Virus record (IMG/VR): IMGVR_UViG_3300044684_000069 | Location: 1 to 37,109 of that record | Source of the DNA: a virus | Length of the DNA: 37,109 nucleotides | Reading direction: 5' to 3' (one strand) | Shown here: in pieces, positions 1 to 37,109 of the stretch | Numbering within the stretch: the first letter of the stretch is position 1 | Layout: every line of letters starts with the position of its first letter | Notes under the pieces: model-generated | What the model was told of the DNA's origin: nothing | Databases searched by the model: none | What the model saw: only the letters and a program-made list of their open reading frames with translations | Position numbers and translations under genes: made by a program

Positions 1-554
1 GCATTCGCAACATCTACAACGTCGAGTCCAAGGGCAATACCAACGGCGTCAACATCACCGGCGTCCACATCGGATGCTCTGGGCTTCTGCAGGGTGAAGG
101 CTGGGTGTCGGGCAACGTCGGCATCAATATAGCCCCTACCGCCCACGGCTCCACGGACGCTGCTTTTGCTTCTGGGTATGAGAAGCCGCGCGACAACGAC
201 TTCCGCGTCAATGTCTTCTACGACACGGTAACTGCAAACAACACCTTCTGCCTCCGTGTGACGGCGCCGAGCAGCGGCAACACCGCGGGCTGGTTGAAGG
301 TTGGTGGCCGGGTTCACGTCAACGCAGCCTCGGCGGTCGGCTACGGCTCTGCCTTCCAGGGCACGCCCTCAAAGCTCCTGGTCGATGACCTCACCGTAGT
401 TGGGCCGTCGTCTAACTTCCAACCGTTCAACCATTCAGCGGCGGACGCCACTGCTGGCGCTCGCGTGCGCGGTCTGCGCACCTACCCGGCGCCCCCGGCG
501 CTCACCACGAACTGGACGTCGGAAGACACCGGCCCGTACACCCTGCCTGCCTAA
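1..554 (+). CDS. Tail or tail-fibre protein, C-terminal part (5' end outside window)
   Basis: The reading frame is open from base 3 to the TAA at 552-554, so the gene starts upstream of the window. About 183 residues are visible. They are rich in Asn, Gly, Thr and Val with short alternating beta-type segments such as NGVNITGVHIG near the start, as in right-handed beta-helix or fibre proteins. The end carries small polar and Pro-rich segments. No catalytic motif is seen. An internal ATG at 105 is unlikely to be the start because the coding signal continues before it. Position just ahead of another small structural gene and the portal suggests a virion tail protein; the specific role is inferred. 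Confidence 0.6.
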   Translation, partial: IRNIYNVESKGNTNGVNITGVHIGCSGLLQGEGWVSGNVGINIAPTAHGSTDAAFASGYEKPRDNDFRVNVFYDTVTANNTFCLRVTAPSSGNTAGWLKVGGRVHVNAASAVGYGSAFQGTPSKLLVDDLTVVGPSSNFQPFNHSAADATAGARVRGLRTYPAPPALTTNWTSEDTGPYTLPA

Positions 555-565
555 AGGAGTATCAA

Positions 566-1105
566 GTGCAGCAGTATCAGAACCAGATCGAGTTCTTCAA
601 TTGGTGTCCGCCGTACCCAGCCCAGTCTCCGCTTACCGATTGGCACGTGCCGGGCAACTGCTACACCAGCAGCACCCGCACCGTGCTGGATAACCGCCTC
701 GGTATCGCGAAGCCCGGCAACGCCCAGTTCGACGTTTGTCTGTCGGCGGTGCCGAATGCGGATGGCTCTGTTTGCACCGGGGCAGTTCAAGTGGAACTCT
801 ATGCGCTGGATGCGTTTTCCTGCGTCCCGTGCGCCAATCCCCAGCAGCAGCCGAGTTATCGCCAAATCGGCGTCTGGACGGCGAACGTCGCCAGTAACGG
901 CGTGGTCCATGCGGGCGGGGCGCTGACGCCTGCGCAACTGTCCATGCTGGCAGTCGCGGCGGGCGCGATCGGAACCGATGGTGTCCATCCGGTTGGTGGC
1001 ATCACCTTCGGCCTGCGCCTGCGCAACGACCCGTCGTGCGCGAACGCGTCCACCCTGCGCGTGACGCAATACAGCGCTGTCCTCAGCTTCGGCCCGGCCG
1101 CGTAA
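566..1105 (+). CDS. Unknown phage structural-region protein (179 aa)
   Basis: GTG start at 566, preceded by AAAGGAG at 553-559, which overlaps the stop of the previous gene and fixes the start. The protein has six or more Cys residues (for example NWCPPYP, SCVPCANP, DPSCANAS) and a beta-rich, Gly/Ala/Val-rich body. I do not recognise the family. It lies 11 nt after a tail or fibre gene and 5 nt before the portal gene, all on one strand, so a virion or tail-accessory role is plausible. No signal peptide or transmembrane segment is seen. Confidence 0.7.
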   Translation: MQQYQNQIEFFNWCPPYPAQSPLTDWHVPGNCYTSSTRTVLDNRLGIAKPGNAQFDVCLSAVPNADGSVCTGAVQVELYALDAFSCVPCANPQQQPSYRQIGVWTANVASNGVVHAGGALTPAQLSMLAVAAGAIGTDGVHPVGGITFGLRLRNDPSCANASTLRVTQYSAVLSFGPAA

Positions 1106-1110
1106 GCTAG

Positions 1111-3861
1111 ATGGCTGTTGGAAATTCAGGGCTTGCGCGCATGCAGGCCCAGTTGGGCTCTGACCAGGAGCATGAAGAGCGCGACCGCCATATCCCAGGC
1201 TTCAACTTCGGTGAGCCCGAGGAGAACGAAGACGGCTCTGCGGACGTTCCGATTCCCGAGGACGACGACTCCCTGACCGAGCTTCCTGATGGCTCGGTTG
1301 AGGTGAAGCTTGAGGAGGAAGAGGACGAACCGGCCGACGAGGACTTCTACGAGAACCTGGCCGAGCGGCTGGATGACTCGGTTCTGTCGCGCCTGTCCGC
1401 CGACCTCCTCGAATCGGTCGAACGTGACCGCGAGGCCCGCAAGAAGCGCGACGAACAGTACGCCGAGGGCATCAAGCGCACCGGTCTGGGCAACGAAGCC
1501 CCCGGGGGGGCTCAGTTCGACGGCGCTTCTCGGGCTGTGCACCCGGTGCTGGTTGAAGCCTGCATCGACTTCGCCGCTCGCGCGATCAAGGAACTTCTCC
1601 CCGCTGAAGGTCCTGTCAAGACCAAGATCATCGGCGAGCAGAGCGAACCTAAGCTCCAGAAGGCCGAGCGCAAGCGCCAGTTCATGAACTGGCAACTCAC
1701 CTCAGATTCCCCGCGGGCAATTCGTGAGTACCGCAGGGAAATGGAGGTGGCCCTCACTCAGCTCCCGCTGGGTGGGTCGCAGTACGTCAAGTTCTGGCGC
1801 GACGAGCGTTGGAAGCGCACCCGCTGCGAGTTCGTGCCGATTGACGACCTCCTGTTGCCGTTTGAGGCGACTGACCTCGCTTCTGCCACGCGGAAGACGC
1901 ACGTCCAGAAGATCAACCGCTCGACATTCGATGAGCGCGTGGCCTCCGGGATGTACCGGGAGATTCCGGTCGGCGAGCCGGTGTTGGGCGCCGAAGAGAC
2001 GGCGGCAGAGCAAGCTTCGGCCAAGATCGAGGGTGTTGACTGCCTGTCGTACAACGAGGACGGACTCCGGGTCGTCTATGAGTCGCAGATCCTCCTGAGC
2101 ATCGAGGACGACAAGTACGCCAGCCATCCGGTGATGTCGTACATCCTGACGGTGGACGAGCCGTCAGGGCAGGTTCTGTCTCTCCGTCGAAACTGGGAGC
2201 AAGACGACGAGCTTGGCTGTCCCCTGGATTGGATGGTGGAACTGCCGTTCATCCCGTGGCGTGGCGCGTATGCCATCGGCTTGGCGCACATCATCGGCTC
2301 TCTGAGCGGTGCGACGACCGGCGCCTTGCGGTCGCTGCTGGACTCGGCGCTGATGAACAACCAGGCCTCCGGCTTCATCCTCAAGGGTGGTCGGATGGCG
2401 GGGCAGAACGTTCAGGCCCAAGTCGGCGAACTGGCCGCGATCGAAGGCCCGGTGGGGGTCACGGACATTCGGCAACTCATCATGCCGAACCCGTTCAACC
2501 CGCCGAGCGAGACGCTGTTCAGTCTGCTGCAGTGGTTGACCGAGCAGGCCAAGGGCGTAGTGGCGACGGCTACCGAAAAGATCGCCGACGCAACCAGCCA
2601 GATGCCGGTGGGCACGGCGCTGGCCCTGATCGAGCAAGGCTCCATTACCTTCTCGTCGATCCATACCCGTCTCCACGGCGCGCAAAAGAAGGCGCTGGCG
2701 ATCATCCATCGCCTCAACGCCAAGTATCTGGAGGACGAGGAGACCGTTGAAGAGCTGGGCGAGCTGGTCGTTTCTCGGGCTGACTTCGAAGGGCCGATGG
2801 ATGTTGAGCCGGTCTCGGACCCCAACATCTTCTCTGACGCCCAACGATACGCGCAGAACCAGGCGCTGCTGCAGCTCAAGGAGTCGGCGCCTCCTGGCCT
2901 GTTCAAGGACGATGAGGTTTACCGCCGAACCCTTCGGACGCTTCGAGTCCCCGACCCCGATGCGTTGCTGAACGCGCCCAAGGAGCCTCAGAAGCTCGAC
3001 GCGGTGTCGGAGAACAAGCAGTCGGCCGATCCGCAGACGACGCTGAAGGCATACCAAGGACAAGATCACCTGTCACACCTGAAGTGCCACGTGGCGTTCA
3101 TGACCTCGCCGATGCTGGGGGCGAATCCTCTGATCGGCGCGCAGTCCCTGCCGAAGTTGCTGGCGCACTGCAACGAGCACATCCTGGCGCTGTACGAGAT
3201 GCACGCCAAGGCGGCTCAGTCGGCGGCGGCGGCCATTCCTGGCGCTCAGACCGGCGACGCTGAGGCACTAGCCGAGCAACAGTTGGCGCAGATGCTGGGG
3301 CCGCTGATGCAGCACCTTCAGCAAGCACAGCAGATGGCGCAGCAGTTCACCCAGCAGCCTCAAGACCCGAAGGTGCAGGCCGCGCAGATCAAGGCCAAGA
3401 GCGACCAGCAGATTGCTGCCGCCGAGACGGCGAAAGAGCAGGCCCAAGCAGCGGCCACGCAAGCGGCGGAACAGCGCATGGCGCAGTCAGACGCCGCGGA
3501 CCATCAGTTGGCCGCGAACCAGCAGCAGATCGACGCCGCAAATGCCGAGAAGGATCGGCGGCTGGAGCAGTGGGAAACCTCTGTTGAGATGCAGACGGCT
3601 CGTGCCAACGCCGAAGCCGCAGCATTGCAGGCGCATTTGGATCGTGCGCTCAAGGCGCATATCGAAGACAGCAACAAGCGCCAAGAGGACTACATGGCGC
3701 GACTCAACGGCCAGATCGAGGCCGTATTGACCGCGCTCAAAGCGCAATTGGCGCCTCAGCCTGCCGAGCAGGAAGTGCGCAACATCCCCGAAGGAAACGA
3801 CGATGAGCAAGGCAATCAACCTGCACAAGAAGCTGGCGATGGGGGCAACCCAGGTCAGTGA
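1111..3861 (+). CDS. Portal protein (large podovirus type, 916 aa)
   Basis: Dodecameric portals form the DNA entry vertex of the capsid and the connector for the tail. Residues 1-80 are strongly acidic. The core, about residues 85-600, contains segments typical of large podovirus portals: an FDGASRAVHP-type segment, LPAEGPVKTKI, and a ready-made connector region with SGATTGALRSLLDSALMNN followed by QMPVGTALALIEQG. Residues about 720-880 are Ala/Gln-rich and predicted coiled coil, in line with a long barrel or extra C-terminal helix. The tail end is disordered and polar. At 916 aa it is longer than P22 gp1 or N4 gp59. No clear Shine-Dalgarno precedes the ATG. The 3' end overlaps the next gene by 59 nt. 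Assignment is from remembered motif similarity, not a search. Confidence 0.85.
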   Translation: MAVGNSGLARMQAQLGSDQEHEERDRHIPGFNFGEPEENEDGSADVPIPEDDDSLTELPDGSVEVKLEEEEDEPADEDFYENLAERLDDSVLSRLSADLLESVERDREARKKRDEQYAEGIKRTGLGNEAPGGAQFDGASRAVHPVLVEACIDFAARAIKELLPAEGPVKTKIIGEQSEPKLQKAERKRQFMNWQLTSDSPRAIREYRREMEVALTQLPLGGSQYVKFWRDERWKRTRCEFVPIDDLLLPFEATDLASATRKTHVQKINRSTFDERVASGMYREIPVGEPVLGAEETAAEQASAKIEGVDCLSYNEDGLRVVYESQILLSIEDDKYASHPVMSYILTVDEPSGQVLSLRRNWEQDDELGCPLDWMVELPFIPWRGAYAIGLAHIIGSLSGATTGALRSLLDSALMNNQASGFILKGGRMAGQNVQAQVGELAAIEGPVGVTDIRQLIMPNPFNPPSETLFSLLQWLTEQAKGVVATATEKIADATSQMPVGTALALIEQGSITFSSIHTRLHGAQKKALAIIHRLNAKYLEDEETVEELGELVVSRADFEGPMDVEPVSDPNIFSDAQRYAQNQALLQLKESAPPGLFKDDEVYRRTLRTLRVPDPDALLNAPKEPQKLDAVSENKQSADPQTTLKAYQGQDHLSHLKCHVAFMTSPMLGANPLIGAQSLPKLLAHCNEHILALYEMHAKAAQSAAAAIPGAQTGDAEALAEQQLAQMLGPLMQHLQQAQQMAQQFTQQPQDPKVQAAQIKAKSDQQIAAAETAKEQAQAAATQAAEQRMAQSDAADHQLAANQQQIDAANAEKDRRLEQWETSVEMQTARANAEAAALQAHLDRALKAHIEDSNKRQEDYMARLNGQIEAVLTALKAQLAPQPAEQEVRNIPEGNDDEQGNQPAQEAGDGGNPGQ

Positions 3862-4048
3862 GTACAAGCGCGGCGGCGCGGTCGTCAAGGGCTATGCCCG
3901 CGGCGGTTCGGTGAGCAAGGGCACGGTCGGCTCTTCGGTGCCGGCCATCGCCGTGACCCCGAGCGGTCGCGCGGCGAACCCGTTGACCGCAGCCAAGCAG
4001 ACAAATGGCATTCCGGGCCTGAAGCGTGGTGGCTCCGTCAAGAAGTGA
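3803..4048 (+). CDS. Small basic Gly-rich phage protein overlapping portal end (81 aa)
   Basis: ATG preceded by AAGGAAA at 3791-3797. The first 59 nt overlap the portal reading frame in a different frame. The product is basic, has no acidic stretch and carries three RGG-type units (KRGGAV, ARGGSV, KRGGSVKK). Similar GGS units occur in the ejection-type protein at 21003-22460 (ASGGST, AHGGSV, AKGGSA), so the two may share a binding property or a linker-type motif. The family is unknown to me. Position after the portal and good ribosome-binding site support that it is real. Confidence 0.7.
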   Translation: MSKAINLHKKLAMGATQVSEYKRGGAVVKGYARGGSVSKGTVGSSVPAIAVTPSGRAANPLTAAKQTNGIPGLKRGGSVKK

Positions 4049-4223
4049 CCGAAAGCTCCTCAGCGTCGAGGCTGTGAGGCGCCGTCTCTTGGAAGAGCAA
4101 CAGGCGCTACAGCACGACGTGTGGGGTGCTTCGGACTGGCACGCATTCCAGGCGATGGCTGCGCAGTATCAGCTTGTCGAATCCCTGTTGAGTGAACTCG
4201 CCGTGAACGGCGAAGAGGACTGA
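4026..4223 (+). CDS. Small helical protein of unknown function (65 aa)
   Basis: Two consecutive GTG codons (4026 and 4029) lie inside the end of the previous gene; the frame then stays open to 4223. The product is almost entirely helical and charged, with segments LLEEQQALQHDVW and FQAMAAQYQLVESLLSEL. A later GTG at 4074 is an alternative start, so the true N-terminus is uncertain. It sits 2 nt before the next gene in a tight operon between portal and scaffold. No enzymatic motif is seen. Confidence 0.6.
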   Translation: MVAPSRSDRKLLSVEAVRRRLLEEQQALQHDVWGASDWHAFQAMAAQYQLVESLLSELAVNGEED

Positions 4224-4225
4224 GT

Positions 4226-4567
4226 ATGTGGTTCAAAGTGACGTGGCCCACGGGCCTGGTGACGCACGAAGCGTCGGAAGCGCTGAGCCGGGAGGCTCTG
4301 GCGATGGAACGCTGGGGCAAGAACACGCTGGAGGAAGTGGAAGCCTTCGGCGTGAAGATCGAGCACGCGGTACACGAAGAACTCGTGAGCCTTGGCCTCG
4401 TCCATGCCGATGCGCCTGTTGCCGATGCTGCGCCTGCCGAAACGCCGGTTCCCACGCTGGGCACGGACGCCATCGTAGAGACGGCGCCGACTTCGCCGAC
4501 CCCCGAGCCGACCGAATCGACGCCATCGGCCCCTGAGACGGAAGCGCAGCCTGCGCAGTCCGAGTAA
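4226..4567 (+). CDS. Unknown phage protein with Pro/Ala/Glu-rich tail (113 aa)
   Basis: ATG at 4226 preceded by GAAGAGGACTGAG, giving a GAGGA Shine-Dalgarno that overlaps the previous stop. The N-terminal 70 residues form a compact mixed domain (WFKVTWPTGLVTHEASEA). The last 40 residues are a disordered, Pro/Thr/Glu/Ala-rich tail. It is the last gene before a strong intrinsic terminator at 4587-4608, so it ends the portal transcription unit. Function unknown. Confidence 0.7.
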   Translation: MWFKVTWPTGLVTHEASEALSREALAMERWGKNTLEEVEAFGVKIEHAVHEELVSLGLVHADAPVADAAPAETPVPTLGTDAIVETAPTSPTPEPTESTPSAPETEAQPAQSE

Positions 4568-4586
4568 GCAACCCTTTACCCACCCC

Positions 4587-4608
4587 AGCCGCCTACGGGC
4601 GGCTTTTT
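4587..4608 (+). terminator. Intrinsic terminator 1 (upstream of co-chaperonin gene)
   Basis: Stem AGCCGCC with loop TACG and GGCGGCT, followed by a T run at 4604-4608. It is a textbook rho-independent terminator and is repeated with the same stem and loop at 5086-5108 after the next gene. Confidence 0.9.
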
Positions 4609-4625
4609 CATTTCTAGGAACCGAA

Positions 4626-5066
4626 ATGGCTTCTGACGGCTTTGACGCCACCCTGATCCAAGACTTGGATGTAGCTTTCCCAAATGTTGACCCTGGAGTT
4701 GAGCCTCTCGGCGCGAGGGTGCTTGTCCAGCTGCGCCGCCTTGGCAGCGTGACGGCTAGCGGCATTCTTGTCGTAGCAGAGACCAAAGAAACGGCGAAGT
4801 GGAACAACCAAGTCGCCAAGGTCGTCAAGGTCGGGCCGCTGGCCTTCCGCAATCGTGATACCGGCGAGCACTGGAAAGAGGGCGCTTGGGTCAAGGAAGG
4901 TGAGTACGTGCGCGTCCCACGTTGGGGCGGCGATCGGGTGGAAATCCCAGTCAAGCAAACCGGCGTCGAAGATAGCGAGCCAGTCACGTTTGTTGTGTTC
5001 AACGATCACGAGTTGATTACGAAGGTCACGGGCGATCCGCTGAAGCAGCGGGTTTACGTCCTCTGA
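4626..5066 (+). CDS. GroES-like phage co-chaperonin (146 aa)
   Basis: Co-chaperonins cap GroEL and help capsid proteins fold; phage versions such as T4 gp31 replace host GroES. The fold order matches GroES: PLGARVLVQ (27-35) for the first strand, TASGILVVAET (43-53) at the mobile-loop position with the hydrophobic triplet I47-L48-V49 expected to bind GroEL, VAKVVKVGP (63-71), VKEGEYVRV (89-97) and FVVFNDHELI (122-131) for the last strands. It is longer than GroES (97 aa) by an N-terminal extension and an insert around residues 73-88. The start follows AGGAACCGAA. It has its own transcription unit between two identical terminators, just before scaffold and capsid genes. No GroEL gene is in the window, so it would work with the host chaperonin. 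Confidence 0.8.
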   Translation: MASDGFDATLIQDLDVAFPNVDPGVEPLGARVLVQLRRLGSVTASGILVVAETKETAKWNNQVAKVVKVGPLAFRNRDTGEHWKEGAWVKEGEYVRVPRWGGDRVEIPVKQTGVEDSEPVTFVVFNDHELITKVTGDPLKQRVYVL

Positions 5067-5085
5067 CGCTTCAAGGTTCCTAGCC

Positions 5086-5108
5086 AAGCCGCCTACGGGC
5101 GGCTTTTT
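5086..5108 (+). terminator. Intrinsic terminator 2 (downstream of co-chaperonin gene)
   Basis: Stem AAGCCGCC, loop TACG, GGCGGCTT, then T residues. Stem, loop and T run are the same as in terminator 1 at 4587-4608. It ends the one-gene co-chaperonin unit. Confidence 0.9.
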
Positions 5109-5134
5109 CTTTGCCCACTCGAAAGGACGCCGGA

Positions 5135-6124
5135 ATGGCCGTCGAAGACATTGACATCCGAGAGGAAGACGACGGCTCTGCCGTAGTCCACGACCCCAAC
5201 GACAAGAACGCTCCGCCGGAAGCGGCAGAGCAGCGCGAAGAGCACGACGACGACGAAAGCCACGAGCAGCCGTCTCCCGAAGAAGCGCAGGCACAGGCCG
5301 ACGAAGAGGCCGCCGCACAGAACGACGACGAGCGCGAGGCCATTCGCCAGCGCCGCCGTGAAGAGCGCAAGCAGAAGAAGGAACACCAGAAGCGCCTCGT
5401 CGAAGACCTCCGCGCCGAGCTGGACGCCGAGCGTCGCCAGCGCATGGAGATGGCGCAGCGTCTAGCTGCCGTTGAGCAGCGCAACAGTTCGACTGACCTA
5501 GCGGCGATTGATAACGCAGCCCAGCAGTGGGAGCAGGCCGAGCGCGTGCTGAAGGCCAAGATGGCCGAGGCGGTGACCGCTCAAAACGGCGCCGCCATCG
5601 CTGAGCTGACCGATCAGCTCTACACCGCCAAACGCGAACGCGAACGGCTCGCCAACATCAAGCAGACGTTTACTCAGCGCCAGTCTGCGCCGCCGCCGCT
5701 TGACGCATCTGCGCGCAGCCTGGGTGAGCGCTGGCTGCAAAAGACAAGCTGGTATCGCCCGGACAGCAACGAATTCGATAGCCAGGTTGTCCGCTGGATT
5801 GACAACGAAGTGGCGAATGCGGGCTTTGACCCGCGCACCCAGACCTATTGGGACGAGATCGACCGACGCATTGCGCAGCGCTTGCCGCATCGGTATCGCC
5901 CCGCGCCGGCCCAGCCCGGCAACAACCAAACCCAAAGGCCAGCACGGACCCCCGTGGCAGGCGGCAGCCGAGACAGCGGAGCGCAAAGCCCCGGCACGTA
6001 TCGCCTGTCCGCAGAGCGAGTCCAGGCCTTGAAAGACGCGGGTATGTGGGACGACCCCAAGGCCCGCGCCGACGCCATCGCGCGATTCCGTGACTACGAC
6101 CGCAAGAACGCAGGTTCTCGCTGA
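5135..6124 (+). CDS. Capsid scaffolding protein (329 aa)
   Basis: Scaffolds guide capsid shell assembly and leave or are cut before packaging. The first 60 residues are very acidic and disordered (IDIREEDDGSAVVHD). Residues about 60-200 form a long charged coiled coil rich in Glu, Arg, Gln and Ala. The end holds a short helical domain with RLSAERVQALKDAGMWDD, similar in nature to the capsid-binding ends of other scaffolds. A TTG 24 nt upstream is in frame, but the ATG at 5135 has AAAGGA at 5122-5127 and the TTG falls next to the terminator, so 5135 is chosen. It precedes the decoration and capsid genes, the usual order. Confidence 0.8.
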   Translation: MAVEDIDIREEDDGSAVVHDPNDKNAPPEAAEQREEHDDDESHEQPSPEEAQAQADEEAAAQNDDEREAIRQRRREERKQKKEHQKRLVEDLRAELDAERRQRMEMAQRLAAVEQRNSSTDLAAIDNAAQQWEQAERVLKAKMAEAVTAQNGAAIAELTDQLYTAKRERERLANIKQTFTQRQSAPPPLDASARSLGERWLQKTSWYRPDSNEFDSQVVRWIDNEVANAGFDPRTQTYWDEIDRRIAQRLPHRYRPAPAQPGNNQTQRPARTPVAGGSRDSGAQSPGTYRLSAERVQALKDAGMWDDPKARADAIARFRDYDRKNAGSR

Positions 6125-6135
6125 AAGGAAAACCC

Positions 6136-6696
6136 ATGTCTGACATCCATAGCGACTCCCGATTGACCAAGACCGATGGTCGCCGCGCACGCGGCAGCCG
6201 CGCCGAGGCCGATGAATCGCGCATCAACGATATGGGCACCGCGTTCGACGCGGACGAGCTGGAGCAAATGCTCCGCAACGAATTCGTGCAGGAGGCCCTG
6301 CCGAACATCCCCAAGAAGCCGGGATGGCATCGGTGCTGGCTGACCACCACGAGTTCATACGACCAGATCCACAAGCGCATCCGCCTGGGCTATCAGCCCG
6401 TGACGCTGGATTCGCTCGGGGTTCCTGGTCTTGAAACCTATCGAATGACATCGGGCGAATTTGCCGGCTGCGTCTCGTGCAACGAGATGGTGCTCTTCGA
6501 GATTCCTGAGGAACGGTATCAAGCAATGATGAGGACGCTTCATCACAAGATGCCGCTGGAAGAAGAGCAGGGCATCCGTCAACAAGCGCAGTCCTCTGAG
6601 GAGGACAGCCGCGGCAAGAAGCTCGTTTCGTTCGACGACGACGACGAAGGGTTCCGCGATCTGGGCCGAGAGCCCCGCGCGCCTTCGTTTTCCTGA
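6136..6696 (+). CDS. Unknown head-region protein (186 aa)
   Basis: ATG preceded by AAAGGAAA at 6124-6131. The first 40 residues are polar and basic; the central part has a compact domain with KPGWHRCWLTTTSSYDQI, RIRLGYQPVTLDSLG and a CVSCNEMVLFEIPEERYQ segment that includes a CxxC. The C-terminal 40 residues are acidic and disordered. Proteins with this GWHxCWLTT...RxxLGYxPV pattern occur between scaffold and capsid genes in related phages, to my recollection, without a known role. No enzyme signature is visible. Confidence 0.7.
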   Translation: MSDIHSDSRLTKTDGRRARGSRAEADESRINDMGTAFDADELEQMLRNEFVQEALPNIPKKPGWHRCWLTTTSSYDQIHKRIRLGYQPVTLDSLGVPGLETYRMTSGEFAGCVSCNEMVLFEIPEERYQAMMRTLHHKMPLEEEQGIRQQAQSSEEDSRGKKLVSFDDDDEGFRDLGREPRAPSFS

Positions 6697-6721
6697 TCCC
6701 ATTTTCTAGGAACGAAACTCC

Positions 6722-7300
6722 ATGAGCGCAACCTCAAATCCGTTTGGGTTCCGCCCTGCATATCACCCGACTGGGTTTGACAGGGCAACTCGATATCCGG
6801 TGAACCCGGGCTACGGCACGGCCATGTACAAGGGCCAGCCGTGCATTCTCAACACCGCTGGTTATGTCACTGTCGGCACGTCCGGTGCTGACATCATCGG
6901 CGTGATTGCTGGCTTCGAGTACATCGACGCCACTGGCAAGCCCAACGAAAGCACCTACTGGCCCGCAAGCCAGACCGTGCTCGCCGGCACCACGCCGGTT
7001 GCTTACGTGTACGACGACCCGCGCCAAGTCTTCGAGGTGCAGGCCGATGGCTCCATTCCCCAGACCGCCCTCGGCGATCAGGCGGACGTGAGCAACGTCA
7101 GCAACTCCACCAGCATCCCCTCGGGCGCCAACCTCAGCACCTGCACGCTCAGCTCGACGCTGGCCGGCGCTGGCTCGCAAGGCCAGTTCCGCATCGTCGG
7201 CGTGGGTCTCGCGCAGGACAACGCCTGGGGCGATGCCTTCACGGTGGTGCAAGTGCAAATCGCACGTCACCAGTACGTGAGCAACAAGGTCGCGATCTAA
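6722..7300 (+). CDS. Capsid decoration-like protein (192 aa)
   Basis: Start follows CTAGGAACGAAACTCC. The product begins MSATSNPFGFRPAYHPTGF and is beta-rich with a domain of the type found in capsid-stabilising proteins, including YKGQPCILNTAGYVTV and IIGVIAGFEYIDATGK. It is directly ahead of the major capsid gene (9 nt gap), the usual place for decoration or head-stabilising proteins. The function is inferred from position and fold-type. Residues about 125-155 are Ser/Thr/Ala-rich and look like a surface loop. Confidence 0.65.
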   Translation: MSATSNPFGFRPAYHPTGFDRATRYPVNPGYGTAMYKGQPCILNTAGYVTVGTSGADIIGVIAGFEYIDATGKPNESTYWPASQTVLAGTTPVAYVYDDPRQVFEVQADGSIPQTALGDQADVSNVSNSTSIPSGANLSTCTLSSTLAGAGSQGQFRIVGVGLAQDNAWGDAFTVVQVQIARHQYVSNKVAI

Positions 7301-7309
7301 GGAGCCGCC

Positions 7310-8335
7310 ATGAAATTCTTCAAGTCCATGGCCGCTACCTTCGCGGCGTTGTTCTCCGGCCTGTGGGGCCGCCTGGGCGATGCCCTGCTGTCGTTCATGT
7401 CGCGTTCGGGTCTGGTGCTTTGCGCCGCCCCGATGCGCTCGACCGACTTCAAGGCCATCGTCGAACCGATCCTGAACAAGGCGTTCGATGGCGTCTACGA
7501 CCAGCGTGCCGACGAGTACAAGTTGGTGTTCTCGGAAGAAGACGGCATCAAGCGTTCGTATCAGGAAGAGCCGGTGATGTTCGGCTTCGGTGCTGCCCCG
7601 GAAATGCCTGACGGCATGCCGGTGACGTACCAATCCGGTGGCGTTCTCTTCAACAAGCGCTTCTCGTTCAAGGTGTATGGCCTGGCCTTCGCCCTGACCA
7701 AGGTGCTGGTTGAGGACGGCGACCACATCCGCATCGGTGCGACCTTCTCGAAGCACCTGGCGCAGTCGATGATGGAAACGCTGGAAACCATCTGTGCGAA
7801 CCAGTTGAACCGCGCGTTCAACTCATCGTATGTGGGTGGTGACGGCGTCTCGCTGTCGAATGCCTCGCATCCGATCACCAACGGCAGCTTCAGCAACATC
7901 CTGGCGACTCCTGCGGCCCTGTCTCAGACCTCGCTGGAGCAGATGTTGATCCAGATCCGCCAAGCTGTTGACAACAACGGCAAGAAGATCCGCCTGAAGG
8001 CCAAGCAACTCGTCATCGCCCCGGGCAACGAGCTGCAAGCCGAGGTGCTGTTGAAGTCGGTCCTGCGTGCCGGCACCAACAACAACGACATCAACCCTGT
8101 GAAGTCCAGCGGTGCGATCTCCGACAAGGCGGCCACGCTGTCGCGTCTGACCTCTTCCACCGCTTGGTGGGTGCAGACCGATGCGCCGAACGGCCTGAAG
8201 GTCGTGTGGCGTCGTCGCATGGAAGGCGGCATGGAAGGCGACTTCGAGACCGACTCGATGCGCTACAAGAAGACCATGCGTCTGGATGCCGGCTGGGTCG
8301 ATCCGCGTTGCGCGTTCGGCACGCCGGGCGCCTGA
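7310..8335 (+). CDS. Major capsid protein (341 aa, HK97-type)
   Basis: Forms the icosahedral shell. Segments typical of podovirus coat proteins are visible: FDGVYDQRADEYKLVF, VYGLAFALTKVLVEDGDH, SLSNASHPITNGSFSN, LSQTSLEQMLIQIRQA, RLKAKQLVIAPGNELQAE, and an end with WWVQTDAPNGLKVVWRRR and MEGDFETDSMRYKKTMRLD. AAGGAG at 7299-7304 sits 5 nt before the ATG at 7310, so the start is well supported. This gives an unusual hydrophobic N-terminal extension of about 41 residues (KFFKSMAATFAALFSGLWG) before the normal start of the fold near MRSTDFKAIVEP. Internal ATGs at 7397 and 7433 are weaker alternatives. A terminator follows. Confidence 0.9.
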   Translation: MKFFKSMAATFAALFSGLWGRLGDALLSFMSRSGLVLCAAPMRSTDFKAIVEPILNKAFDGVYDQRADEYKLVFSEEDGIKRSYQEEPVMFGFGAAPEMPDGMPVTYQSGGVLFNKRFSFKVYGLAFALTKVLVEDGDHIRIGATFSKHLAQSMMETLETICANQLNRAFNSSYVGGDGVSLSNASHPITNGSFSNILATPAALSQTSLEQMLIQIRQAVDNNGKKIRLKAKQLVIAPGNELQAEVLLKSVLRAGTNNNDINPVKSSGAISDKAATLSRLTSSTAWWVQTDAPNGLKVVWRRRMEGGMEGDFETDSMRYKKTMRLDAGWVDPRCAFGTPGA

Positions 8336-8354
8336 TGTTCAGAGACCGTGAGAT

Positions 8355-8380
8355 AGGCCCCTTCGGGGGCCTTTGTCTTT
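8355..8380 (+). terminator. Intrinsic terminator after major capsid gene
   Basis: Stem AGGCCCC, tetraloop TTCG, GGGGCCT, then TTGTCTTT. It lies 20 nt after the capsid stop and would limit read-through into the tail genes, letting capsid mRNA be made in excess. Confidence 0.85.
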
Positions 8381-8396
8381 CCACAAAGGATCAATC

Positions 8397-9599
8397 ATGG
8401 CTCTGAGCATTTGCACTGGACCCGTTGTCACTACCGGCAACATCGACTCCAGCCAGCAGCACGCGCCCGAGCAGGGGCCGAACCTTGAGTTTCAGGGTTC
8501 GGGTCTGCTGGACCCACGCTATGTCGGGACGATCGGTACTGCGCCTGGTACGCCGGTCTATGGCCTGTACGCCAATCCGTACTTCAGCTTGGTCGATGCG
8601 GTTCCTCAAGCCGCAGCAGCCAACCGGATTGCGGCGGCCCAGACGGCGACTTCCGGCACGGCAATGACGCTGGTGTCCACGCAGGGCACGGGCGTTTCTC
8701 CGAAGATCCCGCTGGTCCCGATGGGGCAGGCGAAGACCTCGGCGAACGCTGTCAACGTGCTTGCGCTGGACTTCGGTTTCACCACGGCGAACACGACCTC
8801 TGGTAGCAACTCCATCACCATCCCTTCGGGCGCCTGGAAGTTCTTCCAAGCCGGTGAGACGGTCATCATCAGCGGCGCAGGCGCTTCGGCAAACACCCCT
8901 CTGATTACGACTGTCGCGGCCACCCCAGCCGCTGGGGCAACCACTGTCACTCTGTCTGCGAATGCGGGCCAGACGGTGAGCAACGCCCAAGTCGGTAACG
9001 CGGATGCCAGTGGCGTCACGGCCTGGCCGTTCGTCCAGGCTGGTCAGATCGCATTGGCTGATCCGGCGCAGTCGCTGGCGCGAGGTGTTTCTGTCACCTC
9101 GAACAACGCGGGCGACACCGGCTGGAGTGTGACCGTTCGCGGCTACGACATCGCAGGCAATGCGATGACGGAGACCATCAGCGTCACCGCAAACAGCATC
9201 GCCTACGGCAAAAAGGCGTTCAAGTACATCGCCAGCGTCACCCCCTCCAAGGGCGGCGGCGGTTCCACGACCGGAACCTTGTCGATTGGCACGTCGGATG
9301 TGTTCGGATTCTCGGTCCGTTCGGACTTCTGGGAGTACATGAACATCTACTGGAACGGTGCATTCCTGACCGCTTCGACGGGCTGGACTGTTGCCGACGC
9401 TTCCACGCCGACTGCCACGACTGGCGATGTGCGAGGCACGCTTCAGTGCGGCACGGTCGGCGGGGGTTCCGGCGCGACGGGTTCGGCCGATGGCTCCAAG
9501 CGCCTGGCCGTGTTCATTTCGCTGCCGGTCTACAACGCAGTTGGAGCCACCAACCTGTCGTATGTGACCCTGTTCGGCAACTCTCAATTCGCCGGCTGA
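8397..9599 (+). CDS. Beta-rich virion structural protein of unknown role (400 aa)
   Basis: The ATG at 8397 follows AAAGGA at 8384-8389; a TTG at 8373 would start within the terminator and is rejected. The protein is rich in Ala, Gly, Ser, Thr and Val with many predicted strands. It has an insert of repeated small-residue strands (about residues 135-200: NSITIPSGAWKFFQAGETVII and ATTVTLSANAG) and a second beta domain with DNAGDTGWSVTV-like sequence and GNAMTETISVTANS. It is the first gene of the tail unit after the capsid terminator. Likely a virion protein; the exact place is unknown. Confidence 0.75.
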   Translation: MALSICTGPVVTTGNIDSSQQHAPEQGPNLEFQGSGLLDPRYVGTIGTAPGTPVYGLYANPYFSLVDAVPQAAAANRIAAAQTATSGTAMTLVSTQGTGVSPKIPLVPMGQAKTSANAVNVLALDFGFTTANTTSGSNSITIPSGAWKFFQAGETVIISGAGASANTPLITTVAATPAAGATTVTLSANAGQTVSNAQVGNADASGVTAWPFVQAGQIALADPAQSLARGVSVTSNNAGDTGWSVTVRGYDIAGNAMTETISVTANSIAYGKKAFKYIASVTPSKGGGGSTTGTLSIGTSDVFGFSVRSDFWEYMNIYWNGAFLTASTGWTVADASTPTATTGDVRGTLQCGTVGGGSGATGSADGSKRLAVFISLPVYNAVGATNLSYVTLFGNSQFAG

Positions 9600-9600
9600 T

Positions 9601-10590
9601 ATGGCGACCTCAGGCACCGTTGCTCGCACGAGCATCGACGTTGCTACCGTAGTGGAGCACGCTGTACGAAAGTGTGGCGTGCCCACTTCTTCTATCTCCG
9701 GGGAACAGCTTCGCACCGCAAGGGAGAACCTGTTCTTCATCCTCACTGGACTGACCAATCGGGGCATCAACCTCTGGTCGGTCCAAAAGCAGGTGCTGCC
9801 GGTGACTGCGTATCAGTCGCGGATGTACCTGTGGGCTGGTTCGGTGGACGTGCTCAACGCGCAATGGCGTTTTGGGACGTACACGGCGGCCACTACCTAC
9901 AGCGGCGCTACCGCTTCTGTCACGTTCTCATCGGCAACCACGGTCAACAGCGCAAGTGTGACGATCCCGACCGCTGGGACGTACAGCCTCGTGCTTGAAA
10001 GCTCCAACGATGGGGCGACGTGGACCCAATGCGGCTCCAACACGATGCAGGTTGCCTCCGCTGTCGGAGATCAGATTGCAGTGGACTGCGACCTCTTCAA
10101 CAGCGCGACGTATTGGCGCGTGAGGGAGACAGTCCTCAGCATCACCTGGGCGTCGGTCACGTTCTTGTCATCGACCACGGAAATACCGATGGCGAAGATG
10201 AATCGCGACGAGTACCAGAGCCTGCCGAACAAGGCATTCAGCTCCCTGCAGTCGCTTCAGTATTGGTTCGACAAGCAGACGAGCCCGCAAATCTACCTGT
10301 GGCCCGTGCCGCAACTGGCCGGCCCTCAGGCCGTCTTGATGGTGCAGCACCAGATCCAAGACGTTGGGAGTCTGACGAACAAGTTGGACGTTCCCGACCG
10401 CTGGCTGCCGGCCATCATCCACGAACTGGCCGCTGCGACTGCTCTTGAGCTACCTACCTCGATGGTCCCTCAGGGTCGGTTCGACGCCCTTACCGCACTC
10501 GCTCAGCGCTTCGTGAAGGAAGCGGAAGACGGCGAAGTTGATGGCGCTCCCATCCGGATCGCCCCCGCCATTCGTTCCTACACCCGCTAA
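9601..10590 (+). CDS. Head-tail adaptor candidate with inserted beta-sandwich (329 aa)
   Basis: The N-terminal 60 residues are helical (ARTSIDVATVVEHAVRKCG, LRTARENLFFILTGLTNRG), and the end has SLQSLQYWFDKQTSPQIYL and helical WLPAIIHELAAATALEL, patterns I associate with podovirus head-completion or adaptor proteins of the P22 gp4 kind. Residues about 90-190 are a separate beta-sandwich-like insert (ATTYSGATASVTF, YWRVRETVLSITW) resembling discoidin-type modules. The start ATG follows the previous stop by 1 nt with no clear Shine-Dalgarno, suggesting translational coupling. The role is inferred. Confidence 0.6.
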   Translation: MATSGTVARTSIDVATVVEHAVRKCGVPTSSISGEQLRTARENLFFILTGLTNRGINLWSVQKQVLPVTAYQSRMYLWAGSVDVLNAQWRFGTYTAATTYSGATASVTFSSATTVNSASVTIPTAGTYSLVLESSNDGATWTQCGSNTMQVASAVGDQIAVDCDLFNSATYWRVRETVLSITWASVTFLSSTTEIPMAKMNRDEYQSLPNKAFSSLQSLQYWFDKQTSPQIYLWPVPQLAGPQAVLMVQHQIQDVGSLTNKLDVPDRWLPAIIHELAAATALELPTSMVPQGRFDALTALAQRFVKEAEDGEVDGAPIRIAPAIRSYTR

Positions 10591-10811
10591 TGCGCTATCT
10601 CGACACACGCGGTCGTGCCGTGCTGACCGTGGGCATCTGCGACCGCTGCCAGCTCAAGTTTTCGCTGTGCGACTTGACGGCCGACCGTAACGCCCCAGGC
10701 CTTCGGGTCTGCGATCAGTGCAACGACGCATTCGACCCGTACCGCCTCCCGGCCCGGAAGACCGAGGACATCACCGTCCCGAATCCGCGTCCGGACCAAC
10801 CGCTGAGCTGA
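10590..10811 (+). CDS. Small zinc-ribbon-like phage protein (73 aa)
   Basis: Start overlaps the previous stop by 1 nt (TAATG), so translation is coupled. Two CxxC pairs (CDRC at residues 17-20 and CDQC near 41-44) form a probable zinc-binding knuckle pair: ICDRCQLKFSLCDL and RVCDQCNDAFDPYRLP. The C-terminal 20 residues are disordered and Pro-rich. Such short proteins sit between adaptor and fibre genes in related phages; function is not known to me. Confidence 0.7.
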   Translation: MRYLDTRGRAVLTVGICDRCQLKFSLCDLTADRNAPGLRVCDQCNDAFDPYRLPARKTEDITVPNPRPDQPLS

Positions 10812-10812
10812 T

Positions 10813-12000
10813 ATGACCGGATATGTGGATGCATTCGGCGGGAGTTCCGTACAACCCGCCGACCCGGCCTATCGGGCCGTAAGTCTCTCTGCCAATACGA
10901 CGCTCGTTTGGCCCCCGCAAAGCCAGTCCGCGACGGACTACGTTGCGCGGATCATGGAAGTCACGGCCGCCACGGGCGGCCTGACCCTCACTCTCCCGGA
11001 CGCGACCGCGCAGTCCAACGGCTTTGACCTGATCTTCACCAACCCTGGCGCCAACACCTACACGGTGGCCGGGAACGGCGGCACGACGATCTGCACCGTT
11101 GCTGCTGGGCAGGTCCAGTATGTCTACCTGAAGGACGCGAGTACCGCGCAGGGAACGTGGGGCGTCTTCCAGTTTGCGTCTCTTGCATCCGCTGTCGCTG
11201 CCGCCTCTCTGGTCGGCCCCGGCATCAAGGCGTCAGGCGGGGCGCTCTACGCCGCCGAGAACGTCTCGACGCTGAGCACGAACTACACCGTCCTCACGTC
11301 CGATCGAACGAATATGTTCATCTGGGCAGGCGGGGCGGGGACGATCACGCTCCCGACCGCCGCAAGCGCCGGAAGCGACTTCTTCTGGTCGCTGAGCAAC
11401 CAAGGTACTGGCGCTGTCACCGTCCAATGCCAAGGCACCGACACGCTGGACGGGGCATCGTCGCAAACCCTTTTGATTGGCGAGAGCTGCGAGTTCCATA
11501 GCTCGGGCTCGCTGTGGGTAACCAAGGGTCGCGGCCGATCAACGCAGTTCAACTTCGCCCAACTCAACAAGAGCGTCACGGGTGGAACGGTCACGCTGAC
11601 ATCAACCGAGGCGGCGAACACGATTCAGAAATATTCGGGGACGCTGACCTCCGACTGCTTCGTTGTCGTCCCTTCGACGGTCCAGGTCTATTTCGTCACC
11701 AACAACACGTCGGGCTCTTTCAATCTGACGTTCAAGACCTCCAACGTCTCAGGGGCCACGGTGACCATCGGTCAAGGCCTATCTGCAGTTCTGACCTGTG
11801 ACGGAACGAACGTCACGAACACCGCAACCACGTTCCCGATTGTCGGCGACCTCTCGCTGAACAACCACCGCATCACGAACCTTGCAACGCCCGCCAGTGC
11901 AAACGACGCGGCCAACAAGGGCTATGTGGATGCAGTGATTCCTTCGACTCTCACCACTCAATCCACCCAACTGGCCGCCCTGGCCTTCCTCATCTCCTAA
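10813..12000 (+). CDS. Tail-fibre or spike-like protein (395 aa)
   Basis: Ser/Thr/Ala/Gly-rich and beta-rich throughout. Repeated units of the type TLPDATAQSNGFDLIFTN and TLPTAASAGSDFFWSLSN suggest two related beta modules. The C-terminal part has LSLNNHRITNLATPASAND followed by KGYVDAVIP, a motif shared by many phage tail-fibre proteins where fibre trimerisation or attachment begins. The start follows the previous stop by 1 nt without a strong ribosome-binding site. It probably forms or anchors a fibre; receptor unknown. Confidence 0.7.
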   Translation: MTGYVDAFGGSSVQPADPAYRAVSLSANTTLVWPPQSQSATDYVARIMEVTAATGGLTLTLPDATAQSNGFDLIFTNPGANTYTVAGNGGTTICTVAAGQVQYVYLKDASTAQGTWGVFQFASLASAVAAASLVGPGIKASGGALYAAENVSTLSTNYTVLTSDRTNMFIWAGGAGTITLPTAASAGSDFFWSLSNQGTGAVTVQCQGTDTLDGASSQTLLIGESCEFHSSGSLWVTKGRGRSTQFNFAQLNKSVTGGTVTLTSTEAANTIQKYSGTLTSDCFVVVPSTVQVYFVTNNTSGSFNLTFKTSNVSGATVTIGQGLSAVLTCDGTNVTNTATTFPIVGDLSLNNHRITNLATPASANDAANKGYVDAVIPSTLTTQSTQLAALAFLIS

Positions 12001-12009
12001 GGAAAACGC

Positions 12010-12675
12010 ATGTCTCAACTCGTCACGCTGCCGGGGCAGATCCAAGATCCCCTGATGGTTTCGTTCACCCAGACCAACGGCACCCAAGCCAAGGTCGTGC
12101 AGGACGTGACCGCCGCGACCGGCTCTCTCCAAGGCGGTTGCCGGGTCTATGACCTCGTAGCCTCTAGCACTGATTCGTCTCCGAACTCGGTGATTCTGTG
12201 GCAGGCGGTGCAAAAGAGCCTGTACGCCAACATGGGAACGGTCACGATCACCGGCACGAACACCATCAACCGCACCTCAGGTTCGTTCGTCACCGATGGC
12301 TATGCGGTCGGCGATGAAATCATGATCCTCGGCGACACGGTGACGACCGCAAACAACGGCGTCGCTGCGGTTGTCACTTCGGTGGCTGCGGGCGCGCTCG
12401 GAGTCAACGGTACGCCGTTCACCAACGAGACGGCCGCCGCGGGGTTCCGCATCGTCAAAACCACCCGGCGCTCGACCACCACGGTGGCTGCCAACGCGGG
12501 GAACAACACTTCGACCGCGAACACCCAACTTCTCGCGACCGCGAACGACTCGACCAAGGATTCCCTCGGCATCTCTCTGGGTGCCAACGGGCTCCTGCTG
12601 GTGTCGATGGCCTCCCAAGTCGTCGGCGCTGTCCCGGCTCGCGTGACGATCACCGGCAACGCCTACCTGTACTGA
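12010..12675 (+). CDS. Tail-associated structural protein, unknown (221 aa)
   Basis: ATG preceded by AAGGAAA at 12000-12006. The product is beta-rich and small-residue-rich, beginning MSQLVTLPGQIQDPLMVSF, with a strand-rich module around GTVTITGTNTINRTSGSFV and GYAVGDEIMILGD and a polar Asn/Thr segment later. No recognised domain. It lies in the run of fibre-type genes and probably belongs to the tail or fibre complex. Confidence 0.65.
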   Translation: MSQLVTLPGQIQDPLMVSFTQTNGTQAKVVQDVTAATGSLQGGCRVYDLVASSTDSSPNSVILWQAVQKSLYANMGTVTITGTNTINRTSGSFVTDGYAVGDEIMILGDTVTTANNGVAAVVTSVAAGALGVNGTPFTNETAAAGFRIVKTTRRSTTTVAANAGNNTSTANTQLLATANDSTKDSLGISLGANGLLLVSMASQVVGAVPARVTITGNAYLY

Positions 12676-12676
12676 G

Positions 12677-13267
12677 ATGGCGATCCCTAATCCGGCATCG
12701 GGGATGCCGAACCAGACCCCTCTGGGTCCCACTGCCGCACAGATCGCAAGTGCGACGGCTGCAATGGCCGGTCCTCTCGGGGTTGCCGCGTTGGCCGGCG
12801 TACCCGGCCTGGCCACCCAAAACCCGACCTACGCAACGCCGCCGACGAAAACCATCGTCAACGGCTGCTCGGCTGGTGGTCAAGCGGGCATCGCGCTCAA
12901 CACCAATGTCGCGGCCTTTCGGCAGGTCGTCACTGGGGCGCTGACAGCCAGCGCGCTGTCCACCGTGCTCTCGATCAGCGGTCGCGGGCAGGTCGATGTG
13001 CTTGGCTTCTACACCGGAGACGCCACGGCCAGAACGCTCCGCCTTCAGGTGGTCGTCGATGGATCGACAGTGGCCTTTGACTCTACGACGGCTTCCATCA
13101 GCTCGTCGGGCCAAGGCCTCGCTGCTGCCGGAATGATCTTTTCCGGCTCCCAGAACCTGTCTTTCGGTTCGCCGATCCACTTCAATCAGTCGTTGACGGT
13201 GAACGTGGCTTCGTCTCTCACGGAGACCGGCAAGTCCACGCTGATCTACACCGCGCAGACCTACTGA
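12677..13267 (+). CDS. Tail-associated structural protein, unknown (196 aa)
   Basis: Start 1 nt after the previous stop, with no strong Shine-Dalgarno. Residues 1-60 are Ala/Pro/Gly-rich and flexible; the rest is a predicted beta-sandwich with RGQVDVLGFYTGDATARTL, VVVDGSTVAFDS and LTVNVASSLTETGKSTLI, the type seen in phage head or fibre knob proteins. Family not recognised. Context suggests a fibre tip or tail-accessory protein. Confidence 0.65.
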   Translation: MAIPNPASGMPNQTPLGPTAAQIASATAAMAGPLGVAALAGVPGLATQNPTYATPPTKTIVNGCSAGGQAGIALNTNVAAFRQVVTGALTASALSTVLSISGRGQVDVLGFYTGDATARTLRLQVVVDGSTVAFDSTTASISSSGQGLAAAGMIFSGSQNLSFGSPIHFNQSLTVNVASSLTETGKSTLIYTAQTY

Positions 13268-13269
13268 AC

Positions 13270-13551
13270 ATGATTCAGGAGTTCGGGACGCCCTACACCG
13301 GGCCGACTGTTCCGGCGGTTGTCTCTATGCGCCAAGCGAGGCAGGCCCTGTATCTCGCTGGGAAGCTCTCGGCAGTGGACAGCGCGATTGCCGCGATGAC
13401 GGACCCGACCCAGCAGCAACTCGCCTACATCTGGTGGAACTACAGCAACGAGGTGCAGCGGTCAAACCCGCTTGTCTCCGTGCTGGGGCTCGCCATCGGG
13501 CTGCAGTCGTCTGACATCGACCAGCTTTTCCAGACGGCCAATTCGCTATGA
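13270..13551 (+). CDS. Small tail-accessory protein (93 aa)
   Basis: The segment VVSMRQARQALYLAGKL followed by a short helix and IWWNYSNEVQRSNPLV matches a pattern I know from many short phage proteins at the end of tail operons (VSxRQARLAL...VDxAI...IxWEYAxxVxRxxPLV). Its function is not established as far as I know. It overlaps the next gene by 4 nt (ATGA). Confidence 0.7.
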   Translation: MIQEFGTPYTGPTVPAVVSMRQARQALYLAGKLSAVDSAIAAMTDPTQQQLAYIWWNYSNEVQRSNPLVSVLGLAIGLQSSDIDQLFQTANSL

Positions 13552-13964
13552 ACATCCTTTTGGCGAGAAAGCCGACGCTCGGGTCATGGCTGATTCGGTT
13601 CGGTACGTGGTCGCAATGGTCTCACTGCGCCATCTTGACCGATGGGCACGTCATTGACGCCACGATGCAGCGCGGTGTGGCTGAAAGGCCGTTCGCTGAG
13701 TTCGTCGCGGAGTACCCGGATCGTCTGATGCTGTCGGTTGACTGCGATGAGGCGAAGGCGCTGGCGTTCGCTCGTTCGCAGATTGGCAAGCCTTACGACT
13801 ATCTGGCAATCGTCGGGTTTGTCATCCGCCGAGGGTGGTCCAGCAGCGAAAAGTGGTTCTGTTCTGAGTTCGTTGAGGCCGTGCTTAAGGCTGGTGGGCG
13901 TCAACGTTTCCGCGAAGAACTACCCCGGATCACCCCGCGTGATGTCTGGGCGGTAACTCCCTGA
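13548..13964 (+). CDS. Permuted NlpC/P60-type papain-fold hydrolase (138 aa)
   Basis: Enzymes of the YaeF/YiiX-like permuted papain fold have the catalytic His early and the Cys late. Here His26 is in WSHCAIL, followed by GHVIDATMQRGV (the usual ligand-binding strand), then a helix ending in QIGKPYDYLA (79-87) and Cys105 in WFCSEFVEAVL. This order fits the family well. Known members cut amide or acyl bonds, often in peptidoglycan or lipids. There is no signal peptide, so it may act in the virion tail or in the cytoplasm. It overlaps both neighbours closely (ATGA at its start), placed at the join of tail and lysis genes. Confidence 0.75.
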   Translation: MNILLARKPTLGSWLIRFGTWSQWSHCAILTDGHVIDATMQRGVAERPFAEFVAEYPDRLMLSVDCDEAKALAFARSQIGKPYDYLAIVGFVIRRGWSSSEKWFCSEFVEAVLKAGGRQRFREELPRITPRDVWAVTP

Positions 13965-13965
13965 C

Positions 13966-14586
13966 ATGCGCTACCTCATTTTGATCTGCGCGCTGCTGAC
14001 AGCGTGCGGAGGCGGGAGCGCGCCCGCCGATCCTCCTAAGACCATCGCGGCTATCGGCGACTCGCTGACGCTTCAGACGGGGCTGTGCGCCGACGCTACA
14101 GGCCTTCCGTCCTGCGCTCACCCCGAGCGCTCCTACGCAACCTACATCGGCGTCATCGGCAACTTCGGGCGGGGAGGTGACACCTGTACCCCCGAGGAGC
14201 CGTTCGACTCCGGGCCGTTCAAGGGTCAGCAAAGAGGCATGACCTGGCGCATTCACGAGCTGATCGTGCTGCACCCGACACAAGGCGTCGTCTTCGCTGG
14301 CTACAACGACCTCACAAGGGGCGTCAGCAACGACCTCATCGTCAAGTGTCTGGCGGACCTGTGGTGGCGTCTTCAAGCGAACGGCATTGAACCGATCGCG
14401 ATGACCTACCCGAAGGTGCAGGTGAATACCGAAAAAGTCGCTGCTTTGAACGTGGCGATACGAGACGCGGCCAAGTCGGCGGGCATCCGGCTAGTGGACG
14501 CCGAAACCGTGGATGTGCCGACCGTCGATGGTCTGCACCCGACCGAAACCGGCGCACGCGCCATAGCCAGCCTCTTCTCAAAGTGA
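13966..14586 (+). CDS. SGNH/GDSL-type hydrolase lipoprotein (206 aa)
   Basis: A signal peptide ends in the lipobox LLTAC with Cys14 as the lipidation site, followed by GGGSAPADPP, so the protein should be anchored to a membrane facing the periplasm. The SGNH blocks are all present: block I IGDSLT with Ser33, block II Gly in FGRGGD (about 70), block III GYND with Asn114, and block V DGLHPT with Asp188 and His191. The family acts as esterases or deacetylases on acyl groups of carbohydrates or lipids. A lipid-anchored form is unusual for a phage gene and points to action on the envelope of the infected cell rather than in the virion. It overlaps the next gene by 4 nt (GTGA). Confidence 0.8.
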   Translation: MRYLILICALLTACGGGSAPADPPKTIAAIGDSLTLQTGLCADATGLPSCAHPERSYATYIGVIGNFGRGGDTCTPEEPFDSGPFKGQQRGMTWRIHELIVLHPTQGVVFAGYNDLTRGVSNDLIVKCLADLWWRLQANGIEPIAMTYPKVQVNTEKVAALNVAIRDAAKSAGIRLVDAETVDVPTVDGLHPTETGARAIASLFSK

Positions 14587-14795
14587 ACGAAATCGACCCC
14601 GTGCAATTTGGCGCACTCACTGCCCAGGTCAAGCTATTGGAGACACAGGTCTCCGAGCTTCAATCGGACGTAAAGGCGCTGCTCGCGCTGGCAAACAAAT
14701 CCAAGGGGGGATTCTGGGCCGGGATGGCGATAGCTTCCGCAATCGGAGGGATCGTCTCTTGGGTCGCTTCTCACTTTCAGTTCCTCCCGAGGTAA
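14583..14795 (+). CDS. Coiled-coil plus transmembrane protein, holin/XhlA-like (70 aa)
   Basis: GTG start overlapping the previous stop (GTGA). Residues 10-38 form a heptad coiled coil (LTAQVKLLETQVSELQSDVK), and residues 43-65 form one transmembrane segment (GFWAGMAIASAIGGIVSWVA) with a short basic end. This architecture matches phage lysis-associated proteins of the XhlA type that help holin function. It opens the lysis cassette. Assigned by architecture only. Confidence 0.65.
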   Translation: MNEIDPVQFGALTAQVKLLETQVSELQSDVKALLALANKSKGGFWAGMAIASAIGGIVSWVASHFQFLPR

Positions 14796-14797
14796 CC

Positions 14798-15046
14798 ATG
14801 AAACGCTCCGTCTCGGCCGGCATCCTCGCCGGCCTTCTTGTTTCTGCTCCTGCTGCGGAGTGGACCGGCCCCGGCGATAAGACCCTGACGCTCATCGACG
14901 AGGAAGCGGCCGACTGCGCGGTGCAGGGCGAGTGTGCGGTGTTCAGCCGTCGTCAGATCGACGCAATGCTGACGGCACAGCGCGAGATGACGCGCGACGA
15001 GATGCGCAAGCTCTGCGTGTTCGCCGGGATCGGCCGGGAGTCTTGA
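14798..15046 (+). CDS. Small secreted protein of lysis cassette (82 aa)
   Basis: The ATG at 14798 is preceded by CGAGGTAACC; an in-frame upstream ATG at 14759 lies deep in the previous gene and is less likely. Residues 1-19 (MKRSVSAGILAGLLVSAPA) form a signal peptide with an Ala-x-Ala-type cut site. The mature part has CAVQGECAVFSRRQIDAML with two Cys that could pair, followed by a helix. No lipobox. I do not recognise a named family, though similar short secreted proteins occur in podovirus lysis regions. A spanin-like role is possible but there is no supporting motif. Confidence 0.6.
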   Translation: MKRSVSAGILAGLLVSAPAAEWTGPGDKTLTLIDEEAADCAVQGECAVFSRRQIDAMLTAQREMTRDEMRKLCVFAGIGRES

Positions 15047-15223
15047 TTGGATCGCCGGCCGTTCGCGTGGGCTGTTGAAGCTCCTGACGGCTGGGTTTCC
15101 CTGTATCGAGATCAAACGAGGGCACTGGAGTTCGCTGCCCGCTGTCACGGACTGCTGATTCCGCTATTCGACCTGAGGAACAACGATGTTCCAAGCACTG
15201 AAGACGCTGGCGCAAAAGGCTAG
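15047..15223 (+). CDS. Small soluble lysis-region protein (58 aa, TTG start)
   Basis: A TTG at 15047 directly follows the previous stop, and the frame is open to TAG at 15221-15223. The product begins MDRRPFAWAVEAPDGWVSL and contains RALEFAARCHGLLIPLFDL. A pattern of this sort, an aromatic N-terminal strand and an ending near IxPLYxL, is shared by many short phage proteins, to my knowledge without a function. It is below 60 aa and so easy to miss. It overlaps the next gene by 38 nt. The alternative is that 15047-15185 is a short untranslated gap. Confidence 0.55.
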   Translation: MDRRPFAWAVEAPDGWVSLYRDQTRALEFAARCHGLLIPLFDLRNNDVPSTEDAGAKG

Positions 15224-15467
15224 TGATACCTGGACTCAGGCGATCACGGAGCCCAACAACCAGACCGTTTGCCCGGTTCGGCTGGGCGCGTTTGGTACGG
15301 CCATCGTCTACCACGCTGCCGCCGCTTACATGGTGTTCGGCCAGTCCACCAAGGTTGACATGAGCATCCTCGGCGCCTACGTCACGCACATGGCTGGCCT
15401 TTGGGCTGTCACCTCGGGATCTACCGGGCTCAAGTCGCTGATGAAGGGCGACGCGCCCAAGGAGTAG
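15186..15467 (+). CDS. Two-transmembrane holin candidate (93 aa)
   Basis: ATG preceded by GAGGAAC at 15175-15181. Residues 31-52 (VRLGAFGTAIVYHAAAAYM) and 58-80 (MSILGAYVTHMAGLWAVTS) are membrane segments, with charged ends. The number and spacing of segments fit a class II holin or a holin partner. A second holin candidate follows immediately, so one may be an antiholin. The end, KSLMKGDAPKE, is polar and cytoplasmic in the expected topology. Confidence 0.6.
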   Translation: MFQALKTLAQKASDTWTQAITEPNNQTVCPVRLGAFGTAIVYHAAAAYMVFGQSTKVDMSILGAYVTHMAGLWAVTSGSTGLKSLMKGDAPKE

Positions 15468-15469
15468 CG

Positions 15470-15946
15470 ATGCTCACCCTACTTTCCATGCTCGGGGGTG
15501 GCCTGTTCCGCCTCATCCCGTTCATCGTTGACTTCTTCAAGAGCAAGCAGGACGCGGACCATGAGTACCGCATGGCCCAGCTCCAGTTGCAGATCGACCA
15601 GGCGCGGGCGACTCAAGCTATCGACCTCGCGCACGCTCAGGCGGACATCGCTCTTGGCGCCGGAGAAATGCAGGCTTGGACCGAAGCGCTGAAGGGCCAG
15701 CAGCCTACCGGGGTCGCCTGGGTGGACGCGATCTCCTCGACAGTGCGCCCGTTCCTCACCTACTACTTCTGCGTGCTGCTGTACGGCTCGGCGAAGGCGA
15801 TTCAGGTCTACGTGGCGCTTTCCACCCACGTACCCCTGCCGCAGATCGTGCCGATCCTCGTGACGGAGTTTGACCAGAACGTCATCGCCTCGATCTTGTC
15901 CTTTTGGTTCGTCGATCGAGCGCTGCGCCGCCTGACTGGCAAATGA
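15470..15946 (+). CDS. Three-transmembrane holin candidate (158 aa)
   Basis: ATG at 15470, after AAGGAGTAGCG, which also contains the previous stop. The in-frame ATG at 15401 has no ribosome-binding site and lies in the previous gene. The sequence opens with a hydrophobic segment (LSMLGGGLFRLIPFIVDFF), then an amphipathic coiled-coil helix with many Gln and Ala (residues 27-75), then two membrane segments (about 95-115 and 128-148). This resembles the 3-TM holin family described for gene-transfer-agent release (GTA_holin_3TM). Assignment is from memory of architecture. Confidence 0.65.
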   Translation: MLTLLSMLGGGLFRLIPFIVDFFKSKQDADHEYRMAQLQLQIDQARATQAIDLAHAQADIALGAGEMQAWTEALKGQQPTGVAWVDAISSTVRPFLTYYFCVLLYGSAKAIQVYVALSTHVPLPQIVPILVTEFDQNVIASILSFWFVDRALRRLTGK

Positions 15947-16380
15947 GCGCCATAGACATCGCCGCCAGTCTGAGCCGGCGCTTTGAGGGGTTGCGCTTGC
16001 GCCCGTACCTGTGCCCGGCAGGCTTCCCGTCGATCGGCTTTGGTGCGCGTACCTATCTCGACGGCCGGCCGGTTCGGATGACAGACCCGGCTATTTCGGA
16101 AGAGACGGCGGAACGATTGCTGCTGTCCTCCCTGCAAAGAATCTACCTCCCTGCCGCGCAGAAGCTGTGTCCGAAGGCCGATGAATCGCAGCTCGGGGCG
16201 CTTGCCGACTTCTGCCTGAACCTCGGCCCGGCTCGGCTGGCATCCTCCACGCTGCGGCGCAAGTTCAACCGTGGTGACATCGTTGGCGCTCGGTCTGAGC
16301 TTCAACGTTGGGTGTATGGCGGTGGCAAAAAGCTCCCGGGGCTCGTGCTGCGCCGCAAGGCAGAGGCTGCGCTTCTGTGA
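15943..16380 (+). CDS. Endolysin, GH24 lysozyme-like (145 aa)
   Basis: Cuts the glycan strand of peptidoglycan at the end of infection. The start overlaps the holin stop (ATGA). The catalytic region SRRFEGLRLRPYLCPAGFPS gives Glu15, then Cys24 eight residues later, then Ser30 after five more. The family pattern is E-x8-(D/C)-x5-T. Here the third residue is Ser in place of Thr, which may keep the hydroxyl but is unusual. The rest, with FCLNLGPARLASSTLRRK and GLVLRRKAEAALL, is typical for the family. There is no signal peptide or signal-arrest segment, so a holin is needed for release. Confidence 0.85.
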   Translation: MSAIDIAASLSRRFEGLRLRPYLCPAGFPSIGFGARTYLDGRPVRMTDPAISEETAERLLLSSLQRIYLPAAQKLCPKADESQLGALADFCLNLGPARLASSTLRRKFNRGDIVGARSELQRWVYGGGKKLPGLVLRRKAEAALL

Positions 16381-16802
16381 CGACAGTCGTCGCGAGCGTA
16401 GCGGACGGCCTGATGGTCGCCGACTCCAACATTTGCGACGACGATCGCCGCTATCCGGGCAAGAAGGTGTGGCGCATCAAGGGCGTCCTGATCGGCTTTG
16501 TTGGTGAGGAGCCAGACCACCTCCGCTTCCTTGAGTGGTATCGCGGCGGCATGGAGGGGAGGATCCAGTTCGGTGCCTCCAAAGCGCTGATCCTGTCCCC
16601 AGGCAAGCTAGAGCTATTTGATTCCAACTATGAGCGTCCGGTATTGATCCCGAAGGGCAGGGATGCCATCGGGACAGGCGCCAAGGCTGCGATGTGCGCT
16701 TGGGAGGCGCTTGGGTGGAAGAACCCAAAACGAGCCGTGCAGATCGTGTGTAGACACGATGTCGGCTCTCTCGGCCCCGTGCGGGTCTATCGACTGAGGT
16801 AA
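16377..16802 (+). CDS. Proteasome-subunit/HslV-like Ntn hydrolase (141 aa)
   Basis: GTG start overlapping the endolysin stop (GTGA). After removal of the start Met the chain would begin with Thr, the nucleophile in this family: TTVVASVADGLMVADSN. Counting that Thr as 1, Asp15 and Lys28/29 in YPGKKVWRI match the places of Asp17 and Lys33 of proteasome beta and HslV. Later blocks also fit: GVLIGFVGEEPDHLRFLEW, LILSPGKLELFDSN, and DAIGTGAKAAMCAWEALG for the conserved GxGxxxA segment. The chain is shorter than HslV (about 175 aa). No HslU-type ATPase is in the window. Related phage genes exist, but substrate and partner are not known to me. Confidence 0.75.
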   Translation: MTTVVASVADGLMVADSNICDDDRRYPGKKVWRIKGVLIGFVGEEPDHLRFLEWYRGGMEGRIQFGASKALILSPGKLELFDSNYERPVLIPKGRDAIGTGAKAAMCAWEALGWKNPKRAVQIVCRHDVGSLGPVRVYRLR

Positions 16803-16807
16803 AGCCG

Positions 16808-17983
16808 ATGCCCGCGTCTACCGAGAAGGTTGATCCGAAGCTCAAGGAATGGTGTAGCGAATCTCAAGCTCGATACATCGACGCGGTGAACGAACACGGC
16901 TCCATGCGAGCCGCCGCCCGCGCGCTGAAGGTCAACTACTACACCGTTCACTGCGCCATCAATCGAGCGCAGGCCTCGGCGGCGAGACGAGGATATGCGC
17001 CAGACCATGACATGGTGCGAACGGTACCCGAGGGCTTCAGGGTCAAAGGGGTATCGACCTACTACAACGAAGATGGGAAGCCGGTCGGGCAATGGGTGAA
17101 GTCCGAGGCGGACAAGCAGGCCCAAGAGGCGTTGATGCGGTCGGCGTTCGAGGCAATGGCGGAGGATCTGCCGCGCTTGAGCAAGACGCTGGCGCCGGCA
17201 GACACCCTGCCGCAGTTGTGCAACGTCTACACGCTGACCGACAGCCACGTTGGCGCGTTGTGCTGGGGCAAGGAGACGGGGGCGGATTGGGATTTGAAGA
17301 TCGCCGAGGAGGTGCTTACCGGCTGCTTCGAGCGCATGCTGTTGTCTGCGCCTCGGGCTCGGGTCGGCATCGTCGCCCAGCTCGGCGACTTCCTGCATCA
17401 GGACAGTATGGCCGCTGTGACGCCGACGAACGGCCATCTCTTGGATGCTGACGGGCGGTTCTCAAAGGTCGTGCAGGTTGCGGTCCGGGTTCTGCGGCGT
17501 GTGGTTGACCTGGCTCTAAAGCGGCATGAAGCTGTTGTTGTCCTCCTCGCGGAAGGCAACCATGACCTGTCTTCCTCAATCTGGCTGCGTACGATGTTCG
17601 CGGCGCTCTATGAGAACGAGCCTCGGATCAAGGTGATCGACTCCCCGCTGCCGTACTACGTCCACCAACATGGCGAGACGATGATCGGCTGGCACCACGG
17701 ACACCTGAAGAAGAACGATGGCTTGCCGCTGATGTTCGCTGCCGCCTTCGCCAAGGTCTGGGGCAACACGACCAAGCGGTACATCCACACCGGCCACCGG
17801 CACCACATCGAAGAGAAGGAACACGATGGGGTTGTGGTTGTGCAGCACCCGACGCTGGCCGCCCGCGACGCCTATGCCGCCCGAGGGGGCTGGATTGCAG
17901 AGCGCAGCGCCAAGGCCATCACCTACCACGAGCGGTTCGGCGAAGTCGGCCGCGTGACCGTCACTCCGGAGATGCTGCGATGA
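16808..17983 (+). CDS. HTH-metallophosphoesterase fusion (391 aa)
   Basis: ATG after GAGGTAAAGCC. Residues 20-60 form a helix-turn-helix (AVNEHGSMRAAARALKVNYY), then a linker, then a calcineurin-type metal-dependent phosphoesterase with all blocks: DSHVG (145-149), GDFLH (193-197), GNHD (250-253), GWHHGH (294-299) and HTGHRHH (327-333). These residues bind two metal ions. Family members cut phosphodiesters in DNA, RNA or nucleotides. The HTH suggests DNA binding. It could act in DNA repair, replication or host takeover, but context does not tell. It overlaps the next gene by 4 nt. Confidence 0.8.
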   Translation: MPASTEKVDPKLKEWCSESQARYIDAVNEHGSMRAAARALKVNYYTVHCAINRAQASAARRGYAPDHDMVRTVPEGFRVKGVSTYYNEDGKPVGQWVKSEADKQAQEALMRSAFEAMAEDLPRLSKTLAPADTLPQLCNVYTLTDSHVGALCWGKETGADWDLKIAEEVLTGCFERMLLSAPRARVGIVAQLGDFLHQDSMAAVTPTNGHLLDADGRFSKVVQVAVRVLRRVVDLALKRHEAVVVLLAEGNHDLSSSIWLRTMFAALYENEPRIKVIDSPLPYYVHQHGETMIGWHHGHLKKNDGLPLMFAAAFAKVWGNTTKRYIHTGHRHHIEEKEHDGVVVVQHPTLAARDAYAARGGWIAERSAKAITYHERFGEVGRVTVTPEMLR

Positions 17984-18162
17984 GCGCTACCGTTACCCGC
18001 CCGGCCTGCGCCGAATCCCCAATGCTCACCGAAGACGATGTTGTCTGGATTCGATATGAGGGGATGTGGCTTGGTCTTGAGAAAGACACTCGCCCGGAAA
18101 CCGTAGAGCGCGCGTTGGCGGCTCTCCAGTGGATCGTTGGGCAAAGCGCCCGCTGCGATTGA
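17980..18162 (+). CDS. Small protein of unknown function (60 aa)
   Basis: Overlaps the metallophosphoesterase stop (ATGA), so translation is coupled. The product has a short polar start and a compact mixed core, DDVVWIRYEGMWLGLEKD and ALAALQWIVGQSARCD. No known domain. It is the last gene of the lysis/hydrolase unit before a hairpin at 18177-18197 and a non-coding leader. Confidence 0.6.
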   Translation: MSATVTRPACAESPMLTEDDVVWIRYEGMWLGLEKDTRPETVERALAALQWIVGQSARCD

Positions 18163-18176
18163 CCCAGAAAGGTCAA

Positions 18177-18197
18177 TGCCCCGACTAGAACGGGGCA
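18177..18197 (+). terminator. Hairpin, possible terminator
   Basis: Stem TGCCCCG, 7-nt loop, CGGGGCA, then CTGCCTGTTT. The stem is perfect, but the T run is poor, so it may be a weak or factor-assisted terminator. It lies 14 nt after the stop of the 60-aa gene. Confidence 0.5.
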
Positions 18198-18292
18198 CTG
18201 CCTGTTTCGCCCGAGCGAGCTTCAAGTCAACCCGCAGCCCTGCGCATGGGCTGCCGCTCGCACGTCTCCGGGTTTCGGACGACGCGCGCATT

Positions 18293-18357
18293 GTAAAGAC
18301 TATTTACACGAATGTCCAGCACAGGACAAATCTATTTGATTTGTTCGCGGACGAACA
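18293..18357 (+). promoter_or_regulatory. AT-rich leader with four short inverted repeats
   Basis: Four back-to-back inverted repeats end 3 nt before the ATG of the adaptor gene: GTAAA-5-TTTAC (18293-18307), TGTCC-6-GGACA (18313-18328), ACAAATC-5-GATTTGT (18326-18344) and TGTTCG-4-CGAACA (18342-18357). Neighbouring repeats overlap, so alternative folds exclude each other. No Shine-Dalgarno precedes the ATG at 18361. The stretch 18198-18292 shows no gene. The likely role is an operator or a translation-control leader; this is an inference. Confidence 0.45.
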
Positions 18358-18360
18358 CGT

Positions 18361-18996
18361 ATGTCCGGACCCGCAAACCTCAATTACGACACCCTCGTCA
18401 GCGATATCCAGGCGTACACCGAGCGCACGAATGATCCGACGCTTGTGGCGCAGATTCCCCGCCTCATCATGATGGCGGAGAACCGCATCGCCACCGACGC
18501 CAAGATCCTCGGGACGCGCGAGGTGGTGCAAAACACCTTCACCTCCGGTAATCCGGTGGTTCCGAAGCCGGCCTACTGGCGTCGCACCGAGAGTCTGAAC
18601 TACACCGACCCGACGAATGGGAGGACGCAGATCCTGCCTCGGACGCTGGAGTTCTGCCGCGACTACTGGCCTAACGCCGCCCAGACAGGTTCTCCGAGGT
18701 ACTACTCGGACTACGACTTCGACAACTTCCTGATCGTCGCTACGCCTTCTTCGGCGTTGCCGTTCGAGCTGGTCTACATCGCGCGCCTGGCGCCGCTGTC
18801 GTCGTCCACCGAGACGAACTGGCTGACCTCGAACGCGCCTCAACTACTACTGAACGCCTGCCTGCTGGAGGCGGAAGTCTTCCTCAAGAACACGAGCCGC
18901 ATCCCCGTGCGCCAGCAGGCGTATCAGGAGGCGCTGGACGCCTTCAAGAGCGAAGACGCCTCCCGTGTCATTGACCGCAACATCGTGATCGCCTGA
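18361..18996 (+). CDS. Head-tail adaptor-like protein (211 aa)
   Basis: The N-terminal part, NYDTLVSDIQAYTERTNDP and IPRLIMMAENRIATDAK, and the helical C-terminal part with LLLNACLLEAEVFLKNTSR are typical of podovirus adaptor or head-completion proteins found just before the tail hub gene. The middle has beta segments (YYSDYDFDNFLIVATPSS, LPFELVYIARLAPL). The ATG at 18361 lacks a ribosome-binding site; it follows the inverted-repeat leader and may be controlled by it. With the protein at 9601-10590 the phage has two adaptor-like proteins. Confidence 0.7.
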   Translation: MSGPANLNYDTLVSDIQAYTERTNDPTLVAQIPRLIMMAENRIATDAKILGTREVVQNTFTSGNPVVPKPAYWRRTESLNYTDPTNGRTQILPRTLEFCRDYWPNAAQTGSPRYYSDYDFDNFLIVATPSSALPFELVYIARLAPLSSSTETNWLTSNAPQLLLNACLLEAEVFLKNTSRIPVRQQAYQEALDAFKSEDASRVIDRNIVIA

Positions 18997-18997
18997 G

Positions 18998-20758
18998 ATG
19001 GCCGACCTCCCGACCATTTTCGAGCTGGTCAGCCAGCCGGGCATCAAGCGTGATGGAACGAACCTGGACAACGCCTTCTACCAAGAAGGGCAGTGGGTTC
19101 GCTTCCAGCGTGGCCGCCCCCGGAAGATCGGCGGCTATCAGCAACTCTCGGGGCAGTTGCTTGGCCCAGTCCGTGGGGTGTACGTCGATAGCCGTTCCAC
19201 GGGGAACACGGCACACACCTTTTCGACGCAGGGCGTAGAGCGGGTGCTGTTCGACAACTCGGGGGTCGTCTCCGACATCACCGACCGCACTCCATCGGGC
19301 TTCACTGCTAACGACAGCTACACCTGGCAGACCGCCTCCATGTTCCAGTCCGGAGGATCCGGGACGCCTACGCTGATTGGGTGTGTCACGCCCGATATGG
19401 CGAACATCGCCAGCGACGACACGGGGTATCTCTACGCTGGGGACGTGACGGCGAAAACGGCGCTTGCTCAAGTGTCGGACTCCAATGGCCCCATTCAGGT
19501 CAGCGGCGGCGTGTGCGTCCTGCAGCCGTTCGTCTTCGTCTACGGGTCGAATGGCTTGATCCGAAGCTCGAACCCCAACGACATCTCGACCGCCTCGGGG
19601 TGGACCCCTGGGCAAGGAACGGTATCGAACAACGTCGCCGCCACGAAGATCGTCAAGGGTCTGCAGATGCGCGGGGGCGGCAACTCACCCGCTGGCCTGT
19701 TCTGGGCGCTCGATTCCCTTATCCGGGTGAGTTTCGTTGGCTCGGCGAGCGGCTTCTGGAAGTACGACGTGCTCTCCGACGATGTGACCGTGCTCTCCAA
19801 GAGCGCGATCGTCGAGTACGACAACGTGTACTACTGGGTCGGTTCGGATCGGTTCTTCATGTACGACGGCATCGTGCGTGAGCTGCCAAACGAGATGAAC
19901 CTCAACTTCTTCTTCGACAACCTCAACGCTTCACAGGCGCAAAAGGTCTGGGCGCTGAAGGTTCCTCGCTGGGGGGAAATCTGGTGGTTCTTCCCCTCGG
20001 GGACCAACACCGAGTGCGACACGGCCGTCATCTACAACGTCCGTGAAAAGACTTGGTACGACACCAAGATCGGGCGCTCTGCTGGCTTCCCGGCTCGCGT
20101 CTTCCAGTCGCCGCTGATGGCCGGTGAACTCGTCTCCACCACGAAACTGACCTATACCCAAAGCGCCGGAGCCTTTAGCGTGGGCGAGCAAATCCAGGGG
20201 TTGACGAGTGGAGCGGTCGGGACCATCGCAAAGAACACCGGAAGTCAGCTGAACCTCGTTAACGTGACCGGCACGTTCCAGTCAGGCGAGACGATCTCGG
20301 ACACGATGAAGAACGGCACGGACCAGGGAACCGTTTCCGCTGCTCCTTCAACCCAAAGCCTTACCTCCCTCTGGCGCCATGAGTACGGGACGGATCGTGT
20401 TGTCGGGACTCAGGTGCTGGCGATCGATTCGTACATCGTCACCAACAACTTCCAATGGATGACGGGTGGTCCCATCGCCGAAGAGGGGCAGGGCGGCAAC
20501 TTCCAAAGCCGGCTGACCCGTGTTGAACCCGACTTCAACATGACCGGCTCGATGAACCTGTACGTGGTGGGCAATGCCTACGCACAGGCGCCGACCGTCA
20601 CGTCCTCGGCTTACTCCTTCACCGCCTCAACCGAGTTCGTCGATCTGCGCGAGCAGCGCCGGGAAATCTCCCTCAAGTTCGAGTCGAACACCGCAGGCGG
20701 AAATTGGGAGATGGGCAAGGTACTTTTGACCGTGGAGCCGGGCGACGAGCGTGGCTGA
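18998..20758 (+). CDS. Tail hub/stabilisation protein, P22 gp10-like (586 aa)
   Basis: Proteins of this kind form a hexameric beta-propeller-rich tube below the portal. Signs: the N-terminal GIKRDGTNLDNAFYQEGQWVRF pattern and GRPRKIGGYQ, then repeated strands with VYGSNGLIRSSNPNDIS, WALDSLIRVSFVG, YYWVGSDRFFMYDGIVREL, WGEIWWFFPSGTNT and VREKTWYDTKIGRSAGF. Residues about 375-450 form an insert with two SGAVGTI/SGETIS-type repeats. The start follows the previous stop by 1 nt. The end overlaps the next gene by 8 nt. Named by pattern only. Confidence 0.8.
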   Translation: MADLPTIFELVSQPGIKRDGTNLDNAFYQEGQWVRFQRGRPRKIGGYQQLSGQLLGPVRGVYVDSRSTGNTAHTFSTQGVERVLFDNSGVVSDITDRTPSGFTANDSYTWQTASMFQSGGSGTPTLIGCVTPDMANIASDDTGYLYAGDVTAKTALAQVSDSNGPIQVSGGVCVLQPFVFVYGSNGLIRSSNPNDISTASGWTPGQGTVSNNVAATKIVKGLQMRGGGNSPAGLFWALDSLIRVSFVGSASGFWKYDVLSDDVTVLSKSAIVEYDNVYYWVGSDRFFMYDGIVRELPNEMNLNFFFDNLNASQAQKVWALKVPRWGEIWWFFPSGTNTECDTAVIYNVREKTWYDTKIGRSAGFPARVFQSPLMAGELVSTTKLTYTQSAGAFSVGEQIQGLTSGAVGTIAKNTGSQLNLVNVTGTFQSGETISDTMKNGTDQGTVSAAPSTQSLTSLWRHEYGTDRVVGTQVLAIDSYIVTNNFQWMTGGPIAEEGQGGNFQSRLTRVEPDFNMTGSMNLYVVGNAYAQAPTVTSSAYSFTASTEFVDLREQRREISLKFESNTAGGNWEMGKVLLTVEPGDERG

Positions 20759-20990
20759 CCTGACGGTTTTCAACCCACTTCAAATGACGTGGGAGCAGTG
20801 GAGTTCGCAGGTAGTCATAGACCTCTCCACGCAATACAATTTGCCTAACCCTGTCGAAGAGGGTTTGTGGCAACGCTGGGCAACCGAGTTGCTGACCATT
20901 CCGGGCTTGAGCGAATTGGGTCTGCCTGACCCTAGTGCATTCGCAAGCTGGCAAGCGTGGGCAGCCGCATTTACGCAGATCGCTGCGTAA
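20751..20990 (+). CDS. Small Trp-rich tail-region protein (79 aa)
   Basis: GTG start overlapping the previous gene by 8 nt. The product has seven Trp residues in a repeated pattern: PLQMTWEQWSSQVV, EGLWQRWATELL and PSAFASWQAWAAAF, which suggests a small helical bundle. Similar short proteins occur after the tail hub gene in related phages, as far as I recall. Role unknown. Confidence 0.65.
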   Translation: MADLTVFNPLQMTWEQWSSQVVIDLSTQYNLPNPVEEGLWQRWATELLTIPGLSELGLPDPSAFASWQAWAAAFTQIAA

Positions 20991-21002
20991 GACCTCTTCG
21001 AT

Positions 21003-22460
21003 ATGGCAAACACAAAAGGCGCACTCGCGCATTTCGCTAGCGGCGGCTCAACCTACTCGTTGAGCGACCCGAAGTACGGCTGGACCGACGTATCCTCCTC
21101 GCCCAACTGGCAGGAGTGGCTGGGTTCTGCGTTCCCGAAAGACCAAGCAGAGGCCGACATTTACCATGCGCTTGGCATTCAGATGCCAGACGCCACCGCC
21201 CGGACTGGCCCCGACTCTGACATCGGACGGTTCCAATACGACACGTCTGGGCTGCCGGATCTGTACCGCGGCTACGACCCGTCTTCTGGGCAACAGATTT
21301 GGAGCGCGTTCGACCGGACTGGGAGCCAAGTCGGGACGCCGCACACATGGACCGACTCTGGGTTTGATCCGCTGTCCGCCCTGATTCTGGGCGCTGGTGC
21401 CGGTATCACAGGCGCGGGGCTGATGGGGTACCTTCCCGGTGGAGCGGCAGCGGCCGGCGCCGAGGGCGTTGGAGGCATCGGAACACTAAGCGCCTCTGAG
21501 TTGCCAGCAGTCGCTTCCCCGGCCATTGACGCCAACCTGATCGCTGGGACCGGCTCGCTTTCCGGGTTTGGTGGTGCTGGCGGCGCTGGCGGACTCGGCG
21601 CACTCGGCGGCGGTCTTACCGGTGATGCGATGGGAGGCGCCGCTGGAACACTGGGTGCCGCCGATTCTTCGCTTGCCTCGTCTCAGCTCGGCCTAACCGC
21701 TGCCGACGTGTCTGGCGGGATCCCCGCAGCCGTCGATTTCAGCGGCATCGGAACCGGGGCTGCTTCTGGCATCGGGACTGCAGCGCAATCGCCGAGTTTC
21801 TGGGACTCGCTGCAAAAAGGCGCCTCCAATTGGTGGGACAAGGCCAGCAGCGGCGATCTCAACGCCATCCGCGGCGGCTTGTCCACGATCGGGGCGCTGT
21901 CCCAACTGTTTGGCGCGCACAACCCGAACAACCTCAGCGCCTCTCAGATCCGAGACCAACTCAAGGGGCCGTACAACTCCTTCAGTCCGAGTCAACAGGC
22001 GGCGGTTTCGCACTACTTCAATTCGCCGGTCTCGGTCCCGTACCGAGCCCCGAACGTCAACGGCATCGTTCAACTGTCGAACCAGACAGGATCGGCGCCG
22101 GCTCAGACGTGGTTGCCGCCGAACACCGCGAACACCATGCCGGTGCAGCAGGGGCCGCAAGGCTACGCGCACGGCGGTTCCGTCTGCGGGGCACTCAGCC
22201 ACTTCGCGAAGGGTGGCTCAGCCTACGTTCAGGGCAACGCGCCGGGGCAAGCCGACAACGTGCCGGCCGTCCTCAGCCCAGGCGAGTACGTCATGGACGC
22301 AGACACCGTGTCGTCTCTTGGCGACGGCAACAACGCCGCAGGCGCACAAAAACTCGACCAGATGCGGCAAAGCATCCGCGAGCACAAACGCTCCGCACCC
22401 GCAGACAAGATCCCTCCGAAGGCCAAGGCCCCTGAGCAGTACCTGAAAGGTCGCAAATGA
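21003..22460 (+). CDS. Gly-rich ejection-type protein (485 aa)
   Basis: The start has MANTKGALAHFASGGSTYS. Residues about 120-240 are extremely Gly/Ala-rich and could insert in membranes or stay disordered. A helical part follows (about 265-330). The C-terminal part holds YAHGGSV, HFAKGGSAY and then VPAVLSPGEYVMDADTVSSL followed by a Gly/Asn-rich stretch, a motif (residues about 418-440) that recurs in phage internal virion and tape-measure-like proteins. The last 30 residues are basic. It overlaps the next gene by 4 nt. It is most likely ejected with the DNA. No ribosome-binding site is clear at 21003. Confidence 0.65.
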   Translation: MANTKGALAHFASGGSTYSLSDPKYGWTDVSSSPNWQEWLGSAFPKDQAEADIYHALGIQMPDATARTGPDSDIGRFQYDTSGLPDLYRGYDPSSGQQIWSAFDRTGSQVGTPHTWTDSGFDPLSALILGAGAGITGAGLMGYLPGGAAAAGAEGVGGIGTLSASELPAVASPAIDANLIAGTGSLSGFGGAGGAGGLGALGGGLTGDAMGGAAGTLGAADSSLASSQLGLTAADVSGGIPAAVDFSGIGTGAASGIGTAAQSPSFWDSLQKGASNWWDKASSGDLNAIRGGLSTIGALSQLFGAHNPNNLSASQIRDQLKGPYNSFSPSQQAAVSHYFNSPVSVPYRAPNVNGIVQLSNQTGSAPAQTWLPPNTANTMPVQQGPQGYAHGGSVCGALSHFAKGGSAYVQGNAPGQADNVPAVLSPGEYVMDADTVSSLGDGNNAAGAQKLDQMRQSIREHKRSAPADKIPPKAKAPEQYLKGRK

Positions 22461-24001
22461 GCGGCATCCTCGATTCACTCGGCAGTTTGAACAGCGGCCA
22501 ACTCCCGCCGAACGTCACTGCCTCTTCGGGCTCGCTGTCGAGCCAGCCCGATTGGTTCCAGCAGATGGAGCAGGGCCTCGCGGCCCGTGGCGCCCAGATC
22601 GCCGATCGCGGGTATCAGTACTACTCAGATCCTCGCCTTGCCAACTTCACGCCCGACCAGCTCAACGCTTTCCAGGGTGTGCGGAACATGCAGGGCTCGT
22701 GGCAGCCTAGCTATCAGGGTGCTTTGGGTGCCTACGGGCAGGCGTTGCCTTATGGAATGAGCTCCCTGAACCGCGGGGCTGGCTACGGGGCCGGAGCGGT
22801 CGGTGCAGCGCAGGCCGGCGCTCAAGGCGCAATGGGTGCGGCTCAGCAGTACGCCCCCTGGATGACATCGGCCGCGGGGACATACGGCGGCGCAGCGATG
22901 GACGCGGCGAACAGCGGGGGCGCGGCGGCGCAGAGCGCGGCCAACCAAGCTGGTCAGCAGATGGGCAAGGCGGCCAACCAATACGGCCAAGGCGCCGTCT
23001 CCGCCACGCAAGGCCCATCCCAAAGCTGGACGGACAACTTCTCCAAGTACATGAGCCCGTACACCCAGAGCGTGGTGAACGAGATCGGCCGCCTGGGGAA
23101 TCAAAACCTGTTCCAGAACGTGTTGCCCCAGGTGAATGACTCGTTCATCGCCAATGGTGGCTTTGGTTCTGATCGCAACGCCGAGATGATCGGCCGCTCG
23201 ATCCGTGACGCGCAAACGAACATCTCTGGCTTGCAGTCTCAGGCGCTGGAAAGCGGCTACGGCACCTCGGCTGGCATCTTTGGTCAGGACGCCAACCGTG
23301 CTCAGCAGCAACAGCAGATGCAGTCCAACGCCAACCTTGGCGCTGGGAACCTCGTCACTGGGGCATTGGGGCAAGCTGGGCAGTTGCGCACGAACGCGGC
23401 TCTCGGTGCGGGCCAGCTCGCGACCAACGCAGCACTCGGCGCGGGAAATATGTACGAGGGGGCCTTGGGCCAAGGCGCGAACCTGCTCACTGGAACCGCA
23501 CTGCAAGGCGGCCAGCTCGCCTCAAACGCTGGGCTGCAAGCGGGGCAGATGGCGAACCAGGGTGCTCAGATCGGCGGCAATCTCGCCCTACAGACCGGGC
23601 AAGGCATGGGAGCGCTGTCGCAGCTCGGGCAGCAGCTTGGCTACAACGACCTCAACGCATTGAGCGGCATCGGTGCGCAGCAACAGGGCCTCCAACAGCA
23701 CGCCTACGACACGGCGTATCAGGAGTTCCAAAACCAGCGCGACTACCCGATGCAGCAGGCCTCTTGGCTGTCCAACCTGCTGCGCAACGCGCAAGTTCCG
23801 ACAACTCAAATCGGATCAACCAATGCACCACTTCCTGGGGCGCAGTACGGGGCGACACCCGCCAACCAGATTGGCGGCGCATTGAGCATGCTTGCGCCGT
23901 ACTTCTCCGGCTCTGGCGGCTCCGGAGGTTCGTCTGGCGGCGCTCTTCCGTATTGGGGTGGCGGCTCCAACGATTGGGAAAACTACATTCCCGGAGGCTG
24001 A
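22457..24001 (+). CDS. Ala/Gly/Gln-rich ejection protein with 11-residue repeats (514 aa)
   Basis: Start overlaps the previous stop (ATGA). The N-terminal region holds YQYYSDPRLANFTPDQLNAF, common in phage internal virion proteins. The middle is low in complexity. Residues 292-379 consist of eight tandem 11-residue units such as AALGAGQLATN, AALGAGNMYEG and TALQGGQLASN, with Gly at position 6 in most, Asn/Gln at 7 and Leu/Met at 8. Such hendecads favour long straight helices or membrane-lying amphipathic helices. The C-terminus is Gly/Ser-rich. It should help form the channel for DNA entry; this is by analogy with other podoviruses. Confidence 0.7.
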   Translation: MSGILDSLGSLNSGQLPPNVTASSGSLSSQPDWFQQMEQGLAARGAQIADRGYQYYSDPRLANFTPDQLNAFQGVRNMQGSWQPSYQGALGAYGQALPYGMSSLNRGAGYGAGAVGAAQAGAQGAMGAAQQYAPWMTSAAGTYGGAAMDAANSGGAAAQSAANQAGQQMGKAANQYGQGAVSATQGPSQSWTDNFSKYMSPYTQSVVNEIGRLGNQNLFQNVLPQVNDSFIANGGFGSDRNAEMIGRSIRDAQTNISGLQSQALESGYGTSAGIFGQDANRAQQQQQMQSNANLGAGNLVTGALGQAGQLRTNAALGAGQLATNAALGAGNMYEGALGQGANLLTGTALQGGQLASNAGLQAGQMANQGAQIGGNLALQTGQGMGALSQLGQQLGYNDLNALSGIGAQQQGLQQHAYDTAYQEFQNQRDYPMQQASWLSNLLRNAQVPTTQIGSTNAPLPGAQYGATPANQIGGALSMLAPYFSGSGGSGGSSGGALPYWGGGSNDWENYIPGG

Positions 24002-24004
24002 TAG

Positions 24005-25990
24005 ATGCCGTTCGATTTCGACAACACCATCCAAGGCGCACTCGGTCTCCTAGCCAAGTCTGCGCAGCCCGCGCAGATGGACACCGACACGTCCTATCTG
24101 ACTCCTTCGGCCATTGAGATGGGGCCGGGATATTCGCGTCGTGCAGCACTGGCCGGATTGCTAGGCCCGACTCACAGCGGCTCTACGGCTGAAGGGATTG
24201 CTAACTCCATGGCCGGCGAGAACGCTGCCGACTTGGAGCAGGCAAAGCTGCGTGCGATGTACCTCCCGGCAATTGCGAATGCGGTGACATCGCGTCAACA
24301 AGCCGCAGCACAAGCCAACCTCGTCAACGTCGAAGCAGCGCAGCACATGATCGGCGCAGCACAGGCGGCGCGGGCTGCCGACATCCAGCGCTGGGCGCTC
24401 GGCCAATTCGGCTATGACGGCGGTCAACCGGATCAGATCGTCCCTCAACTGTCACAGGGGGCGCTTTCTCAGGGAGCGGCTCAAGGCGATGTTGGCCCGA
24501 CAAATACGAACGCCCAGCGGATGACTGGCGCCTTGTCGGCAATGGCTCCGCAGCGACCGTCTGGGATGATGTTCGGCGTCCCGAGTGACGTGGCTCTGTC
24601 GGATCTCGCCTTCAACGGCGGGAAGAACATCGCCGGGTTTGCGAACGAACGAAGTAAGCCGACCCCGGATGTCATCAACGCTCAGTACGCGATGGGGGGC
24701 GACGGCGCTGGAGCGCAAAACCTTGTTCTGGCGAAGCTGATGAAAGAAGGCATCGTCACGATGCGTAACGGCCTGCTTTACAACACGCTCACGGGCCAGT
24801 TCATGGGTGCGCCTGCTGCGATGATCCAGAAGAACGCGGAGGCGGTGAAGCGTGGCGAAACTCTGGGCGGCACGACGACGACCGTCAATCCCGATGGCAG
24901 CGAAAGCACGGCCATCTTCGGCGACTTGTACACCCCGCCCGGCGGCAATCCCAATACTCCTGCTCCGATCCGGAACAACAACCCCGGCGCCCTGATGCCG
25001 GGCGGGAAGTTGGCGCAGTTCAAGACGCCTGAAGAGGGCTTGGCTGCCATGGATCAAAACCTGCAGAGCTATGGCAAGCAGGGCGTCAAGACGCTATCCG
25101 GCGTCATTGCCAAATGGGCGCCGCCGAACGAGAACGACACGCAAGCCTACATCGCCGACGTATCGAAGCGCCTCGGCGTCGATCCGAACGCCACCGTTGA
25201 CTTGAACAACCCGCTGCAGCGCCACGCGATCAGCACAGCGATCATGCTGCACGAGAACGGCCCGCAAGCCGTGTTTGGGCAACCGGCCGCACAAGCAACG
25301 CCGGCTCCGGTGGGTGTACAGACCAAAGCCGCCCCAGGCGTGACTTCAGCACGAGCGCAAGGCGACAAGTTCTACGAGCAGATTGCCAGCGAAGGGCAAA
25401 GCGTCGGCCAGGACCGAAACATCCTGGAAGAGATGGCGAAGCTGGCAAACGACCCGAATGCGAAGTTCGGCCCCGGCGCTGAGGGCGTTGCCGCGTTCAA
25501 GGCGAAGATCGCCAACATCCCGGGCCTGCCGGATTCGTGGAAGGCGGATGTCCAGCAGGCGCAGACCTATCAGGACGTTCTTCGCAAGCTTGCGAGCAAT
25601 ATGGCGATGGGCCGCTTGGGGCAGGGGAGCACTGGCACTGACACCCAGTTGGAAACCCTGCTGCACTCGTTCCCCAATGGTGAGATGACTCCTGCCGCCA
25701 TGAAGCAGGTTCTTCCGATGCTTCAGCGCCAAGTGGATGCGCGCGAGACCCGTCTCAACGCTGCGTCGAACTTCCTCAAGGCGCATGGCAACGACAGGCA
25801 GTACATGCAAGACTTCAACCAGGCGTGGAGCAAGTTTGGCGATCCGGTCGCGATCGAAGTCGGCCGCCAACTGGCGATTGCTCAGAGCCGTGGGGACAAG
25901 AACGCAGCGGCGACCCTCATCGCCAAGATCAAGGCTGATCCTGACCTCACGGCCAAGATCAAGGGCCTCAACTCTCTGGGGGCGTTCTAA
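24005..25990 (+). CDS. Ejection protein with virion lytic domain (661 aa)
   Basis: GGAGG at 23994-23998 supports the ATG at 24005. The N-terminal 300 residues are helical and Ala/Gln-rich. A domain at about residues 323-420 begins RNNNPGALMPGGKLAQF, followed by EEGLAAMDQNLQSYGKQG, VIAKWAPPNENDTQAYI and ISTAIMLHENG, a pattern found in virion-associated peptidoglycan hydrolases similar to PRD1 P5-type lytic proteins and tail lysozymes. The remainder is helical (AAFKAKIANIPGLPDSW and on). It would open the cell wall during DNA injection. It overlaps the next gene by 1 nt. Confidence 0.75.
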   Translation: MPFDFDNTIQGALGLLAKSAQPAQMDTDTSYLTPSAIEMGPGYSRRAALAGLLGPTHSGSTAEGIANSMAGENAADLEQAKLRAMYLPAIANAVTSRQQAAAQANLVNVEAAQHMIGAAQAARAADIQRWALGQFGYDGGQPDQIVPQLSQGALSQGAAQGDVGPTNTNAQRMTGALSAMAPQRPSGMMFGVPSDVALSDLAFNGGKNIAGFANERSKPTPDVINAQYAMGGDGAGAQNLVLAKLMKEGIVTMRNGLLYNTLTGQFMGAPAAMIQKNAEAVKRGETLGGTTTTVNPDGSESTAIFGDLYTPPGGNPNTPAPIRNNNPGALMPGGKLAQFKTPEEGLAAMDQNLQSYGKQGVKTLSGVIAKWAPPNENDTQAYIADVSKRLGVDPNATVDLNNPLQRHAISTAIMLHENGPQAVFGQPAAQATPAPVGVQTKAAPGVTSARAQGDKFYEQIASEGQSVGQDRNILEEMAKLANDPNAKFGPGAEGVAAFKAKIANIPGLPDSWKADVQQAQTYQDVLRKLASNMAMGRLGQGSTGTDTQLETLLHSFPNGEMTPAAMKQVLPMLQRQVDARETRLNAASNFLKAHGNDRQYMQDFNQAWSKFGDPVAIEVGRQLAIAQSRGDKNAAATLIAKIKADPDLTAKIKGLNSLGAF

Positions 25991-28026
25991 TGCCGCTCGA
26001 TCTCTCCGGGCTTGACGATCAAGCGCCGCCCCCCGGTGGACAGTCCGCCCCGGTCCCGGGCAAGCTTGACCTGTCGCTGCTCGATGATCCTTCGCTGACC
26101 GCTGCCGCAAAGCCCGCTCCTACCAAACAGGCCGTGCCGCAGAAGGTGGACGTGATGTCGTCCGCCATCGACCCCGCATGGAAGGCTCCAAACGGTAAGT
26201 GGAGCGACTATGACGTGCAGCAGTACACCGCACGCATGCACAACCAGGCGGCCAGTGAAAACGAAGGCATCTTGCGTGGTGCTGCAGGTATCGGCCATAC
26301 GCTGCTGAAGCCGGTTCAGTGGCTTGCTGACTGGATATCCCCTCCTCAGCAAACGATGGGCGGCCTTGTCACTGGGCAACCGACGCAGAAGAACGCCGTC
26401 TCCAGTTACATCGACAGCATCCAGGACACCATCAACAACCTGGACAAATCGAACGCCGGGAATGGCCACTACCAGACCGGCAAGGTCATGAGCCAGATGG
26501 CGATGACCTATCCAGTGGGCGGCGTGCTCGGGCAGCTCGCAAGGGCCGCGAACTTGCCGCGTCTGGCCTCGGCCATTGAAACGGGGGGGCTGAGTACTGG
26601 CGCGGCACCGGCCGCTCCAGCCGCTGGCGCCTTGTCTCGTCTTGGCTCGGCTGCGGCGAACATGGGTGTTCGCGTTGCGGGCGGCGCGATAAACGGCGCG
26701 GCAAGTGCTGGGCTGGCCGACCCGAACAGTGCGACCGCAGGGGCGGTGGCCGGTGGTGCGTTGCCTGCTGTGGTTTCTGGCCTTGGCAATACGGCAAAGG
26801 CCGCTGGCTCTGTGTATGGCGCCCTGTCTCCGCTTTGGAGCCAGAAGGGCGCGCTTAACGCCGCGACCCAGAAGGTTGCAAAGGCTGTCCCCGCCCAGGA
26901 CATTTCGCAGATCATTGGCGACCTGCAGACCTACTTCCCGAAGGGAGCCGAGAACATCCCGCTGAGCAGCGCGGCCATCACCGGAAGTCCTCATCTCGCG
27001 CAACTTGAGCAGGGTTCTCGGCTGCAGTTCCCGACCAACTGGATGGACTTCGACCGCAACCAAGCCAAGGCGGTGTTTGACAACGTCATGAACGCGACCG
27101 CTGAGGCTGGGAACATCGGGGCGGCGCGCGCTGCCCGAAGCCAAGGCTGGGACGACGCCTGGGGTAAGGCTATGTCGAACTTCAAGCCGAAGGTTTGGCA
27201 GAAGGAGATGGGCGCCCTGGGTCCGAATTTGGATCAAGCAATGGCGTCACCGGAGGCCAGCAATCCAGCAGTTCGGAACATGCTGCAGGCTATCAAGGAC
27301 GAGGTTGTCCGCGTCGGTCCGAACTTCAGCCCGGCACACTTGCAGCAGATTCGAGCGAACCTGAGCGCGAGTGCCTACAACCCGATGAGCCCGAACGCCT
27401 TCGCTGCTGCGCCGCGTGACAACCCAGCCACCATCAGCGTCATGCAGGAGCTTGACAACATCCTGAACAAGTCCACCGGAGGCAAGTGGCAGAACGTGCT
27501 GAATTCGTACTCCCAGGGGTCGCAAGCCGTCAATGCCGCCAAGGCTGCATCAAAGGTGCAAAGCTCGTTCATGGACCCAGAGACGGGCCGCCTCCTGGCG
27601 AAGACGATCGACCCGCAAGGGGCGGTTCCAATCATCACCGACTCGGGCCTGACGCGCGCAATGAACGCCGCACGAGGGAAGGACGGAAGTCAGCAACTCA
27701 GCCAACCCGCCGCGGATCAGTTGCAGGCGACTATTGACGCTCTACGCCGTCAGAACGTGGTGCAGAACCTCAAGCGATCGGCGACTGCGAAGGGCGGCAG
27801 CGACACGGTGTCAAACGCGATTGCTGCGTTGCCTTTTGTGGGCGGCTACTTGGCGAAGCCTCTGCAGAAGGCGGTCTTGAACCGCGACGCGGCCTTGACG
27901 GGCTTGCTGACGAACCCGGATCAACTAGCGTCGCAGCTCAGTGCGTATCAGGGGGCAGCGCAGCAGGGGGTGCTTTCACATCCTGAACTGGCTCGCGTGG
28001 CGCCTGTCCTTTTGGCCGACCATTGA
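25990..28026 (+). CDS. Large internal virion/ejection protein (678 aa)
   Basis: Start shares one base with the previous stop (TAATG). Residues 1-60 are Pro/Leu/Asp-rich and repeat a short unit (PLDLSGLDD, KLDLSLLDD). Residues about 140-280 are Ala/Gly-rich and hydrophobic. The rest is mostly helical with WMDFDRNQAKAVFDNVMN and MQELDNILNKSTGGKWQNV. No enzyme domain is seen. It is the last gene of the ejection cluster and is followed by a terminator at 28160-28199. It fits the third ejection protein of a podovirus; inferred. Confidence 0.7.
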   Translation: MPLDLSGLDDQAPPPGGQSAPVPGKLDLSLLDDPSLTAAAKPAPTKQAVPQKVDVMSSAIDPAWKAPNGKWSDYDVQQYTARMHNQAASENEGILRGAAGIGHTLLKPVQWLADWISPPQQTMGGLVTGQPTQKNAVSSYIDSIQDTINNLDKSNAGNGHYQTGKVMSQMAMTYPVGGVLGQLARAANLPRLASAIETGGLSTGAAPAAPAAGALSRLGSAAANMGVRVAGGAINGAASAGLADPNSATAGAVAGGALPAVVSGLGNTAKAAGSVYGALSPLWSQKGALNAATQKVAKAVPAQDISQIIGDLQTYFPKGAENIPLSSAAITGSPHLAQLEQGSRLQFPTNWMDFDRNQAKAVFDNVMNATAEAGNIGAARAARSQGWDDAWGKAMSNFKPKVWQKEMGALGPNLDQAMASPEASNPAVRNMLQAIKDEVVRVGPNFSPAHLQQIRANLSASAYNPMSPNAFAAAPRDNPATISVMQELDNILNKSTGGKWQNVLNSYSQGSQAVNAAKAASKVQSSFMDPETGRLLAKTIDPQGAVPIITDSGLTRAMNAARGKDGSQQLSQPAADQLQATIDALRRQNVVQNLKRSATAKGGSDTVSNAIAALPFVGGYLAKPLQKAVLNRDAALTGLLTNPDQLASQLSAYQGAAQQGVLSHPELARVAPVLLADH

Positions 28027-28114
28027 GTTCTAGGCCGTTCTTGCCGCAGTAGAAGCCCCAGATGATGGCGGCTATACCGAAGAGAACGACCTTGGCCCAG
28101 AGGTATTCAGACAT
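27938..28114 (-). CDS. Small membrane protein, antisense to ejection gene end (58 aa)
   Basis: On the minus strand an ATG at 28114 opens a 58-codon frame. The product starts MSEYLWAKVVLFGIAAIIWG, one membrane segment with a short charged N-terminus, followed by a polar Pro-rich tail. The last 89 nt run antisense to the end of the large ejection gene. Similar one-TM proteins with a YLWAK start occur in related phages, as I recall. No good ribosome-binding site is visible. It is convergent with the structural operon. Confidence 0.55.
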   Translation of the reverse strand: MSEYLWAKVVLFGIAAIIWGFYCGKNGLELNGRPKGQAPREPVQDVKAPPAALPPDTH

Positions 28115-28159
28115 CCGCCACCCGCACTGAAGTTGCGGACTCAGTTATAGCAAACTCCA

Positions 28160-28199
28160 AGCCCGGAGCGTCCCATAGCGGGGTGTTCCGGGCTCTTTT
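28160..28199 (+). terminator. Terminator of the structural gene cluster
   Basis: AGCCCGGA (28160-28167) pairs with TCCGGGCT (28187-28194), followed by CTTTT. The 19-nt loop holds a minor CCC/GGG pair. It would stop plus-strand transcription before the convergent minus-strand genes. Confidence 0.75.
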
Positions 28200-28208
28200 G
28201 TCGTTTGT

Positions 28209-28243
28209 GCCTCTCATTCTGTACATTGCCCAAAATGAGAGGC
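28209..28243. repeat. 10-bp perfect inverted repeat at end of minus-strand operon
   Basis: GCCTCTCATT (28209-28218) and AATGAGAGGC (28234-28243) with a 15-nt loop, 2 nt beyond the stop codon of the minus-strand gene ending at 28246. No T run follows on either strand, so it is not a classic intrinsic terminator. It could protect the mRNA end or aid termination with a factor. Confidence 0.6.
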
Positions 28244-28245
28244 GC

Positions 28246-28710
28246 TTAGCCGAACGGCCGCCAGACCGGGATGCCTGCTGCTTCGCAGCGCTTCACGTTG
28301 TCAGCGGTCCCGCGCCCGCCTGGGAAGGCAATGCAGCCATGAGCGCCTGCGGCTACCATCCGAGCGTTGCGCTCCGGCCCGGCCTTCGGCCCCAGCTCGC
28401 GCCAGTTGGCCTCGAACACCTCCACCCAGACACCGCGTGCCTTCGCCCATTCGCCGGCCAGTGTGTCTGCGCCTGGTGCACCACCGTGTACGAGGAGTGT
28501 GATTGAGCGCTTGGCGTGTGCTCGGTCGAGCGCGGCGAACACCCGCGCCCTGTCAGCGTAGTTCCGGCCGCCGCAGACGATGACGACGTGCGCGGTCTCC
28601 TGCCGGCGCAGCCACGCGACATGCTGCTGCCGTAACGTCTCGGCGTCGTTCACGACGAGCGGCGGCTGGCCTTCGACGGGGCGGTAGCGTGGGTCTGAGG
28701 GGTTGCCCAT
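28246..28710 (-). CDS. DUF2493/SLOG-family nucleotide-binding protein (154 aa)
   Basis: The Rossmann-type core starts HVVIVCGGRNYADRARVFAA, then LLVHGGAPGADTLAGEWA, EVFEANWRELG and CIAFPGGRGTADNV. These are the signatures of the YpsA/SLOG superfamily, DUF2493 branch, with the GG-R motif and the HGGAxGAD loop that bind nucleotides or related ligands. Proteins in this superfamily may sense or process nucleotide-derived signals. The start is placed at the ATG at 28710; the frame stays open to 28809 but that part overlaps the upstream gene and looks non-native. Last gene of the accessory operon. Confidence 0.75.
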   Translation of the reverse strand: MGNPSDPRYRPVEGQPPLVVNDAETLRQQHVAWLRRQETAHVVIVCGGRNYADRARVFAALDRAHAKRSITLLVHGGAPGADTLAGEWAKARGVWVEVFEANWRELGPKAGPERNARMVAAGAHGCIAFPGGRGTADNVKRCEAAGIPVWRPFG

Positions 28711-28747
28711 CCGCAGTACAGCTAACCGCCGTTTATCCCTGGTGCGG

Positions 28748-29179
28748 CTACAGCGCCTTGAAGCGCTCGCGAATCGCATGCGCGCAGTCCAGCGGGCCAA
28801 TGCCTTCAATCGGCCGCCCGACCGTCAGGATCTCCCACTTGCGGCGCTCCTTGTCCTCACAACACTTCGCCGCTTCTTCTGCTGCGTGCTGCATGGCGAG
28901 ACGGCAGAGGGCTTGCAACTGAACGTCGCTACAGATCCACTGCGTCTGGCCGTCAAACTCGCCGTCCACGTCAAAGCCCGCGCTCTTCGCCCACTGCTCG
29001 ACCAGCTTCTGTAGATCGCCCGCTTCTTTGGGTTTCTCTGGCGGCGCGGCAAGCTGTTGCTTTTGCCTCCACTCAAACATTTGAGAAGGCGTCATGCAGG
29101 GAAGCGACGGCTGCGGAACTGAATCAGGATCCAGGTTCGCCTGCAGCGGCTGTGCGTATTGCTTGTACCAATCGGTCAT
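28748..29179 (-). CDS. Phage accessory protein, helical with Cys (143 aa)
   Basis: AGGAG just before the ATG supports the start; that sequence includes the stop of the previous gene. The N-terminal half is polar. The C-terminal half has LCRLAMQHAAEEAAKCCED followed by charged residues and LDCAHAIRERFKAL, a helical pattern common in phage accessory proteins (AxxxAREAAxxCE...CAxAIRxR). Function is not known. It belongs to the minus-strand operon. Confidence 0.7.
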   Translation of the reverse strand: MTDWYKQYAQPLQANLDPDSVPQPSLPCMTPSQMFEWRQKQQLAAPPEKPKEAGDLQKLVEQWAKSAGFDVDGEFDGQTQWICSDVQLQALCRLAMQHAAEEAAKCCEDKERRKWEILTVGRPIEGIGPLDCAHAIRERFKAL

Positions 29180-29182
29180 CGG

Positions 29183-29398
29183 CTACTCCTGATTCCCCAC
29201 GGAGGGCAGCTTGAATCTCCCGCAGCAGCACTCCGAGACGAGAGTCATGCCAGATGCCTTGCGCGTCTTGTTGATGTGAGCAAGGCATTCCTTGCAAAAG
29301 TTCCCGTGGCACTGGCAGGGGGACTGCCACCCGCACTTGTTGCACCAATCTCCGACCGGAGAGCGCGCCTCAACAGCGCCGCAAACGGGGCATGTCAT
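29183..29398 (-). CDS. Small Cys-rich zinc-binding protein (71 aa)
   Basis: Twelve Cys residues, with CPVC, CNKC, CQCHGNFCKEC and CCC clusters, point to two zinc knuckles or ribbons. The ATG at 29398 follows AAGGAGTAG; a GTG 3 nt upstream is the alternative. The last codons (CAGGAGTAG) form the Shine-Dalgarno of the next gene. Function unknown; may bind nucleic acid or protein. Confidence 0.7.
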   Translation of the reverse strand: MTCPVCGAVEARSPVGDWCNKCGWQSPCQCHGNFCKECLAHINKTRKASGMTLVSECCCGRFKLPSVGNQE

Positions 29399-29401
29399 CA
29401 C

Positions 29402-29593
29402 CTACTCCTTCACTAGAGGAACGTCCTGCCATTCGGTCCATTGAGCTGGGCCGCCTGGCGGACGAGGCAGGCGAACCAGCTTGCGCATTTGCAGGATGCG
29501 GACAGTCTTCGGCTTCACGCCTAGCGTCGCATCGGCAAGCGGCGGCACTTGCTCGCGCTCCACAAACCGCAGTTCCACGTCTTCAACGATCAT
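29402..29593 (-). CDS. Small beta-rich phage protein (63 aa)
   Basis: ATG at 29593 with AAGGAG at 29601-29606 on the minus strand. The protein reads as a small beta-barrel-type chain: MIVEDVELRFVEREQVPPL, KPKTVRILQMRKL and an end in WTEWQDVPLVKE. Short proteins with this pattern are widespread in phages of beta-proteobacteria, with no known role as far as I know. A fragment with a similar end (DTPPAKE, stop) lies directly upstream at 29598-29621. Confidence 0.65.
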   Translation of the reverse strand: MIVEDVELRFVEREQVPPLADATLGVKPKTVRILQMRKLVRLPRPPGGPAQWTEWQDVPLVKE

Positions 29594-29597
29594 CGCT

Positions 29598-29621
29598 CTA
29601 CTCCTTGGCTGGAGGGGTGTC
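29598..29621 (-). pseudogene. Severed 3' end of a gene next to the TnpB insertion
   Basis: Read on the minus strand, these 24 nt encode DTPPAKE and a TAG stop, and contain the AAGGAG that serves the gene starting at 29593. Other genes of this operon also end in GAG-TAG and so supply the Shine-Dalgarno of the next gene. A stop lies just upstream, at the TnpB element side. The piece therefore looks like the remaining end of a gene whose body was cut off by the insertion. It resembles the end of its neighbour (DVPLVKE). Short, so uncertain. Confidence 0.4.
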
Positions 29622-29640
29622 CTAATTTAATATTGACCCT

Positions 29641-30690
29641 GTGCTGTTGACGTACCGTTACCGCGTGAAGTCCCTTCATGGCTTGCTGAAAAAGCAAGCC
29701 CGTGCGGTCAACTTCGTTTGGAACTACTGCAACGATCGGCAGAAGGACGCGCTGCGCTTCGGTAGGCGCTGGCTCACTGGGTTTAACCTCAACAACCTCA
29801 CCGCCGGCAGCAGCCGCGAACTCGGCCTGCATGCCCGCACCATTAACGCGGTGTGTGATAAGTATGCCCAGTCCCGAGCGCAGAAAAATCGTCCGTTTCT
29901 TCGCTATCGTGGCAAGAAGTCGCTTGGCTGGGTGCCTCTCAGGGGACGTGACGTGAGGGAGACGCCCAACGGTTTTCACTTCCACGGCCGTGAATTCAAG
30001 GTGTTCAAGAGCCGCGATTTGCCGGCCGGCGCAACAATCAAGGACGGAACCAACTTCTCGCGTGATTCGCGCGGCAACTGGTTCCTGAATGTCTGCATAG
30101 AGGTTCCAGATGTGCCGGTCCGCGCGCCTGCCATAGGTGTTGGCATCGACCTTGGGCTTAAGGAGTTGGCCGCCCTCTCGACCGGCGAGAAGATCGAGAA
30201 CCCGCGGCACTTCCGACAGTTGGAGGAGGCGCTTGGCAAGGCACAGCGCGCCAGGAAGAAGCGCCAGGCCGCCAACATCCACGCCCGCATCGCCAATGCG
30301 CGTCGGGACTTCCTGCACAAGGCGTCGCTCAGCATCGTGCGGCGCTTCGACTACATCGCGGTGGGCAACGTGTCCGCCGCCGGGCTTGCCAAGACCAGCA
30401 TGGCGAAGTCTGTCTACGACGCTGGCTGGTCGTCCTTTCGAAACATGCTCCGCTACAAAGCGATTGCGCACGGGGCTTGGTACGAGGAAGTGAACGAGGC
30501 GTTTTCCACCCAGGTCTGTTCTTCGTGTGGCTCCATGCCGCCGGAGAGGCCGAAAGGTATCGCAGACCTTGGAATAAGGCGGTGGGTCTGCAGTGATTGC
30601 GGTTGCGAACATGATCGTGACGTGAACGCTGCTTTGAACTTGCTTGCCCGCTCGGGACATCGAGCGCCTGTAGAGGGAACCCCGGCTTAG
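29641..30690 (+). CDS. tnpB: TnpB-type RNA-guided nuclease (349 aa)
   Basis: TnpB proteins of IS200/IS605 elements cut DNA guided by an RNA from the element's right end. GTG start; an in-frame stop lies at 29623. RuvC-I Asp170 is in GVGIDLGLKELAALS; RuvC-III is in HDRDVNAALNLLA with Asp325 and Asp327; a zinc ribbon uses C293, C296, C317 and C320. At the usual RuvC-II Glu position the sequence is AVGNVSAAGLAKTSMAKSV, with Gly242 where most TnpBs have Glu. Nearby Glu282, Glu283 and Glu286 (YEEVNEAFSTQ) could take over. No tnpA is present. The stop codon lies in the loop of the right-end hairpin. It is the only plus-strand gene in this arm. Confidence 0.85.
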   Translation: MLLTYRYRVKSLHGLLKKQARAVNFVWNYCNDRQKDALRFGRRWLTGFNLNNLTAGSSRELGLHARTINAVCDKYAQSRAQKNRPFLRYRGKKSLGWVPLRGRDVRETPNGFHFHGREFKVFKSRDLPAGATIKDGTNFSRDSRGNWFLNVCIEVPDVPVRAPAIGVGIDLGLKELAALSTGEKIENPRHFRQLEEALGKAQRARKKRQAANIHARIANARRDFLHKASLSIVRRFDYIAVGNVSAAGLAKTSMAKSVYDAGWSSFRNMLRYKAIAHGAWYEEVNEAFSTQVCSSCGSMPPERPKGIADLGIRRWVCSDCGCEHDRDVNAALNLLARSGHRAPVEGTPA

Positions 30691-30705
30691 GTCGGGGGGT
30701 GTCAA
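30560..30705 (+). ncRNA. Possible omega RNA at tnpB 3' end
   Basis: In this family the guide RNA scaffold overlaps the 3' end of tnpB and runs to the element's right end, with the guide just beyond it. The right-end hairpin at 30680-30697 fits that layout; the guide would begin near 30706. Boundaries of the 5' end are not visible from sequence and are only indicative. Confidence 0.35.
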
Positions 30706-30968
30706 GTCTTGGTATCGCTCAACTCCGGTCTCGGTTCATCAAACTGCTCGCCCCGACTAACCGCCTCGCGCATGCGGGCGAACCACAGCCCAAGCTCTGT
30801 ACGGTAGCGCAGGGCTCGGCTTGCATCCTCCTTGCGGTAGCCGCGCCTCAGCACGGCGCAGGCGCGCTCCGCTTCCTCGGCCGTCATGCCCGCGTAGAGG
30901 TTGCCCGGGATCTCGGCTATGTCTCGAAACAGGTCGGCCAGCGGCGGCTCGGGCTTGGTATCGCTCAT
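30702..30968 (-). CDS. Phage accessory protein, possibly altered at its end by TnpB insertion (88 aa)
   Basis: The product starts MSDTKPEPPLADLFRDIAEI and has a helical body with MTAEEAERACAVLRRGYRK and LWFARMREAVSRGEQF. The stop codon TGA is made from the TCAA end of the TnpB element, so the native C-terminus may have been different. The 14 bases TGAGCGATACCAAG at its start recur at its end (30708-30721). It lies directly downstream of the integrase in the operon, across the attP site. Function unknown. Confidence 0.6.
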   Translation of the reverse strand: MSDTKPEPPLADLFRDIAEIPGNLYAGMTAEEAERACAVLRRGYRKEDASRALRYRTELGLWFARMREAVSRGEQFDEPRPELSDTKT

Positions 30969-30978
30969 AGGGGATGCT

Positions 30979-31001
30979 CCAGGGGACTTCTTGGGGAACT
31001 T
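30979..31001 (+). repeat. Possible integrase arm-type site, left copy
   Basis: CCAGGGGAC-TTC-TTGGGGAACT here closely matches CCAGGGGAC-CG-TTGGGGGACT at 31121-31140. Each copy holds two GGGGA(A)C units about 11 nt apart. They flank the attP core, as arm-type sites for a tyrosine integrase do. Confidence 0.4.
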
Positions 31002-31081
31002 TTTGGGCAGCGCCGTCCAATTCTGTCGTGCTCACCCAGGAAAGTAGACGCGCGTCGCACTCTGTCTTACCCCGTAAATTA

Positions 31082-31105
31082 GTTCGAGTCCAATCGCGCC
31101 TACCA
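31082..31105 (+). other. attP core: tRNA 3' end identity block
   Basis: GTTCGAGTCC followed by AATCGCGCCTACCA gives base G53, the seven-base T-loop TTCGAGT, the 3' T-stem, a seven-base acceptor strand and ACCA, in exact tRNA spacing. The 5' half of the T-stem (ATTAG) has one mismatch, and no tRNA body lies upstream, so this is not a tRNA gene. The acceptor strand calls for a tRNA beginning AGGCGCG; from memory this fits tRNA-Val(GAC) of Burkholderiales. It is 11 nt from the integrase stop. Confidence 0.75.
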
Positions 31106-31116
31106 ATGGAAACCTG

Positions 31117-32280
31117 TTAGCCAGGGGACCGTTGGGGGACTGGAGCGGAGGCCAACAGCGCCTCCAGCTTCGCTTTCTCCCGGCCCCGGTCGGCCCCGTC
31201 GATCCACTTGGCATAGACGGAAAACAGCATCTTCGCCGACTTGTGGCCCATCTGCCGCGAGATGTAGGTGGGGTTCACGCCCGCCGCCAGCGCCGTCGTC
31301 GCGTAGGTGTGCCGGGTCTGGTAGGCCCGCCGATCCCTGATCCCGCAGCGCTTGAGCGCTGGCTTCCAGTAGTGGTCCCGCTGGCTGCGCTCATCGTGCC
31401 ACGGCCGGCCCGTCACCGGGTTGTGAAAAATCTCGGCGTCCTTCATGAACGTGTGCGGCTTCTGTGCCTTCAGCGCTTCAACGGCCCGAGCTACCAAGTC
31501 CACGTCCCGAGTGGCGTAGGTCTTCAGCGGCTTGACCTTCCCGGCCGTCTTTGCCCGCTCGACGCGGATCGTCCCCGCGTTCCAGTCCACATCCGCCCAG
31601 CGCAGGGCAATCAGTTCCTCGGGGCGCATGCCGGTCAAAAAGGCGAACTCGAAGTATGCCCAGACCGAGGCGTGATAGTGCTTGCGAATGTCCGCAAGGA
31701 TCGACTCGGCTTCCTTCGGAGTCAGCGGATCGGGAGGCGGCGCCTGGTGCTTGCCGTTCTCGATGCCCTCCATGGGATCTTCGATCTTTAGGTCGCGGCC
31801 GGCGATGTGGAACACGCCCCGCAGGGGGATCAGGTAGTTGTTCAGGAGCTTGTTCGACGCCCAGCCGTGGTCGCCGATCTTCGCGGCCACCTTGCCATGC
31901 GTAAGGTCGGCAATGGGCGTCTTCTCGCCGAACAGCGACCTCCAGACGGCCAGCGCGTTGCGGTACTGCGCCTTGGTCTTGTCCGCCAGCCGGCCCTTCG
32001 ACTGCAGGTACAGCTCGCACATCTCGCCGAACGTCGCCGTGCTGGGCGCCAGCTTCTCCGCGCGTTTGCTGTCTGGGAAGAACTCGCCAAGCACGAACGT
32101 CCCCAGACCGATCTGCTTGCGGATGGCCGCCGCAACCCTGCGGGCGTGGTTGATGTTGGCCGGCGTCGGTGCCATCGGCTTGCCCGCGACGGTCAACGTC
32201 TCCTTGTACCGCTGGCCCTTCCACACGAAGAACAGGCGGATGCTGGTTGGCCTGACCTCTACGCCGTCGCTTCCACCCAT
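31117..32280 (-). CDS. int: Tyrosine-type site-specific integrase (387 aa)
   Basis: Joins attP to the host att site. The N-terminal part (GVEVRPTSIRLFFVWKGQRY) fits the DUF3596-like arm-binding domain; a core-binding helical domain follows (about 80-170), then the catalytic domain. Catalytic residues: Arg219 in FLTGMRPEELIALRW, Lys near 244-248, Arg323 and His324 in YQTRHTYATTAL, His346 in MGHKS and the nucleophile Tyr356 in FSVYAKWIDGAD. The usual first His of HxxR is Tyr320 here. The gene points toward attP, ending 11 nt from the core. It overlaps the excisionase gene by 22 nt, which allows coupled expression. Confidence 0.92.
   Translation of the reverse strand: MGGSDGVEVRPTSIRLFFVWKGQRYKETLTVAGKPMAPTPANINHARRVAAAIRKQIGLGTFVLGEFFPDSKRAEKLAPSTATFGEMCELYLQSKGRLADKTKAQYRNALAVWRSLFGEKTPIADLTHGKVAAKIGDHGWASNKLLNNYLIPLRGVFHIAGRDLKIEDPMEGIENGKHQAPPPDPLTPKEAESILADIRKHYHASVWAYFEFAFLTGMRPEELIALRWADVDWNAGTIRVERAKTAGKVKPLKTYATRDVDLVARAVEALKAQKPHTFMKDAEIFHNPVTGRPWHDERSQRDHYWKPALKRCGIRDRRAYQTRHTYATTALAAGVNPTYISRQMGHKSAKMLFSVYAKWIDGADRGREKAKLEALLASAPVPQRSPG
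31121..31140 (+). repeat. Possible integrase arm-type site, right copy
   Basis: Second copy of the GGGGAC-type double unit, within the last codons of the integrase gene and 15 nt from the core. See the left copy at 30979-31001. It may be only a chance match of G-rich coding sequence. Confidence 0.35.
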
Positions 32281-32462
32281 TTCCTGATCCCCTCTGTGTC
32301 AATCCAAATGCGGCCATCGGGAGCACGGCGCCATTCGCGGTTTTGCACCCAAATCCCGCGCTCCAGGCGCTTACGGACAGCACCTTCGCTGAGGCCGGTC
32401 ATTTTGGCCGCCATCGCCACAGTGACGTAGCGGGCAGGTTGAACTGCTGTTTGCTCGCTCAT
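32259..32462 (-). CDS. Excisionase-like DNA-binding protein (67 aa)
   Basis: Works with integrase to excise the prophage. The ATG at 32462 follows GAGGAAGTAG; a longer start at 32489 is less likely. The product has VTVAMAAKMTGLSEGAVRKR, a MerR-like winged helix, followed by WRRAPDGRIWIDTEGIRKW, as in small phage excisionases. The gene overlaps the integrase start by 22 nt, the common arrangement. Basic and compact, as expected. Confidence 0.8.
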   Translation of the reverse strand: MSEQTAVQPARYVTVAMAAKMTGLSEGAVRKRLERGIWVQNREWRRAPDGRIWIDTEGIRKWVEATA

Positions 32463-32472
32463 CTCTACTTCC

Positions 32473-32658
32473 TCAATCCAAGCGAACAAGCCTTGACCGC
32501 TCGGCCGCTGGTGTGCGTTTCACAAGCTCGATCAGCGCCTCCAGCAGAAGCCGGTCGGCCTCGGCGCACCACTCGACCGCTTCGGCGCGGGAGTTCACGC
32601 CTACCAGCGCACTACGGCAGCTACGAATGTCGGCCAGCAAGTCTGTTATGTCGCTCAT
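32473..32658 (-). CDS. Small helical protein of lysogeny operon (61 aa)
   Basis: Starts 4 nt inside the end of the upstream HTH gene (ATGA-type overlap). The product is helical: MSDITDLLADIRSCRSALVG and WCAEADRLLLEALIELVKR. No domain recognised. It lies between the HTH regulator and the excisionase, so it could take part in lysogeny control, but there is no direct sign. Confidence 0.6.
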   Translation of the reverse strand: MSDITDLLADIRSCRSALVGVNSRAEAVEWCAEADRLLLEALIELVKRTPAAERSRLVRLD

Positions 32659-32921
32659 CTCGTACCCCTCAAATGCTCAGCGCTCTCTCCGTTGATCCGA
32701 ACGTACTTCGTAGGATCTACTCCAGACCACAGAGATAGCATCGCCAGCGCCGGGCCGCTGATGCCCTTGCGGCTGCCACGCTTCAGTCGCGTGACCGTGC
32801 CATCGCTGACGCCCGTTTCCTCGCACAGCCTGCGAGGGATGTAGCCTCGAGACTCAGCCACCTTCAGCACCTCGCCGATGAAGGCTTGGCCGTCTAGGGT
32901 CAGTTCGTACTGCCGGGCCAT
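32655..32921 (-). CDS. HTH transcriptional regulator, XRE/Cro-like (88 aa)
   Basis: A helix-turn-helix spans residues about 30-55: YIPRRLCEETGVSDGTVTRL, followed by a further helix GISGPALAMLSLWSGVDP. The pattern suits a small Cro-type regulator. It lies in the same operon as int and xis rather than divergent from it, so it is not clearly the main lysogeny repressor. Its start follows directly on the upstream stop (TAG-ATG). Confidence 0.7.
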   Translation of the reverse strand: MARQYELTLDGQAFIGEVLKVAESRGYIPRRLCEETGVSDGTVTRLKRGSRKGISGPALAMLSLWSGVDPTKYVRINGESAEHLRGTR

Positions 32922-33080
32922 CTATTCCGCTCCGAACGAAGGACGGAACCCATTGCGCATCAACTTGCGAAGCGCATAGATCGCCTGCGAGCGCGTCATG
33001 CCGAACGGAATTCGCACGCTGACGCGTACCGTGGACCGCATGGCTTCGACGGTGCGGCGCTTGACCTTGCGGATGTTCAT
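32922..33080 (-). CDS. Small basic protein (52 aa)
   Basis: An ATG at 33080 overlaps the upstream stop (ATGA). The product is short and very basic: MNIRKVKRRTVEAMRSTVRV followed by IPFGMTRSQAIYALRKLMRN. It resembles a small DNA- or RNA-binding helix pair. It falls below 60 aa. The tight coupling on both sides supports it. Confidence 0.6.
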   Translation of the reverse strand: MNIRKVKRRTVEAMRSTVRVSVRIPFGMTRSQAIYALRKLMRNGFRPSFGAE

Positions 33081-33511
33081 TCCGCTCCCCTCTCTCCAAT
33101 AGAGGCAGCAGCACGGATGCCGACTTTTGCCCAGTAGCCGCGGCCGTTCACGCGCGCTCGCCGATAGCCGCGGCCGTGCTCGATCCTGACCTGCCGCCGG
33201 AGCGCTCCGAACCATAGGCCCGGCGCTTCAAAGCCCCAATGGTTTGCGGTGTTCATGGCATCTTCGATCACGTTGCCATGAGCCCAGCAGAAACACGGCA
33301 CGTGCGCTTTGACCCACTCGCGCAGGCTGAGACAATTGCTGCACGTCCGGCAATGAGAGGCCTCGCCTTCCCAAATCGCAAAGACGTATTCGTATTGCTC
33401 GCCCGGCTTTATCATCCTCGCGCACTCGCGGCACTTGTGTTCTTTGCGCGCTGTGTGCATGGCAGCGCGATATACAGAGGCCGGCTCATAGTCGCACTCG
33501 CAGTAGCTCAC
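33077..33511 (-). CDS. Cys-rich zinc-binding phage protein (144 aa)
   Basis: Contains MSYCECDYEPASVYRAAMHT, then CRECARMIKPGEQYEYV, HCRTCSNC and an FCWAHGNVIED segment. The CxxC pairs and the His/Cys order suggest a zinc finger of the type with RKxHxCxxCxxxIxxGExY, known from many phage-encoded proteins without set function. The C-terminal 40 residues are basic (RARVNGRGYWAKVGIRAAAS). It overlaps both neighbours by 4 nt. Confidence 0.7.
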   Translation of the reverse strand: MSYCECDYEPASVYRAAMHTARKEHKCRECARMIKPGEQYEYVFAIWEGEASHCRTCSNCLSLREWVKAHVPCFCWAHGNVIEDAMNTANHWGFEAPGLWFGALRRQVRIEHGRGYRRARVNGRGYWAKVGIRAAASIGERGAE

Positions 33512-33948
33512 CTTCCACCATCCTGTTCGCCCATGGCGGAATCAATGGCGGCGTCGAGTTGAGCGCCAGAGATAGCGCCCATGGTCGGTACTGCCTCGGT
33601 TGGTACAACCCAGGTTGTCCAAGGGATGCCCTTGATCGCGTAGCTGGGCATACCGGCGAAGTCGATGCCGCGCCGCAGCCACCGATACCGCTCCGCGTCC
33701 TTCTTCGCCTCCTCAAGCTGACGCAGTGCTTCGTCTTGCTGGCCGCAAAGGGATAGGTACTCAAGGGCTTGCTGCTGGAGCTTGGCTTGGGCCTCTGCCA
33801 GTTGCTGCTCCAGTTCGGAGATGCGGGATGCAGCGGCGACCCCTTCTTTCAAGGCGCGGCACGCTGGGCACATCGGATCAAACGACTCTGGTTGCAGGTC
33901 ATCCGGGCACAGGCCTTCGTAAATGTGCATGGGAAGCTGCGTGCTCAT
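33508..33948 (-). CDS. Coiled-coil phage protein with C-terminal conserved domain (146 aa)
   Basis: ATG at 33948 chosen because the preceding gene's stop overlaps there (ATGA); the longer frame to 33987 runs into the upstream gene. The N-terminal part has CPDDLQPESFDPMCPACRAL (two CxxC-type Cys), followed by a coiled coil of about 40 residues (ISELEQQLAEAQAKLQQQA), and a C-terminal DAERYRWLRRGIDF plus AQLDAAIDSAMGEQ pattern. This last pattern is common in phage early genes of unknown role. Confidence 0.7.
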   Translation of the reverse strand: MSTQLPMHIYEGLCPDDLQPESFDPMCPACRALKEGVAAASRISELEQQLAEAQAKLQQQALEYLSLCGQQDEALRQLEEAKKDAERYRWLRRGIDFAGMPSYAIKGIPWTTWVVPTEAVPTMGAISGAQLDAAIDSAMGEQDGGR

Positions 33949-34223
33949 TCCTGCGATCCTCCGCGTTCGATATGGGTCGGCGCCCATATCCAGTCGTCAG
34001 GCTCCGGGCCAAAGCTCTCGTAAGCGACGGAGCCGGCGGGGATGATGTCGTGCGCGTCCAGGCAGTAGCCGCCCATTGAGAAGGCGTCTTCCTTCAACGC
34101 CTCGGGGATGCGCCCGAAGTTGCCGCCGAGGATGCGTCTGTGCGTTTCCACGAAGACCAGCACTCCGACCTGATGGTGGGTCTGGATGCTCGAAGGGCCG
34201 TACATGGCGCGGCGCGTGCTCAT
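33945..34223 (-). CDS. Unknown phage early protein (92 aa)
   Basis: ATG at 34223 is coupled to the upstream stop by a 4-nt overlap. The product is MSTRRAMYGPSSIQTHHQV followed by a compact mixed domain with FVETHRRILGGNFGRIPEAL and YCLDAHDIIPAGSVAYESF. I do not recognise the family. Four-nt overlaps on each side place it firmly in the operon. Confidence 0.65.
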   Translation of the reverse strand: MSTRRAMYGPSSIQTHHQVGVLVFVETHRRILGGNFGRIPEALKEDAFSMGGYCLDAHDIIPAGSVAYESFGPEPDDWIWAPTHIERGGSQE

Positions 34224-35041
34224 TCCTGGCTCCCGATTCCAAGCGCCCGCACGAAGGCCAGCAGGCACTGACGGTTGAAGGTGTAGGTGTCGCTGCGGCT
34301 ATGGTCGCTGCTGTGCTTGTAGCGCCAGGCCATGCGGTGGGCGAGCGCTTCAATTTCGCTGTCGCTCAGCGGCTCCTGCGCTGGGACGGTGGAGAGGCGC
34401 CATGCCTCTTGCCACATGCGCCACGCCAGATCGACGGCAATGTCTCGGTAATTGCCGGGCCATGCAGACCGCGTTGCGTCGTCTGGGTAGCGTGAGACGC
34501 TGCGCTCGTATGGTGATGCGCTGATTGCCGCCTCAAACGCCTCCCGTACTGCCGCTGGAGATGATGGAGATGACTCTTGTTTGGGCGCGTCGGCGTTGCC
34601 GACCGGGCTGTCGCCCTTCGGGTTCGACCTCGCGCGATACTGCCGAAGCCACGCCGCTTTGCATGCGCGGCAACCACGTTTCCCACGCGATTCTGAAATT
34701 AGGTTCCCATCCGCATACGCATGCCCCTGGGGGCAGTGCGTTTTCAGCGCGTTCAGCTTCGCCGGTGCTTCAGAGTTTTCATGCACGTTGGTGCGTCTAT
34801 CAACCACGCGCAAATGCTCGGGGTTGACGCAGGCGCGGTTCCGGCAGACGTGGTCCACCACCATCCCGTCAGGAAGCTCAATTCCACGCAACATTAGGGA
34901 CACGCGGTGGGCGCGCGGGTTCTTGCCGCGCAAATAGAAAACACCGTAGCCGTCACCGTCCGTCGCCGCCGTCCAAACCCAACATCCGCTTGCGTCGATC
35001 CGAACCTTCTCCATGAAGCGTTCACGCACGGCTTCATTCAT
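34220..35041 (-). CDS. HNH endonuclease fused to a phage C-terminal domain (273 aa)
   Basis: Residues 1-85 are an HNH_3-type nuclease: CWVWTAATDGDGYGVFYLRG, AHRVSLMLRG and VVDHVCRNRACVNPEHLRVV with Asp63, His64, Asn73 and His76. Residues 100-135 form a zinc ribbon (HCPQGHAYADGNLI, CRACKAAWLRQY). After a linker (140-165), residues 166-273 carry a different domain with REAFEAAISASPYERSVSRY, AVDLAWRMWQEAW and TFNRQCLLAFVRALG, which is typical of a free-standing phage protein. The fusion suggests that a homing endonuclease joined an older gene. Start at ATG 35041; the open frame to 35302 overlaps other genes. Confidence 0.75.
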   Translation of the reverse strand: MNEAVRERFMEKVRIDASGCWVWTAATDGDGYGVFYLRGKNPRAHRVSLMLRGIELPDGMVVDHVCRNRACVNPEHLRVVDRRTNVHENSEAPAKLNALKTHCPQGHAYADGNLISESRGKRGCRACKAAWLRQYRARSNPKGDSPVGNADAPKQESSPSSPAAVREAFEAAISASPYERSVSRYPDDATRSAWPGNYRDIAVDLAWRMWQEAWRLSTVPAQEPLSDSEIEALAHRMAWRYKHSSDHSRSDTYTFNRQCLLAFVRALGIGSQE

Positions 35042-35315
35042 TGCTAGCCTCCTCGCCGCTTCGCACCCCCATCCCTCGCGCGGGCGGCTTGCAGTGCGGG
35101 TGGTAAAAGCGGCTCCCGGAAGCATCAATCTCACCAAACGCGGTGCCGGTGATGGAGCCGCCGCACTTGTCGCACTTGAGGATCGACGCCGGGGGTATCC
35201 ATGCCGCGTTAGGGATCGCAGCGTAAAGCGGAGCTTGCAGCGTAGAGCCCGGCGCCGCAGGCGCAACGCACAAAGGCTGTTCCGGCTGTTCTGATAGATC
35301 AAGCTGTGTATTCAT
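35034..35315 (-). CDS. Zinc-binding phage early protein (93 aa)
   Basis: ATG at 35315 with GAGGATTGGTCCTTGATC context is coupled to the upstream gene by a 4-nt overlap. The product has a disordered N-terminal half (MNTQLDLSEQPEQPLCVAPA) and a compact half with ILKCDKCGGSITGTAFGEI and FYHPHCKPPARGMGV: CxxC plus HxxC, a probable zinc site. It overlaps the HNH gene by 8 nt. Function unknown. Confidence 0.65.
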   Translation of the reverse strand: MNTQLDLSEQPEQPLCVAPAAPGSTLQAPLYAAIPNAAWIPPASILKCDKCGGSITGTAFGEIDASGSRFYHPHCKPPARGMGVRSGEEASNE

Positions 35316-35533
35316 GAGGATTGGTCCTTGATCGACAGTGGGCCAGCGAGCGGGCGCGTGGTGTAGCTCACAGAGACGCAGCGCGAGCAGTGGTATTCCT
35401 CTCCGCAGCTGTTGCACGTCACCTCTGCGTCGCCGTCCAAGCCTGGCCCGAAGTTGATTTCCCAAGCGTCTTTCTCTCGATGTCCGCAGTGAGGGCAGAT
35501 CGGCTCAGGCTTGAGCGCGTGGAATTCAGCCAT
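35312..35533 (-). CDS. Zinc-ribbon phage early protein (73 aa)
   Basis: ATG shares a base with the upstream stop (TGATG). Two pairs of Cys, ICPHCGHREKDAWEI and VTCNSCGEEYHCSRCVSVSY, form a zinc ribbon plus an added CxxC. It is followed by RPLAGPLSIKDQSS. Such small zinc-ribbon proteins are common in phage early operons. Function not known. Confidence 0.7.
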   Translation of the reverse strand: MAEFHALKPEPICPHCGHREKDAWEINFGPGLDGDAEVTCNSCGEEYHCSRCVSVSYTTRPLAGPLSIKDQSS

Positions 35534-37107
35534 CACACCCCTCCCTCAGTCTGATTGGGCTGCACCGGGAGGGATGCGGACAGAGCGGCGCGGACAACTG
35601 CGCGGCACAGCGGCAACAACTCGGCGCCGCAAGGCACGGTGCTGGAGATGACGGGGTAGTCGTTGGCCTTCAGTTCGCGGAACACGAGGAAGCCGATTTC
35701 CTCATCCGTCAGTGCTGCTACAGGCGCAGCGGGGAGAGCGGCGTAGAGGGGCGTCCAAGCGCTGTTCTCGGGGTCACTGAACCAGAGGTAGCCGCGGGTC
35801 GTGGTCTCGCGCTTTTCCAGCTGCTCGGTTGGCACCCAGCACTCCACCACCTCTCCTGCCTGTGTAGATGGCTGCGCTGGTGCAGGAGGGGAGGCGAGAG
35901 CGGAGTGCGCAACGAACGGGCCTTCGTCCATGAACTGGAACGTCAGGGTGTCGTCGCCGTTGTCTCGGAAGCCGTAGCGCCACGAGTCGGGGACCATTGG
36001 CTGCGCTGCACCCCGAACGGGGTCAAGCGGGTTGATGCCGCAGAAGCTCACCAGCGTCTTGCCCTGATGGCGAGCCTTCCACTCGCGGCATGCCGACTGC
36101 GCCGAGGTCATGCTGCCGTGCACGCGATCCACGCACACCAGCCACACGCCATCTCCGCGCTGCTCGATGAACAAGTTGTCGGCGAGGTTCAGCGAATAGC
36201 CGGGCTTGGTCGCCTCTGCTGCTACAGGCTGTGCCGGCTCGGTTGGCTGGGAGTGCGACGGGTGATTCTTGGCCCAGCCGCAGGCCAAGCAGTGCGACTC
36301 TGCGCCAGGCGTCGGCTCGAACTCGTGGGTCTCGGCCGGCTCGGTTGGCTGGGAGGAGGTCTCACACAATACAGGCCAGATTTCAGGATCTTCGGCGCGA
36401 ATCTCTGCCGCCAGCCGCCGCAGGTCTTCTGCCGCTTTGCGCCAACCATTACCGTTGTACGGTCCGTCAATTTCTGGGTCGTTCAGCGCGGAGCTTTCCG
36501 CGTCGATCACATCGGCGCAGTCGGCCATGACTTCGAGTACCACAGGGTGGCGCTGTGCACGCTGCAGAAGCGTTGCCAGATGCCACTCGTTAGGCCGGGC
36601 ACAGCCACATGATCCCGCGTTTGCTCCACCGACGTTCGCCACCCCTGCCGCTGCGTTAACCGCAGCCGGGTCTCGGATTTCATGGCCGCTTGCAGCCGCC
36701 TTTGGAGAGCACGTGCGTTTGCCCGAAACTGTCTCAGCCGGCTCTGCTGTCTGCGCCACTGGGCGAGCAGAGAGCACTTCAGCCTCAACCAGGCGCGCAA
36801 ACCTGCGCATGCCTTCCCAGTCCTTCTTTTCCATCGCGTTCAGGTCGGCGCCTGACTTGAGCACCAGCGCGACGATGGCTTGCTCCGACAACCCCTCGGC
36901 CACCGGCTCTGCCTGCGGCTTGGCTAGTGCTGCAAGGGCGTCGTCAAACGCTTTCTCTGCTGCCATGACCTTGCGGGTGTTGGCCTTGAACGCAGCCTCA
37001 CCGCGCCCGCTGACGCGCTGGCATCGAGCGATTGCCCATTCGTCGGCCAATCGACGCAGTTCATCCGCCAGCGCCTCGGGTGTCTTGGGATTGGTGCTAT
37101 CGCTCAT
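35533..37107 (-). CDS. Large mosaic phage early protein (524 aa)
   Basis: The ATG at 37107 lies 2 nt from the window edge, so an earlier start cannot be ruled out. The protein is a chain of short modules joined by Pro/Ala/Glu-rich linkers: MSDSTNPKTPEALADELRRL, a helical part with AAEKAFDDALAALAKPQAEP, a WHLATLLQRAQRHPVVLEV part, and a C-terminal WVPTEQLEKRETTTRGYLWF and WTPLYAALP pattern. Two 21-nt direct repeats (36233-36253 and 36335-36355) encode SQPTEPA linkers. It looks built from fused small phage proteins. No enzyme site is clear. Confidence 0.65.
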   Translation of the reverse strand: MSDSTNPKTPEALADELRRLADEWAIARCQRVSGRGEAAFKANTRKVMAAEKAFDDALAALAKPQAEPVAEGLSEQAIVALVLKSGADLNAMEKKDWEGMRRFARLVEAEVLSARPVAQTAEPAETVSGKRTCSPKAAASGHEIRDPAAVNAAAGVANVGGANAGSCGCARPNEWHLATLLQRAQRHPVVLEVMADCADVIDAESSALNDPEIDGPYNGNGWRKAAEDLRRLAAEIRAEDPEIWPVLCETSSQPTEPAETHEFEPTPGAESHCLACGWAKNHPSHSQPTEPAQPVAAEATKPGYSLNLADNLFIEQRGDGVWLVCVDRVHGSMTSAQSACREWKARHQGKTLVSFCGINPLDPVRGAAQPMVPDSWRYGFRDNGDDTLTFQFMDEGPFVAHSALASPPAPAQPSTQAGEVVECWVPTEQLEKRETTTRGYLWFSDPENSAWTPLYAALPAAPVAALTDEEIGFLVFRELKANDYPVISSTVPCGAELLPLCRAVVRAALSASLPVQPNQTEGGV

Positions 37108-37109
37108 TT

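Follow-up and report, generated by a model that had tools for sequence, protein, structure and literature searches.

Fuchs, Alva and Lupas named the PPH family in 2021, describing proteins of ~140 residues from tailed phages and prophages that lack helix H2, a propeptide and an associated ATPase; no AAA+ partner was found to co-occur with these new proteasome homologues, their gene context was uninformative to their discoverers, and the authors warned that some proteasome homologues may not form rings (PMC8665760). Connectase, from the same superfamily, is a monomeric ligase (PMC8665760), and BPH, a relative without a known ATPase, forms a double ring that is bound covalently by epoxomicin (PMC5777263). 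An HslV without HslU had already been noted in 2020 in the Salmonella jumbo phage pSal-SNUABM-04 (PMC7823757).

The window analysed here, a stretch of 37,109 nucleotides from an IMG/VR virus record with portal-like, head-protease, endolysin and other phage genes, encodes a 141-aa protein (Table 1) that by its sequence belongs to PPH. Because that family was published in 2021 and HslV without HslU has been reported in a phage, the window protein is not a new kind, and we assign it to the described family rather than to a new one. It shares with PPH its length, the Thr1/Asp17/Lys33/Gly47 site, the lack of a propeptide, of H2 and of the C-terminal S12/H5, its origin in a tailed phage and the lack of a visible partner ATPase. 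The window clade differs from other PPHs in forming a deep, distinct branch (20-33% identity to the others), in a 2-residue insertion in the H3-H4 region, in a Ser129 site that most members fill with Thr rather than Ser, and in its conserved GTG start and fixed place at the end of the lysis cassette.

Table 1. Coordinates of the PPH gene, its predicted active-site codons and its neighbours in the window
Feature	Position	Strand	Evidence or conservation
Probable lysis-cassette gene	15470..15946	+	phrog_6637 (no assigned function), 1.8e-28; overlaps endolysin start; role assigned from position
Endolysin (GH24 phage lysozyme), overlaps PPH from upstream	15943..16380	+	Pfam PF00959, 3.9e-30; phrog_7
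PPH gene, 141 aa, proteasome/HslV-like Ntn hydrolase	16377..16802	+	phrog_1040; AF2; Foldseek; profile vs PDB
GTGA overlap, PPH start codon and TGA stop of upstream lysis gene	16377..16380	+	sequence
Thr2 codon (mature Thr1), predicted nucleophile	16380..16382	+	131 Thr and 1 Ser of 132
Asp16 codon (proteasome Asp17; Asp15 of mature chain)	16422..16424	+	131/132
Lys30 codon (proteasome Lys33; Lys29 of mature chain)	16464..16466	+	132/132
Gly43 codon, oxyanion-hole Gly47 position of proteasome	16503..16505	+	128/132; role from PMC8665760
Gly99-Thr100-Gly101 codons, GSG motif, Ser129 site of proteasome beta	16671..16679	+	conservation
Asp128 to Ser131 codons, R-D-x-x-S-G-G motif, Asp166/Ser169 sites of proteasome beta	16758..16769	+	alignment
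HTH-metallophosphoesterase ("DNA repair exonuclease")	16808..17983	+	phrog_704, 4.3e-124

Gene, sequence relatives and predicted fold

A first-pass annotation of this DNA had proposed this frame, with a Thr directly after the initiator Met, and both details are exact. The translated frame begins MTTVVASVADGLMVADSN, from GTG as its first codon, and closes with TAA; its product opens MTTVVASVADGLMVADSNICDDDRRYPGKKVWRIKG, with a Met-Thr-Thr N-terminus in which Thr would be residue 1 once Met is removed. The Thr codon follows the start codon directly, leaving no propeptide. The GTG start is common to all relatives of the window clade, and among phage homologues the Met-Thr-Thr N-terminus, present in 130 of 132, is retained across ATG, GTG or TTG start codons. 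Purifying selection acts on the gene: between the window PPH and that of its relative L001 there are 17 synonymous changes against 4 nonsynonymous ones (dN/dS 0.07), and a second pair of relatives, L002 and L003, gave a dN/dS of 0.04. Annotated starts in Brevundimonas phage Kabachok (L011, 4004-4012) and in CcrColossus (L039, 2501-2530) lie downstream of a Met/Ile-Thr-Thr N-terminus and would cut off the nucleophile; the Kabachok PPH probably starts at an ATA, a rare start codon, preceded by a GGAGG site.

Searched against PHROGs v4, the window PPH matched phrog_1040 ("peptidase HslV family") over its full length (E 1.6e-16), as did all seven related contigs; the same profile also has matches in control genomes of E. 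coli, B. subtilis and archaea, which an HslV/proteasome profile should have. With the single sequence as query, nothing in Pfam, NCBIfam or the PDB matched significantly, so the protein's homology is detectable only with a family profile. It had no match above the gathering score to PF00227 (Pfam Proteasome), a model that 19 of 47 relatives matched singly at E <=0.01 (best 1.6e-5), and a profile built from 47 phage sequences, the window's included, matched HslV (1.7e-10), BPH (3.5e-9) and proteasome beta-5 (6e-8) in the PDB. GenBank labels for the phage relatives range from HslV family peptidase to 20S proteasome and Ntn hydrolase. The HslV label carried by phrog_1040 and by some GenBank entries is loose: these phage proteins are shorter than HslV, come without HslU and either miss the HslV equivalog models altogether or score far below their cut-off, and the window protein had no NCBIfam match, including the curated HslV models TIGR03692 and NF003964, even at E 1.

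Such proteins are widespread among phages. One Vibrio-phage PPH matched 398 of 50,697 records, which corresponds to about 400 sequenced phages with relatives. Close relatives of the window PPH were found in viral contigs only, with none in the bacterial genome contigs searched and none in a plasmid search. In a tree of phage PPH-like proteins the window clade was strongly supported and long-stemmed, and the deep branches were weak.

The AF2 model of the window PPH, computed on the 47-sequence alignment, had a mean pLDDT of 93.7 and a pTM of 0.89, with no residue below 70. It is modelled as an alpha-beta-beta-alpha sandwich with an N-terminal nucleophile, the elements running as six strands, a helix (45-56), two strands, one strand, two helices (102-111 and 117-127) and a final strand. 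Between the strands at 37-42 and 69-74 there is only helix 45-56, so that the model is a predicted proteasome core minus the second helix of the first pair, H2. Foldseek placed HslV first among PDB entries (1m4y, 2.4e-8; for 3ty6_C, a TM-score of 0.84 by query length and an rmsd of 2.7), followed by BPH (E 2.8e-7) and then 20S beta subunits; PDB matches at E <=0.001 numbered 279, and the best 50 were all HslV, BPH or proteasome subunits. The Ntn hydrolase fold on which the first-pass annotation had staked its assignment is thus borne out by the model. Since the PHROG match, the PDB profile match, the high-confidence fold and the purifying selection agree, the assignment is not a product of chance.

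The likeness to both structural neighbours has limits. The window PPH shares with HslV (ClpQ) the fold, the MTT N-terminus, the Asp/Lys site and the GSG motif, yet it is 35 residues shorter than E. coli HslV. BPH, like the window protein, is a Group I proteasome homologue without a known ATPase, but its chains are longer (185-197 residues in those matched) and it forms a 14-mer with a long acidic pore loop, which the window PPH lacks along with H2.

Active-site residues in 132 phage sequences

Conservation of the active site was counted over 132 phage sequences, with the Met included in the numbering unless the mature chain is stated, and the HslV comparison sequence was checked against the PDB. 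Judged from the alignment, the window PPH has an intact Thr-Asp-Lys site of the proteasome/HslV type. Loss of the Thr in close homologues, which had been named as evidence that would overturn the first-pass assignment, is not what we found: every sequence but one keeps it. The exception is Rhizobium phage RHph_N2_6 (L032, 3001-3465; MSVVVYHDG), with Ser as the predicted nucleophile. The further claim that the Asp and Lys spacing is kept stands in part. Mature-chain Asp15 and Lys29 are aligned to Asp17 and Lys33 of HslV, but the spacing is approximate, because both the distance from Thr to Asp and that from Asp to Lys fall two residues short of those in E. coli HslV.

The roles of Ser129, Asp166 and Ser169 in proteasome beta subunits are established, and their equivalents are also retained. 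Gly99 and Gly101 are kept in 132 of 132 sequences and position 100 is Ser or Thr in all of them, the window PPH having a GTG motif with T100. Asp128 and Ser131 were aligned to the beta-subunit motif through a Vibrio phage homologue; Asp128 is present in 131 of 132 sequences, and as many have Ser or Thr at position 131.

This pattern bears on the suggestion that PPH has kept only the fold and serves, without catalysis, as a scaffold or decoy, for instance one that blocks host HslV as a poison subunit or as an inhibitor. Even a protein this short could contact HslV-like subunits, and the family has no known activity. An inactive decoy, however, would not need conserved catalytic sites, and the Thr1, Asp17, Lys33 and Ser129/Asp166/Ser169 sites are kept in nearly all of the 132 divergent homologues and in each of three paralogues of a single phage, which makes this suggestion very improbable.

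The phage in question is the jumbo Caulobacter phage CcrSC (NC_048048.2), in which three distinct PPH paralogues (L010, L153 and L154) occur at 764-1204 (repeated at 294.3 kb), 47.5 kb and 228.4 kb. The Thr/Asp/Lys site is intact in all three, so the inactive alpha-like paralogue that was considered for phages with several PPHs was not seen. A hetero-oligomer of the CcrSC paralogues is conceivable.

Predicted action and the search for a partner ATPase

We consider it probable that the window PPH is a late N-terminal-threonine peptidase, likely a small ring, which lacks an unfoldase of its own and is coupled to the end of the lysis cassette. Methionine aminopeptidase tolerates Thr as the second residue, and the host enzyme would remove the initiator Met and expose Thr1. 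The mature Thr1 would then cut peptide bonds, with Asp15, Lys29 and the equivalents of Ser129, Asp166 and Ser169 in support. By analogy with HslV and BPH, the subunits would most likely form a small single or double ring that encloses the active sites; the contacts in such a ring may differ from those of HslV, because the model lacks H2 and has a very short H1-S7 linker. The enzyme would act in the cytoplasm late in infection, in an ATP-independent or host-assisted manner, on peptides, loosely folded proteins or substrates passed on by host factors. In the literature searched we found no biochemical study of a PPH and no experiment demonstrating that any of them is a protease or forms a ring, and the "phage-made proteolytic particle" of the first-pass annotation is here a candidate ring peptidase. 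If it is an active ring protease, PPH would be among the smallest proteasome-type machines, with the phage supplying its own proteolytic core.

That no HslU ATPase accompanies the gene, as had been noted at first reading, agrees with our search for AAA_2 (HslU/ClpX-type) ATPases, which found none in the window or in six related contigs, all of them fragments. With no such gene in these seven related contigs, any unfoldase would need to be host-derived. The particle could accordingly work with a host AAA+ unfoldase, HslU or another, as a phage-supplied chamber that redirects host ATP-dependent degradation, and HslV chains are its closest solved relatives. We regard this as unlikely, given that no AAA+ partner co-occurs with the new homologues (PMC8665760), that the models defining HslV do not match the window PPH, and that the HslU-docking surface may be altered without H2.

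Neighbouring genes and the lysis cassette

The translational coupling of PPH to the endolysin that had been proposed for the window has a real basis in the 4-nt GTGA overlap, but the endolysin does not hold up as a specific partner, since the gene that overlaps PPH from upstream differs among relatives. In L001/L015, whose PPH is 97% identical and whose neighbouring genes are mostly 94-100% identical to those of the window (one at 85%), the GTGA overlap is with the TGA of an Rz spanin gene. The overlapping gene is Rz1-like in L016/L017, and in L018/L019 it encodes a 55-aa membrane protein and itself follows an endolysin. Comparison of window positions 15047-16376 with L015 6562-8000 revealed a clean case of module swapping, in which the lysis cassette has been exchanged for an unrelated one with a different GH24 endolysin and Rz/Rz1.

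The GTGA overlap alone is weakened as evidence because every (A/G)TG-ACN start contains TGA. The informative point is that a lysis gene ends exactly at the PPH start in most relatives (in L020-L023 the upstream frame is without assignment). A sequence-distant PPH, that of the Xanthomonas pradovirus f30-Xaj, follows endolysin, Rz and Rz1 in a comparable order, again with a 4-nt overlap, and phage L13.2, related to f30-Xaj, has a similar arrangement. This recurrent place at the end of the lysis cassette is a useful addition to what has been published on the family, and the window clade together with the cultured f30-Xaj places PPH in a defined context, at the close of a lysis operon, and offers a practical system for testing it.

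Elsewhere PPH adjoins other genes. It directly precedes the holin/endolysin genes in jerseyvirus-like phages, and in other lineages it lies beside PhoH, primase, PhuZ, terminase or head-completion genes. The lysis link is therefore lineage-specific, and PPH as a universal lysis gene was rejected; late expression is likewise not a trait of the family, as many PPH genes are far from lysis genes.

These contexts could be taken to indicate that PPH is a specific maturation or regulatory hydrolase or ligase, a monomer or small oligomer with one late target such as a lysis or regulatory protein. Connectase shows that the fold can serve a specific monomeric enzyme, and PPH closes the lysis cassette in f30-Xaj and, despite swapped partners, in the window clade, and sits just ahead of lysis genes in the jerseyvirus-like phages. 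Yet the lysis partners are non-homologous between relatives while PPH stays, so that a single lysis-protein substrate is unlikely, and most other sampled PPH lineages lie away from lysis genes; we find an enzyme with one target doubtful. A related and equally tentative idea is that the PPH of some lineages is expressed late and has a function linked to lysis, the gene staying locked to the last lysis gene by the start/stop overlap despite cassette exchange, and that the same arrangement arose separately in pradoviruses. Such a PPH would degrade lysis regulators or clear cytoplasmic proteins at lysis. The late peptidase described above continues to be the reading that we prefer.

On the downstream side, a phrog_704 metallophosphoesterase usually accompanies PPH in the window clade (L015, L018/L019 and L020-L023); the downstream neighbour in L017 is a different metallophosphoesterase, phrog_221. 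Because phrog_704-type phosphoesterases occur in about 2,000 phage records and lie near few other PPH loci (directly adjacent in L134; within 3 kb in L101, L059, L109 and three more), the pair is a feature of the clade only, and a fixed functional unit of the two was rejected. In L134 (1808-3438) the order is opposite to that of the window, with an HTH-metallophosphoesterase upstream that overlaps the PPH start, and an endolysin lies two frames (0.3 kb) downstream of PPH.

Several other genes of the window were recognised. Just upstream of the lysis genes are a C92 papain-like amidase (13548-13964; phrog_1128) and a GDSL lipase/esterase (13966-14586), and a match to a GroES-like co-chaperonin (4626-5066; phrog_3188, 1.1e-7) lies between the portal-like gene and the head-protease/capsid genes. 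The stretch around a transposase gene (29641-30690; phrog_506, 5e-62) contains no further recognised phage genes, and the transposase could signal either an insertion or a phage that is itself transposable.
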